A stretch of 64,000 bases of DNA from Hanleya hanleyi (taxonomy: Eukaryota; Mollusca; Polyplacophora; Lepidopleurida; Hanleyidae), in NCBI GenBank assembly GCA_036873755.1, contig JAVTVY010018879.1, positions 1 through 64,000 on the forward strand, in the 5' to 3' direction. The position numbers and the translations under genes were made by a program. Below are positions 1-64,000 of the stretch, in pieces. The first letter of the stretch is position 1. Each line of letters starts with the position of its first letter. The notes below the pieces were generated by a model. The model was not told the origin of the DNA and made no database searches. It saw only the letters and a list, made by a program, of their open reading frames with translations.

Positions 1-1480
1 ACCCTGAGGGAAGAGAACCATAGCCTCATCTATGTCACCCGAGATTTCATATTAGAGTCCACTTAGGTAAGGGAGTCATGAAAAAAAAATCAGTGTAATA
101 ACGAAAAAATTTATTATGGCTTATGTGGATGATTGTGTACCATTTTTTCAACTTCCTGTTTGATTATTTTACCATGATTTTTGTTTCAAATGTATACATG
201 CATGTACGTATTGAGTTCTTTACAAATGAAGTGAGAAACGATAAAATGCTGATTAGTTGAAAACACAAGATTACAGTATATTATATATTTACACAGTGAC
301 ACAGTGCGCAACGATGTCCTCAATCACAAACAAACTCAAACAGTGAAAATATAATTAGCGAGAGAGCCAAGTGCCCAGATTGCCGTCATGTTTTGAATCT
401 ACTGGACAACCAATCTCACGCTCGGCTATTTCCGTATTGGTGGAAGTCAGTTTTCGTAGCTAAAGTGAGTTCTGGGGCCAAAGATAATATATTAGGACCT
501 GCATAATTATTCTTCTTTCATCAACAACATTTGTCTTACAAACAATTGTGATGGATCATAAATGTTTGGCAGATTATCGTTATATATCTGAACTATTGCT
601 AAAAGCGACATTCAATCTAATTTCTCTCTTTCTCTTGATTGACAAGGCTGTATTTTTTTCAACAACGTACAAACACTATTGAATGTTGGACCTGACACTT
701 GCTATGTACTTGTGATAATAGAGTTATATTTTTTTAAGTTGATAGAACTATTGTCTGTGATTGTCATAGGTTGAAAAAAAATATATCACAGCTTGTCAGT
801 TCCCTTTCAGATAACAATGCTAATGGAAATAATGCCAACTGGCAGGATATTACCATGTATGATTATATACCCTGGTGCTGAACTATCGTTTTGCTATCTA
901 TTTTTATGAGCAAATCCATTGGGAATGCAAATGTGTTCACCACTATAGAATAATGTATCCTAGATCATCATGTATTGCTTGGATTTCTGCATGATAAACT
1001 GTCATTCGGAGACAAACCAATATTTCCTATCTTCTTATATGAAGCATGATGGAGTATCTTCTTTTTTATATAAATCGTTGAATTTATTATCCGCGTATAT
1101 ATTCACAATCATCATAAACTCATGAGACAATACGCAACAATAATTAGATAACAATAACAAATACACGACAAATACAGTACAGTTACTAAAATTATATTTA
1201 TAAGCTCTTATATATATATGCATATTTTTCTTTTTCTTCTGCATAAATTGTATTTAACAAACTTCAAGAAAAAAAAAATTCCATATAAAAACAAGACAGA
1301 TAAATCAGAGACCACTAGTTCACCTATCTTGTTAATCTGTTTATAAGCTGCCCATCTGTGTTTCTATCTACTCCCTGAATGTATACATCTGAAGATGCCA
1401 ACAAAAGGAAAAGAGAAGCAATGTGTTACTAAATATTGAAACTACAATTACATTTGCTGTTCAGTTTTTCAATTCAGGGG
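1..1480. other. AT-rich non-coding stretch
   Basis: I see no gene, exon or clear repeat here. The sequence is AT-rich with short homopolymers and many stops in all frames. The longest open stretch (about 1035-1244, minus) is low-complexity Lys/Asn/Tyr-rich and resembles no family. Confidence 0.5.
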
Positions 1481-2975
1481 GACGTTTCGTCCCCGAGGCC
1501 CGCCCCCTGTACAGACCTTTTGGTCTTTGATATATGTTGGCACTTGTGGGAAGTTGATGCTGGGTCGACATCGGGCCTTACAGACTAGCCTTTTGTATTA
1601 AATGCCGTCATTTACATCTCACGACGATACAGCTCACCAATCTCCAATGTACGAGTTGTCACAGCGAAACAGCTCACCAATTACCAGTATACGAGTTGTC
1701 TGAGCATTTCCATCATAGCTTTCTAGATTTGTATCTAATACCGCTTATACCGGTGCTAGGGGCCGTGTGGGCATACCATCCAAGTTGCCACATGAACAGG
1801 TACAATAAAAGCGTACCTGAGACACAACACATATCACGAATCGTTAGATTCTTGGTATGTGCTTTAGAATAGGTTAACCGGAAGACTATTCTGTGAAGTC
1901 ATGTGACGCAGTCAGTATGTCGGCACCTCTTCCCACTTCCCTTATATGTGTTGTAATTTTTTCCTGTATATGGCGAGATTCTGCTGGTGGACGTTTCGTC
2001 CCCGAGGTCCGCCCCCTGTACAGACCTTTTGGTCTTTGATATATGTTGGCACTTGTGGGAAGTTGATGATGGGTCGACATCGGGCCTTACAGACTAGCCT
2101 TTTGTGTTAAATGCCGTCATTTACTTCTCGCGACGATACAGCTCACCAATCTCCAATGTACGAGTTGTCACAGCGAAACAGCTCGCCAATTACCAGTATA
2201 CGAGTTGTCAGAGCTTTTCCATCATCGCTCTAGATTTGTATCTAATACCGCTTATGCCGGTGCTAGGGGCCGCGTGGTCATATCATCCAAGTTGCCACAT
2301 GAACAGGTACAATAAAAGCGTACCTGAGATACAACACATATCACTAATCGTTAGATTCTTGGTATGTGCTTTAGAATAGGTTAACCAGAGGACTATTCTG
2401 TGAAGTCATGTGACACAATCAGTATGTCGGCACCTCTTCCCACTTCCCTTATATGTGTTGTAATTTTTTCCTGTATATGGCGAGATTCTACTGGTAGACG
2501 TTTCGTCTCCGAGGCCCGCCCCCTGTACAGACCTTTTGGTCTTTGATATATGTTGGCACTTGTGGGAAGTTGATGCTGGATCGACATCGGGCCTTACAGA
2601 CTAGCCTTTGTGTTAAATGCCGTCATTTACATCTCACGACGATACAGCTCACCAATCTCCAATGTACGAGTTGTCACAGCGAAACAGCTCACCAATTACC
2701 AGTATACGAGTTGTCAGAGCATTTCCATCATCGCTCTAGATTTGTATCTAATACCGCTTATGCCGGTGCTAGGGGCCGTGTGGTCATATCATCCAAGTTG
2801 CCACATGAGCAGGTACAATAAAAGCGTACCTGAGATACAACACATATCACTAATCGTTAGATTATTGGTATGTGCTTTAGAATAGTTTAACCAGAGGACT
2901 ATTCTGTGAAGTCATGTGACGCAGTCAGTATGTCGGCACCTCTTCCCACTTCCCTTATATGTGTTGTAATTATTC
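1481..2975 (+). repeat. Tandem array of a ~508-bp unit, three copies
   Basis: Three units begin with GACGTTTCGT at 1481, 1990 and 2497, so the spacing is 509 and 507 bp; the third copy stops near 2975. Each unit carries 'ctgtacagaccttttggtc', a block of repeated 'acagctcaccaat...acgagttgtcag', and a core around 'taataccgcttatgccgg' followed by 'gctaggggccgtg'. The unit has short open frames (for example 2104-2379 and 2610-2885) that translate similarly in each copy, but their start context is weak and they contain no domain I recognise. A fourth, 5'-truncated copy lies at about 34.95-35.29 kb. The core is also found next to the reverse-transcriptase relic near 8.57 kb, which suggests a non-autonomous derivative of that retroelement (inference). 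Confidence 0.85.
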
Positions 2976-3472
2976 ACTACTTTTACAGCCAATATGTGCC
3001 ACCATATTGCAGTAGTTTCAACTCAACCCACAACCTGCTATACACTTAGTGATTCCATATGTTATTAGAATCATGCTTTTAATATTTTCATATAATAGAC
3101 ACACATATACCAAGAATTTAGACACCTCTCATTATCAGTAAAATTGTATTGAGTAACAAAAATGTCAACTCTCAGTACCGTACATTGATCTTCCATGTAC
3201 TCTACAGTGCAGCTACTTGAAATCCTGACTCTGCTTCCATTACAGAAGCCAACAGGTCCCAATAAAGGTGATCACAGTGCAGAATAACACTTCCTCTGTC
3301 CGGTGTACATTATGGAGATCGGCCTCTGAAATAGTCACAGTTCGAGGGCAATACCTAAAACCAACAAATATGCTGATGAACATGTATGATCATGAAGTAC
3401 GTGACTTTTAACTCCACACTCATGAGTGACATCAGGGTTTGTATTCTCTTCGTTTCTTTTGAATATTGATCA
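2976..3472. other. Unrecognised non-coding stretch
   Basis: I see nothing identifiable: no open frame with protein-like composition and no internal repeat. Confidence 0.4.
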
Positions 3473-3665
3473 TACCTATCCAGCAGTAATCTCATACAGG
3501 ACAAATTTGTCAAGTAGTAATCACATACAGGACTGACTTATTCATCAGTAGTCCCACATAAGACTGACCTATTCACCAGTAATCAAGATAGGACTATCCG
3601 CCAGTAATCCTGCACAACACTAACCTATTCAGTAGTAAACCCAGACAGGTCTCACCTATCCCTTT
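3473..3665. repeat. Degenerate ~34-bp minisatellite
   Basis: About six imperfect units of the form 'cctattca.cagtaat......ataggact' follow each other. Unit length is roughly 31-36 bp and divergence is high, so the array is old. Confidence 0.65.
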
Positions 3666-4627
3666 ATCAAAATCAAAATATTGCTGCAACAAAATTTAAT
3701 TGCCAAAATGACCCAACAGTGTTAAGATTTTTTGTTACCACTGGCGGCGACAAGTTGTTGTGACATTTGCAACAACAATTTTGATTGCCATAAACCTTTT
3801 TCTGGCAATAATGTCGCCACATACTTTTTTCTGGCAACATTATCACAAGAGTAATATTTTTATCTAAATATGTATGCATCATTGAGCTTTCTTCTCATCT
3901 ATGAGAAATGTAGTATTGCAGACACCTGCAGAAAAAAATAGTTAACAGTATCTCAAAACTGCACATCAGAAATACTTTGGAAGAAATCATATTAAATTTA
4001 TTAATTACTTGTAGATTCAAGAGCTCGAGGTGGCATTCTTTCAAGACAATTTCTTGTATGCTGTAGGCCTGAGAGAATTTAGCCACAACTCTTCCTATCA
4101 ATAATGCCTATGTGTAACAATGGATTATATCACCTGCAGGCATTATTAGCAGCAACAGTTGTGGCTATTGGCACAATTCTAGAATTATCTGGACTTAAAC
4201 TTTTTTTGTCTACTTAAAACTTTTGTCTGATGAGGCTTTTGTCCACAGTACATTTGTCGGTATATATCAACTTCACACCCCTTCCCCCACATGGGACAGA
4301 TATTCGGAATGTTGTTGTTGTCTTCAATATTTGGATTAGACTTGTGAAATTAACAGCAGTTTTAAATATTGATGAAAAAGTATGAAAATATTTCTTTCTT
4401 CTGAGTCTTTAGTTCGCAGTGATACTTTTTAGACACATAGACTTGATCAGTTTTGTTACAGACTTCAAGGAGAAATGAATCCACAAAAACTGAACCCTAT
4501 TTTCTTCTTATTACAACAGCCAGATAAATTGCAGATTTGCAAAAAATCACATTGTCTCCCCGTGAGTATTCACTCACCAAAAATTAAAACTGTAGATAGG
4601 AAATTGTCCCAGATATAGAACAGACAC
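3666..4627. other. Unrecognised AT-rich stretch
   Basis: I see no supportable gene. Short minus-strand open frames (3673-3882, 3895-4101) lack domain signatures and have poor start context. Confidence 0.4.
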
Positions 4628-4746
4628 GAGAACCAGTATTTGGTGGTATAGCCCTGTTTGACCACTGTTCGGTGGTACAGCTCTGTTGACCAGTGTTTGG
4701 TGGTATAGTCCTGTTTGACCAGTGTTTGATGGTCTAGCCCTATCCT
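4628..4746. repeat. ~33-bp minisatellite, about four units
   Basis: Four imperfect units of 'agtgtttggtggtatagccctgtttgacc' type lie head to tail. The Thr/Lys-rich minus-strand frame across it is a by-product of the repeat. Confidence 0.7.
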
Positions 4747-4879
4747 ATCATTCAATATGACCTCCTATAACCATGCACGCGCTGCGGCCGCAGCGGGCTG
4801 GGGAAAACCCAAATGGGAAATCCAGACCATATCTATGATAAAATTGTACCTCTTCTGTGTTCAGAGGTAGGTTTTTTTG

Positions 4880-5290
4880 GTCATTCTGAAAACCGGAAGT
4901 GACTTCACACACTTGCACAGTCCCACCACAATAAATGACCCGGATATCCACGGATGAATGAATAGATCAGTACATGTATTCCTATCATTCAAATGACCTT
5001 GAACTGATCATGTGACCTCCCCGTCATGAAAAAAAGCCATAACCAGGTCAGTACATGCATCCCATATACGGTACCCAGGTCACGCAGACTGGAAATGACG
5101 TCATACACCTGCACACCACCGTGATGAAAAAACCCAGAACCAAGTCAATACATGCAGTCCATATTCAGACGAGGTCAAAATACTCGCTTCTGATTGGCTG
5201 TCAAAGGTCACGATATGCGAAAAAGGTCAATGGTAGTAAATATATGCACTGTATACTGGAGGTCAAAGGTCAATGGAAGTCCATATACAC
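4880..5290. repeat. Dispersed 'accggaagtgac / aaccaagtcaatacatgca' repeat, several sub-copies
   Basis: The phrases 'ccggaagtgacgtcatacac', 'gaaaaaa.ccagaaccaagtca' and 'tacatgcattccatat' recur around 4.9-5.2 kb and again at 6.18-6.42 kb. Related 'gacgtcacttccgg' phrases occur near 26.5 and 33.5 kb. This is a dispersed mollusc-type repeat flanking the 150-bp array. Confidence 0.55.
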
Positions 5291-6150
5291 CCTTGATAAG
5301 GGTTTAATCCTAGTTTAGGGGTGAAGTCTGTGTTCCTTTTTTTGTATTTCTGAGAAAAATCCTCATTTTACATGAACCTACGCATGACTGGATAGGCAGA
5401 CCCTGATAAACCCGGAAACTGATGTTAGCCCTTTTGGATAGGGCTGATAGGTGTTTTCCCCTAGTTTAGGGGTAAAGTCCGTGTTCTGCTTTTTATATTT
5501 TCGGGACAAATCCTAAATTTACATACACCCACTCCTCCACTCTCTCAACAGGCCCCAATAAGCCAGGGATCAATATTTGCCCTTTGGGATAGGGTTGATA
5601 GGAGTTTTCCCCTTTTGTAAGTGTCAAGTCCATGTTCCGCCGTTTATATGTTCGGGACAAATCCTAATTTTACATACACTCACTTTCCCACTCTCTCAGC
5701 AGACCCTGGTAAGCCAGGGACCGATATTAGCCCTTTGGGATAGGGATGATCAGGGTTTTCCCCTAGTGTAGGAGTAAAGTGCATGTTTCACTTTTTATAT
5801 TTTCTGGACAATTCTTAATTTTACATACACCCACTCCAGGCAGAACCCAATAAGCCTGGGGACCAATATTAGCCCTTTAGCATACGGTTGATAGCAGTTT
5901 TCCTCTATTGTAGAGGTAAAGTCTGTGTTCCGCCTTTTATATTTTCGGGACAAATCCTAATTTTACATACATCCACTCCCCCACTCTCTCAGCAGGCCCC
6001 AAAAAGCCAGGAACTGATATTAACTCTTAACTCTTTGGGATAGGGTTGATAGAGATTTTCCCATAGTGTGGGAATAAAGTCTATGTTCCACTTTTTAATA
6101 TTTTTCAGACAAATCCTAATTTTACATACACCCATCCATGACTTCCAAAA
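5290..6150 (+). repeat. ~150-bp tandem array, six units
   Basis: The landmark 'aaatcctaattttacata' occurs at about 5358, 5508, 5659, 5809, 5952 and 6111, giving spacings of 150, 151, 150, 143 and 159 bp. Each unit reads 'tttgggatagggttgatag', 'ttttcccctagt.taggg', 'gtccgtgttc', 'ttcgggacaaatcc' and 'cactctctcagcag'. A single unit in reverse orientation occurs at about 26.99-27.16 kb. No protein-coding sense is apparent. Confidence 0.85.
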
Positions 6151-6179
6151 TCCTTCCGTAGCAACCCTGACTCCCTGAC

Positions 6180-6425
6180 TCAAATGAATGAATGGCATAC
6201 AAGTCAATACATGCATTCCTGATCATGTGACCTCCACATGATGGAAAAAATACAGAACCAAGTCAGTGCATGCATTCCATATAGTCAGGTCACGCCCGAT
6301 TCACACAAACCGGAAGTGACGTCATACATGACGTCATCCAGATGTTGAAAAGGTCCTGGATGTTAAAGGTCAATACATGTCTAAACATGTACATCCCAGG
6401 GTCTATACATGCATTCCATGCATTT
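6180..6425. repeat. Second block of the dispersed 'aaccaagtcagtgcatgcattcc' repeat
   Basis: It repeats the phrases seen at 4.88-5.29 kb on the other side of the 150-bp array ('tgatcatgtgacctcc', 'agaaccaagtcagtgcatgc', 'ccggaagtgacgtcatac'). The array therefore sits inside copies of this repeat. Confidence 0.55.
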
Positions 6426-7499
6426 TTACCCCTCAGCCCATAGGGCTGTAGGGTCTTGTCGTTGCCATGTACGAACGTCCATCCGTCCTAGCGTTTGTCC
6501 ATCAACATGTTCTTGTCCGCTGAATATCTGCAGATCTATGAAGTCAGGCCTAACCAAACTTTAATGAGAGCTTCCTGAATACTGACTGAAGAAATTATTT
6601 CGTGATTTTTTATTTTTTTTTTCATATTATTTACTGATGGCTTAGCTTTTACACTATTATCTATGCCGATTGGTTGCATGTTTCAGTGTGAATTTTGAAC
6701 GTTCCCTGATACAAGAAAGCATGGTCCATTCAAGATTCTCATTGAATGAAGGACAACATTTATCTTTAATTTTGCTATTTAATCCTTGTATTCTAAATCA
6801 TTCTATTCTACATCATATGATTTATACTAAAACTTTTGCATGAACCATATTTGTATCGATACATTTAACTGGTATAACATAATGCTTCAATTTTTGTCAC
6901 CAAACATGTTACGGTACTGTACCTTGGAAATAATTTAAAACAAGTGATTAGGAGAGCCCATTTTTAGCCTGACTCCGGGCAATTTTGAACCAGTTTGCAT
7001 ACCTTGAGCTTATTCCCACTCATTATCTTGTTATCACACTTGTGCAATGCATAAATTGCCACTAACCGAGCTACACTTTCCTGCATGCTGTAATCCCAGC
7101 ACACCACTCACGTGAAACCGAAGTCTGTTATATACGGTGTCCAGGGATTTTTTTGCAGGATCCGATCCCAAACTCCCAGTTCCTTTTCATAAATAATTAT
7201 TGAAGATCCCATTTTTTTAAGTCAATTTCAGCACAAAGAGCCTATGATCAATCACAAAACAGAGCTTTATTAACATGAAATTCAATACCCAGCTATACAA
7301 CCGGATCGATATTGATGCTCCCAGAAGCTTTTTGTAGGAGTATTTCCTTCAGAAATTCTTTCAAATTGAACAGTAACAACACTTTCTTTTTTTTTCATTT
7401 GAGTTTTGGGTTCCCATATGTTTTTCGAAATTAAATGGACTCTAGATGCAGCCCTGATCCTATTTCACTAAAACAAGATTAGGCTGACGGGTCCACGCA
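6426..7499. other. Unrecognised non-coding stretch
   Basis: I see no gene or internal repeat; AT-rich with frequent stops. Confidence 0.4.
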
Positions 7500-7745
7500 C
7501 CTTTTAGGTGTTTGCCTGCAATTCATGTTTCCCGTGACAATTCGGTCTGCGAAAGCTTTTTTTGACCGTATCACCACAACACCGTATCACCACGAAGGAG
7601 TACATGCCACATTGAAACCGAAAGTGACATCACCATGCTAACCACATAATCTTTGCTAGAACTATAGTGCACTTGATGACCTCTGTGACCGCCACATTAT
7701 GCCTCGTGCCAAGTTAAAAGTCAAGTAGCGTTTAAATGCTTACAC
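7500..7745 (+). repeat. Retroelement-associated duplicated segment, copy A
   Basis: This segment matches 10190-10432 closely ('tttgaccg.atcac', 'cacgaaggagtacatgcc', 'gtgcacttgatgacctctg', 'tttaaatgcttacactata'). In copy A it is followed by about 1.2 kb holding the reverse-transcriptase relic before the RNase H relic begins. In copy B the RNase H relic follows almost at once. One of the two has therefore gained or lost about 1.2 kb. Confidence 0.7.
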
Positions 7746-7789
7746 TATACTACTGATATTCACTGCAAAAACAAAAGCTATATTTTTGG

Positions 7790-8610
7790 CTTTAGAAGAT
7801 CTTACGGAAAAACTTGATGCTAAAGGTCACATACCGTACAGACATGTATCCACATGGGATTTCTCAACTCTCTATACTACAATCCATCATCAGGACCATG
7901 GGATGTTTCTTTGTTTATAGAGTTGCTTGAATTTCTCACTAAAAATATTTATGTGAAATTTGGCAACACAATATATCAGCAGCATATAGGTATTCCAATG
8001 GGTACTAATTGTACACCCCTGTTGGCCGACCTGTATCTGTTCTCTTATGAATATGACTATATGCAGGCGCTTTCAAAAACCGATCCATTCAAAGCCCATT
8101 CCTTCTCATTCACCAAACGCTATATAGACGATCTTCTCACTGTGGATAATCGCTATATAAATGACGCAGTGAAGGTTATATATCCACCTTCACTGGATTT
8201 AAAGGAAACTACAGATAGCCTTACAGGCACATGTTATTTAGATCTCTATCTCTATAAAAATGAAGCGGGCATTCTCTCTCGTCGACTTTATGACAAAAGA
8301 GATGATTACAATTTCGACATCGTAAACTATCCCTTTCTGGATAGTAATATTCCAGTTGGACCCGCATATGGTTTATACATATCTCGCTTAGTAGCATTTG
8401 CTAGATCCTGTGTTAAATGTGATGATTTTAATCAACATCACAAAACATTATTCCACCAAACGCCTCCACTCGAAGTTTCTCAAATTTGGCGATACATATC
8501 GCATGCTGATAGCAAAATACAAACGTAACATGCAAGATCTATGGCGCTACATTTCATAACTTGTGTCTAATTCCGCTTAACCTGGGGCTAGGGGTCGTAT
8601 TAACCCATGT
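7790..8610 (+). pseudogene. Reverse-transcriptase relic (Penelope-like or related retroelement)
   Basis: This is a decayed reverse-transcriptase domain. The finger/palm motif WDFSTLYTTI is read at about 7855-7885 in one frame. The frame then shifts by one, and the ORF 7854-8528 continues with NIYVKFG, the conserved GIPMGTNCTPLLADLYL block, the catalytic RYIDDLL (YIDD at 8121-8132), and a thumb-like section containing LYDKRDDYNF and PAYGLYISRL. This motif order is known from a large family of invertebrate RT proteins that I associate tentatively with Penelope-like elements; a GIY-YIG domain is not visible. The 3' end (to about 8610) carries the 'ctaattccgcttaacc...ctaggggtcgt' core shared with the 508-bp array. 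A second, worse copy lies at 40.65-41.2 kb. The frame break and missing ends make it non-functional. Confidence 0.8.
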
Positions 8611-8959
8611 ACTTCAAGATCCTCATGGTACTCATATGAACAGTCACAATCAAAGCGTGACTGAGATATGTTTTTTTTAGATGACGACTCTATAACGATT
8701 ATTATGGATTAAGAATACTGATCAGCGATACGGATTTGATATTTTTGGAACATCATGATGTCTTGCCGGCATCATTGAAAACTATTGACCGCTTCTCTCT
8801 TGCAAGAAACAAGCCTATGTTTATGTATACTATGATTGTCTTTTTGAATTTGGTGCTAATACTGTTATGTAAAAAATGGAATAGGTCTTGGATTATGGAC
8901 GCGGATATTCTGTAATGGACGACGGCTGGATTATGAATGACGGACTAGACGCTTGTAAT

Positions 8960-9545
8960 TGGTTCCACTAAAAAGGAAAAAATATGTCATATTCTCAGAT
9001 TTACTGTCATTCCACCAAGCGATTAAAAGTGCAACTTCGACTCATCCCACTATCCTGAGTATTCTATAACTACATAACTGTAGATTTGATCAACAGATTA
9101 ATATTGTGTTCTGTTGGTTGCCTTGTCACGTTGGCATCAAAGGTAATACTGAGGCTGATAGGATGGCTAAGGCAGCTCTACATGATAATGATGGGGAAAA
9201 CGACGTTAAATCCTACTCACTCACCCTAGATGATATTGGTTCTGTTGAAATCCCATATAGCGATTTTAGGTTCTCTATCCGTACTTATGTGAGACAGCTG
9301 TTTCAATCTTTATAGGATGCTGTGAATAATAACAAACTTTACGAGTTCAAAAAAACTGTAGGCTATATTCATCTGAACAGCCAGAAACATTTCCATCAGA
9401 CCATGATCAGGCAATGTAGAATCAGCCATACACGATTAAATCACAAACATTTACTAAAAAAAAGAGTCAACAGTCAAGGTCACTGTGACTCCCAAAATTT
9501 TGAAACTCATAAAAATCATGATCCTTTCTGTGTCCATCGATAATT
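8960..9545 (+). pseudogene. LINE RNase H and C-terminal relic, copy A
   Basis: From about 9106 the frame reads a typical RNase H signature of non-LTR retrotransposons, CWLPCHVGIKGNTEADRMAK, where the conserved WxPxHVGIxGNxxAD motif contains the catalytic His and Asp. After one in-frame TAG at 9313-9315 the same frame continues as DAVNNNKLYEFKK and then IRQCRISHTRLNHKHLLKK. The last resembles the 'RLRxGHTRLTHxHLL' region at the end of Jockey/I-type ORF2. Copy B has TGG (Trp) at the matching position, so the TAG is a point mutation. The upstream polymerase domain of this LINE is absent. Confidence 0.8.
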
Positions 9546-9561
9546 GATGGAACACAATATA

Positions 9562-10035
9562 TCATGTATCAAAATTTAGATTACTGACAGTGTCCTCTGA
9601 GAATGATTTTGGGGTCAGACTATGCACATAATGTTCATAAAACACACTGTCCGTTTTCCATCTCCCCACCTTCATAACAATCTTGGGGTCATGACCTTTA
9701 CTGATGGCTAATGTCGCCCCAGTGGGTTGAAAAGACTTGGCCGAGAACTTTTCCTTTGACAAACCGGCCTGTGAGATATGAATACTGGTGAACTATCACC
9801 CGGACGGAACTTAGAAGTTCGATCAATGTAGTCAGCGAGCGTTTTAACTGGGTCTAATCGCCTGTTCTCTACGTTAGGTTGCACGACAACCTCAACACCT
9901 GATCTACTTGTATCATTCTTTATACCATGAAAAGTAATTAACAAAGTATCATCAGACTGAAACACAATTTGATTGCTACTAAATACAAAGGTATTTGTCG
10001 ACAACTTTGTTGGGTCGAAGTGAACGGCTTTGGGA
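9562..10035 (-). pseudogene. Tyrosine recombinase relic (DIRS/Crypton-type integrase)
   Basis: Reading leftwards on the minus strand from about 10035, one frame gives FDPTKLSTNTF, TFHGIKNDTSRSG and DPVKTLADYIDRTSKFRPG, then SPVFISHRPV. A frame shift near 9735-9760 leads to FSAKSFQPTGATLAI, KVGRWKTDSVFYEHYVHS and a stop at 9562. The GATxAI...GRWK..VF..HYVHS sequence is the C-terminal catalytic part of the tyrosine recombinases in DIRS-like and Crypton-like elements; the Tyr of HYVH is the likely nucleophile. The N-terminal half, with the first catalytic Arg, is not seen. The relic lies inverted between the two RNase H copies, so it is an independent insertion. Confidence 0.72.
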
Positions 10036-10129
10036 GCAATTGATATATGTTATATTCTCAGAAGCACAAAATTATAGACCTTTCTCTGGATTGCTAGCTA
10101 CCAATTGGAATCAAGGCTATTAAACAACC

Positions 10130-10800
10130 TTGAAATTTGGACCAATGAAATTCCAGATATACGGGCGTATATTGAAGCCCATTAGGCTCTTGTTTCCCGT
10201 GAGACTACTTTCTGTCCACGAAAGCTTTTTTGACCGCATTACAAGAAGACTGCTTCATCACGAAGGAATACATGCCACATGGAAAACGAAAGTGACGTCA
10301 CCATGCCAACCACATCTTTGCCGAAACTATAGTGCACTTAATGACCTCTATGACCGCCACGTCGCGCCACGTGCCACAGAAGTCAAAACTCAAGTAGTGT
10401 TTAAATGCTTACACTATACTACTGAGAAGGTATTGGTTTCACTAAAAGAAAAAAAAATGTCATATTCTCAGATTTACTGTCATGCCTCCTAGCGATTAAA
10501 AGCGCATTATGTTGGTTGCCTTATCATGTTGGCATCAAAGGTAATACTGAGGCTGATGGGATGGCTAAGTCAACCCTAGATGATGACATTGATTCTGTTT
10601 AAATCCCATTTATGTCCTCTATCTCTACTTATGTGACACAGCTGTTCTAATCTTTATGGAATGCTGTGAATAATAACAAACTTTATGAGTTAAAAAAAAC
10701 TGTAGGCTATATTCATCTGAACAGCCAGAAACATTTCCATCAAACCATGATGAGGCGATGTAGAATCAGTCATACACGATTAACTCACAAACATTAATCG
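10130..10800 (+). pseudogene. LINE RNase H relic, copy B, with its upstream duplicated segment
   Basis: Positions 10190-10432 repeat the segment at 7500-7745, and about 10433-10800 repeats the RNase H region at 8960-9540. Recognisable pieces are CWLPYHVGIKGNTEAD (about 10509) and SLWNAVNNNK (about 10650), followed by RRCRISHTRLTHKH. Several small deletions and frame breaks remove any usable frame. The open frame 10130-10492 is not protein-like. The copy is shorter than copy A because the reverse-transcriptase portion is missing. Confidence 0.7.
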
Positions 10801-10862
10801 TCACTATGTAGCTGAAATATTGCTGAACACGACATTAAACCCGAATTCTCTCACTCTCGGTT
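10801..10862 (+). repeat. SINE tail (abalone-type)
   Basis: The phrase 'tagctgaaatattgctgaac' followed by 'acgacattaaacccgaattc' and a 'tctcactctc' end matches the 3' part of a SINE family known from abalones. A second tail of the same kind lies at 52.77-52.81 kb. Confidence 0.65.
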
Positions 10863-11220
10863 TACCAAGATTGATCATTTCACTGATAGGTGAGGATGAC
10901 GCCTTCTTTCAATGAATATTTAGTCACATAACTGATGACATTTTATTCAGTCTCATTTATTCCCTGCAATTGTTTGAAATTAGCATATTGATATCTCCGA
11001 CTGCGAGGACTTATTTTTTTTTGTACGAATTTCTATTCTACTGACATATATTCGAAATACCATGCTATGTTGCACTATTTCCAATTATTAATAGGGGATT
11101 TCCACCCTGACAGAATTACTTCATATAACATTTTGCAATATTCTCACACATTACGCAATATACACAGCACATGTCCACATACAATTATTTCACAACATCA
11201 GTAAACAGAAACAATACTTC

Positions 11221-11230
11221 TATATAAAAG
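11221..11230 (+). promoter_or_regulatory. TATA box upstream of the OB-fold gene
   Basis: TATATAAAAG sits 90-99 bp before the ATG at 11320. A start site around 11250 would give a 5' leader of about 70 bases. The position relative to the only convincing gene in the window supports it as a core promoter. Confidence 0.55.
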
Positions 11231-11319
11231 AAGTTAAGGGTATTCTTTCACACATTTCTCTGAACATTGTTCGACGCTAGTCAAAAAATACTGTATCTCA
11301 CCTACCGTATACGATCAAC

Positions 11320-14300
11320 ATGGCAACCGCACGTAAGGTTCCTAAGACGAACGAAGCTAATCCCACAGAAGATACCGTTATCAGTTTTATACATCAGGTT
11401 TCATCCATTAAAATCAGTTCATCGTACAACAGATACTTCAATTTCACCTTTCAAGCTGACAAGAAAGAATATTTTGACGCTGTCTGCTTTGGTGACGAAA
11501 AAAGAACAGAAATGGTGACGGCTGCAAACAGTTCAAAACCGCTTCGTTTACAACATATAACCAGATCACTCAGTAAGTACTGCAAAGCCCTTCCAACTAT
11601 AGTGACATCAAGAAGCTGCCTTCAGCCCCCACTTTGCAGGCTCATCTGAAAAACACAAAATATCCTCCGTATAAAAAACATTGAACAGACTGAAATAATT
11701 TATACACTTTCTAAATGTTACGATATGCTCAACATCTAAGCCAATGCAGTGTGATTTGATTAGTCCATTCATGAAGAAGACTTTCTGGTCGTAAAGTACT
11801 GAAGCACATTATATCTCGTAAACTGATCAATGAAATCACATTTTCATTCTACTATGTTCATTTTAATGATTTTTCCCATTCTCTATGATACAATGAAGTC
11901 ACTAAGGGATTTTTCTCCCTCTGAAAGGTCTAATTTTAACACAGAAGTAAATGAAAAAAACTTTTAAAAAGTCTAGTTCAGCTCTGATTTTAACACATAA
12001 TTTAAACAGATGTACTATCTTTTACTTCGTCAAATTGTAGAAATTTATCTCGAGTATGAGAGAAGATTTTTAGCAAAAACATGTTATGCTCCATTCAGGC
12101 CCAAGTTAAAAATTCCCCAGTTACACGGGTGGCAATCACGGCAGTGTAATTGATAAAACAACTGATCCTTTGTTTAGAACCGCTGTTACTTCCGTTATAT
12201 CTAAAACAATAATTATTCTTATGTTTATTTTTATTTTCAGATCAAACAGATGGTACAAAATATAAAATCTTATGTAACCGCAAAACAACAATAACCCCTA
12301 TGGATAGAAAGAATGTCAACTTTAGATCTAAAATCCCACCAGATTATGAAAAGAAAACACTACAACAAGTTAAAGAACATGGAACCATTGGACATTGGAT
12401 AAGTATCCTCACTTGTTATTACTCGCATTATTTGTCTTACACCAGATACAAATACAGCAGACATTATTGCATTTATTTTTATATATCTAGCCGAACTTAC
12501 AGCTCAGACTATGTCTCCACAACAGATCTGCTAACTAACAGCAGAAAATATCATGGCCGCATATTGTATTTATTTCACATCTGCCAGAAAGTTTTAAATT
12601 ACAATTTTGTACAGTCTCTTCAATACAATTTTATTCAAAGAAGATAGTAAATCAACGAATGCATAATATTATATCTGAGTTTTCTGATTATGTGTTGAAA
12701 AACTACTAACACAGCATTATAATGTCATCAGGAATTATATCACATATAATATCCGTACTCTCTAAAAAACTTGAGTGAACTGTTCCACTCAAGCTTGAGT
12801 GAGTTACTTTTCACTCAACTTGAGTTACTTTTCTGTCAACTCCAATTAAAACCACTCAAGTTCACTCAACTTAAATGGAATCAATTTCCACTCCTATACT
12901 TCAGTAAATCTCACTCAAGTTGAATGCATTTAACTCAAGTTAAGTGAAAAGTAACTCAAGTTGAGTGAAAATCTCGCTCAACTATTGAGTAAGATAAATT
13001 TCCACTCTTACTAGAGTAACATTTCATATAACTTTTTTAGAGAGTAATATTATATCTAAGTTTTCTGATCGTCTGTTGAAAAAAAAACTGAACACAAGAT
13101 TACAATGTTATGAGGAATTATATCACATTGATATTATAGAATCATACTGTATTAACATACTGTCTTTAACAAAAATACAACCTTCATACGATATCAAAAT
13201 TATCAATTTCGCCCTCTTTAGCTAGCCGAACTATCATGGTTGTCAACTTCAGCATCAAATGCAACTTGGCTTACTTTATATGAACAGCCATCATCATTCA
13301 CATTTTCATTTCATAATATTTTTTTCTCAGTTTTACGGCAATAATTTTGCTAACAATTTTTAACCCTGATCTAATTTTGCCCGAACTGTATTGTCATTAA
13401 TTAAATCCGTCCTTCCACACATATGTCAGCTGCATATCTTTAAACGATACTACTAACAATTCCTAATTTGATAAGCTTACCTACCTTATCAAACAATAAA
13501 CTCCTGCGGATAATTGATCTGATTGCTATGGTAACATACTGATAAATGATCTTACTGTGTACTTTCTTAAAATCTCTGAATTCTTTGTTATTCTAATACT
13601 GCTGATATTTAAATTTTCTTTACTTTTCTTAAACATCTTCGATAATACCATTTCCATTCAAAGCGAATTTGTTTGCGGTTGCTTTTCCTCTCAACTTGTT
13701 TCTTTCCAATTGTTCTACCTAGCACTGAGGTCAAACTATGGCATGTCTATGTCAAACCTTTCTATTTATGAGTCCGACTACACCATGCCTAGGTCAAACA
13801 GATGCGCTTATCATCAGATAATCAGTGGTGGTTTCAATCGCATTATATTAATTCTTGCTCAAACATCTGCTGTATAAAACATGGTCAATGGCACTAAAAT
13901 CACAATTTTTACATTGAATATATCTTATGACAGAGACATTGAAATCAGAGTAGCATTTCTAAGTCGAAAATACTTGCTTATCATATGACAATAAGCAAAA
14001 CCTACTTGATACTATCTCAAATTCGTTAAATTCTATTCACTCACTCACTATCTCAAATTCTCATTTGAAATATGCAATTCAATAATATGTCCTGATAAAT
14101 TTACTGAAGCTTCTATTTCAATATAGTTCTATAAAACACTGAATTCATAAATACTATATTGCAATGTTCTTTCACTCTATTCACAGACTACAGTCGAGGC
14201 AAAAGTCACTGCAGTACACGAGCCAATAACAAGGAAAACAATGACTGGAGAAGAGGTACTTTTGGGTAAATGTAATATATCTGATGACACCTGTACCCTT

Positions 14301-14897
14301 GAACTGGCTGTCTGGGGTCAAGAAGACCAGGCAAAATTAACACTGAATTCAAGTTATAAGTTCACACGGTTAACAATCAAACAATATGAAGGCTTAAAAT
14401 TTTTAAGCTTTTCCAAACTTACAGAATTGATACAAATTGAAGATTTAGGAAAAGTTGATTCAACAGAACCTGAGCAGCCAATTTTGAAAACCACAACAGG
14501 TGAAATCATGATGGTAGACTGCTCAACAACTTATCACTGTCGTTCTTGCAAAAAAATGCTTCCAAATTTGTCTGACTGTAACAATTTTATTAAATGCCAA
14601 AATTGCAGAATGACACAAAAGCCAGAAACTCTACAACCAAACACTACAGTCAAACTTGTTTTGGAAGACAACAACACAAAATATACAATACACCACGATA
14701 CTGTAGTAGATCTTTTGAAAACATTCAATAAAACCAACCTACTTCAGGATCCAGAGGACTTGGAAGCATTCATTTTCTCATTACATGTTGTCACCATTGA
14801 ATCAACAATGAATGATATCGTTACAACAGTTTCAAAAAAACCAGCCACCTCAAATCTGCCAAATACTAACACACCTAATAACCATCCTGATACATGA
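11320..14897 (+). CDS. OB-fold/RPA-like DNA-binding protein with Cys4 zinc ribbon (predicted, three exons)
   Basis: I predict three coding exons: 11320-11572, 12241-12402 and 14194-14897. Donors are GTAAGT at 11573 and GTATCC at 12403. Acceptors are 'ttttattttcag' ending 12240 and 'ttcacagactacag' ending 14193. With these junctions the frame stays open for 373 codons (372 residues). Choosing the nearby AG at 14186 instead breaks the frame. Exon 1 starts MATARKVPKTNEANP and contains a YFNFTFQADKKEYFDAVCFG strand pattern, exon 2 is basic, and exon 3 has TCTLELAVWGQED and LKFLSFSKLTEL, typical OB-fold strands. A zinc ribbon follows with C254/C257 and C273/C276 (YHCRSC and KCQNC). The layout resembles RPA1-type OB folds plus the RPA zinc ribbon; single-stranded-DNA binding is inferred. 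Lineage-expanded uncharacterised proteins of this kind are common in aquatic invertebrates. A MITE lies in the second intron. Confidence 0.7.
12660..13136. repeat. ~90-bp flanking duplication around the intronic MITE
   Basis: 12661-12755 ('aatattatatctgagttttctg...aggaattatatcacat') is repeated at 13046-13136 with about 80% identity. The MITE lies exactly between the two copies. Either the MITE landed at the junction of a tandem duplication, or both flanks belong to a larger composite element. Confidence 0.6.
12756..13046. mobile_element. MITE with 15-bp terminal inverted repeats and internal 'actcaagttgagt' foldback
   Basis: The left end reads TACTCTCTAAAAAAC and the right end is its near-perfect reverse complement (TTTTTTAGAGAGTA). 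The 291-bp interior is built almost wholly of palindromic 'cactcaacttgagtt' variants, so the transcript could fold into a long hairpin. It has no coding capacity. It lies in the second intron of the OB-fold gene. Confidence 0.75.
13137..14160 (+). other. Remainder of intron 2 of the OB-fold gene
   Basis: AT-rich sequence without protein-like open frames. The open stretch 13557-13877 is hydrophobic low-complexity translation and is not supported as an exon. Confidence 0.5.
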
Positions 14898-15572
14898 TGT
14901 ATTTTTGCTGACAATAGTGACATGAATATAAACACTGAACAGTGACATGCATTTAAATGTACAAGTTAGCTGATAAGCATCTTTTTCTGTTTTCCTGTTG
15001 TATCTTTTTCCTCTTTCCATTTTGTTTACACTTTCAGTAATTCAATGTATTATTTCATTAAAAAGAGAATACAAAGAATATTACTTAAAATTGTTACCAT
15101 ACACAATTATTGTTTTCATGTATAGGAGAAATACATTACAATGTGTTCACAGCTTGATGATTAAATAGACTTAATACCTTTCAAGTTAGTTCAATGTTTA
15201 AAGAAAGACATTCGTTTTATGTTTCGTCTTCAAGTTTGGATTTTCATTATGCTTATATAAGAATATTTGTTTGAAAATTGATTGAAGTATTCAATTAACA
15301 AACTATTTTTGTTTACTCCATAAGACATAGTGATTCTCATATTTTCATAATTAAATATACGTATGTGTGTATTTTGTTATACCTTCATACTGTATTGAAT
15401 TATTTCTTGTTATATACATTAATCTATTGTATATAATAGTAATCATTCTATTCAATATCAATTAATGATATCATTATTTTATGTACATGTATGTACTCAT
15501 AAAGTGCAAGTATGGTTTTATTTTACTATAAAGCATACTATAGTTGTTCAGCCAACTCTGAATAATGAAAAC

Positions 15573-15679
15573 AATAAAAATGTCATGATCGTATATATTT
15601 AATTACATCAATTTCTCTATCGCATAAATGATATGTTAATTTCATATTATACTTTTATTTAAATCTTTGTATTCAATAA
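15573..15679 (+). terminator. Candidate poly(A) signals of the OB-fold gene
   Basis: AATAAA occurs at 15573-15578 and again near 15675, in an AT-rich stretch about 0.7 kb after the stop codon. This would give a 3' UTR of 0.7-0.8 kb. Confidence 0.35.
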
Positions 15680-16050
15680 AAAAAACATTTCATTTTCTAT
15701 ATATGTGTTAACTTTCTTCAACAATCAATCAATAATTTATAAGTAGTATCTTATCCTTCTCTGTGATATTATTATTACTAAATCTCAGCAATTGTTCAGT
15801 CAATGATGGTCAAACTTCAAACACATATTAAACATGTGAAGATTTAATGAAAATGGAAATTTAGTTGTAATTGGTCACAAGGTTCAGCGGCGATTGTCGG
15901 CTCAAGGCGCACCCATGGCTCAACTCCAGTTTTCCCTAAAAACTATCGGTCTCATTTTATGTTTAATTCTGCATATCTGACCAGGCTTGTTTTTCCATAG
16001 GAATACAGGAATCCAATTCCCGTCAGCACTCCCGCAAAATAATTTGCATG
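15680..16050. other. Unrecognised intergenic stretch
   Basis: I see no gene or repeat of note. Confidence 0.4.
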
Positions 16051-16186
16051 AAGCCAGTTATTTTGTTGCAGAATATTGACTTAGCTACTGGGGCTCCTTT
16101 GCCAGCCAGTTATTCTATTGCAGCATATTGAAATAAGTATTGGGGCTCTTGCCAGCCAATTTTTCTGCTGCTGCATATTGACATAC
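16051..16186. repeat. ~50-bp tandem repeat, three units
   Basis: 'gccagttattttgttgcag', 'gccagttattctattgcag' and 'gccaatttttctgctgctg' begin successive units, each followed by 'catattgac...ggggctc.tt'. Confidence 0.65.
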
Positions 16187-16221
16187 CTAATAATCACCAG
16201 ATTCATACAAGGTCTAATATA

Positions 16222-16422
16222 TCTTAATACCTCACAAAGAGGTGGGACCAGGGCGATGATTGACAAGGATCCAATATTTAATACCTCACAAAGAAGTGGG
16301 ACCAGGGCGATGATTGACAAGGATCCAGTATTTAATAACAAGGATCCAATATTTAATACCTCACAAAGAGGTGGGACCAGGGCGATGAACCTTGATAAGG
16401 ATCCAATATTTAATGCAGATAA
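16222..16422. repeat. ~57-bp tandem repeat, three full units plus a partial
   Basis: The units read 'atacctcacaaagaggtggg', 'accagggcgatgattgacaa' and 'ggatccaatatttaat'. The partial unit at about 16335-16352 has only the 'aacaaggatccaatatttaa' part. Low divergence shows a recent origin. The 102-residue open frame over it is a repeat artefact. Confidence 0.8.
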
Positions 16423-16777
16423 GTGATCAAATATATGCCAAGTGACTATTAGTGACTAAATATAGACATACAAAAGCCTTTCAACCACTAATGTTCCCCA
16501 AAACTCATCTCTGTGGAACTACTTTCATGTAGCGTAAAGCTATCCCGTGAGTCGGTTTGTACTTTTGTCTATTTCCCTACAGCATTCTAAAGAGCCTCTG
16601 GCTAACGCCAGATCTAAAAAAATAGAACGGATCTAGCAATATAGCCCAGGGCTACTGTTTAAAGGTGCCAAGTAGTCACAGATTTTAGGCCATATTTGGT
16701 CTAAAATGAAGTTTACAACAACTTTCAAATGTTGACTTTGAACATATCACAATTACATCTTATGAGGTTTTGCGATA

Positions 16778-17823
16778 TGAAATTGAGAATTTTGTAAGCA
16801 CACGAAGTGTGCCCCATGAAATTCTGATTTCATAAGCAAAACCAAGTAAGATGTAATAGTCCCACCCACCCAACCCAATCTAAATCTGAATTCAGGTGGC
16901 TTACATTTAACTAATCTACTGTACTGTAGATTGTACATGTATATCCTGAATCTTAATGCATTTTGGATGTTAAGTACCATAATAACCTAAAGATATCGGA
17001 ATTGTATTCAAAGTAAGGTTCAACTTGTGAAGTTACAACAGTACTGTTTGAAATACATGTAGTCTAATCTATCTCTGAAATAGAATTCAATCGTCCAAGG
17101 AAAACGTACTCCAGGTTGTGTTGATTGTGCTGGAAAGGACTAATATACCTCCAATATGTGATGGTTGAGGCCAATAACTCACAGTAGCATTTAAACATGC
17201 CATGATCAAGGGAGTTAACCCTTAAGAACATTTAACCATCTATATCTTTATAGTGAGTGAGTGAATATGATTTAACGTTGCTTTCAAGTATATTTCAGTC
17301 ATATCACAACATTGGGTCCTATTCCTTTTCACACCCGGGAACCACGCAGGTGCGGTCCTATTCCTTTTCACACCCATGAACCCCACAGGTGCTTCAGTTA
17401 GTCGCCTCTTTACAACAAGCTGCCTGAGGAGCTGAGGCCTATTCTTACCATGACTTGCCATGTGCATAACAACATCTCCGGTCATGACGGGGCCTATATC
17501 TTTATATACCAATACACATGTAACTTAAACATAACATGAACTTTGGTTTATTCAACGAGCTTAATATTTTAAATCACAAAATACAATCTTCATATGTCAC
17601 ATGTAACAGTATGAATAATTTGTCTCGCTCTTCTCGAACTGTATGGCACTCGACTATTTTAGAGAAGGGATACTTAGGAAATTTTCCATTTCCGGTTTAC
17701 TTTTCAATGGCTTGTATCATAATTTAATGGAGATTATCACTATTACATCTTACTCGGTTTTGCTTATCAAATCAGAATTTCATTGCGCACACTTCTTGTG
17801 CTTACAAAATTCTCAATTTAGGC
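16778..17823. mobile_element. Inverted-repeat element with ~80-bp arms
   Basis: 16782-16860 is the near-exact reverse complement of about 17738-17816: 'gagaattttgtaagcacacg' on the left matches 'cttgtgcttacaaaattctc' on the right. The arms enclose about 0.87 kb that contains the SINE at 17.25-17.50 kb. No transposase is visible, so this is a non-autonomous or foldback element, or a pair of inverted copies of one short repeat. Confidence 0.65.
17250..17500 (+). mobile_element. SINE (abalone-type)
   Basis: The head 'tgagtgagtgaatatga', the phrase 'atttcagtcatatcacaaca' and the tail 'gttagtcgcctcttt...gaggcctattcttacc' are characteristic of a SINE family abundant in abalones. An internal 'tcctattccttttcacaccc' segment is present twice (about 17326 and 17358). 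Family recognition is from memory, not from a search. Confidence 0.6.
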
Positions 17824-18290
17824 TCTCCAGTCTAGCTCACTAGCTTTCCTGGTATCTCCTTATCGCATCATTGATTCTAATACTTCACACCACTCGTATC
17901 TGCAGATGAAAAGGAACAAAACCATGTTGGGATTCCAAGTTGACGCAACATCGCAACCAAATGTTTTTGTGCAGCTTGCCAAAATGGTAACGTTCCTCGG
18001 ATAGCTTTCAGAAATTTGTAGCACTAGTCACATTTTAAAATGTCTTTTAACGGCTCATTCTCTATCAACATTTGTGCATTTATTGTTCTCTCGCTTCCGG
18101 TTCCTTTGCACAGTGCAATTGAGACTCTACTCTTCACTTGATGTACTTCAGAGTTTAGACTTGAACTGAGAATAGAATATGAATCTATATTCATTACAAA
18201 CCCATTGTCTGCACCCATTAAACAACAATGGATATACCTGGCTAATGATATCTTACTCTGACGTTCATCACTTAAGAGTTGGAACGCGTC
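17824..18290. other. Unrecognised stretch
   Basis: I see nothing supportable; the 167-residue minus-strand open frame that ends here (18024-18527) runs into the neighbouring array and is an artefact. Confidence 0.4.
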
Positions 18291-18837
18291 ATGGCCATAT
18301 TCGATTTTTGAATCGGACCAGAAATCATATCTTGCACAGCTGGACAAGGGAAACCTTTGTACCAAATCTGAGAAAGATCCATGCTGTATTGCCTGACAAA
18401 TCACAATTGCCTGACAAAGTTTCATATGGAAATCGAAGATGACCGCCTGGTGGCCATATTGGATTTTCGAATCAGACCAAAACAGGTATCTTGTACAACT
18501 AGACCTCAAGGGAAACTTGTGTACCAAATTTCAGAAAGATTCATGCAATACTTCCCGAGAAATCATGATAAATTTTCATGAGAAAATTCAAGATGGCTGC
18601 CTGATGGCCATATTGGATTTTCCAATCGGACCAGAAAAGATATCTTTCACAACTACACCCCAAGGGAAACCGTTGTACCAAATTTGAGAAAAATCCATGC
18701 AGTAGTTTCTCAGAAATCGTGATAACAAACTTTCAGTGATAACAAACTTTCATCAGGAAATCCAAGATAACCGCCTTGTGGCCCTTTTGGATTTTCGAAT
18801 CGGACCAGAAAAAATATCTTAGTTGCATAACTAGACC
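18291..18837. repeat. ~155-bp tandem array interrupted by a DNA transposon
   Basis: Units begin with 'ggccatattggattttcgaa' at about 18293, 18452, 18606 and 18779, continue with 'tcggaccagaaa', 'ggaaacttgtgtaccaaatt' and 'gagaaagattcatgcagta', and end 'atggctgcctg'. The fourth unit is cut at 18837 by the transposon and resumes at 21207, ending near 21310 with an 'acagacggatgg' tail. Confidence 0.8.
18829..18837. repeat. Left target-site duplication of the DNA transposon
   Basis: AACTAGACC is repeated at 21207-21215 immediately outside the right inverted repeat. The uninterrupted units of the surrounding array read 'caactagacct', which shows that the insertion duplicated nine bases (or eight plus a chance match). 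Confidence 0.7.
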
Positions 18838-19342
18838 TAGCTAAATAATATATAGCCCTCAAGAGTATGAGGGCTATAGGTCGGCCCCAGTCACCTCCAG
18901 CGAGGGTTTTAGATAATTTTATTACGAATCACCCACCTCTGGACCTGCCGTACATCTAATCTCTATCCCCTCCTGCGCACTATTTCAAAATCTTGCACAC
19001 TATTGTTAAATAGTAACGAATATATCGCCGTCTGAATTTCCCAGACGACTTCCACTTTAAACGCGCCATGTTAAAGGTCAACCCAAACGCTCTGAGGTCA
19101 AAAATATAAAAAAAATAGTCCTTTCGATTCTGAAAATAATGATATTTTTTTCATAATTTTGTGCAGTCTGGTTGGCGAGATATTGCCGTTTGAAAGGTGA
19201 AAATCGCTCTCCTGTCAATTCCAGCTGTGACGTCACGGAGGGAAGCCGTCTTGTATTCTCTATGTTAAAGCCGTATACCACAGTCGTATTTAGCTGCTGA
19301 TTTCTGGAGATTTTCGGAGTATCGGGGCATCATTTTTTAAAT

Positions 19343-19646
19343 ATGCCGCGACGTTGTGTAGTGGGAGGTTGCAGTTTTACTACAGATGACGGTGTTAGTA
19401 TTCATTTGTGGCCCAAAGACGAGAAAATCGCTGCAAATTGGACGAAATTTGTACTCAACACGAGAGTGTGGAAAGAGGGCCCGAGCCAGTACTCGTATAA
19501 TTTTCTCGGCACATTTTGACAGAAAGACATCATTCGAGGACATCTACAGCGTAGCAGTTGAATTCGGGTACAAACCAAAACTAAAGAGAACAGCTATCAA
19601 ACGTAAGCACAATCAGAATGTGACGGCAAAGAAATCGGACAAGTAG
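19343..19646 (+). pseudogene. THAP zinc-finger protein relic inside the transposon
   Basis: From the ATG at 19343 the frame reads MPRRCVVGGCSFTT, VSIHLWPKDEKIAANWTKFV and so on to a stop near 19520. This is the first half of a THAP domain: C5 and C10, the aromatic-proline WPKD and the conserved Trp. The second half, FSAHFDRKTSFED, is read one frame over (19386-19646), and the frame change lies near 19490-19500. The third zinc ligand, normally Cys in a C-x2-H pair, reads Phe (FSAHF). The tail is basic (KRTAIKRKHNQN). So the domain has both a frameshift and a lost ligand. THAP domains bind DNA in cellular factors and in P-element-like transposases; here it probably recognised the element's own ends. 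Confidence 0.75.
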
Positions 19647-20457
19647 AAATTCACGGACATCGGCTGAACGAACCTAGCCCGCAAGCGAGGCCTCGGGCAG
19701 GGGGACGGCTGTACATGCCCTGCTCGCTCTCGCGTGGCATTTGTTGCTTGAGCACCTACAGGTTAGACTGGATGAGTCTCTATTTCATATATACACGTTT
19801 AACCATTTGTTCCAATGTGTCTTAATGTCTGTATTTGTATGTCCAATTTTATTCATTCTATGTATGCGTTTTTAGCCAAATGTTGGCACAAACTTCACGC
19901 AAATAAATTATCTAAATTATATACTATTTAATAATAATAATAAAATGATCTTTCATAAATATATATACGTTTGATAAGTAAATAAATAAAAAAACACCAA
20001 TTGGAGTGAATGGCTGTAGATACAGAAGTGATAATTATACTTTCATAATCCCTTGACATTTGAGATTGTGGGAATATCATTCGATTTCAATTTAATTGAG
20101 GTAATTTGTCGAAAATTGAGCAAATGTGAATGCCGATCCACTCACCACGGCTTACTTTTCGCCATGAATGTCCAAAGTTTTTTTATCAAACTATATAATT
20201 CTGAAATTGGTATTTCATGGGGATTATGGGAAAACAAACAAAATTCAAGTCGGACGTATATCAGTAGAGTTATCAACAGTTTACTGTCCATACTGCCGAA
20301 TCCCGGAGTTTATCCCTTCGAAAAGGCTGCCTCGGTCAGTAACAACATTAACAACACATATGTGCTCGTTCGTTACATCACAGAATCGTTCTACATTCAA
20401 TACAGTTTGAAATATATGGACATTTGGTCTTATAGATGACGATAATAAGGTTTCCAG

Positions 20458-20739
20458 TCAAGTTGCATACCAATCTGTATTCAACAAACGACCTCTCCGA
20501 ATCCTGTCGTCGTCGAGTTCCACGTTGTCAGAGTGGTTGTCACTGTCAGAATCGGAGTCGTACGGCTCAAATTGATAGGGCTGAATTCCGCCGTTGGTCT
20601 GCAAACAACTGTTAATTTGCCTGTCATCCTCCTCCTCTATGTCTATTTCATCTTCTTGGCGAAAAATATTTCCATCTAAGCAGCTGATATCGCTCGAATC
20701 GACATCTGAACCGGAGCTCCGACTGCACTCGCTTTCCAT
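20458..20739 (-). pseudogene. P2X7 C-terminal-domain-like relic inside the transposon
   Basis: This 93-residue frame starts MESECSRSSGSDVDSSD, is strongly acidic, and contains IQPYQFEPYDSDSDSD followed by RRGRLLNTDW. The pattern 'Q-P-Y-x-F-E-P' plus 'R-L-x-N-x-x-W-C-x-C' opens the zinc-binding C-terminal domain of P2X7 receptors, which also occurs without the channel in many invertebrate 'P2X7-like' proteins. Here the Trp is followed by Tyr rather than Cys, and a stop comes three codons later, so the Cys-rich body is lost. It lies opposite in strand to the THAP relic within the same inverted repeats. Confidence 0.6.
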
Positions 20740-21206
20740 GTTATCCGCTGTTTTTTCTCAGGCAACTTCCCTGCGTGACGTCATCAACCCAGCTGTGAAA
20801 GTGTGGAAAAGCCCACTTTGCTCCCATATTACGTGTGTTTGTGATCAGATTAGAATTTTTTCAATATTTTTTTCATACAAAGTGAAGTATGAACTATGAT
20901 TTTTAAGGATTTTTAGACCAAAAAAAATTCCGTTTGGGTTGACCTTTAACCGTATAGAGTGACGTCACCAACATGGCGCGCAGAGAGCTAGAAGTTTCCG
21001 ACTGAAAAATTCAGACGGCGATATATTCGTTACTATTTCACAATAGTGTGCACGATTTTGAAATAGTGCGCAGGAGGGGATAGAGTTTAGATGTACGGCA
21101 GATTCAGAGGTGGGTGATTCGTAATAAAATTATCTAAAACCCTCGCTGGAGGTGACTGGGGCCGACGTATAGCCCTCATACTCTTGAGGGCTATATTATT
21201 TAGCTA

Positions 21207-21310
21207 AACTAGACCCCAAGGGGAACTTGTGTACCAGATTTAAGAAACATTCATGCAGTAGTTCCTGAGAAATCATGATGACAACAACTGTTTTACAGAC
21301 GGATGGACGA
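21207..21310. repeat. Resumption of the ~155-bp array after the transposon
   Basis: The array unit continues ('aactagaccccaagg', 'aacttgtgtaccagatt', 'cattcatgcagtag') and ends in the 'acagacggatggacgacaag' tail typical of these mollusc arrays; a similar tail is at about 47.12 kb. Confidence 0.75.
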
Positions 21311-22835
21311 CAAGCCATGGAGAAAAAGTAATTTGAACAGCTACATAAAATTCGTTAGTAAGACCATCATTGCCCGGCGATTTTTTGGGTTATATTTAGA
21401 AATGGGTACTTCACATAAAAGACGATTCGTCTCTAACAGAGTAATAACTTGGGTCAAATTTTGTCCCACATTTGTCTTACCACTAGATCAAAATATCAGT
21501 GAAGTTTGACGATGGAATAAAGAATTCTGTGTACCTTTATGTGGATGCATAGATCCATTTCTCATAAAGATAACCATTGTCTAATGCTCTTGAAAAGTTA
21601 ATGAGATTATAAATTATCAGTGATTATCATTTCACTTAAAAAGAGGTTCAACACTTCAGAAAATATTTTTCTAACATTCTGCTTTCAAAGGTATTTTAAA
21701 CGTTTATCTTTTATTTAGATAAAAAGTCAAAATTCCTCCACAACTCCCGTTTACATAACATACCGAACAGAACTTGCCACCGCATTCGTATAGCAGTGTA
21801 TTAAGAGTATTACAGACGCTGAAATATAGGGGGAAATAAATGATTGTCGCTGACGTTTTTGTATTCGTTTAATTCTGAAGAAATACACATATAATAACCT
21901 GCAAACCAATTCCCTCAAAACCATCACAGTTTAAATAACGGCTTTACCGTAAACACTAAGAGTTGTTCAACAAAACTGGATATTGACCATTTCTACGCTA
22001 CCGTAATGGTCAAGCATTTAGACAGAAGCAAAAGCCAGATATAATATGCATAGTAGACTCGAAGCGTGTCAACAAAGACGGATCTGTACTCAAACCATTC
22101 CTGCCATCCATTTTCACAAAAACAAATAGGCCTAAGGGGCCTAGGCCTTTTTCGACAGAATTGTTTTTACGCATGATACTGTTGTCAAAAATTGAGTTTT
22201 ATTTAGATTCTTCCGTTTTGTTAATGCACTGATACATACATGACAACTAATTATTATATAATAGCATGGTACAATTTCTTGCAAAAGGTAAAACAATCCG
22301 CGCAAAAACGTTTAGTATAAACAACAAAAATGGCGTCCACTTGTGAAATACCCGTACGAGGAAAACATTTCTATTGTAGCGCCATCTATACACCCTGGAC
22401 GCAAGGAAGACAACTCTCACTGGGAATCACAAACGCTTGACCGCGGAAAGTTATCTTTCCAGATTCGAAACGTTTATGAACAGGCCCGGATTTGTCCTTT
22501 AGTTTCTTCAAAGTAAATTGATATATCTCTAAGCATATTCTGTGACATTAGGTCTGGATCACAGGTCACGCGTCTTGACTTATTAATAGGCCTCCAGATC
22601 CTTTTTAGTTCATTGACATCGGACATCTTTAATTGTTTCAAAATCGGAACACATCTAAGCTAACAAGTGTGGAACTACGAGAGGTACAGCCTTCCACTTT
22701 GCTGCGTTATATTGTACAAAAACAGCTATTTCGGAACTATGCCAACGGTTTGAGGGAGATAACGTACATTCAATAGTTTTGCCGCTATTCTCAAATGTTA
22801 TTCACCCAAATTTGCAAATTGACGCAATTCTGCTA
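21311..22835. other. Unrecognised non-coding stretch
   Basis: I see no gene. A short 'gcgccatctatacaccctgg' phrase near 22380 resembles the dispersed repeat at 52.8-54.9 kb. Confidence 0.4.
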
Positions 22836-23267
22836 ACGGATTCTCCTTAAAGTTATCATCACTAGACTTGGAGGCCAATCACGCTCAAACTTCACATAAA
22901 CATTGGACACGTCAAAAACTAGTGCACGATGAAAACTTTTTCTTACTTGTTGAATGATTCAACGCTCACCGCCATCTTGAGTTTCGTCAGAAACGTTACA
23001 CATCTTGTTCTAAACCCTACTCCGTTAGAACCAATAATGCAATCAGCGAGAAATTTGCTACACATAATCAGTGTATCGGGATCTCTGAAAAGTCAATAAG
23101 AGAAATTACTTCGTAAAACAAAATGGCTACCAGAGGCCAATCACAATGACCAGATTTTCAAGTAACTGATTTGAACGGGAAAAGTAACGAAATATATGTT
23201 ATATGATATGGCAATCATAAATATGTGACACATGTCTAATATATATGTGAAGCTTGACCATGATCGA
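22836..23267. repeat. Left flank repeat of the 90-bp satellite
   Basis: Phrases 'gccaatcac', 'cgccatcttgagtttcgtc', 'ctccgttagaaccaataatg' and 'cacataatc' recur in the right flank (about 23905-24055: 'ccatcttggatttact', 'ctcctctggaaccaatgaag', 'cacataatc'). The satellite therefore sits inside a duplicated dispersed element. Confidence 0.55.
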
Positions 23268-23905
23268 CCAAACGGTTGACCTTGCGGCGCAATGCACAGA
23301 GGATAGTATAGTAACAGCATATTGACTCACATTTAGTAGTATAAAAACGCATTTATAGCCCTATTCACCTTGCGGCGCAATGCGCAGAGGATAGTATAGT
23401 AACAGTATGTTCACTCACATTTAGTAGTATATGGTAGTATGAACGCGGATTTCGAGCCCTATTGACCTTGCGGCGCAATGCGTAGAGGAATACGCAGAGG
23501 ATAGTATAGTAACAGTATATTAATTCAAATTTAGTAGTATAGAAGCGCATTTCGAGCCCTATTGACCTTGCGGTGCAATGCGCAGAGGATAGTATAGTAA
23601 CAGTATATTGACTCACATTTAGTAGTATAAAAACGCATTTAGAGCCCTATTCACCTTGCGGCGCAATGCACAGAGGATAGTATAGTAACAGTATGTTGAC
23701 TCACATTTAATAATATAAAAGCTCATTTCGAACCCTATTGACCTTGCGGCGCAATGCGCAGAATATAGTATAGTAACAGTATATTGACTCAAATTTAGTA
23801 GTAAAAAGCGCATTTCGAGACCTATTGACCTTGCGGCGCAATGCGCAGAGGATAGTTTGGCAACAGTATATTGACTCACATGCCGTAGTATAAAACCACA
23901 TTCGG
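23268..23905. repeat. ~90-bp satellite, seven units
   Basis: 'cttgcggcgcaatgc' occurs at about 23281, 23369, 23467, 23567, 23655, 23743 and 23830, giving unit lengths of 88, 98, 100, 88, 88 and 87. Each unit continues 'agaggatagtatagtaacag', 'attgactcacatttagtagt' and 'gcatttcgagccctatt'. The minus-strand open frames with repeating Cys/Tyr/Arg segments are products of the repeat. Confidence 0.88.
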
Positions 23906-24060
23906 CGACCATCTTGGATTTACTCCGTTTTCAAAAAAAACTTCTAAACTCTACTCCTCTGGAACCAATGAAGCAATCAACACGAAACTTGGTACACATA
24001 ATCGTCTATCATGCGTAATTTCGGAAGCCGACCCATAGCTGCTCGCAGCTCTAGTTTCAA
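23906..24060. repeat. Right flank repeat of the satellite
   Basis: It matches the left flank phrases and ends in a small palindrome, 'gctgctcgcagc'. Confidence 0.5.
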
Positions 24061-25083
24061 TTGTTTCACGTTCATTGGACATAATGGTCTTATACTTAAC
24101 ATTGACTATTCACTTGCATGCATGGCCAAGAATAGGGCTTCGAATCCCTGAACATTTTCAATAATCTTAAACGTCATCTGTAACCGTGAATTATTGTTCA
24201 TAATGTATTATATGGCAGAAGAAGGTATCCTGTTAACATTACTTCAGTTAATTCGTCTTTTCGCAACATTTCAGTATCGTAGTCAAAGAACATAACGGTT
24301 GTGTACCTGGAATTTCCATTGGCCTGCAATTGCGGTTGCTAAATACCACTGTAAGCAAGGAACACAATTTTATTCTGGTGTAAAAAGATGAACACCGAAA
24401 AATATAAAAATGGTCCATGTTTAAGCCAGGTATGAAATTTGTTAATGATGGCGATACATTGCGGCAGAGTCCATTTTCAAGTGACAGTCATTTAGTGCTA
24501 GGAGGATGGGAATTTGTCGGAATTAAAGTACTAGGCCGTGCGCGCCACGCGCAGGATAACTAAAAACGTCATATAATTAGCATTCTGGGTAAATTTACAT
24601 CCGGGAAATTTAAAGATGGCTGGCTGGTAGAAGAAGGAAGGGGTCGAGAACATGTGTTGGGAGAAAAATCAGTGAAATTCAATTACGGGTGTGAAAACTG
24701 TAAGTTAGGATTGAACTTTGGTTTCCTGTGAACACATGTCGTTGTTGTAAGTTAGTATACAACTACCATCTTTGTCGTCTGCGAAGGGGAATGACACACG
24801 AGGGTCTTGTGCTTTTATATATCCCAACGCGGATATGTGACGTATCCCCTTTCGGATAATGTTTCCGCTTTCAGATACTATATCCGGTTCGTCAACATAT
24901 CTCCAACCGGTAAATCACCCCGGAATCATTCCAGCCATCCAGTTCGAATCCAACTTATCTTTAAAAAAACAGAAATAATGTTTTCTCGTTATGTTTAGGA
25001 CCTTGTCAATGATTATGGGTAACTAACAATCAGCAGGGATAAGTCAGTGTACAAATCATACCTACATATCATTGTCACAGTCC
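24061..25083. other. Unrecognised stretch
   Basis: I see no gene with recognisable domains. Confidence 0.4.
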
Positions 25084-25499
25084 TCAGTATCGTACTTTCT
25101 CCACGGATCTTGGAAGTCCCGACGCGTTTCTAGCCATACTAGTGCCCCTCTTTCTCGAATGAAACTGTCGTTCCTCGAGAAGTTTGTAGGCGTGGGAGGC
25201 AAGTTTACCACGCTTCTGCCCCAAAACTGGTGACAGGTCTGTTCTCACGAACATTTTCCCTTTTAGATTCACCGCTGCCCAAATAAATTCTTCACGGTCC
25301 TCCCACAAAACAAAAACCACCAGGATTTTGAACTGCCGTCTCCCCCAATTTTGGTAACCTGGGGGCGTGCTGTATGAGCATTGATTTTGCCTTTCACGTG
25401 AGCAGTATACAAAGGGCATGAACCCCTTGGTTCAATGAGGTAGTATTTGGTGGCTATAATCTCCGGTGTGCGAATCAAGGCAAAGATCATTGAGTGCAC
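25084..25499 (-). pseudogene. Retrotransposon ORF1-like relic
   Basis: Two overlapping minus-strand frames make one broken coding region. 25499 down to about 25330 gives INAHTARPQVTKIGG. The other frame then gives RQFKILVVFVLWEDREEFI, NLKGK, FVRTDLSPVLGQKRGKL and HAYKLLEERQF, and ends at 25084. 'F-x-DRE-x-x-x-x-A-x-x-LKG-x-x-x-FV-x-x-DLSP-x-x-x-x-x-R-x-K-L' resembles the central RNA-binding region of L1-type ORF1 proteins seen in marine invertebrates. No ORF2 is adjacent. Family placement is from pattern memory and is uncertain. Confidence 0.5.
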
Positions 25500-26480
25500 T
25501 TAGTAAATCCATCATCCGAACGCATGACACGATCATACGTAGAAACTTCTGCTCGTAGCCATGCGGTAACGGGTGATATCTGAGTGTTTCCAAAATGGTC
25601 ACATCCGATTGGTCCCGTTAGCTCCGACATCGGCGCAATCACATTCATAAAACGAAGACACACCTCCAGAAAGCGATCGATTGAAACGATCCCTTGGTGG
25701 GCCTCGGAGTGCCCCCATCACAGAATAAAAAGCATATCATTTTCCTGTGAACTGTCGCCAATTCTATTTTTTACAAATATGTTAGGCCGCTTGTAATATG
25801 ATTTGTCTTAAGGAAAACAAAGAAGCATGATCCATTAGAGTGAGAAATAAAATAGCTAATTCGCACAGCTTCGGTTTGGTCTCCCACAGTCTTGCGCCTC
25901 GAGCATGTCGATCGCTCAAGTGAAATTGACAGGTCTCGTGTCTGAGATTTCCAGGTCAAAGTATTTGAATACGGACAATTTCATTGGCTCGTTTAAATGG
26001 AGCGGACATGCGACTTGATGCCTGGGGAAGCTGGCATCGGGCGAAATACACGGAGAATGAAGTCATTGAGGTGAGGGTATGTTAAGTGAAACGTGAAATG
26101 CTCTTAGCAAGCTAAGATGAGCAAATCGGACCTCATTTGGTTCAGTGCGCATGCGAGCCGAAAGTGGTATAAACCCTTATTCAGTATCCTAAAATGTATA
26201 TAAAGGTGATTTAAACGCATATTGAACTTTGACAATGCGCATGCGCGAAAAACGGGCGTGACCTGGGTATTAATGTCTCACCTATATCTGGTATCGGTGT
26301 TACATCATTGTTCACATCCGTGTCTTCGGTGTGGGGATGATTGAATGATAGGAGTGCATGTATTGACCTGTATCCGGGTACGGTGTTTTTGCATGGACTG
26401 GGCACTCTACATCCGGGTCCTATCGGTGGAAAGTTTTGCAGCCGGGGAATTTTCCATCCGGGTTGTTACAAGAAAAGTAA
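25500..26480. other. Unrecognised stretch
   Basis: No gene recognised. Scattered 'gcgcatgcgc' phrases near 26150 and 26240 resemble the tandem array at 31.1 kb. Confidence 0.35.
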
Positions 26481-26994
26481 ACTGATATTCGGTATTATTG
26501 ACCTTTGACACCAAATGTCAATCAGCGTTTGTGTGCTCAGGTGTTCTGCGCAAGTATGACGTCACTTCCGGTATGAGTGAATCGGGCGTAGACATGTTTA
26601 GACTTGTTCTTGAACATCCCTCATCATTGGGACTTGTACGCAGGTGATGACGTCACTTCCGGTGTGCGTGAATCGGCCGTGATCATGTTTAGACTTGTAC
26701 CATTGCCCATGGTTTTATTTTCATTTATCGGGGTCCTAAATCCAGGCCTGTCTTCGCGTGACTCTACATGTTTATACCGGTACTGACTGGATTTTTTCCA
26801 TTCATCCGGGTCCTTGTCTACATCCGGGTTTTCCCAATGGTTTATTTCCATCCGGGTACTCATCTTACATTTGCATCTGGGGTTTTACCTGTTGTACAGC
26901 CTCTGGTTTACCATCTGGGTCCTTCTATCGGTGTTTTTCCATGTTGTACAGCCGGGGACTTACGAAGAGAGCGGTATATTGTTCGCCTAAATAT
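26481..26994. repeat. Degenerate 'catccgggt' / 'gacgtcacttccggt' repeat block
   Basis: 'gacgtcacttccggt.tg.gtgaatcgg' followed by 'catgtttagacttgt' occurs twice (about 26560 and 26650). 'tccatccgggt' variants recur through 26990. The content is the reverse complement of the repeats around 4.9-6.4 kb. Confidence 0.6.
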
Positions 26995-27160
26995 TGAGTA
27001 GACCTAGGGGCTAATATCGGTCTCTGACTTATCGGGGTCTACCGACAGAGACAGGGTGGAGGAGTGGGTGCATGTGAAATTCGGATTTGTCCCGAAAATA
27101 TAAAAAGCGGAACACGGACTTTATCCCTAAAATATGGGAAACCCCTATCAACCAGGTCTA
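26995..27160 (-). repeat. Single inverted copy of the 150-bp array unit
   Basis: 'ggatttgtcccgaaaatata', 'cggaacacggactttatccc' and 'gctaatatcggtctctgac' are reverse complements of the unit landmarks in the array at 5.29-6.15 kb. Confidence 0.75.
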
Positions 27161-27189
27161 GAGGGTCATATATACACCGGAGAGAGAAC

Positions 27190-27790
27190 AACAACAACAA
27201 GTGTTCATATAGTTTATTATCCCCTTCCGTACATCATACACACGCTGGAGGAGCCACGTTGGATATGTTTACAATACAAGTAGGCTCTTGTCCAATCAGA
27301 AGCCGCCATTTGGCGCTGCATCTGTCATATTCGTTCTTGCCTGTTAGATGTAATCTCGGCTGCTCTTATCCAATCAAAAACCGTCCTTTGAGAAAGTTCA
27401 ATGTTCGGTCATGTTCGCTCTAATCCGTATGTTCTAATCCTGGCCGGTCAGACCAGGATATTGTTCAGGCAGCATGTCCTGAAACAGTTGTTTGCATGGG
27501 GCACGGGAATGGACGTCTTGGGGTCGCGATGAGCCAGTATTGGGCGTACTGGGTCGGGCATATTGCACGTTTTTAGAATACGCTTGCTTTTATGAATAGT
27601 AACGCCCGCCCACGTCCACCTTAACGCTTCAACGCCCTGGTAAATTAGACCAAAAGCTCTCATTTTCATGGAATTGTCACTAATCCATCGAAATGCAGTG
27701 ACGCCCGTCAACGCCCACCGCTGCGCCTTAACGCCCATCTCAACGCCTTTGTTGATGATCACGCCAACAATTATGTTCTATTACGTTACG
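27190..27790 (-). pseudogene. Zinc-finger unit, copy 1 (truncated)
   Basis: This is a shortened member of the unit family described for 29.82-30.76 kb. Reading leftwards on the minus strand there is a GGCGTT-rich control region (27600-27780), an 'attcataaaagc' TATA-like box at about 27585-27596, an ATG at 27561, and a short frame to the stop at 27448. The poly(A) signal AATAAA is at 27213-27218. The 37-residue frame starts MPDPVRPIL and is read out of phase with the family. In the family phase its end would read FQDMLPEQYPGL, the same as copy 2. The zinc finger, acidic region and most of the C-terminal domain are deleted. Confidence 0.65.
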
Positions 27791-27800
27791 GCGTAATTAT

Positions 27801-28025
27801 CTATTGTAACATTATGGTGTACACATCAATTATAACGTAATGACGTTCACCGTGAACACGTAGATAGATTCTAGACCAACCGTGAGCGTAGTACGTATCT
27901 AAGCTTCCAACTGACAACTTCGTCAGTTGCTTAATGTTATTCATATTCGACAGATGTATTCTACTTCAATAAACCGACATTGAGTATCTCAGTATATTCA
28001 ACTCGTCAGTCTTCATTCTGTCCAT
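27801..28025 (-). CDS. Small unrecognised ORF with array-TATA promoter and one in-frame TGA
   Basis: On the minus strand a GCGTTAAGG array (28070-28150) and a TATATATA box (about 28055-28063) precede an ATG at 28025 by about 30 bases. The frame reads MDRMKTDELNILRYSMSVY, meets TGA at 27966-27968, and continues in the same frame through NMNNIKQLTKLSVGSLDTYY and VHGERHYVIIDVYTIM to TAG at 27801. The control layout is the same as in the zinc-finger units, but the coding sequence is unrelated to them. I do not recognise the protein. A competing reading is a solo LTR on the plus strand: it would begin TGTAACATT near 27805, has AATAAA at about 27968 and would end near 28072, but no target duplication is visible. 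Confidence 0.35.
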
Positions 28026-28069
28026 TTTAATTCACAACGATAAGTCTCTACCCATATATATACGATTCG

Positions 28070-28150
28070 ACAGCCTTAACGCCTATGTTAACACCATAAC
28101 GCCCTATTTGAACACCTTAACGCCCTAGAATAACGCATTGACGCCATGAT
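28070..28150 (-). promoter_or_regulatory. GGCGTTAAGG array upstream of the small ORF
   Basis: On the minus strand 'ggcgtcaatgcg', 'gggcgttaaggtgtt', 'gggcgttatggtgtt' and 'ggcgttaaggct' follow each other at about 18-bp spacing. The same motif precedes each zinc-finger unit in sense orientation. Confidence 0.5.
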
Positions 28151-28154
28151 GTAG

Positions 28155-29080
28155 ACAGGTGAGAGAACAACAACAACAAGGATGACAGGTCAATCATTCT
28201 ATTATTCCCTCCAGTACGTCATACCCACACCGGGGGAGCCGCGTTGGGTATGTTTACTATTCAAGAAAACTCTTGTTCAATCACAAGCCGTCCTTTGAGA
28301 AAGTTTAATCTTCGGGGATGTTCGATCTCATCCATTTGTTCTAATCGTCGTCGGTCAGGCCAGGATATTGTTCGGGCAGCATGTCTTGAAACATTTGTTT
28401 GCGCATTCTTATTGCATTTTCCAGGGCCTCGATGGGTGGTAACCCCATATCCTCTTCCAAGTGACGCTTGGTCTTCATGATGGGCCTGTGCGTGCGGTCG
28501 CCTTTCATTTCAAGCGGCAGCAGGCTATACCGTTTATAGATGGCCATGACAGTTTTTCGGATGCAGGGCTGCATTTCGGTGCACGCCTGTTGTAAGTTAT
28601 CCTGTCCGCCGTCTTCGATTACCGCAGCATAACTATGAATAGCCTCATGCACAATACCATCCTAGAAGTAGGTTCTGCCTCACTGGGATGTAAGCTGACT
28701 ATCTGATGGCAAGCTCTCCGTATCAGTAGATGGACTCTCAGCAATCTCGGTTTCGGTATCAATCGGTGAACTATCATCAGTCTCTGTATCGGCTTCTTGT
28801 GCCTCGGAGTCTTCAACGGTATCAGTCGGTGGACTCTCATCAGTCTCTGTGTCGGCTTCTTGTGCCTCGGAGTCTTCAATCCCATGTATATTTGTCTTGT
28901 GTCGCACTCACAGCAAGTATAAGCCATGTTGACGGTTGAACGTGGATTTTGCGCGTTTTGTAGACAGTAACGCCCGTCAACGTTTAGCTTATCGCTTCAA
29001 CGCCCTGGTGAACGCCCGTCGTAACGCCTTAACGACCTATCTTTACGCCTTAACGCCCGTCTCAACACGCTATTACGCAG
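28155..29080 (-). pseudogene. Zinc-finger unit, copy 2
   Basis: This is a homologous unit on the minus strand, with a GGCGTT-rich control region at 28965-29070 and an ATG at 28927. The start reads MAYTCCEC, the first Cys pair of a C2H2 finger. About 35 bases of the finger are then missing, and the His half (RHKTNIHG) is in another frame. Next come two repeats of DSEAQEADTETDE and Ser/Thr/Asp-rich sequence to 28680. After a second frame break, 28652-28341 encodes MHEAIHSYAAVIEDGGQDN, IRKTVMAIYKRYSLLPLEMKG, KTKRHLEEDMGLPP and FQDMLPEQYPGLTDDD. The C-terminal domain is better preserved than in copy 3. The TATA box is degenerate ('ctacaaaacg'). I do not recognise the C-terminal domain. Confidence 0.65.
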
Positions 29081-29087
29081 ATTTCTG

Positions 29088-29820
29088 TCAATCAAACTTT
29101 TCTTTAGTCTTCACCTGCAGTTGATATAAAATTTGGGCTTCTGATTGTTTGAAGTTTTTTGGGACATATAGTATCTCTTTCTCATCAATACGAGGAGAAA
29201 AACAACTATGTACTCGTGTGTGAACATTGTGCTTAGTTAGCCGTCTCGCTTTCGGAAGATATGGAGGCATTGAAGAGCCGTTCTTTTCTGTCACTGTAAG
29301 ACGGAAATGTCATTGCCACAGCGTCAGGGTCAATAGGGCAAAGACCTTTGTGAGGCCAACGAACCGTCACTGGTTCCGGCGTGAGCGCTCGTGGTCTATA
29401 GGTCGGGCATCAAGGATGGCTGTCATAGTTCAGTAGTGGTGGGTGATAGCACACCTCTCCATCGAGTCCACTCTGTCGAGGGCCGCTTCTGTCAACTCTT
29501 TCAGGATCTGGCGCTCAAGTCGATGCTATTATTGATACAGCTCAAGGTGGGATCACCGAGACCGCTCAGCACCAGCGCATGCGTTGTCATCTTATCACGC
29601 TCATAGATGACATCCAATTAGTGACACGGGTATGTCTTCTGCTGCATAAGAAACAAGATAGTACCCAAAGAGGATACCAACAAACCTAACCGTGCCAAGA
29701 ATCTTCTGACCCTGCTTAATGCATTTCAAACCTTTATGGGGACGCAGCTGGAGACGGGATAATGATGTCCGTCCATAGATGATCGACAATGCATAAGGCG
29801 CTGGGATAGGACGTTAAGGT
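29088..29820 (-). pseudogene. Unrecognised decayed coding relic between the inverted zinc-finger units
   Basis: Protein-like stretches alternate among the three minus-strand frames. Examples are GRTSLSRLQLRPHKGLKCI and KILGTVRFVGILFGYYLVSY (29789-29601), then YERDKMTTHALVLSGLGDPT near 29590-29540, a Pro-rich PEPVTVRWPHKGLCPIDPD near 29350-29310, and PYLPKARRLTKHNVHT (29294-29088). This looks like one gene broken by at least three frame changes. No family is recognised. It runs opposite to copy 3 and shares the spacer that holds the copy 3 promoter. Confidence 0.35.
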
Positions 29821-29965
29821 GTTGAGACGGGCGTTAAGGCGTGACGATGGGCGTTGACGGGCGTCACCGCATTTCGATGAATTAGTGGCAATTTCATGGA
29901 TATCTAGAAAATCATGTCTTCCGAGCTATTTCACCAGGGCGAGGAAGCGTTGACGGGCGTTACTG
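29805..29965 (+). promoter_or_regulatory. GGCGTT-rich control region of zinc-finger unit 3
   Basis: 'ggacgttaaggtgttgag', 'acgggcgttaaggcgtgac', 'gatgggcgttgacgggcgtc' and 'gcgttgacgggcgttactg' lead into the TATA box. The region aligns with the control region of copy 1 over about 150 bases, including the non-repetitive 'gcatttcgatgaattagtgg' part. Conservation outside the coding region suggests duplicated promoters. Confidence 0.55.
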
Positions 29966-29975
29966 TATATAAAAG
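29966..29975 (+). promoter_or_regulatory. TATA box of zinc-finger unit 3
   Basis: TATATAAAAG lies about 55 bases before the ATG at 30021. A start site near 29995 would exclude the in-frame ATG at 29994, which argues that translation starts at 30021 (MGYTCSEC). That ATG is the one conserved in copy 2. Confidence 0.6.
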
Positions 29976-30020
29976 CAGGGGTATCCCAAAAACGTGGACA
30001 GTCGAAGTTCAACCGTCAAT

Positions 30021-30605
30021 ATGGGTTATACATGCTCTGAGTGCGAACGCCCGTTCACCAGACATTACGATATGATGCGGCTCCAGAAGAATATACATGG
30101 AATTGAAGAACCTGAGGAGTCCATTGAGGCGAATGCTGATACAGAGGCTGCTGAGAGTCCATCGACTGATACCGAAACGGGGACTGCTGAGAGTCTATCT
30201 ACTGATACGGCGAGCATGACCTCAGATAGTCGGCCTACATCTCAAGGAAGTGAGAAAGAACCTACCCTTTGGGATCGTATTGTGCATGGAGCTATTAATA
30301 GCTATGCTGCGATAATCAAAGACGCCTGACAGGATATCTCACAACAGGCGTACATTCAAATGCGCCCCTGCATCAGAAAAACAGCCATGGCCATCTATGA
30401 ACAGTATAGCCTACTCCCGCTTGAAATGAAAGGCGACCCCACGCACAGGTCCATCATGAAGACCAAGCGTCACATGAAAGAGGATATGAGGTTACCACCT
30501 ACTGAGGTCCTGAAAATGCGATCAGAATGCGCAAACAACAGTTTCAGGGCATGCTACCTCAACGATATCCTGGCCTGCCCGACGATGCTTAGGTTACACC
30601 GAACA
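30021..30605 (+). pseudogene. Zinc-finger unit, copy 3 (C2H2 finger, acidic region, unknown C-terminal domain)
   Basis: This is the best-preserved unit. The protein starts MGYTCSECERPFTRHYDMM and then LQKNIHG. That is a C2H2 finger with C-x2-C, but its first His reads Leu; copy 2 keeps RHKTNIHG. Residues of about 25-85 are rich in Glu, Ser, Thr and Asp (repeated ESPSTDTET). A conserved domain follows: WDRIVHGAINSYAAIIKD, CIRKTAMAIYEQYSLLPLEMKG and IMKTKRHMKEDMRLPP. An in-frame TGA (30327-30329), where copy 2 has GGA, and a one-base loss near 30514 disrupt it. After the shift the end reads FQGMLPQRYPGLPDDA. The consensus protein would be about 200 residues. A nuclear DNA-binding role is inferred from the finger only. 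Confidence 0.65.
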
Positions 30606-30714
30606 AAGATTGAACTTTCTGAATTGGCGGCTTCTGATTGGACAAGAGCCTACTTGATTTGTAAACATACCCAACGCGTCTCCCCCAGGATGGATATGAT
30701 GTACTGAAGGGGAT

Positions 30715-30720
30715 AATAAA
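30715..30720 (+). terminator. Poly(A) signal of zinc-finger unit 3
   Basis: AATAAA follows 'gatgtactgaaggggat', and the same context with AATAAA occurs in copy 1 on the minus strand. The 3' untranslated region ('cttctgattggacaagagcc') is conserved between copies 1 and 3. Confidence 0.55.
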
Positions 30721-30774
30721 CTGTATGAACACTTATGAACGTGTTGATCTTTCTTTCTCTCAACTGTTTGCATA

Positions 30775-30930
30775 ATGGTGTCCGGACGTTATGCTAGAGC
30801 GTAAAGGTGTTCAGATAGGGTGTTAAGGCGTTAAGATAGGCGTTAAGGCGTTAAGATAAGGCGTTAAGACAGGGCGTTAAGGCTTTACTGTAAAACATGG
30901 CAAATGTACCGGGCTTCTGCTTTCTTTACT
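30775..30930 (+). promoter_or_regulatory. Fifth GGCGTTAAGG array with TATA-less start remnant
   Basis: 'ggcgttaaggcgttaagata' is repeated four times between about 30820 and 30890 and runs into 'ctttactgtaaaacATGGC'. The ATG opens a frame of only 12 codons. The layout copies the promoters of the other units, so this is probably the remains of a further unit whose body is gone. Confidence 0.45.
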
Positions 30931-31074
30931 ACTAAGGGGCAACTGGACTTTAAATAGGAATTTTCTGTTTCTGATGACGTCTTATTAGTCTTCCCCACAT
31001 GGTACAATAGCGGACCCTTGGGAAGAAGGACAACTCATCTCAAAACTCCAACCTTAAATGCTCGTTCTATACTT

Positions 31075-31565
31075 CTCCACGGATGCGCATGCGCGCCATA
31101 CCCCTACTTCCACGATCCACCAGTCCAGTCGGATGGTCCGATACGATACTTCCCACAACCCAATCGGACCATTATGGGTCCACCTCGACTCCCAAACTTG
31201 CATTCCAATGCCCTTTTCCCACCATTCCCTTTCTGCACATGCGCAGAATGTTGAAATCGGACGACACATTAGTCCAGTTAGATGGTTCTCCACGAGAGCT
31301 TCACGATGACGCCTCAAACGACCCAATCGGACCACGAATGATCTACTTCGACCCAACAACGCCCCTTTCAATACCCTTTTTCTACTGCGCATGCACAGAA
31401 TGCCGTCAGTTTTATCCTACACACATTCAGTTGGATGCTTCCCCACGAGTGCTTCCCAATGACACCTCACACGACCCAATCTGCCTACTATGGGTCCACC
31501 TAGACCCCAAAATGTCCACCCCAGCGCTACTTGCCCAGTGCGCATGCGCACGGTAGCTTTTCAAA
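31075..31565. repeat. ~151-bp tandem array with TGCGCATGCGC landmarks
   Basis: 'gcgcatgcgc' and variants occur at about 31084, 31236, 31387 and 31540, at about 151-bp spacing. Between them lie 'cagttggatg.ttcccacga', 'cacctcaaacgacccaatcg' and 'gaccattatgggtccacc'. The 157-residue open frame over the array is an artefact. Confidence 0.75.
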
Positions 31566-31570
31566 AAATT

Positions 31571-31930
31571 TCAACGCTTGCCCTCGAGACCCCACCCATT
31601 GTGTTTTACAGCTCGAGATGAAGAAAACAAGGAGTCACAACCCATACCAAAAATGTCCATGAGTGGCTTTCCCAGTGGAAGGAACATTGTCCACTGCACC
31701 AGAATAGACCAATCCTGTTCACCACTGACCTTTCTGAACTTTTCAAAAAATTTCACCGCATGGCTTCGAGATCCCTCCCATCGTTTTGTACAGCTCGAGA
31801 CGAAGAAAACAAGGGGCCACACCATATACCGCAAATGTTCATGAGTGGGTTGGCTTCTAGACCAATCCCATCGTGTTCTACATCACGAGACGAAGAAAAC
31901 AAGATGCCACACCCCATAGTAAAATCCGCA
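31571..31930. repeat. ~100-200-bp degenerate tandem repeat
   Basis: 'ctcgagatgaagaaaacaag' type phrases occur at about 31612, 31793 and 31887, each followed by '.gccacacccatacc' and a 'tgttcatgagtggcttt' phrase. Confidence 0.6.
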
Positions 31931-32400
31931 AGAGAGAAAAAAATGACCACCTCTATCCCATAATTGCATTCCCCGTATAGATTAACATTGTAAGTCGTTG
32001 GGGCCCTATGGAGTTGGTGATCACTCTTGCTGGACCGTCACGTCACAGGAAATGACGTCACCGGAAGTGATCCGGATGTGACGTAATCCGTGACGTCATC
32101 GTAACGGCACACCACCATGGCCACGCGTCAGCCACATTTTTCCTTGGGAATAAGGGTTTAATATACTACTTAGGCAGCCAAGAACCAGAATAAAAATCAA
32201 TTCTTTGAAAGTATCTTTCCATTCCATACTGTTTAACCATCAATATATTTTGGTTCTGACTTGCCTTGATCACTAAAAATGAAATTAAAATTATTTTAAT
32301 GGTCGCTTAGTTATAAGTTATTGAACCCAGTTGAAGAAACTGCCCGTCATCAATTGAAGAAAATCGCTTCTTGGTAGCTTCGTTTTTTTTCTTGGGCTGT
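31931..32400. other. Unrecognised stretch
   Basis: I see no gene; a 'gacgtcaccggaagtgatcc' phrase near 32055 belongs to the dispersed 'acttccgg' repeats. Confidence 0.35.
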
Positions 32401-32520
32401 CCTTCTCTAATACCGCTCAAGCCGGCGTGGAGGCTAAGAACGTCCGGTGATATGAAAAGGCACACTCATCACCAGGACATTCTAATCCACCACACCGGTG
32501 CTAAGGGCCGTGGGGTCATG
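32400..32520 (+). repeat. Two short copies of the 'taataccgct...gccgg...ctaagggccgtg' core
   Basis: 'ctaataccgctcaagccggc' at about 32408 and 'caccggtgctaagggccgtg' at about 32493 match the core shared by the 508-bp array and the reverse-transcriptase relic at 8.57 kb. Confidence 0.55.
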
Positions 32521-32526
32521 CCATTC

Positions 32527-33345
32527 AAGCTGAACATCGACAGTAAAAACGTGGCTGGGATACAGAGAATCACAGTTAACAGATATGGTTCTGGTGATGT
32601 TTTCAGAAATATGCAGTGAGTGCATTTACCTGTAAGGTCATATGGCTTCTTGTCAGCACGCAGACATTCATCTTTGCTATGTTCTGATTACCATGCAACT
32701 GATACTAAGCGTGCCTCAGTTTTGTTTCAAGTTTGTTTCGGTTTCAAAGTTATCCGCCCGGGTAATTTTAAACTGTCATAGAATCATTTCCATGACAAAA
32801 TTTAACAAAAAAAAGAAGACGCTTATTTTGTTTGCAAAAATAATTTTTATGAATTGTAGTTACTGTCTATAAAAAAAGCATACACTTTCAATTGTTGAAG
32901 CTGGTCATGTTACGATGGTCCAAGCTGCCTAGACTCATTAATGCAGTTTTCAGACCGAGATCCGGACTTTTGCGAATAATAATATTTTTGATATTCAATA
33001 ACTTGGAAAATGCCATAGGATGAACATACCAGACTCCTTCAATAGCGACATTAAAAACGTGGCTGAGATGCAAATAATAACAGTTATCAGATTTGTTTCT
33101 GGTGATGTTTTTAGAAATATGCAGTGGGTGAATTTCCCTGTGAGATCATATGTTGCGTTCGAATCTGATAACTATATGCGACTTATAATGAGCGTGCCTC
33201 AGTTTTTGTTTCACGTTTGCTTCGGTTTCAAAGTTATCCGCCCGATTAACTTTGAAATGTCATAGAATCATTTCCACGACAAAATTAAAAAAAAAGAAGA
33301 CGCTTATTTTGTTCGCAAAAATAAATTTTATGAATACCTATAGAG
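32527..33345. repeat. Direct duplication of ~310 bp
   Basis: About 32530-32860 and 33035-33340 match at roughly 80% ('aacgtggctg.gatac', 'tctggtgatgtttt.agaaat', 'ggtttcaaagttatccgccc', 'aaagaagacgcttattttgt'). The TLR fragment at 32888-33042 lies between the two copies. Confidence 0.7.
32888..33042 (-). pseudogene. Duplicated fragment of the Toll-like receptor ectodomain
   Basis: The minus strand matches 38207-38345 of the TLR pseudogene at over 85%. It reads VWYVHPMAFSKLLNIKNIII, RKSPDLGLKTALMSLG and SLDHRNMTS in one continuous frame, which is leucine-rich-repeat sequence. In the main copy the same stretch is broken, because about 12 bases that encode RKSPD here are replaced by a short sequence containing TAG. 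The fragment thus shows the earlier, open state. It carries no start, membrane segment or TIR and is only a duplicated exon piece. Confidence 0.75.
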
Positions 33346-33466
33346 CAAGAAATATGCAGTTGTAGTGAAAAAAAAATCATACTTTTAATTGTTGATTTTG
33401 TTTTCTTTAATAAATAGGTTTCAGAAAATATAGAACTCGTGAGTTCATCTACTATCTCTCCCATGT

Positions 33467-33695
33467 AAAGCGCGTCTTTGGTCATGTTGATCTAAAACAT
33501 TTGCATATGATCCGTGTGACGTCACTTCCGGTTCCAGGCACGTGATCGGAAATGCCCCTTGACCATGGCCGCCATTTTAACCGATTTTGTGCGTATGCGC
33601 AAGGTCGCAGGTCATTTCCGGTCTCGTGCCCGGAACCGGAAGTGACGTCACAGAGGTCATATGCAATTTTTTTAGGTCAATATGACAAAAGATGC
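33467..33695. mobile_element. Foldback element, ~100-bp arms
   Basis: 'gtgacgtcacttccggttcc' on the left (about 33517) pairs with 'ggaaccggaagtgacgtcac' on the right (about 33634). Similarity extends outwards through 'tttgcatatga.c' / 'gtcatatgcaa' to the ends. The centre lies near 33582. No coding capacity; a MITE-like foldback. Confidence 0.7.
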
Positions 33696-33711
33696 TTTTT
33701 CTATACTACTT

Positions 33712-34090
33712 CTGATACTCCGTGACTATTTAGCTTATCATATTGGGGTCATTTTATACCTATTTGCATTCCTCCCGAACAGAGGATCATGGGCAAATTC
33801 AAGATGGCGGCTACGTGGTGTACCAGAACGGTATGTTTTCGTAATTTTTCTTCCAAATTTCTGCTTTTTCCGCGAAGAAGAGTGGGCAACAACTATTTTA
33901 TTTCACATCAGATTAATATTTACTAATTTATCATGCAGTTTTTGCGGCGTAATTACATAAATAAATAAATGAAACAAATCTGACCGAAAACTCGGCCAAG
34001 AATGCCTTTTTGAAAATGACTGTGACGTCATTAAAGCAGCCATCTTGAATTTTTAAAAAAATATTTTCTGGTAAAGCTGGACCCAGGAGG
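33712..34090 (+). repeat. Dispersed ~380-bp repeat, copy 1
   Basis: It matches 41908-42300 at roughly 75% over its whole length ('ggatcatgggcaaattcaag', 'atggcggctacgtggtgtac', 'attttatttcacat', 'catcttgaattttt'). The repeat has no coding sense. Confidence 0.7.
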
Positions 34091-34140
34091 TGTGGTGAGT
34101 TCCAGACCTCTAGCTCAAGTGGCAAGAAAAATATTTTGCC

Positions 34141-34156
34141 ACCCCCCCCCCCCTCC
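34141..34156. repeat. Poly-C run
   Basis: 'accccccccccccct' is an uninterrupted C tract, unusual in this AT-rich window. Confidence 0.9.
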
Positions 34157-34779
34157 ACAACAAGGCTTGGAGAGGTAATACAGGGTAATTCCGAACTGAC
34201 CACTCTTCCTGGCCACCATTCGGTACTGCTTATCGGATTACACAAAAGCCTTGGGATCCACACAATATGGGTGAGGAGGCATAATACAGAAGGGGGATGA
34301 CTCCGAATATATTAGCAAAAAGCATTTTATAGATCAATATTTACACATATTTATTCATGTCGTCGTCAGGAAAGGTAGTTTACAACAGGTTTCATGGGTA
34401 AGTTTTACAGAACATTCAAACATAATCAACCATTCAGACATATATTATACAGTGAGTAATGTTATAACTATGAACCCAACCAACAATGAAATTAACCAAA
34501 AACGTGCTCATATGAACTAACCAGTGAAAGAAATTGAGGAAGTGTTCACCGGAAAAGTACGTGTTCTTTTGTTGCTTTGATACCACAGTTCAGCGCGGGG
34601 TTTTCCCGACTTATAGCCAAGTCTTCTGTGTGAAGTAGAGTGTTCCAATCGTTGAGTTGTCAATAATCTTGCATTTTAACAAAACAAATTTTGCTAATTC
34701 TTTAGCTGGTATAATAACAATATTTTCGTTATTTTGGGATAACACTTTCTTAGAATAGCACAAATTCTAGTGCTGAAAA

Positions 34780-34875
34780 TTGGTCGAGTCTCGTGCGGGA
34801 TTCGAACCAGCTACCCCAGAGTCAGGCATCTAATCGCCAGCACTGTATGTCGGGCCTCCTATAATGGCTCGACTG
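34780..34875 (-). repeat. tRNA-derived SINE head
   Basis: On the minus strand 'ggtagctggttcgaatcccg' contains a pol III B box (GGTTCGAATCC), preceded by 'gtgctggcgattagatgcc', a weak A-box region. The sequence does not fold as a normal cloverleaf (poor anticodon stem), so it is a SINE rather than a tRNA gene. Confidence 0.45.
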
Positions 34876-34948
34876 TTTTCTAGAAACAAGAAATCCTCTC
34901 CAGTAAACGCTCTCTCAATTTCTTTCGTTGCTCAGCTCATTCTTCTCC

Positions 34949-35293
34949 TGTGTTAAATGCCGTCATTTACATCTGAGGACGATACAGCTCACCAATCTTC
35001 GTACAGCTCACCAATTACCAGTATACGAGTTGTCAGAGCATTTCCATCATAGCTCTCTAGATTTGTATCTAATACCGCTTATGCCGGTGCTAGGGGCCGT
35101 GTGGTCATATCATCCAAGTTGCCACATGAACAGGTACAATAAAAGCGTACCTGAGATACAACACATATCACGAATCGTTAGATTCTTGGTATGTGCTTTA
35201 GAATAGGTTAACCAGAAGACTATTCTGTGAAGTCATGTGACGCAGTCAGTATGTCGGCACCTCTTCCCACTTCCCTTATATGTGTTGTAATTG
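34949..35293 (+). repeat. Fourth, truncated copy of the 508-bp unit
   Basis: It runs from 'tgttaaatgccgtcatttac' to 'ccttatatgtgttgtaatt' and lacks the GACGTTTCGT start. One internal 'acgagttgtcacagcgaaac' segment is deleted. It is single, not in an array. Confidence 0.8.
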
Positions 35294-35748
35294 TACAAGC
35301 TATTCAATGTAACCCGTCTTTAAAACCAATTTATGAACACCAGAATTGAATAAAATAAAAACAAAACCAATTAAATTCAACCTTAATTAGAAATAATCGA
35401 ATTAATTTTCGCACTTATACATGCATTTCTATTATACCGAATAAACCATACACGGTATAAACAGTTTTGTCAAAAGAGACGTAATCTGTTATTCACTGTT
35501 TCTGCTCTTCACAGAGAATCTTCGTTGGAATACTGATCTTAGTAATTAGTCAAGTAAAATCTTCGTACCACTAGGCTTTTTGGTTCTTGACTAAATGCAC
35601 GTTCTGTGTGACACTGTTGAGCCTAGGTGTAGCTGCTCTACAAAATATGGCTGTAACCATGGCAACGAGACCGACGTAGGAACGAGCATTATGCGAGGAC
35701 GATATCAGAAGGAAAAATAATGAGCAGAATTCAAAAGAAACACTACAT

Positions 35749-36226
35749 TTATAGTAAACAAATAACTATGATATATCCAGTTGCTGTCGATGTAGCTAGA
35801 CTAGTTGTCTTGGTTGTATCTCCATACAGTAGATCAACCACGCCACTAGATGTTTGTACAGGATTCTCGTCCGGGCAGCACACCGCCGGAAATGACATCA
35901 AATGTAGTAAAGTCGATGGTTGCCGACCATTTCGATTACTTATCAACTCTGCATGATACCTCTGCAGACTTGGTGTCAAAAGGAATGATCTGGAGACGAT
36001 TTTCCCGGTTTATATGTACAGAGCATATGAAAAGTAGCTCGCTCATTTGCAAAACCGAAGGAGTTGTTCGGCCGGATTCAAACACTGAACCGTGTGTGCG
36101 AGCGTTTTTCCAATACTTCATAACAATTTCATCAATGTTTTCGTCCGCTATTGTGGGCAGGGTAAAGTGGAGTGAGACTGTGAAACGGAGCACAGGCTGC
36201 TTAGAGTCGAGAGTATAAGCCGCCAT
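35749..36226 (-). CDS. Unrecognised small ORFs starting in a palindrome
   Basis: From the ATG at 36226 the minus strand reads MAAYTLDSKQPVLRFTVSL and continues for about 97 residues to 35936. A second frame (from about 35979 to 35749) continues with CCPDENPVQTSSGVVDLLYG and ends in a hydrophobic TGYIIVICLL. The two may be parts of one broken gene. No domain is recognised. The start lies in the left arm of the palindrome at 36190-36304, and a plus-strand ATG in the right arm encodes almost the same N-terminus. Confidence 0.3.
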
Positions 36227-36304
36227 ACTGTATATATGGTATATATGAACTCTCTTCATATACACAGTATGGCGGCATATACTCTCGAACCCAAGCAGCC
36301 TGTG
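36190..36304. repeat. Palindrome carrying two divergent ATGs
   Basis: 'acaggctgcttagagtcgag' to 'gccgccatactgta' on the left is the reverse complement of 'acagtatggcggc' to 'cgaacccaagcagcctgtg' on the right, with about 90% match. The ATGs at 36226 (minus) and 36269 (plus) lie 43 bases apart. Confidence 0.8.
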
Positions 36305-36394
36305 AACGGATCAAGCGTTGTGGACAGATATCGACCGGTACCTCTCTTAGCTTCCGATACGGACAAATTGCGCATGACGTGTTCTATTGGCTGA
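36269..36394 (+). CDS. Short ORF mirrored from the palindrome
   Basis: The frame reads MAAYTLEPKQPVNGSSVVDR and stops after 41 residues. Its first twelve residues match the minus-strand ORF (MAAYTLDSKQPV), because both lie in the palindrome arms. It could be a first exon, but no good splice donor is evident. Function unknown. Confidence 0.2.
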   Translation: MAAYTLEPKQPVNGSSVVDRYRPVPLLASDTDKLRMTCSIG

Positions 36395-36513
36395 CTCCTA
36401 CGAGTGATGGGTGAGATCAGTATTTCTAACTATGCTATGAGACTGTGCAGAGTGAGGAGGCAACCAGTATACGCTGTATTTTTTTCCAAGATAGCATGAT
36501 GCGTTTTGCCATT

Positions 36514-38986
36514 TTATCGGGCCATCGCGTCCAGCAGTCTCGCCCAGAAAATACGTTCATCTACGGGATCCTCCCTCCACAGAAGAAACGTCATGTGCTT
36601 CCACATGTTCAACAAGGATCTCGGTACTTACGAACTGGTATCTCTCCCAATAGAACTGCGATGATTACGTCATCCCTGCCCCTCTGTACCGCACGCATAC
36701 TCGCCATCTGAATCTCAAATTCTCCCCAATCACAAGACAAATATTTCCTGGTTATTACAAGGATAATCTTTCTGCTGGAATTCACAGCGTCGACGATGTT
36801 TTGCTGGATGCTTTCCCCTACAGGGAAGTCTCTATGGTGGAGGCACAATCGATACCGTTCTTTCCCCTCCTCAAGGGCGTTCCTAAGGCGAAAGCATGCC
36901 CAGTTGTAGTCTTCATGGTTGTATGCCACAAACGCGTCAAAAGGATATTGGTCATCAGTGATAAGTTCATACTCCGGGTTACGTCTGCACTTGGTGAGGA
37001 ACCAGTATTTTATGTTCCATCGGAATCTGTAGCAAACTATACTGACAACTATTCCAACTCCAACAACACAGCCCAACGATATGGTGAATGTCAACCAGAA
37101 GTGACTCGTACAACCGACGCTGAAGTCTCTAAACTCATTTTTCAGATGCAAGAGTGATATCTGTGTACCATTTTCAAAGTAGCAAGAAGACCTACTGATA
37201 TCATGAGAAGTCTCACGACTTTCTAGTAGCCACTGTGTAAATGTCACAGTCTTACAGATGCAAGCGAATGGGTTTCCGTGGGTGGTAATAATACATTTGT
37301 CTGTGCGCTGTCGAAAAAACGCCATCTGTACAATCCATTTTCGTTCTTCCTCGTCGAATGTTGTGATAGAGTTGTAGGACAAATCAAGTGAACACAGAGA
37401 GGTTGAACTTCGAATCGCTGGCATCGAACGCAGAAGCTTGTTATTGCTTACGTCAAGCGTTTCAAGCGGCAGACCGGTAAAAACGTCTGGATGCAAGTAA
37501 CTGATTCCATTGTCCGCCAGATCCAATATATTCAATTTAGGGGCAACTTTGAAAAATCTTCCTTCAGTGTCTCTTTCCAGAACCAAGTTTAGGTTAGCGT
37601 CGCGTGCAATAAAGATTCTCAGTTCGGGATAGCAGCCAAAGGTGGTTACTTGCATTTCAGTGAGTTTCCAGCCGGATATATTAAAAACTTCCAACCGTGG
37701 CCAGATTCGATTTGTCAACAAATTTGCACTTACCCCGCTCCATTCTCCTCCATATGCCATGTCTAAAACCATCACATTCGAAATTAGGACAAAGTGGAAG
37801 TTAATGATTGGGTTATAGCTACAATTGAAGGAATCAATGTAATGGTATGGCTTCCTATCATACAGGGAACGATGTTTTTCTCCGGCCCAAAACCGAAATT
37901 CGGAAATCCCTTTAGTCCAACTGATATCCACTCGTCGAAAATTAGGAAAGTTGAAAAGGTTTCCGATAAGGAGGTAATATTCGCCGGATACGACATTGTT
38001 CAACTTGAAATTAAAATTTAGAAGACAGTCATAGTATTTGAAGGTGTTTCTAGTGAACACCCTGAGGCTGAAATGATATTATTTTCGCTGAGGTCAATGG
38101 TTTGCACGCAGATGTTCGCTAAATATTTCACGGTGTCCCACCTGAGACGAAAGTTATCAACGTTTGAATCTCCATTCTGCCAGTCGCGGTTTACGCCGCT
38201 CAACACGATGCTGGTCATGTTACGATGTTCCAAGCCGCCTAGACTCATTAATGCAGCTTTCACACCGAGAAACTAGAATAATAATATTTTTGATCTTCAA
38301 TAACTTGGAAAATGCCATAGGATGAGCATACCAGACTTTTTCAATACTGATTGTATGTATGCTGGAATTCTCCAATGAATCAAGGTGACTTCAGAATTTT
38401 TACAGTATATGGATGTGCATTTGATGTGCAGCTTCTCTAGGAAAGTCATCATGGCGAATCCCGATCCGAATTCCAGGTTGGAGTTGTAATTCGATGGTTT
38501 TGTGAGGGACAGTTCTCGTACATTTTTGAGTGGCAGATAGAATTCCTCGATCTCTGGGCACCAAATCCATGAGCTAACCCAATCTTGCTCGAAATGCAGC
38601 ACTTTCAAAGACGGTACGGAAATTAGCAGAGAAGGCGGATACGAGTACGTGTTACATAAATAAATCTCGTTTCCTCGTAGGTCAAAATAACACAAACTAG
38701 CTAGGCCCAATAAAGCTTTCTCTTCTATAAGTCTTATGGAGTTATACGATAGGTCAAGATACTGGAGTGTGTTCATCTTGGACAAGCACTGAGACGGTAG
38801 AACCGCCAAGTAGTTGTGGGAAAGATTGAGCTTCACGGTGTCTTCGGGAATATCCTGCGGGACTTTCGCTAGCCCTTGTCTGCTCGCATCAAATGTTGTC
38901 CCGTTTTCCACGGCGCAGTATTCAGTAGTCCATACCATTTGTGATTGCAGAGACAAGAAGAATACAGCAATCGTCAGCGAGTCCAT
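36514..38986 (-). pseudogene. Toll-like receptor pseudogene (LRR, LRRCT, TM, TIR)
   Basis: Translation would start at 38986 (MDSLTIAVFFLSLQSQMVW, a signal peptide). A good splice acceptor, 'ttcatttttcattcag', lies just upstream, as expected for a 5'-UTR intron. LRRs follow, such as KLNLSHNYLAVLP and LQYLDLSYNSIRLI. The frame breaks near 38392, 38290 and 38068. From 38060 to 36609 one long frame reads LRRs (LNILDLADNGISYL, LETLDVSNNKLL, LCSLDLSYNSI), one Cys-rich C-terminal cap (NPFACICKTVTFTQWL), a membrane segment (FWLTFTISLGCVVGVGIVV), and the TIR domain: box 1 FDAFVAYNHED and box 2 HHRDFPVGESIQ. A fourth break near 36618 separates TIR box 3 (ERIFWARLLDAM), stop at 36514. With a single Cys cap it is a vertebrate-like (V-type) TLR. 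It would have been a membrane pathogen sensor; as it stands the ectodomain and TIR end are disrupted. Confidence 0.85.
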
Positions 38987-39357
38987 TCTGTGCTCCTGAA
39001 TGAAAAATGAATTATTTGTTATTAATTGACAGTTGACCCGATTGTAAACCATTCCAAGTTAACCTCAGATGTTCGAGGCTACCTCATTGGAGAAAGCCAA
39101 CAATATGGAAGAAAGCATCGAAAGCATAACCTTGTTTATTAAATATCTGGACCCAGTATCAATTGTATATATTACAGTAGAATACATACTTTTCCCGCCC
39201 CTTAAACAAAACGCATGGATAGGGTCAATTATATTCTGTAACAGTATATTCGAAGAGAAAATATGCTCCGGCGTGATTATAAACAGTAGGGGAAAAGGGA
39301 GAGTTCGACGACAGCTGCGGAGCCGACGGTGCAGCAATAGCATCATAAGTAGGTCAT

Positions 39358-39598
39358 TTGACGTAATATCCCGTTACGTAATATCCTGTAATGTAATTTC
39401 CTGTCAGGTAATTTCCTGTTACGCAGATTGCTGTCACATAATGTCCTGTAACATAATTTCCTATTATTTTATTTCCCGTTACGAAATATTCTGTTGCATA
39501 AATTCCTCTTACCGAATTTCCTGTTACGTAATTTCCCGATAACTAATATCTGTTACATTATCTCCTCTTACGTAATATCCTGTTACGCAATCTGTATC
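39358..39598. repeat. ~17-bp minisatellite 'cctgttacgtaatttcctgt'
   Basis: About fourteen diverged units of 'ttacgtaat.tcctg' follow one another. It is the inner part of the left inverted arm. Confidence 0.8.
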
Positions 39599-40298
39599 CA
39601 GACGATTGTCGGAATCTTGAGACTATAGTTGCACTGAAAGTTGCACTTTTCATATCTTCTCTAAAATTCATCACAGTTCGTATATAGACATTGTATGGGA
39701 ACTTGGCTGTATTGGAAGTTGTCGGTTTTCCCAGCATCGTAACATCTACCTACGACCACATCGACTATGATAAATCTACGGGGCCTCATTTGTCTTTCTC
39801 TGTGAGGAGAGTTCTATTCTTTCGCATTACTTTACGTTGAACGTATAATCTACTCTACTGCGTCTAATGTCTGTATAAGCCATACCTTGAACAGAAATCA
39901 AAAGGCCATCGGGCCGTCATTTGCGATTTGTGAAGTTGGTCTAACCTCTACGTGATACATTATTTCCACCACCATTAGGTTTGTGGGTATGGAACAGAGC
40001 GTGAACTCCACAGTTAAAGTTTCCGTAAATTCTGATGATTCCATGAATAGGAGATGAAGGGATGACTCTTCAAATGAAGTGTAATCGATAAAGACTGAGC
40101 GAGGAATGAAGCCACTTCAACTCGTTCATTCTTCGAGATACCGGGTTGTGAGAAAGTAGTACGACGATGAATATACTCCAGTTATCGTTGTCTAGCCAAT
40201 CCTCCGAAATTCGACATGACGTAGTAGAGGTACTTTCGTATCTCCTGCATAGGATTTGCGTCATATGTTCGACTGTTTGGAGAGGAATATCTTAACAA

Positions 40299-40374
40299 GT
40301 CCGACGAACTATCCTCGATCTTATCGTAATGATTTTACGACGAACTATCCTCGATCTTATCGTAATGATTTATT
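40299..40374. repeat. 38-bp tandem duplication
   Basis: 'cgacgaactatcctcgatct' plus 'tatcgtaatgatttta' occurs twice with almost no differences, so it is recent. Confidence 0.85.
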
Positions 40375-40644
40375 CAAGTCAACTTTGAAGTGGCTGAGAT
40401 TGTTGTGCGGAAGCAATTGGATTGAGTGTGTGCTGCGAACGACGATGTAAGTGCCGCTTCTAATAGGATAATGTTCAAGCTGATTACAACTCAGACTTAA
40501 TAACCGCTCCTCTATCGGACATGTCGCCCATTAAGATCTGGGCCAGTCTGTATCTTAAATCTGTCGCGCATGTCAGACTGGCGACCAATCACAGTCGAAC
40601 TTCAACGGACGTGTCAGACGCAGACGCTTTGAAAAATAGATAAT

Positions 40645-41210
40645 TTCAAAGCCCATTCCTTCTCATTCACCAAACACTATATAGACGATCTTCTTGCTGT
40701 AGATAATCGCTATATAAATGACGCAGTGAAGAATATATATTCACTTTCGCTGGATTTGAAGTAAACTATAGAAAGCCCTAACGCCACATCTTATTTAGAC
40801 CTATATTTTTATAAAAATGAAGCAGGCCTTCACTCTCATCGATTTTACGACAAAGGAGATGATTACAATCTCGACATCGTGAACTATCCCCTTCTGGACA
40901 GTAATATACCAGAGGCACCTGCATATCGCGTATAGTCGCCTAGTAGCATTTACTAGATCCTGTGTTCAATTTGACGATTTTAATCAATGTCACAAAACAG
41001 CATTGCAGAAACTCATGAAACAGGGCTATATAATTAAGCGCCTCCTGTATCATCAATTTGACGATACATGTCGAATGATCATGGCAAAAAAAACGAGTGT
41101 AGCGTGCAAGATCTATGCCGGTAAGTTTCGTAACTTGTGTCTAATTCCGCAGGATCTATTCCTTTAATGTGGTGCTCAATCTATTATATGAGTTAGGTCT
41201 TTGGATTATG
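40645..41210 (+). pseudogene. Second reverse-transcriptase relic
   Basis: It is homologous to 8085-8610. The catalytic region reads HYIDDLLAVDNRYIND near 40675-40720, followed by an in-frame TAA at about 40760, HRFYDKGDDYNLDIVNYPLL near 40840-40900 and FDDFNQCHKT. It continues further than the copy at 8 kb, with ALQKLMKQGYIIKRLLYHQF and then ACKIYAGKF, and so shows the C-terminal end of this RT family. Several stops and frame breaks exist. The 'aacttgtgtctaattccgc' sequence follows, as in the first copy. Confidence 0.75.
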
Positions 41211-41907
41211 GAGCGAAAGTTGAATATTGAATGACGGACTAGATGCTTGTATTTAATCCGGTTAACATTAGACAAGATATATATAATAATACTATAATAC
41301 CGATCCTCGCACCCCTCAGCTTAATAACGTCAGTTTTCGAATGTTTTATTTTTATATAGAGGAAGATTTTATAACCCTCGTGTCACGTGATATATCACGC
41401 TAATAATGGCCTTGAGTTTGACTTGAACGTAACGGGAAATTAAGCAAGAGTTCATTTTGTAACAGGAAATGATGTACGAGGGAATTTCGGAACACGAAAT
41501 TGCGTAACACGATATTACCTAAGAGGGTATTACGTCACATGACCTACTTATTGCCGTGCCGTCGTACAGTCGGCACCTCACCTGTTGCCGAACTCTTCTT
41601 TTTCTGCTACTGTAAGCGTCAAATCCGACATTCTGTACGTGGTGTGTGTCCGTGAGAAATAGTCATAAATTAAGCTCTTAACATTCAAATCATACAACAG
41701 CACATGTTCCGGAAATACAGTTGAACCTGCTCTAACGATCACTTATCTACACTGACCAAATTATCCAGCTTGAGCAGTAAGTTTTCCATCTCCAGTAACC
41801 TTCAATACAATCTTCTTTAAGGGTGGCCTCTCAACCCTATCTGATCTCGGTGGCCATCATCCCCCCTACCAAGCTTTCAGTTTTATCTCCAGAACAACAA
41901 AAAATGA

Positions 41908-42300
41908 AAGCTGACACTCCGCGACTTTTTAGTTCATCATATTGGAGTCAGTTCTAGCCTATTCGCATAACCCCCTGGACAGGAGATCATGGGTAAATTC
42001 AAGATGGCAGCCATGTGGGGTATCAGAAAAGCTACGTTTTCGTCATTTTTCTTCAAAATTCCTGTTGTTTTTTTTTAGGAAAACTTGGCAAAATCTATTT
42101 TATTTCACATAGGACTCAGTAATTTATCATGCAGTTTTTTGCAAAGAGAACACAATTAAAAACTACCAAAATTCGACCAAAAAATACCTGTTTTTAAGCT
42201 GACGTTGCTGTGACGTTACTGCGACTGCGTAACACTTCATCAAAGCGACCATCTTGAATTTTAAAAAAAATATCCGGCACAGCTTGACCCAAGGGTAAGC
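41908..42300 (+). repeat. Dispersed ~380-bp repeat, copy 2
   Basis: It matches 33712-34090 ('gagatcatgggtaaattcaa', 'gatggcagccatgtggggta', 'catcttgaattttaaaa'). It is slightly longer through an added 'gacgttgctgtgacgttact' segment. Confidence 0.7.
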
Positions 42301-42487
42301 GGTAAGAAAAATATGTATGGGATCCGTCATAATGACGTCATCAAACCGAAAGTACGCATATATCTCGGGAATTGTGGATAGCTAATGTGAAACTTTCACC
42401 GATGGATCCCTTTTAGCGAAAGCGTGTATCGAAAGTTTCAATGTGACTTCATAGTGGCGTAATCGAACAGGTAGTGTATTCAAACAA

Positions 42488-42776
42488 GGACGCAGTTTTA
42501 TTGATTGGAGCGATTTGCAAGAGGTGGGAAATTGACGTCTGGCGAATAGAAAGCAAACCGGAAAGCATCCCTCGGCACCTAACATTCAAACCCGAGAATA
42601 CGGAGGATTCTCAGACGTAGCATTAGTATCTCACCCGGGCATTTTTTGCAGCTGTTCATGTGGAGATTACGAAATATCCACACGGCCCTTACTACTGGCT
42701 TAAGGGAATTAGATAAACTAGATCGGGAGCTGTGATGACATATCAGCTCAAACAACTCATCTGATGTTAATGGAAC
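42488..42776 (-). repeat. Dispersed element with inverted 'ctagcaccggc' core, copy 1
   Basis: It matches 57462-57735 in the same orientation ('gattggagcgatttgcaag', 'ggcacctaacattcaaaccc', 'gtgatgacatatcagctcaa'). The segment 'atccacacggcccttac...ggcttaagggaattaga' is the reverse complement of the core of the 508-bp unit. Confidence 0.7.
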
Positions 42777-42894
42777 GCCGCCTGAAGCCGAGTCGGCGAC
42801 GGTGATAGCGACCATGGTCGCGAAGTATATAGTACGTGTCCTTTGCTGAGATGATATAGGGTACTCATCTCTCACATATCCACATCGACATCTA

Positions 42895-43445
42895 CATTCA
42901 CATATCCACATCTATAGTTCCACATCCACATATCGACATCCTCGTCTATATATCCACATCCACATCTATATATATATGTTTCGACAGCCATATATCTACT
43001 TCCACATATCCACATCTATAGTTCCACATCCACATATTGACATCCTCGTCTATATATCCACATCCACATCTATATGTATATGTTTCCGCATCCATATACC
43101 TACTTCCACATATCCACATCTATAGTTCCACATCCACATATTGGCATCCTCGTCTATATATCCACATCCACATCTATATATATGTTTTCACATCCATATA
43201 TATACTTCCACATATCCACATCTATAGTTCCACATCCACATATTGACATCCTCGTCTATATATCCACATCCACATCCATATATATGTTCCCACATCCATA
43301 TATCTACTTCCACATATCCACATCTATTGTTCCGCATCCACATATCGACATCCTCGTCTATATATCCACACCCACATCTATATATATGTTTCCACATCCA
43401 TATATCTACTTCCACATATCCAGATACACATCCACATTTCCACAA
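42895..43445. repeat. ~103-bp satellite made of 'ccacatc' words, five units
   Basis: 'catatccacatctatagttc' begins units at about 42901, 43005, 43109, 43211 and 43313, and the array ends near 43440. Because 102 bases equal 34 codons, the array gives long repetitive open frames on both strands (for example 43074-43649, starting MYMFPHPYTYFH). I treat these as artefacts. Confidence 0.9.
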
Positions 43446-43571
43446 GACAAGCGTCTAGTCTGTTATCCAATATTCAGCCGAATGTCGGATATCTACAATT
43501 TTAATGACGTCACTTCCAGTTTGGTCGCCATTATTTCAAAACTCGTGATAATTTTCGAAGAAAAATCTAAT

Positions 43572-44380
43572 GGAACCCACTGCCCAAGTTTCGTGACCCT
43601 AGGTCAGCGGGATCAAGGTCAAATGAATGACTCAGTGGCACATTACTGAGAGAACAAGGAAGAGCCTGTCCGTTTACGGACCAGTGACAACCAGCTGATC
43701 GGCTACTAGGATCCATAATTTCACTTCCCCTATCTTTCAACCAAGGAGACTGTTTTGAACAGGTGATATTAAACTGACAAAATTTTCAAAGATACGTACT
43801 ATGTTTGAGACTATTATGAACAGGTGATAACTGACAAAATTGTATAGAAACATACTATATTTTCCTACTTTTCAAGCATAATGGCATTTCCTTTACCTGA
43901 ATACCTCTGGTTTGAGCGCTTAAGTCAAAAGACTCCGGACTGGTTACACACATTGACTTTCCGCTTCCGGTCACCGCTCTGCCTTATACAAGTATTTGCT
44001 TTATATATTGCCCCAGTGTTTGTCCAGCCTAGACTTAAACGTGTTCACGTTTCCTGCAGACACCACACTCTCCGGTAAGTCGTTTCAATCCTTAAAGCAA
44101 ACGTGTTGCCCATTACGTCTAGTCTGTATAGATATTGAATACTGAGAAAAGATAGTACATATGTAAAAAATTATGTCCGTTATCACGAGTTCGGAAAAAG
44201 TCTTCTCGGCCAAAAGATGAAGTGAAGTTATATAATCCAGTAGCTGATCAGCGGAAATCACTGGTCCATGAACAGAGCGGCTCTTCTTTGTTCTCTCAAT
44301 AATGTGCAATTGGGTCATTCATTTGACCTTGATGCCGTTGACCTAGGATCACGAGACTTTTTCGGGTCCCATGTTAAGCG
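43572..44380. mobile_element. Inverted-repeat pair (~140-bp arms) enclosing a LINE tail
   Basis: 'gaccctaggtcagcgggatc', 'aaggtcaaatgaatgactca' and 'cattactgagagaacaag' at 43595-43660 are reverse-complemented at about 44285-44360. 'ggaccagtgacaaccagctgatcggctac' at 43680 pairs with 'gtagctgatcagcgg...tggtcc' at 44240. Arms are about 80% identical; the interior is about 0.5 kb. Confidence 0.65.
44000..44165 (-). pseudogene. LINE ORF2 C-terminal relic (CR1/L2-like)
   Basis: On the minus strand the translation reads RRNGQHVCFKD, an in-frame TGA, then NDLPESVVSAGNVNTFKSRL and DKHWGNI. 'WNxLPxxVVxAxSVNxFKxxLDxHW' is the standard end of ORF2 in CR1/L2-type LINEs and in many coral and mollusc elements. 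The TGA replaces the conserved Trp of WN. The rest of ORF2 is absent. Confidence 0.7.
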
Positions 44381-44639
44381 GTAGGAGAAAACAGTTGTAC
44401 AGACTTCCATTACTACTGCACTTCTTTCAAATGTGTGGCTTCTGAATTATTGACAACATACACTTTTTTTATAGATTGGGCCTTCTCGATTAACAAAATC
44501 TTTGGTGCCATGTTTTATTTCCCGAATTTGAAGTAGTTTGGGTTAATTTTTTCTGGCGGGAGTAATAGAGGTTTCGGAAATTTGAGCCCAAAGCTAGCAG
44601 CTGTTTTTCACCGCAAGTACATTTAGACGTAGCTTCGGG

Positions 44640-45170
44640 GTTCAGTCCTCTGTCACCTGGGCTCGGCTCGCCAGTTGATTGGCTGATATTAATAGTTGAA
44701 AAATGTTTCGAGAAATGTTCGCAGTCACCGCACATAGACGACAATACGAAGCTGCGCATCTAAAAATCCCTCGGCTCTGGGCGGCAGCCATTCTTAATGT
44801 AGTCAATTTGAACCGTACTACTTCGTCAGGACGCCAAGCAGTCAAGTGACAAATATACAGATTATTAAACATTTTGGATAAAGAAATGGCCCCAAGGTTT
44901 CTGCCCAATCAGAGAAACCGGCAGCCATCACTTGTCTCTTGATGTATCGATAATGTATACCAAGTATCTTACTGAACACTCAAACAGTATCAAAGGATAT
45001 TTAGATCATCAATGACTTTACATAACTTAAAATTGGCTGCCATGGTTTCCACCCGATCAGTGGAATGGTTCTGTCATCCATTGTTAGTCTCTCGATGTTT
45101 TGATGATGTATATAAAGTCTGGCATCAAGCACTTGAAAATACCAGAGGTATAAAGTTTGCATGAAGGAGG
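44640..45170. repeat. ~150-bp array relative, two to three units
   Basis: 'cttgatgtatcgataatgta' (about 44938) and 'ctcgatgttttgatgatgta' (about 45093) mark units spaced about 155 bp. 'aaaattggctgccatggtttccacccgatcag' style phrases occur between them. Same family as the array at 46.38-47.17 kb. Confidence 0.65.
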
Positions 45171-45394
45171 TGTTCGGTTTGACCGTATTTTTTTCTTAGT
45201 GTGTTGCGTTTATACATCGAAAATATAATTTCCTCTCGTTTACTTTAAAAGTTATTAGCTTGAGAGAGAAAATACTGAATTTTCATATTCTCAGTTTTCA
45301 CCGAAGAGAGATTTATCAAAAAAATATTACGAGTATTAGAAAATAAGCATTTGTTTGTTTTAGCAATTTTTGGCGATATTCCTGAAGGGAATTC

Positions 45395-45512
45395 CCTTCA
45401 TATATAAAATATGACACCTTTAACGAAAACGAGTCTTACATATCGAAAAGCGGTAGGTTTAATCCAAAATGATACTGAAGAATCATTTTGGTTAAAGGTG
45501 TCATATATTCAT
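45395..45512. repeat. Short foldback with 'tatgacacctttaac' arms
   Basis: 'aaaatatgacacctttaacg' (about 45404) and 'ggttaaaggtgtcatatatt' (about 45488) are reverse complements around an 85-base loop that has its own 'aatgattc.tga.gaatcatt' hairpin. Confidence 0.7.
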
Positions 45513-45607
45513 AATATTGAAATATGTAAAAACGCTTGTAATGCTCTGAAAGGGCGCAGTTCACCGCCAATCGGCACATGATTCCTCAAGTTCATAATTG
45601 TAAGAGC

Positions 45608-45705
45608 TGCTTGGCCGAATGGTTACAGTGTCGGACTACAAATTGAAAAAGAAACCCAGCATTTTGGTTCGAATCCCCAAATCCCCGATGTTTTTTTTTT
45701 GTTCT
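45608..45705 (+). repeat. tRNA-derived SINE head with poly-T
   Basis: 'cttggccgaatggttacagt' has A-box character and 'ttggttcgaatccc' is a B box. The spacing resembles a Leu/Ser-type tRNA, but the anticodon stem does not pair. A 'gatgttttttttttgttctt' tract follows, which could stop pol III. I therefore call it a SINE, not a tRNA gene. Confidence 0.5.
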
Positions 45706-46379
45706 TTTCATTTTTTCCTTTTTTCTCCCATATTCATTTTGGACTTTAAAGTGCAATAAAGACGTGAAATAAAGAGAGCGATACCCTAACGCACATAATC
45801 CCTAATTTTATTATAATTCGTGAATAGAATTGCACACAAACAACTCCACACACAAAGTCAGACCACTTTTTCAGTTTTTGAATATTCTGACGATCCAGCA
45901 GAGCAAACAATTAATTGTTGCACATATATAATTTCGTCTTAGGGCAGCGGAAAGTTGTAACTATGAATTGAAAGTTATAAGGTTAAACTTGTCTTATATC
46001 AAGGCCTTTATTAAGGAAATGACCCTCAACAAGTGGTGACGCTCGCTTTCCCAAGTGATAATGCATGTGCCAATATGTTTTGTTTTGTATTGCAGTTACT
46101 TCCTTAATTATTGTTTGCTGAACTTTTGGCAGTGATTTTTTTCAGTTTTCTAGTCGGTTTATATATTAATATAACTGATTATTGTTAGTAAATATCTGGG
46201 TCGTTCATGAAAATACTAATGGTAACCGTATGAGAATATGAACCAGAATTTCCCATTAGACTGGCCTCGCCTGTCTGACAAAGAGTTGGGGAATACCTGA
46301 GCATTACGTCACAATTTACCGGCCGGCTCGGAGCGAGACAATAGAGCAACAGAGAGAATATCCATCTAAAGCGAAGACC

Positions 46380-47175
46380 TTTAAGATGGCAATCAAGTTT
46401 TTCCACCTAATCGAAGAAAGTGGTTGTCAGCATTTGTAAGTTTCTTGATGTATCGATGATTTATAGTTTCATATGAAGTACTAAAAGAGTATCAAAGATA
46501 TAGATCATTAAGATTTTGCATCAGTTAAAAATGGTTGCCAAGATTTCCGCCCAATCAGAGAAACCAGTTCTGTCATTCATCGTAAGTGTCTCGATGCATC
46601 GATGATGTATACCAAATTTTACATCAAGTACTTGAACGGTATCAGAGATAGATATCATTAATGATTTTGCATAAATTAAAGATGACCGCCCGTCTTTTCC
46701 GCCACTCAGAGGTAGTGATGTGGCTATTCATTGCAAGTCTCTCGACACAGCGATGCTGTATACCAAGTTTCGTATAGAATACTCAAATGGTATCAGGGAT
46801 ATACATCATTAAAGATTTTGCATAAATTAAAGATGGCGGCCAAGGTTTCCGCCCAGACTGGTTCGGTCAATCCATAAAAGTTTCTTGATGTATTGATGAT
46901 CTATACCAAGTTTCACACTGAGCAGCGAAAGGGCATTTGAGATACACAAGATTAATAGTTTCTCATAAATTAAAGGTGGTCCCCAAAGTTTCCACTCAAT
47001 CGGATCCAGGTTCAATAGGGTTCTGGGACAGGAGCATATGGATGTGCACTGCAAGTTTGGTGTGCCTAGGCTAAGTCGTTCTAAAGATATCTAGGTAACG
47101 AGAAGTTGTGACGGACAGACGGACGGACGTACATGACGACGGCAATATCCTCCGGCGAAAGTTTGGCCGAGCAAT
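46380..47175. repeat. ~150-bp array, four to five units
   Basis: 'cgatgatgtatacc' type landmarks occur at about 46445, 46592, 46742 and 46875. Units contain 'aattaaagatggcggccaag', 'gtttccgcccaatcagagaa' and 'ggtatcagggatatacatca'. The array ends with 'tgacggacagacggacggac' near 47110. Confidence 0.75.
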
Positions 47176-49190
47176 AAAAACTTGTTTCGGGGCAATAGTT
47201 TGATCTCACAAACATTTGTTCCGAACACCTGTTTTCTGTTTTCGGGCGCCGCAACAGCAGACAAATATAGCTCAGAACACTGTGTTTGTTCTAAAACAAC
47301 AGAATGTTCGCAGTGTGCGTTGGGCTTTATCGCTCTTTTGAACTTTTCTCTGTATCACCAGAATGAATGAAATCGAGAGCCCACACTTTCCAAGGCTTTG
47401 GAATATTGTATTGGACTAATTTTGAGCCCATTTCCATAATTCCTGTGATTAACCATCATGTGTTAATCAAAAATAGTGCTCACGTGAGGTCATCCATGCC
47501 GCGCTTTTTCAGTGTATATAATAGCCATTATTCTCAGCTCAGTGTGCTAATTTGGTAACACCAAGATATCTCACATCAGAGCCTAATGCCTTACACGTAT
47601 TTTGAAATATGATAGTTTAATTCAAAATGGCGTCCATATGAAAATCTCAATTTTTGATTGGCGTCCATCAAATCATAGTCCAAGGCATTATTCTTAGCTC
47701 TTTGTGCAAAACCAATACCGAGAGGTCTCTGAGCACACCTAACAACTTACGCTCATTTTCAATCTGTTTACCTATTCCTACGTTCAAGATGTGATGGTCA
47801 AATTCAAAGTAACGGTTATATGGGGTCCTCTAAAATCATACTTTTTCATGTTGCTCGTACAGTTCAAGGGATTATTCTTAGCTCATTGCGTACTTCAGCA
47901 TGCACACTAATTCGTCTCAGATACATTGGAGTTTCAACATGAGTTTTTATACACATCTTTGAAGGAATATGGCGACCATATCTGACGCCACCATATCTGA
48001 CGCCATATAGGATATTGCGTTCACAATAATATCGGTTTTCGAGAATAACAATACAGCGTTATTTTTTTTGGTCACATATTCATGTAAATAAGCACAGTAA
48101 ACTTAGTATAATAGTGAATTGATGCCGCCATAATATCTAGCTGGTTACAAAAAATTGAATTTTACTCGTGATCAGGGGTGGTGTCACGAAGATGCGTGTC
48201 TAGGCCACACCCATTAAAGAATTTGGCAAACCACTGTACTATATAGAATAATCGATAACCCTTCTCTAGCATCTGGTATGGTGTGTGTTTTTTGTTGTTG
48301 TTTAGGGGGGGGGGGGTATACGCCTAACACGTATCATCGGGAAAAGAGGCATAATGTGTTTATACATGGGCTTAGGTATCTGCCAACAACACCTACAAAA
48401 TGATTAAGGTTGGGGGAGCGTGATCCAGGTGGATCAGCGCGAAAATAGTGTTTAATAAATAATTCGCATGGTGCCAACAATTCACAAGCAAAAATATTCG
48501 GGCATAATTTGCTACATATTCATATGGCCCTACAATATTGGCCAATGATCAAACTCGTTATTTTTTCAGCTTCGAAGATTATTGCAATTATGGTAATTCA
48601 ATAGACACATTCCGTTACATATATTCCTAACTTAAACAAGCATATTGGATCCCAATTTTTATATGGTGTTAAATTTCGGGTGAGTCCCTTGAATGAGAAA
48701 ATTTTAGAAATATTTAACAAAGAAATGCAGTAACATTTCTACGTTTTAACAGTGAAAGTGTGAAATTAGACTTGAAAATTGTAAATTGAAAATTATTTTC
48801 ACCGTGCTCTGCACAACAAGGCCCTTCAAAAATCTTAAAATATTTACCGGAGCTCAACGCCTGTTTTATCCTCTGCAACGGAATTGTTCACAGTATGTGC
48901 ACATCGAATCTTTTCCAGCGGTGATGAAAAAGGTCTGACTTCATGAAGGGATGACTATATCTAGTGTTGCCGGCGACAATACTGTGGACTCATTGATCAA
49001 TACATGTAGGTACATGTAGCTGCTTTCATGTAATTTGCATTTAATCGTTCTGTTATAAAAACAGCATGATATAACTGAAATTTGATACACGAGTTTCCAT
49101 CCTATTTTCTCAAAACCAGATCGTATTTAGTCTTCCTGTACTTGTTTTGATTTCCTTCTATTTTCATACGAAGTAAGCTCTCATTTGTCC
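47176..49190. other. Unrecognised stretch
   Basis: I find no gene. A G-run (twelve or more) lies near 48305-48317, and 'ccatatctgacgcca' is duplicated near 47970-48003. Confidence 0.4.
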
Positions 49191-49420
49191 GCTAATGAGT
49201 GAGTCAGTCAGTGAGTGAGTCAGTCCATCCGAATCCTTTCTCCGGCAAAATAAGGAGAACCGTTGATATTAGAACCTTGATTTTTGGCATGAACGTGCAT
49301 TGGGACACTGTTACCAGCAAGTTCTGAGCTGACCTACTTTTGATGAAAATTTGACCTAATTAGGTGACCTATAAACCGCGAAATTGGCAATGCCTAAGAC
49401 CATGGAATATGTGTCATATT
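49191..49420 (+). repeat. Probable SINE-like element with 'gtgagtgagtcagtcagtg' head
   Basis: The head of GTGAGTGAGTCAGTC repeats is followed by 'cggcaaaataaggagaaccg', 'gattttggcatg' and 'ctgacctacttttgatga'. The head resembles the SINE at 17.25 kb, but the body differs. Confidence 0.35.
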
Positions 49421-49921
49421 GCTCCAATACAATAAAAATTGGTCCAATCCAAGCCCGGAAAAACTAATGGTCAGTCTTAGGTCAAGGTACACACTTGGGT
49501 CATATCAAACTCTACTTCGTAGGTCCGGTGACGTTAGCCACTCTGCCATGTTGATATTTCCCGTTCCATTTCCTGTACGATATAAGAATCTCTCTCCTGG
49601 AGTTGCGGTGAACCAACTGTGACCGCGCATTATGGGTACGATTCTCAAGTCGACAGTGTAGTACATCAAACGTCTTCATTCTGAATTTCTATATCAAACT
49701 GTGAATATCAGATGTTTATCCCAAATACAACTGTTAAGAAAGAAATCACCGTAATTAATAATCTTTTAGAGACGATTCGGTGGGCTCCTAATTTCGTTCA
49801 ACCCCGGTGACAGGTGAGATTTTATTGTCAAAGAATTCGTATCTTTGAACATTCACCGTGTCGCGTGACTGCGATATTCATCAATTAACAGTGGAGCTGA
49901 GCGTAAATAATTCGACAATAC

Positions 49922-50165
49922 ACTCTTAAAAAGAAAGTGTTGTATTCAACATTTTAAATATCCGAGGAGTGACAACATTATATAAAGTGTTATATTTATA
50001 ACACCCTCAGATAGTGCTGAGATAAATGTGGTATCCAACATAAGAATGCTGTATCAGGAGCAATACAACACTTTACAATGTTGAATTTAACACATGTAAA
50101 GTGTTGCATTGCTCCTAATACAGCACTATAATGTTGGGTATAACACTTTTATTCAACACTTCTGC
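49922..50165. mobile_element. Foldback MITE built from 'gtgttgtattcaaca' words
   Basis: The inner stem pairs 'gctgtatcaggagcaataca' with 'tgcattgctcctaatacagc'. Outer parts are variations of 'caacactt/aagtgttg'. The whole 240-bp piece could fold into one long hairpin. Confidence 0.65.
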
Positions 50166-51770
50166 AATTTGTTTCAAATTGCAGATGATGCTCCAAACTG
50201 TACTTCTGCGTGTTGATTTGGACCACTTTGGGAGAAGCATGGTGGATAGAGACATGATCAATGAGGGGTGAGAAGGTTCCCTGTTTACAAATTGAATGAC
50301 ATTCGGTAATACCGGTTAGCTGTCAATGGCGGGAATTTGAAATTTCCATGGTCAACTCCTTTCAAGACTTTCACAGTCAATGTCCCACAAGGTGAATATT
50401 GTCATGCCAAGTGGATTTATTCATCGAGAGTTTTCTGATTTTTTTTTTTGGTGATTTTTTTATCCTAATACATAACAAGTAACAACATTATTAGTGGACT
50501 GATGCCATTTCCTAACCTTGCCACAGCGCATGCTCCGTTCTGCAGGCTCACCTCACTTATGACTTATGTTCCTGTCCCCAATAGAGGAAGTCGACCGTTT
50601 CGGCGTGGCTATGGCGTATACGGACACACCCACACACACCCAAACACCGCGTTGTTTGAAATGACCGATTAATTCTGCACATGATCGAACTATTTTCATA
50701 TGCTCGCCTCATATAAAAAGCGAAAATAACCTCAAGATCATTCTTCCTAACGCTAGCTCAACAAAGATATATAATGCAGAATTGAAAAGTAATCTGAGTT
50801 TCCCACAAACATCGCCTTTAATATATATGATGTCATTTCCGGAGGTGTGCTGCTCGGGCGGAAATCCTGTCCGAAAATCTGTCTGATGGCTGAGGTGTTA
50901 ATTTACTATGCCCCAGTGGGGTGGTTGATCAGAAGGAGAGGGATCTACTGCCATCAGCTGTAGTACAATTGGACGAGAGAGACGGAGGGAGAGGAGTGCA
51001 ATAATCTAAATATTTGCTTATATTATAATTAGCACCAAGTCTGAACAAATGTACAAAAAAATAATCTGGTTTTCTAGCAAGAGACAAGCGGTTAACAATT
51101 CCAACAAGAGAAATCCATGGTGTGCACATGAACAATCACAATCATGGTGTCCATGTAGATGTAGATAAACATTCCATCAGTCGTTCTGTGAGAATATAGA
51201 TGAATAATGAGCTAAATTCTATAGAAACCAAATCATCATATTGATTTATTTTGACAAATGTATGGAAATTAATACTAATTAGTATTAGTTTCCTACTTAC
51301 TTCCTGGTAAACCAAATCCTTGTAATTTGTGAGATCTTTCACATACACGTTACACCGCAATTCTGGTTTCAAACGAATTATTCATCAGGTCGAGTGTTAA
51401 TCGTGAGAGATGAAATTCATGCCGCATCAGATATACAGTCAAACAAAACAAAGATAAAAAAATGACTAATTAACAGAATATTTATCGCTATTTTTATATT
51501 ATCATTGCTGACTGCATGAAATAGGTTAAAGGCTAAACAAAATATTTGTTTCTGATCACAGATCCTCGAAAATAGTGGTGCTGTGATGCGGCTTTTTTCT
51601 CTTTATATACCTCACCTAAATCAAACTAACCGAATATATATAACTCATAATAAGAGCAATACTTTATAATTTTGCACTGTACATATAGCGTTGTTCATAC
51701 ACCATGTCTTTCTGAACACCGACTTCTCCAGCCTGACAAAATCAACGTGAATTCGTAATTAGATACAGGC
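50166..51770. other. Unrecognised stretch
   Basis: No recognisable gene, exon or repeat apart from short homopolymers and a 'cacacccacacaca' run near 50625. Confidence 0.4.
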
Positions 51771-51840
51771 TTCAACAGCACTGATACAGTAGTACACTTT
51801 TCTGTTTTCCTTTTGTTCTGGAAGATAATTTCGTTCCGTG

Positions 51841-51884
51841 CACCAAATGGAGATGTAAATCACACCAAATGGAGATGTAAATCA
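51841..51884. repeat. 22-bp tandem duplication
   Basis: 'caccaaatggagatgtaaat' plus 'ca' occurs twice in succession without differences. Confidence 0.9.
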
Positions 51885-51959
51885 CATTTATCAAGTACAA
51901 ATATATTGCAGGCTCCTCTGTCGTCACCCGTACATCGAATAATTTAAAAATCAAGTGTA

Positions 51960-52230
51960 GCTCATTGAGAAGAGGGAAACTTCCTGTACAATAAAATGGT
52001 CGACTTGAAGTGTAAGAAAACAGTCTCAACCATCCGACATTCTATAAACAAGTGCTTCCTTGTTTCGCATTCTGAACAAAACACACATACATCATTCGTA
52101 CAGACATTCCTTCTTAGCAACCGCTCTTTCAACGGCAGAATATCGTGCACTAACTTGTAGGTAAAATTTACTAAGTTATTGTCAATAAAAGTGTGAAAGA
52201 ATTTACCCCAGACAAGGTCCCATTAAAACG
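51960..52230 (-). pseudogene. LINE zf-RVT (zinc-binding) domain relic
   Basis: The minus strand reads WGKFFHTFIDNNLVNFTYKL, then VHDILPLKERLLRRNV, DVCVFCSECETRKHLFIEC and ETVFLHF. The 'LP-x-K-x-x-L-x-x-R' plus C-x2-C...H-x4-C pattern is the zf-RVT domain found after the reverse transcriptase in several non-LTR retrotransposons. The preceding polymerase is not present. The domain itself is open. Confidence 0.72.
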
Positions 52231-52760
52231 AAGGACGAATCTGCATTACACATGGCAATTCAACGACTTCTCACAATAAAACATAAATATATTTTCTCTC
52301 ATACATTTTTACAGGTAACAATTGTCCAGCATAATATTGCAGCTTTTAATTTTTGTTCAAGAAGAGCCAAGTATATTCCGGCGTACTTGTATTTCACAAT
52401 CAAGGTAATACAAAATGTATTTCTTTTAATGATGCATTCACTTGCTGTATATGAAACAGTATACGGCGAATTACTTAAATTGTCTGCATATAAAATATTG
52501 TTCTGCAGGCTGTAAATTATATTCTGTAGTAGGGTAAAATAAAGCAAAAATGTATGCCAATTATGCAGTACATGTGTTAAGTGTACTGTATTTTATTTTC
52601 ATGCCAATATATAATGTATTTTAAAAAATATATGCAGCAACTTACTGTATACAATGTAATACCGTAAACTACTACTTGTATCACAGTCTTATACTATAAT
52701 TATGTCTTGTAGTAAGTTTCCGTGAAAGAAAGCAGTAACTTGCTGCACTTTTACAGTAAA
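52231..52760. other. Unrecognised AT-rich stretch
   Basis: Short open frames on both strands lack recognisable sequence. Confidence 0.35.
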
Positions 52761-52767
52761 AAATTAC

Positions 52768-52812
52768 ACATACCAGAAATATTGCTGAACGCGACATTAC
52801 ACCTCAATTCTC
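52768..52812 (+). repeat. SINE tail (abalone-type), second copy
   Basis: 'accagaaatattgctgaacg' followed by 'cgacattacacctcaattct' matches the tail at 10.80 kb. Confidence 0.6.
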
Positions 52813-52837
52813 CCTCTCCGCTCTATATCTTAACACA

Positions 52838-52925
52838 GTACCTTCGAAGACCAACATGCATGCCCCGTATGACAATGTTATAATCAACACAGCGCCATCT
52901 ATCCACACAAAAAAACTGGTGATCT
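52838..52925. repeat. Dispersed 'ccttcgaagac...gcgccatctatcc' repeat, copy 1 of 3
   Basis: The 88-bp sequence recurs at 53650-53740 and 54806-54895 ('agtgccttcgaagacc', 'gccccgtatgacaatgttat', 'aacacagcgccatctatcca'). Confidence 0.8.
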
Positions 52926-53164
52926 ACTTCAAGCATTCGGAACTCCCGAGCGGAAATCTACGAAGGGCACGGATTCTACGCTGGGGGGACGACAACATGA
53001 ATTTCCTATGAATCTCCAGATGTGACGCGGCTCCGAAGCCCGATCACTCTCGCGGAAGCCTTAATCCCCGACCAGCAAATATTTCCTTGCGAGTCTCTGA
53101 TTTACGTCAGATATTCTAAAAACTGTTTATTCTTTTCATTCGAAGCACGTTTCAATAGAAAACC

Positions 53165-53277
53165 CACAGGGACGAGATTCTACTATATTTGCATACATAC
53201 CCATCTCACACTTCAGAGATATATCTGAAGTGTGAGATGGGTATGTATATGCAATATAGTAGAATCTCGTCCCTGTG
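53165..53277. repeat. Near-perfect 113-bp palindrome
   Basis: 'cacagggacgagattctact' on the left matches 'agtagaatctcgtccctgtg' on the right. The arms of about 56 bases meet near 53221 ('cttcagagatatatctgaag') with only a few mismatches and no loop. Confidence 0.9.
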
Positions 53278-53649
53278 AGAAAACCATCAGTTTAAATGGT
53301 ACACACGCCACGTATTGACAAGATATAATTCCCGTGACGTCACTGACAGTTCCCTGACAGACCGAAGTCACATGACCACGCTCTAGTCCAAAATGGCCTC
53401 AATGGCCTTCGGGGGACATCTCAAAACGGAGATCCCCAAGAAGTTGCGAATGCTACTTCAAGGTCAAACCAGCAGAGCTGACCAAGACAAAACAAAGCAA
53501 AACTCCCGCCAGGAAAGATTAATTCGAACAAATAGTAACAGTTGAAAACAGTTTTACAAAGAGCCCGCGCTATATATGAACATAGCCTATAGTATTGGAT
53601 CCTTCTACGGAATATCTTGATTTAACAGAGAGTACTGCAGTCTGTATAT

Positions 53650-53740
53650 GGACACAGTGCTTTCGAAGACCCAAATGCCCCGTATGACACTGTAATATCC
53701 AATACAGCGCCCTCTATCTACACCAGGAAAATGGTAATCT
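53650..53740. repeat. Dispersed 'ccttcgaagac' repeat, copy 2 of 3
   Basis: It reads 'agtgctttcgaagaccc', 'ccccgtatgacactgtaata' and 'tacagcgccctctatctaca'; the most diverged of the three. Confidence 0.75.
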
Positions 53741-54805
53741 AGGTCGTCCCAGCTGGGCTGACCAAGACAAACAAATAAAACCGCCGCGATCAGCGAAAAT
53801 ATGTCGAATCAACTCAAAATTTCACCATGCACAAATACCAAAAACGTTCACGAAAAATACTACACAAGAAATACGGGAATAATACTAGCTTTAAACCCCA
53901 GAAATACTCGAAATAACAGACGAAATTGCAAGTGCAAATCACTGTCTGACTACATGCAGGCCCGTTCTTGAAATATGAAATGTTTCCGGACATAAAATTG
54001 TGAGGAAAACGAAAATTGGCGCTTTTTTCTACACAGTGACCTCCTGAACTTTTTTGTACTCGCCTCAAAATGAAGCGAAATGTTGCGAGAATCTAGACCA
54101 GTTAGAGACACAGCAGCTTCAGTTATTTGGTGTCAGGTTAGCTTACAGTGGTAACATAAGTTATTGAACAATTGATATATAGCTGAACTGATGAACACTT
54201 CTCTCTTGAACAGATCCCTGTCTCTGCTTCTGCAATATTCAGTGAATATTAGGCTAACTCAAAACAAACACATATTCATTCGTTGATACAATAATACGTC
54301 GTAAATATTTCTGATATATTGAACCACATCTCGTGTTAGTAACTTATTTGAAATCATTCTAATAATAGGAGCTGTCTGTCCAGTGTCTCGTGTTTAGCAT
54401 AAATCCGCATTTGCCGTATACTCCTCAGTAACACTGGCACGGTGTGTACAGGGCCGCGAGCGGTATGAGCCCTGCTTATTCAAGGGCTTTCGGCGCCCGT
54501 CGGTCCCGCTTACTCTGCAGTCCCACAACCAATTCTCTATAAGATCCCTGTCTCTGCTTCTACGATATTCAGTGAATATTTTTAAATTTTTAAATGGGGT
54601 GTCATTCATTGATACAATAAAGTGGCCTCTCCAGAAGTGTGTTTGCCATAGCACTAACAAATAATTATAGACTCCCATCTAGGGAGCCGCATAACAAACC
54701 TCCCACACAGGGAGCTTCAGAAAAGACTAATTCGAACAACCAAACAAATAAATAAAAAAATAATAACAGTTGTAACCCGTTTACAGTAGCCCGCGCTATA
54801 TGTTA
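53741..54805. other. Unrecognised stretch with a short direct repeat
   Basis: 'agatccctgtctctgcttct' and 'atattcagtgaatatt' occur at about 54213 and 54540. No gene recognised. Confidence 0.4.
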
Positions 54806-54895
54806 CAGTGCCTTCGAAGACCCCAAAGCCCCGTATGACAATGTTATAATCAACACAGCGCCATCTATCCACACAAGGAAAATGGTGATCCACGT
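54806..54895. repeat. Dispersed 'ccttcgaagac' repeat, copy 3 of 3
   Basis: Nearly identical to copy 1 ('tataatcaacacagcgccat'), which suggests recent spread. Confidence 0.8.
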
Positions 54896-55840
54896 TAAAG
54901 TTAAACCAGCCGGGCATTTGCGTAGGCCCTACACTTCGCCATCCATAAGATGGCTTGCGAATCGTATGTCTCCATTATCGTGGAGCGATATCCGGTACTT
55001 TACCGGACTCTGTTCGGCCTTCATCCGGCGGAGAACAGACACCAGAAACCTGATAAATTACACATTTTCATGCCACTTCTGAAACAGATATTGCCTTAGC
55101 TTACAAAATATATAGGTATGAATAACTTTCTCATCGTGACCAGGGGTGAGTCGGATCTGTAATTTTGAACAAATCGGACATCACATGACTCGAAAATGGC
55201 GAGTTACGTTGGGGTTACGTCGGTAGACTTTTGCTGATTGACTGACGAAGTCACGTGGTATTGATTTCTGCAAATTCCCTCTTGCAGTCGCCCATTCTCA
55301 AAGAGAGCCGTGTCTACCCGCGGGAGACCAAAGCGACTCTCATGTAAACTGGTGACATTTTTGAATCTCCAATCTCAAAGCGAGGCAGCATGACATCATT
55401 CTCAAATCGAGCCGTGTCTACCCGCGAACTACTTCCTGTATTAGATAACTCGCTTTCACGGCCAAGTATACATACCGACAATAATTTGTTCGCGATTGAT
55501 ATGCTCCGAAACGGAAAGAGTCATTTCCCAATTATATAGCCCACGTTATGTTTAGCAATTCGCTTCTAACTCGGCGGAGTCAGCAGGTCAGTGACAAGCC
55601 AGATAATCATACGCCGCCTACTCACCCCCCAAATTTTGGGGGGATGGCTCCCATTTACGCGTGAGACTCTTTCTCGCAGTAGGGAGTCTCGCGAGACGAG
55701 AATGGCAGTCGCCGAAAGTAGGCTGAAAATGGATACACACGATCCCAGGTTCAGTCTTACCGCGTACAGATGACCCCGATGGTTACAAGTTGATCAATTA
55801 TGCTCGGAATTTGATTCGTTTTATTTTCAGGCCATTATTA
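54896..55840. other. Unrecognised stretch
   Basis: It contains a repeated 'tctcaaa.cgagccgtgtctacccgcg' phrase (about 55296 and 55395), with no gene. Confidence 0.4.
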
Positions 55841-55852
55841 AGGAATTCCTGT

Positions 55853-57190
55853 AATGTCCACACAAGTTAATTCATCAGTCATGCTTATAGCAGTTGGCTT
55901 TTATCTACATGTTGTGCTTGCTGGGACTAAACTTTGCCTCATCGTTCGCCCCAAAATGGCTCATATACGGAACTCAAGTAAAGAAGGCGGTGTTTTCGAA
56001 TCGTTTTGGCCGTTCTCTGTTCGCAAAACCGGTCTGTCTTATGCAAAGATATCATCTACGTACCAATAGAGCCAGTGGATACAGAATGGCTCTCGATGAA
56101 TCGTTCATATCTGGACGTTATAGGCACGAATACATTGGCCAATATCACGAAGTTAACGTTGAAATATCTAGGCCTCACACGGTGCAGAGTGGAGCGCTTG
56201 TCGAATGACTCATTCATCTTTTTGACATTCGGCCAAAACTCGAGCATAGACTTGAGCGGAAACCGTATACCACCGATTGAAATTAAGGTACTATGTAATG
56301 TTCAAGTGACTGGAGTTACATAAATAGTCTTGAGCAATATGTCACTGTTTCGATTGTCTTGAGGACAACTGGATCGAAAATTTCTCCGGAGATACTGTCG
56401 ACCGTGCCGAACATCTGGCATTTTTAACTGAATTGTCCCTCCGCCGTAATAGGTGTCAAGCCATGCCGAAATTCACAGACGATGAGGGCAAAGGATCCCT
56501 CTGCCTTGGTATTGGTGAAGCCCTTGGCATTCGAGAAACCACGAAATTCTCAAGAGTGGCACGTTCACAGTTCCAACTGTTAGTGTTTTTGAAAAAATTT
56601 AGGTTTACTATCAAACAGTATTCATAACCTACCAGATAATTTGTTCACCGAAATGCCAAAGTTAACAGAGGTCAACATTGTGGGCAACACACTAGAATAT
56701 ATTAAAAATCATGTGTTTATCAGCAAATCTCTTGAAATATTGCGGTTGGGATGTTTGAACTGCACCGTTAAATAATACAGGACGTTGGGGGTTTTCAAAG
56801 GTTGTCCAAATCTTAGAAAACTGTTCTTGACTAACAATGACATAAACGAAGTAACCAAAAACCAACTCAGACAGATGTTTGAGCCCTTTCGAAAATTAAA
56901 TCATCTGGATCTGGGAACACCCAATTACATGTCATTCTGCGCACCTTGTTTGGAACACTGCCATCTTTAGATGTTTTAGACTTATCTGCTAAACAGGATT
57001 TCAAAGTTGAATTCCAGAAATTTTATCATTGCTACACAGATGACTGCATTCAATTTGAAGGGCAATAAAGTTAGTGTATTGAACGAGACTTCCTTTCCAA
57101 AAACTTTTCTCACGCGCTTGAAAATACTAAATCTGCCTCCCCCCTTCCCTATGGAGAAAAATATCATTACTACAGATTGGAAGCATTAAT
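55853..57190 (+). pseudogene. Decayed leucine-rich-repeat receptor (TLR-like) relic
   Basis: The reading frame changes often. The start reads MSTQVNSSVMLIAVGFYLHV, a likely signal peptide (55854). A Cys-containing cap follows in another frame (SVLCKDIIYVPIEPVDTEWL, near 56030-56090). LRR-like pieces are NITKLTLKYLGLTR, SSIDLSGNRIPPIEI, LRKLFLTNNDINEV, RKLNHLDLGT, MTAFNLKGNKVSVLNETSF and LKILNLPPP, the last near 57120-57150. These consensus LxxLxLxxNxI repeats are typical of Toll-like receptor ectodomains. The sequence ends before any membrane segment or TIR domain. At least five frame breaks show it is older than the pseudogene at 36.5-39.0 kb and lies on the opposite strand. Confidence 0.68.
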
Positions 57191-57461
57191 TATTCCATTC
57201 GGAAGTGTAATCCTTGTATCCTTTTACTTAGTTTACATTTTCTGTTTGTCTCCCAATTTCTTGTCAAAGTTTTCAATATCGCCAACTTGTATTTTGCTGT
57301 AGCTAGTTTTGAATGGGCATGCCAACTTCTTTCACAATACACTAATGTAGACTTATTGCAGCCATCGTCTATTAAAAAAATTTCGCGTCAATAATCGAAA
57401 AACCTACTTTGTATGCCAATTCGCATCAATTCCAAATATGTATGAAAATAAAAAAAATAAA

Positions 57462-57765
57462 TTGGAGCGATATGCAAAATGTGGGAAAATTGACGTCTGT
57501 CGACTTAAAAGCAACCATACAACTACAGGAAAGCATCGGCACCTAACATTCAGATCCTAGAATACGGCGGATTCTCGATCGTAGCCTTAGTATCTCAGCC
57601 GCACTTTTATTGCTGATGTTCATGTGGAGACTATGAAGTATCCACACGGCCCCTAGCACCGGCTTAAGCGGTATTAGATACGCTAGCTCGTGAGCTGTGA
57701 TGACAGATCAGCTCAAACAATTCATCTGATGTTAATCCAAGATGGTTTGCTACAGAGAGAAGCGG
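57462..57765 (-). repeat. Dispersed element with inverted core, copy 2
   Basis: It matches 42488-42776. The 'ccacacggcccctagcaccg' and 'gcttaagcggtattagatac' segments are reverse complements of the 508-bp unit core, better preserved than in copy 1. Confidence 0.72.
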
Positions 57766-57847
57766 TAGCTCGTGAGCTGTGATGACAGATCAGCTCAAAC
57801 AATTCATCTGATGTTAATCCAAGATGGTTTGCTACAGAGAGAAGCGG
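57684..57847. repeat. Perfect 82-bp tandem duplication
   Basis: Two adjacent identical 82-base units begin 'tagctcgtgagctgtgatga' and end 'acagagagaagcgg'. Perfect identity means a very recent event or an assembly artefact. Confidence 0.95.
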
Positions 57848-60600
57848 TCAACAGTTTTCAATGATGTCAGCAAGACATGGTGTGGTTCTCTACATAAAAT
57901 CCGAATCAGTGACCGTTATTCTTTATTCAAATGAATTTCCAAGTCTTTTCCAGAATATGCATAGAAAGTAGAAAACAGTTGGTTATGTTTCTGTCGGGTT
58001 GGCCTTATTTCCCATCATGGAAGTTCTGTTCCGGTAAATGCTCTCCTGGCAAAATGGCTGCCATGTGCAAAACCGAATACGGTATACCATCACTCATGTT
58101 TGTCGCTTCCGTCCGTGACCGTATAGCCAAGTGTAGGCATCGCGCGCAGAAACATCAATCAAGGATATATAACGAATGATACGATGACCTTCAATCACAA
58201 AATAACGACAACGTATTCACAATACACTGAAATGTTTAATTTTATATGGGGATGGAACTTGCTTTGTTGTATCGATTAATATGTACCAGGCATACCCATC
58301 AGAATACTATTCTGTATTCATGCTCAAAATAAAGCATCAATCGATGCAGTATTTAATTGCAGCGTACCGGTACATGTATATCACTGTTTACCTTCCTAGA
58401 TTATATATCTCATACACACTTTTCAAACTCATTACGAATATGTTCAACGCTTCAGACAATTGGCATATCTGATTAGCGTGAGACGAAGGGCCTCCCTTGA
58501 ACTTTCGATATTATTGTGCAGACCAAGTAATCCTTCATGTGCAATTGAATACTCGCCACCATAAAAGGTACAAGTGAATGGAACGACAAATAGTACACAT
58601 TGAAAAATGTTTTCTAGTCTTTTTCTCAAGCTTTCTTCAAATTTCGTAGATTAAGAAACCATATCTTTTCAAGTTTAAGACCGTAAATTTGATCAGAAGA
58701 TAACTGAATGTAACTATACAAAACTATGCAAACAGGAATAATGCACTTAAACATCGAAAACCAGTCAAAATAGGTCGAAAAATATATTTAAATTTTTCTC
58801 ATCCAAGAAAAATCAAGCAATGGTAGACTGACAACAAATTATTTCTTTGAAAAAAAAGATATGAGAAAATATTGAGAAAATTCAAGACTGGTGAATCTCC
58901 CATTCTTGGATGAGAAGAAAAAAATACGGTTTGACTCCTTTGGAGAAAATTAATACTTTTTTCAATGTTTAATAGCAACCAAAATGTTCTTCAGTATATC
59001 CATGTTCGTGTATTTGATATCATTTGTTCTCTGATTAAATGTACTGTCTTAAAAAAGGCAAAATGTAATTTCTTATGTAAGAGTTTTTAATAAAAAGCCT
59101 AGTAACAGCATTTCCATAGGACGCATCGATAACACACATTCTATAACAGTTGTGTCAATAACGTCGAGCTAACCGTGCATTTATTACACGTTTTACCACG
59201 GTTACGTGAAATCAACACGCGTCAAGTACAGGTGTCCATTGGGAGATTCCATTTCATAATTCGATTTGAAAGGGACACAAATAAATTACAAGATGAAATT
59301 TCTTTCTCAAGTTTAGCTGTTGTTTCCAACTTGAAATTGGTTAACAAAGCGACACAAATAGACATACATCCACGTAATTTCCACACAGCTGTCTGTATCA
59401 CTCCTCCTTTGAGAGACCCCATAAACTCAGTGGACGAGTTTTTTTTCAAGAAAGGGAAGAAAGACTGTCAAAGTTTAAAATATGTTTTCAACCTTTCATT
59501 ATAATATTTGTTGATAATCAATTTGGGTAGTGCAATAGAATAAAAATAATGTTTTCATAGGTGTGCCATATGGAAAGTTTATAAATTTCCCGCACTAATT
59601 GTGCGTAAAATAAACATTGAGCACGCCCATGAAAACATTATTTCTTAAACAACATCTTTCACTATGATACCACCCCTGCTCACATGATCTACAATACTGA
59701 CTGCGTTTGTGCCGATAACAATCACCAGCGAGGAACAAGTCGAGGCTCTCTCCAGTTTACCCACAAAATATATAGATGATATATATGTCTCATTATATTA
59801 GCAAATCCCAAATTCAATAAAAGTTAAACGTGGTATGATAGTTGGCGGGATAAGAAACCATTTAGAATTCATCTTGTGTTTTTATTAGATTTATTTCATA
59901 TTCATTTGGACGACGGCTGGATATTGAATGTTCAATCTGACCTTTGCTATGCTGAAATGCTTTTAAAAGAATCATGTGAAGCAAGACAGCATCATGTCGT
60001 ATGGAAATTCGGTTTCAAGTTTTTAAAAGCGACATACACAGCAGTTTCGGAGTTATGAAACTGTTCCGTTCCGCAAGCAAGTTGGTACGCGCTTGAAAAC
60101 TGCGCAGCTGAGAACAAGTTGAATGGAGGTTAGAAAACACTGAGGTGGATACGTTTTATCTGAGAGAGGTGTCCGCTTTCTTCATCTCAAACTGACGGTA
60201 ATGTGACACCGAATTCAGTATTCCGTTAACTCACTCACTCACTCCATCCGACCTATAGCCAAACATCTTCTTACGGATCTAAATGTACATTGCGAAATAT
60301 CCCCTGATTTACAATCATAAATGATCATAACGACCTCACAATTTGTTAAAACAAAAATAATTCCATATAGAAAGCGTAGAATATACAGTGTGGCAAATCT
60401 GTATGGTATGTATACTTCCTTATATGGTCTTGTCATAATCTTGTCAGACGATAAGCGATAGGCTAATTAGCGCATCCCAGATCAAAGTTTCAGCTTAAGA
60501 ATCATCAAATGACCTTTTTTCTCTCGATGTTTATCTGTTTTGATTGCATAACTAACATTGAATATGCAATATGCATCCCAAACACGAGACTGGATGTACT
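57848..60600. other. Unrecognised stretch
   Basis: No gene with recognisable domains. The plus-strand open frame 59175-59504 (109 codons, starting MHLLHVLPRLREINT) has ordinary amino-acid composition and could be an exon, but nothing supports it further. Confidence 0.4.
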
Positions 60601-60621
60601 CTGACACAGAAGTCCTGCTCC

Positions 60622-60666
60622 TATTAGAGTTAGGGTTAGGAACTCTAATCCTAACCTTAATCAGAC
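60622..60666. repeat. TTAGGG-containing hairpin
   Basis: 'attagagttagggttaggaa' and 'ctctaatcctaaccttaat' form a short inverted repeat with two telomere-like TTAGGG words on one side and CCTAA on the other. Confidence 0.6.
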
Positions 60667-60683
60667 AGATTCAGCTTGCTGAC

Positions 60684-60765
60684 ACTAGCGATTGGTCAGT
60701 GTCAGCTTGCTGTCACAGCGATTGGTCAGTGTCAGCTTGCTGTCACAGCGATTGGTCATTCGACC
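60684..60765 (+). promoter_or_regulatory. Three 30-bp repeats with inverted CCAAT boxes
   Basis: 'agcgattggtcagtgtcagc' plus 'ttgctgtcac' is repeated at exact 30-bp spacing (ATTGG at about 60691, 60721 and 60751). ATTGG is the reverse of CCAAT, the NF-Y site. A TATTTATAGG box lies at about 60807. No coding sequence is evident downstream, so promoter activity is a guess. Confidence 0.4.
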
Positions 60766-60927
60766 CGCGTCATTTCAAATTGAGACGAGCGTTCTCAGTG
60801 GATCACTATTTATAGGAGCCATTCCAGTCTTCATATACAACCACGTGACTGTCTCAGTTGATCCATGTTCGATCTCAAAATCTGCCGTCTAACTGAGAAA
60901 ATATTGTTGTTGCTGCATCAGACTGTA

Positions 60928-61484
60928 ATCGGTATCTACCGTCAGTGCTGCATTCGACGGATCAACACTCTAGAAATAGAAAGATAAGCCAACTCTCGCA
61001 CCTCCATTTTCAGCGAGCATGCAATCTATGTCACTAGAAATATCTCCGCGAGTGGCTATTTTAGCCAATAAATTACCGAAAAATTGCCGATCGCGGAGAT
61101 GATTTCCGTTGACAGAGAACGTTCATAAAGTTAGACCGCAGTTCGCAGTTCATTGTTCGAGGAGACCAGCAACTATTTCCTCGGATATGGAAATCTGTAT
61201 TTTTTTATTATGAGTACTTTGAACTCCAAACTCTGTATAGCAAGAGAGAATGTCATGCTCTATATCTTTGCATATTCATATCCCAAATCTGCCGCCAATG
61301 GGCGCTGCTAGGGGCGCTGTAATGAGTCGCGGAATGACTGGTCCCGAATAACGAACTGCGAAAAGCGGTCTAACTTTTACGTTGACAGAGATTACATGCT
61401 CGCTGAAAAGTTGGCTTACCTTTCTATTTCTAGAGTGTTGGTCCGTCGACTGCAGCATTGACGGTAGATAGGATAGCCGGTGAT
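60928..61484. mobile_element. Foldback element with a nested hairpin
   Basis: 'caacactctagaaatagaaa' and 'gccaac' to 'cagcgagcatg' on the left match 'catgctcgctg' to 'gttggcttacctttctattt' on the right. The match resumes at 'aagttagaccgcagttcgca' / 'gcgaaaagcggtctaactt'. The left arm is interrupted by a separate 65-bp hairpin, 'atctccgcgagtggc...gatcgcggagat'. No coding capacity. Confidence 0.7.
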
Positions 61485-62057
61485 CGGACCGATACTATAG
61501 GTTAAAGTTTAGTCTGCCAAAGTGCGTGAGACAATGCAGCATTTTCAAATGAAGTTTCTTGAGTGTGCATATAACGAAGCTGCAAACCATCGAGGGTATT
61601 ACTAACGTTCTGCTTCAGGGTTAAGTACAGTGGCATAATCCCTTGGCGGCATGTAAGATACACAGAGGATCAGATGTGATGCCCATATTGATACAGTTTG
61701 ATTATTTCCTTTAAATTTGAATGAATTCTCCATGTATGTTTAAGTGGGTAAATGGTCCCAGAACTGGTGCGGTAGAAGTGCTGAAAATAAATATTGCGTA
61801 TACAAAAAAATTGTTCAATTGGCATGAAGTACAATATTTTATTGTATAGTCTCATCAATCTGGAATAACAGGACCGTGAAGTAGTGCATTCGTGCATAAT
61901 CGCCAATTTTGAGGCAAAAACACCTCATATGTATTTCTATAAATATATGAAAATAAACGATATCCAGAGCCAGCTTGATACAGCATATTCGCTGTTCCAA
62001 TATGTAGTCGTAGACCAAATCTTGTTCTGGTTATTATGGTGTTCCATTTCGGTCATT

Positions 62058-62345
62058 TTTGCGTCGCGCGTCGCAGGCGACGGGAAGGGCGACGTCGCCC
62101 ACGGCGTCGTCCGCGACGTCGCCCTTCCCGTTGCCCTTCCCGTCGCGTTCTTATAATGTTAAGAGATAGAACGCGACGCGACGTCGCCCTCGAAGCCGCC
62201 CTTCCCGTCGCGCGTCGCTTTAATCAACACGACGCGATAGGCGACGTCGACGTCGTGGGGCACGACGTCGCCCTTCCCGTCGCGTTCTTATAATGTTAAG
62301 AGATATAACGCGACGCGTGTCGCCCTTTCCGTCGCCTTCCGGTAT
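62058..62345. repeat. GC- and CpG-rich repeat island
   Basis: The block is dense in GCGACGTCGC, GTCGCGCGTCGC and 'gcccttcccgtcgcg'. 'gcccttcccgtcgcgttctt' plus 'ataatgttaagagata' occurs twice, 137 bp apart (about 62133 and 62270), and 'gcgttctt...agaacgc' forms a hairpin. Arg/Pro/Val-rich open frames result from the composition. The contrast with the AT-rich surroundings is sharp on both sides. Confidence 0.75.
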
Positions 62346-63470
62346 TTTAGGACAAAATCGATCTGCGCATGCTTAAGGAGCAGTTATTGCGATGTGGGTC
62401 GTATGGTGAGGCCGCCATTTCACGAATCAGCTCTGCCACTATCGACGAAGAAAATGTCGGCGTAAATTAATAATGCTTATCCTGCATTATCGTATAGCTT
62501 TTAAACGGTGTTAAATATTAGTCCATTCTTGGAATGATACCTGTTATGAAATTATCTCTCGGAAAGTCTGTAACTCGCTGTGTTGTACTGTGCACATTAT
62601 ATTTTCGCTTCCAAAAGATATGCGCAACCCCCACATCCGTACACGCGTGGATGTGTGTTTGGCTTTTATGTGTGCTTTTATGTGTTTGTGTGTTTTCATT
62701 TTTCAGATATCCTTACAGTATACCTCCTTATGTTACTACATTGCCCAGGGCTTTGAAAATATCCTTTTATTTACTGCTGTCCAACACTGTATACCGGTAC
62801 TCAACCTGTCACGTCCCGACAGATTGTAGTAGATATTTTAGCTTTCAATTTAGCAGAGAGAGATAGTTCTATAGCTCTCAAAAAGAAGAACAACAAAGAA
62901 ATTATGATGGAATTGAAGTCATTTTACTGTGAGAATTATGATTAATTGAAGAATATTAGTTTTTCTACACTTTCGAATTATCTGGTATTTCCACGATCGT
63001 ACTAGACGTTTGACGACAATTGAACTTCAAATTTAAGACGAGTTCTTGGAGTTCGGGTAATTTGCACTTAACTCATGGCCGTAGACAAGGGGGGCATGGA
63101 CCCCCCTCCCAAAAATATTTGCAAGACAAACAAAAAATAGACGTGATTGTGAAATACATATTCCCCACTGCGTGTTTGTCAGAGGGGAAAGTGGTCAAGC
63201 AGAGGAAACGAGGCATGTTTAAGCATACAGTTAATAGGGGAGTTCCGAATCGCCTTTTACATCTAGACTGCTGGCGCTCGTGTTGTTAAGAGTTGAGAGT
63301 GATTCTTGGCCTTATTTTCTACGAAAATCTGTTATCGATAATTGCATGTATAAAATTCTCTAATGGAACTTGTAAATCAATGAGAAAATCATGTCCGTCT
63401 CAGTGCACCAGCGCGGGCAGTTGCGAATCACTTTGGTAAGAAGCGGATCACGCCATCTAGCGGTCGTTAC
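62346..63470. other. Unrecognised stretch
   Basis: I find no supportable gene. The open frame 62534-62866 is Cys/Leu-rich and not recognised. Confidence 0.4.
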
Positions 63471-63484
63471 AGCCGCTGAGAATA

Positions 63485-63502
63485 TATATATATATACGTA
63501 AC
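63485..63502. repeat. (AT)n microsatellite
   Basis: 'atatatatatatatacg'; a second (TA)n run is at about 63690-63705. Confidence 0.9.
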
Positions 63503-63689
63503 CATTTGTGTACACACACATGCATAAATAGAAACGCAATCATATTAAATTTAATAAACGATGCTTTGATAAACTGCTGAAAGCAGTGAAACTAGTTAGC
63601 GAAATCAATCAGTCCGAGTTTGTGATGACTTTTTTCTAGTACTATATTTACCATACACAAAGGCAGTTTATACTGTGATCATTTAGTCT

Positions 63690-63965
63690 ATATATATATA
63701 TATAGGTAAAAAAAGAAGTTTGCTGGTGTGGAGCAGTAATATAAGAAAATAACGAAAAAACCTTCTCAACTTCCTACATCATTATATTCCGACTGCAGTT
63801 TCGAACGTAATGTTCTTTTCAAGGAATACTGTTTTCAAATGACAGACTGGTATATATACAAATACAGGGCACAACGATCGCTAGACGACGTGCCTGACTT
63901 AAGCAAGCAGTGACTTGATAACATGCTGACATTAATAGAAACAGTTGGTCACAATAAACATGAAA
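63690..63965 (-). repeat. Retroelement-tail-like sequence
   Basis: On the minus strand 'ccttgaaaagaacattacgt' runs into 'tcgaaactgcagtcggaata'. 'Gaaaagaacattacgttcgaaac' is a phrase I have seen near the ends of invertebrate retroelements, but I cannot name the family. It runs to the window edge and may continue beyond it. Confidence 0.3.
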
Positions 63966-64000
63966 AGAGAGATTACAAGGGATAATTCAAACGAGTACAA

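What the first reader, a model, noticed from the sequence alone, without database searches (positions are those of the whole stretch)
27190..30930. Cluster of small gene units sharing one promoter design, possibly a decayed multi-gene mobile or virus-like element
Seen: three homologous units (minus 27.2-27.8, minus 28.2-29.1, plus 29.8-30.8 kb) share, in part, a GGCGTTAAGG-type array in sense orientation, a TATA-like box, a short ORF and an AATAAA signal. A sequence-unrelated ORF (27801-28025, minus) has the same array-TATA-ATG layout, and a fifth array at 30.8 kb leads into an empty ATG. Shared promoters over unrelated ORFs are unusual for ordinary host genes and are typical of gene sets in large mobile elements or DNA viruses. 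Inference: a relic of such an element.
Basis: partly seen in the sequence, partly recalled or inferred. Interest (0 to 1): 0.85.

Follow-up and report, generated by a model that had tools for sequence, protein, structure and literature searches.

The report
Decayed fragment of virus-like jumping DNA
In what is probably a chiton genome, this stretch is the broken remains of a virus-like mobile element whose genes, including one that looks like a DNA-packaging motor, occur elsewhere in the same genome in many and often unbroken copies.

Summary
Fifteen of 16 near-matches to GGCGTTAAGG in 64 kb lie at 27.6-30.9 kb (1.75 expected), in arrays with 20-21-bp phasing, in sense with the gene behind. 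Two claims fail: "ORF 27801-28025" has a stop inside, and arrays D and E are one array duplicated with the gene.

In the window's own genome (2.48 Gb) the decamer occurs 25,483 times; a reversed control 1,234. Better copies show the source, a multi-gene element. L034 spans 8.05 kb with 490-bp inverted repeats and an exact 6-bp target duplication; it encodes a C2H2-ATPase (Walker motifs), gene X, array, gene 1 and a weakly PC4-like ORF. The window holds gene X-array-gene 1-array plus two more gene-1 copies, all broken. A polymerase-type gene, known by motif only, exists in the same genome.

Polinton-like, not filed as Polinton: 8 kb, no integrase or capsid recognised.

The parts
27170..27749 (-). 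Unit A: internally deleted gene-1 copy; promoter/array 27566-27749 and 3' end 27170-27495; poly-A signal at 27218
28074..28146 (-). Array D, downstream of unit B (counterpart of array E), followed by TATATATA at 28062; no open gene behind it
28149..28959 (-). Unit B: gene-1 copy broken by frameshifts and stops; coding remains 28344-28952; C-terminal 106-aa frame 28344-28661 open
28960..29068 (-). Promoter array of unit B; TATA region lost by deletion
29516..29759 (+). Gene X remnant, 70-77% amino-acid identity to gene X of L034 over 47 and 37 residues, broken
29795..29985 (+). Promoter array of unit C with TATATAAAAG at 29966
30021..30586 (+). Unit C: gene-1 copy (N-terminal C2H2-type finger with one ligand position changed, acidic linker, C-terminal part), with an in-frame stop and a later frameshift; poly-A signal at 30715
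30787..30882 (+). Array E, downstream array of unit C; no gene detected directly behind it
31054..31924 (.). Tandem repeats (about 153/163 bp and 182/90 bp); similar sequence in 15 of the 25 loci compared
33516..33651 (.). About 136 bp with 74-76% identity to part of the L034 terminal inverted repeat; possible end fragment (inference)

Best explanation
The stretch is a decayed fragment of a virus-like DNA mobile element: gene X, phased array, gene 1, second array, tandem repeats (plus strand), with two further gene-1 copies, one inverted against the first and one internally deleted. Elsewhere in the same genome the element carries an ATPase gene with a C2H2 finger, gene X, gene 1 and a further ORF, between terminal inverted repeats that start AGTAGT and 6-bp target duplications. 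Mechanism: insertion by an integrase or transposase (shown: inverted repeats and target duplications; inferred: the enzyme, not seen); copying by an element-type DNA polymerase (a gene of that look is in the genome; its use is inferred); gene 1 is a small C2H2 protein made from a TATA promoter behind a 20-21-bp phased array. Most likely a zinc-finger protein of the element binds that array cooperatively and controls gene 1 (inferred; no test).
For: Genome-wide excess of the decamer: 25,483 against 1,234 for the reversed control. Gene 1: 150 scored matches (the window's own included), all E below 1e-51, 137 without stops (counted by eye), out of 31,713 loose first-look candidates. ATPase: 108 scored (the query's own included), 88-100% identical, 88 without stops (by eye), out of 38,366 first-look candidates. 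ATPase upstream of gene 1 on the same strand in 6 of 6 fetched loci that have the ATPase; three of these six (L033-L035) had been picked for gene 1. Nine contigs occur in both capped lists (by eye); in seven, gene 1 lies on the same strand 0.6-1.5 kb downstream of the ATPase, in two (C18578, C18558) on the other strand. The window's 29519-30643 is collinear with L033-L035 at 76-77% over about 1.15 kb. Inverted repeats with target duplications (by eye): L034 TACGGC 6/6 (ATPase, gene X, gene 1); L013 2908-7176 TACACG/TACAAG 5/6 (ATPase piece, gene 1, arrays); L028 GATGAT 6/6 (arrays, no tested gene); L019 GCGGTC/GTGGTC 5/6 (arrays, short polymerase-type hits); L013 125-2068 TCCATG 6/6 (no tested gene inside, only a similar terminus). 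Homology between units extends past the poly-A site, so they are DNA-level copies.
Against: No terminal repeats or target duplication were found around the window's own fragment, so its boundaries are unknown. The window has no match to the element's ATPase, PC4-like, polymerase-type or polymerase frames. Seven of 20 array-bearing loci have none of the tested genes. Of 17 loci with long inverted repeats printed, only four show a duplication-like flank (L013, L019, L028, L034); L023, with 99% inverted arms, does not, nor does L030, which carries ATPase and gene 1. No integrase, capsid or protease was recognised. Six-frame Pfam scans of 9-51 kb of the window found no capsid, polymerase or integrase at E 0.01, but Pfam also failed on the polymerase-type gene of L038, so that negative is weak. 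B against C gives dN/dS 0.61 in the C-terminal block and about 1 elsewhere, no clear selection. The regulatory role of the array is untested.
Confidence: 0.82

Rival explanations
1. A tandem or inverted duplication cluster of an ordinary host zinc-finger gene, now pseudogenes.
For: The three units lie within 3.6 kb and are DNA-level duplicates.
Against: All 150 scored matches in the genome are strong and lie on many contigs; linkage to the ATPase gene, inverted repeats and target duplications.
Confidence: 0.04
2. The arrays are a dispersed minisatellite or foldback-type repeat with long inverted arms, and the genes are passengers caught in some copies.
For: 7 of 20 array loci have none of the tested genes; long inverted arms of up to 4.5 kb in several loci; L028 has arrays in its inverted arms and no tested gene.
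Against: In the window the arrays are all in sense; in L033-L035 the array lies before the TATA-like box and ATG of gene 1; gene 1 is in 12 of 20 array loci. Gene-poor copies can be non-autonomous derivatives of the same element.
Confidence: 0.1
3. A sharper form of the best explanation: a true member of the Polinton/Maverick group, i.e. a capsid-coding virus, whose small copies are deletion derivatives.
For: AG-starting inverted repeats and 6-bp target duplications (that these are Polinton hallmarks is recalled); ATPase with Walker-type motifs and a weak Pox_A32 match; a gene with polymerase-type motifs in the same genome.
Against: 8 kb instead of 15-20 kb; no capsid, protease or integrase recognised; Pox_A32 only E 0.0078, below cut-off; no Pfam polymerase match at E 0.1.
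Confidence: 0.45

Closest known systems
Polinton/Maverick self-synthesizing transposons
   Same: Terminal inverted repeats, 6-bp target duplication (recalled as Polinton hallmark), packaging-type ATPase gene (by motif), a polymerase-type gene in the same genome (by motif)
   Different: The one copy bounded at both ends with several genes is only 8 kb; no integrase, protease or capsid recognised; C2H2 finger on the ATPase protein; phased array before one small gene; long inverted arms with tandem repeats in other copies
Endogenous mavirus-like elements (EMALEs), eLife 2021 e72674 (passages read)
   Same: Virus-like integrated elements examined for promoter motifs upstream of their ORFs
   Different: There a short motif such as TCTA in one element type; here a long phased array before one gene
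Foldback-type (long inverted repeat) elements (recalled)
   Same: Long inverted arms containing tandem repeats
   Different: Gene-bearing copies with an ATPase of viral type
SV40 21-bp promoter repeats / plasmid iterons (recalled)
   Same: About 21-bp spacing, two helix turns, beside a promoter
   Different: Analogy of layout only; no sequence relation tested

Membership tests
Polinton/Maverick | Terminal inverted repeats and 6-bp target duplication (hallmark recalled) | tested here: met
   By eye: L034, L028 and one element in L013 6/6; another in L013 and one in L019 5/6; the other 13 of 17 loci printed show none. Not testable at the window's own fragment.
Polinton/Maverick | Packaging ATPase | tested here: inconclusive
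   Walker A GPTGCGKTS and an LDDLM motif (motif recognition recalled); Pox_A32 E 0.0078 for L034, below the curated cut-off, and not listed for L035
[quoted passage not shown]
   Broken gene in L038 with DFEAL, GFNSGRYD, DANALYLW, GNGYYG, DTDSAY (motif recognition recalled); no Pfam polymerase match, no PDB polymerase match; only a short N-terminal-type fragment lies in an ATPase/gene-1 copy (L033)
Polinton/Maverick | Retroviral-type integrase | tested here: inconclusive
   None recognised by eye among the ORFs of L033-L034; L035 has retroelement frames next to the copy; no dedicated search was run
Polinton/Maverick | Capsid proteins and protease | tested here: inconclusive
   None recognised in L034; Pfam was run on its four main ORFs only; larger copies not surveyed
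Polinton/Maverick | Length 15-20 kb or more | tested here: not met
   L034 is 8.05 kb between target duplications
   sense array before gene 1 only in L033-L035

The most novel reading that the evidence does not exclude
A lineage of virus-derived, self-copying elements that has split its hallmark proteins into stand-alone 'shadow' zinc-finger genes and amplified them massively. One small gene (ORF320, with C2H2 fingers) resembles the N-terminal part of the polymerase-type gene, without the catalytic part (60% identity over 156 aa; commonest open frame 320 aa among 150 scored copies). Gene 1 is a C2H2 protein without the ATPase part: its finger aligns with that of the ATPase protein (E-value not in view), and its C-terminus resembles the ATPase's C-terminus by eye only (blastp did not report it). 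Such short proteins could act as regulators or inhibitors of the full-length ones, with the phased array as their operator.
Probability: 0.25. Interest if true: 0.78.

Novelty: new variant of a known kind. Interest (0 to 1): 0.6.

Why it matters
Polintons are described as large elements with polymerase, ATPase, protease and capsid genes. Here a compact version of about 8 kb, with many intact frames, appears to have spread very widely in a mollusc genome. If so, it might account for part of the 'unclassified' repeats of such genomes (14% in the chiton Liolophura japonica: PMC11068029, passages read; whether this family is in that species was not tested). It would also give a system for asking whether pieces of virus genes became regulators of the element.

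Tried and rejected
Protein homologues outside the genome: none at E 1 for unit C or unit B. The database seems poor in animal proteins: a TLR query gave 4 hits at E 1e-5, 3 of them from the chiton Liolophura sinensis, so this negative is weak. Viral contigs: none by protein; three array-pattern matches were read around the match and look unrelated. Genome contigs: one Pectobacterium match, not read, taken as chance. Rfam and tRNA scans of the window: none. AlphaFold model of the B C-terminus: helical but mean pLDDT 57; viral fold matches all E above 1 among the 50 shown of 97, disregarded. Papers: searches listed none that by title or abstract describes this array; 14 papers hold the bare decamer, seen as a listing only. 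Passages were read of PMC11068029, PMC8547959, PMC6431247 and PMC4046053. Pfam scans of the window gave, besides TIR and LRR, only weak RNase_H and Helitron_like_N. The filler in unit A resembles the 31.47-kb repeat only weakly (score 42 against a shuffle maximum of 39 in 500). Weak similarity of region D to unit C (16 of 1000 shuffles as good) was rejected as chance. A polymerase-family search (PF03175), a search with the PC4-like ORF, one with the inverted-repeat end and one for polymerase copies did not complete.
Full report
OBSERVATION. The window is animal DNA. A TLR-like frame at 36609-37772 (Pfam TIR and LRR) has 4 relatives at E 1e-5 in the protein database, 3 from the chiton Liolophura sinensis at 35-57% identity, so a chiton or a close mollusc is likely (inference). 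At 27.2-30.9 kb there are three homologous units. Units B and C are 80% identical over 731 bp, including the poly-A region and the next array. Unit A keeps only the promoter and the 3' end. The GGCGTTAAGG sites are far more than chance (16 in the window, 15 here, 1.75 expected). In units B, C and E their grammar is regular: cores in pairs 8 bp apart, the next pair 12-13 bp on; D has 21-bp steps; A is irregular; all five arrays are in sense. Seventeen pairs lie at 20-21 bp against at most 10 in 5000 random placements.

CORRECTIONS. The frame 27801-28025 is broken. Arrays D and E are the same downstream array in the two copies of one duplicated cassette, and no similarity was detected between what follows them. 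A further gene remnant, gene X, lies at 29516-29759.

GENOME. The window is part of a 2.48-Gb assembly of 52,793 contigs. The decamer occurs 25,483 times, the reversed control 1,234 times. The gene-1 C-terminus gave 31,713 loose first-look candidates; the best 150 were scored, all at E below 1e-51, 137 without stops (by eye). First-look numbers are not confirmed copies. Twenty loci were fetched around array hits, picked by me from the first 100 places listed. Gene 1 was found in 12 (in L032 a 21-aa stretch only), the ATPase in 3 of these, only a polymerase-type ORF in one, and none of the tested genes in 7. Several loci hold gene 1 as an inverted pair (for example L015, L021, L023), like units B and C in the window.

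THE ELEMENT. Three copies picked for similar gene-1 scores are 95% identical over 3.9-4.8 kb. They show the order: ATPase gene with an N-terminal C2H2 finger (381 and 406 aa in L034 and L035, broken in L033), gene X (111-121 aa), array, gene 1 (176 aa), tandem repeats; further on L034 has a 340-aa ORF, and L033 instead the start of a polymerase-type ORF. L034 is bounded by 490-bp inverted repeats at 97% with target duplication TACGGC; its span is 8054 bp. Other inverted-repeat pairs give duplications of 6/6 (L028; L013 125-2068) and 5/6 (L013 2908-7176; L019). Of these only L013 2908-7176 also holds ATPase and gene-1 pieces; L028 and L019 hold arrays; L013 125-2068 holds none of the tested genes. 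The other 13 of 17 loci printed show none, by eye. The ATPase gave 38,366 first-look candidates; 108 were scored, 88-100% identical, 88 without stops (by eye). Pfam support is weak: C2H2 fingers, Pox_A32 at E 0.0078 (L034 only) and PC4 at E 0.003, all below cut-off. Walker-type motifs can be read in the sequence (recognition from memory).

POLYMERASE. A 128-aa piece of a polymerase-type ORF gave 29,210 first-look candidates; 150 were scored, 77-100% identical, with 320 aa the commonest open frame. That ORF has C2H2 fingers. In L037 and L038 a related N-terminus (60% over 156 aa) is followed by frames carrying motifs that I recognise from memory as exonuclease and palm motifs of B-family polymerases. 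Pfam found no polymerase at E 0.1. PDB searches matched the Vsr endonuclease at E 0.03 within that frame and nothing convincing for the palm part (best E 1.8). The gene is broken in L038, L037 has no array core, and its place in the same element rests on a short fragment in L033.

PROMOTERS. Upstream 260 bp of ATG: 6-7 sense cores for gene 1 in L033, L034 and L035; none for the ATPase (L034, L035), the PC4-like ORF (L034) or the polymerase-type ORF (L033); one for gene X (L034). TATA-like boxes lie at -39 (gene X), -53 (gene 1), -73 (PC4-like ORF) and -107 (polymerase-type ORF). One antisense core lies about 110 bp upstream of the L034 ATPase. The sense array is therefore a gene-1 feature in these copies, not a design shared by all genes.

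READING. The window is a decayed fragment of this element: gene X, array and gene 1 in the same order, 76-77% identical to L033-L035 over 1.15 kb, then a second array and repeats, with two further gene-1 copies. It lacks the ATPase and the other ORFs, and its ends were not found. Whether the element is a Polinton is open: size and unrecognised genes speak against, termini and ATPase for. It is not filed there. Autoregulation through the array is the most likely function but untested.

Noticed in passing
window 36609-39052 (-): TLR-like LRR and TIR frames, apparently a broken or exon-split Toll-like receptor gene
   Followed up: partly
window 7854-8528 (+): Frame resembling a Penelope- or LINE-type reverse transcriptase by eye; no Pfam match at E 0.5
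   Followed up: no
window 14241-14897 (+) and about 17895-18038 (-): RPA-like frame (by eye) and a weak Helitron_like_N match: possible decayed Helitron
   Followed up: no
L038 879-3095: Vsr-endonuclease-like stretch (E 0.03) inside the polymerase-type frame: a possible nuclease embedded in the polymerase
   Followed up: partly
G000 contig C29142, 88847-105981: Four ATPase copies on one strand, three of them about 3.7 kb apart: possible tandem insertion
   Followed up: no
L023 114-9690: Near-perfect palindrome with 4.56-kb arms at 99%, each arm with a gene-1 copy, without target duplication; real or an assembly artefact
   Followed up: no
L035 7064-10001: Gag-pol-like retroelement frames (by eye) directly beside an element copy
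   Followed up: no
window 27008-27153: A different dispersed repeat, also at 5293-6134, abuts unit A
   Followed up: no
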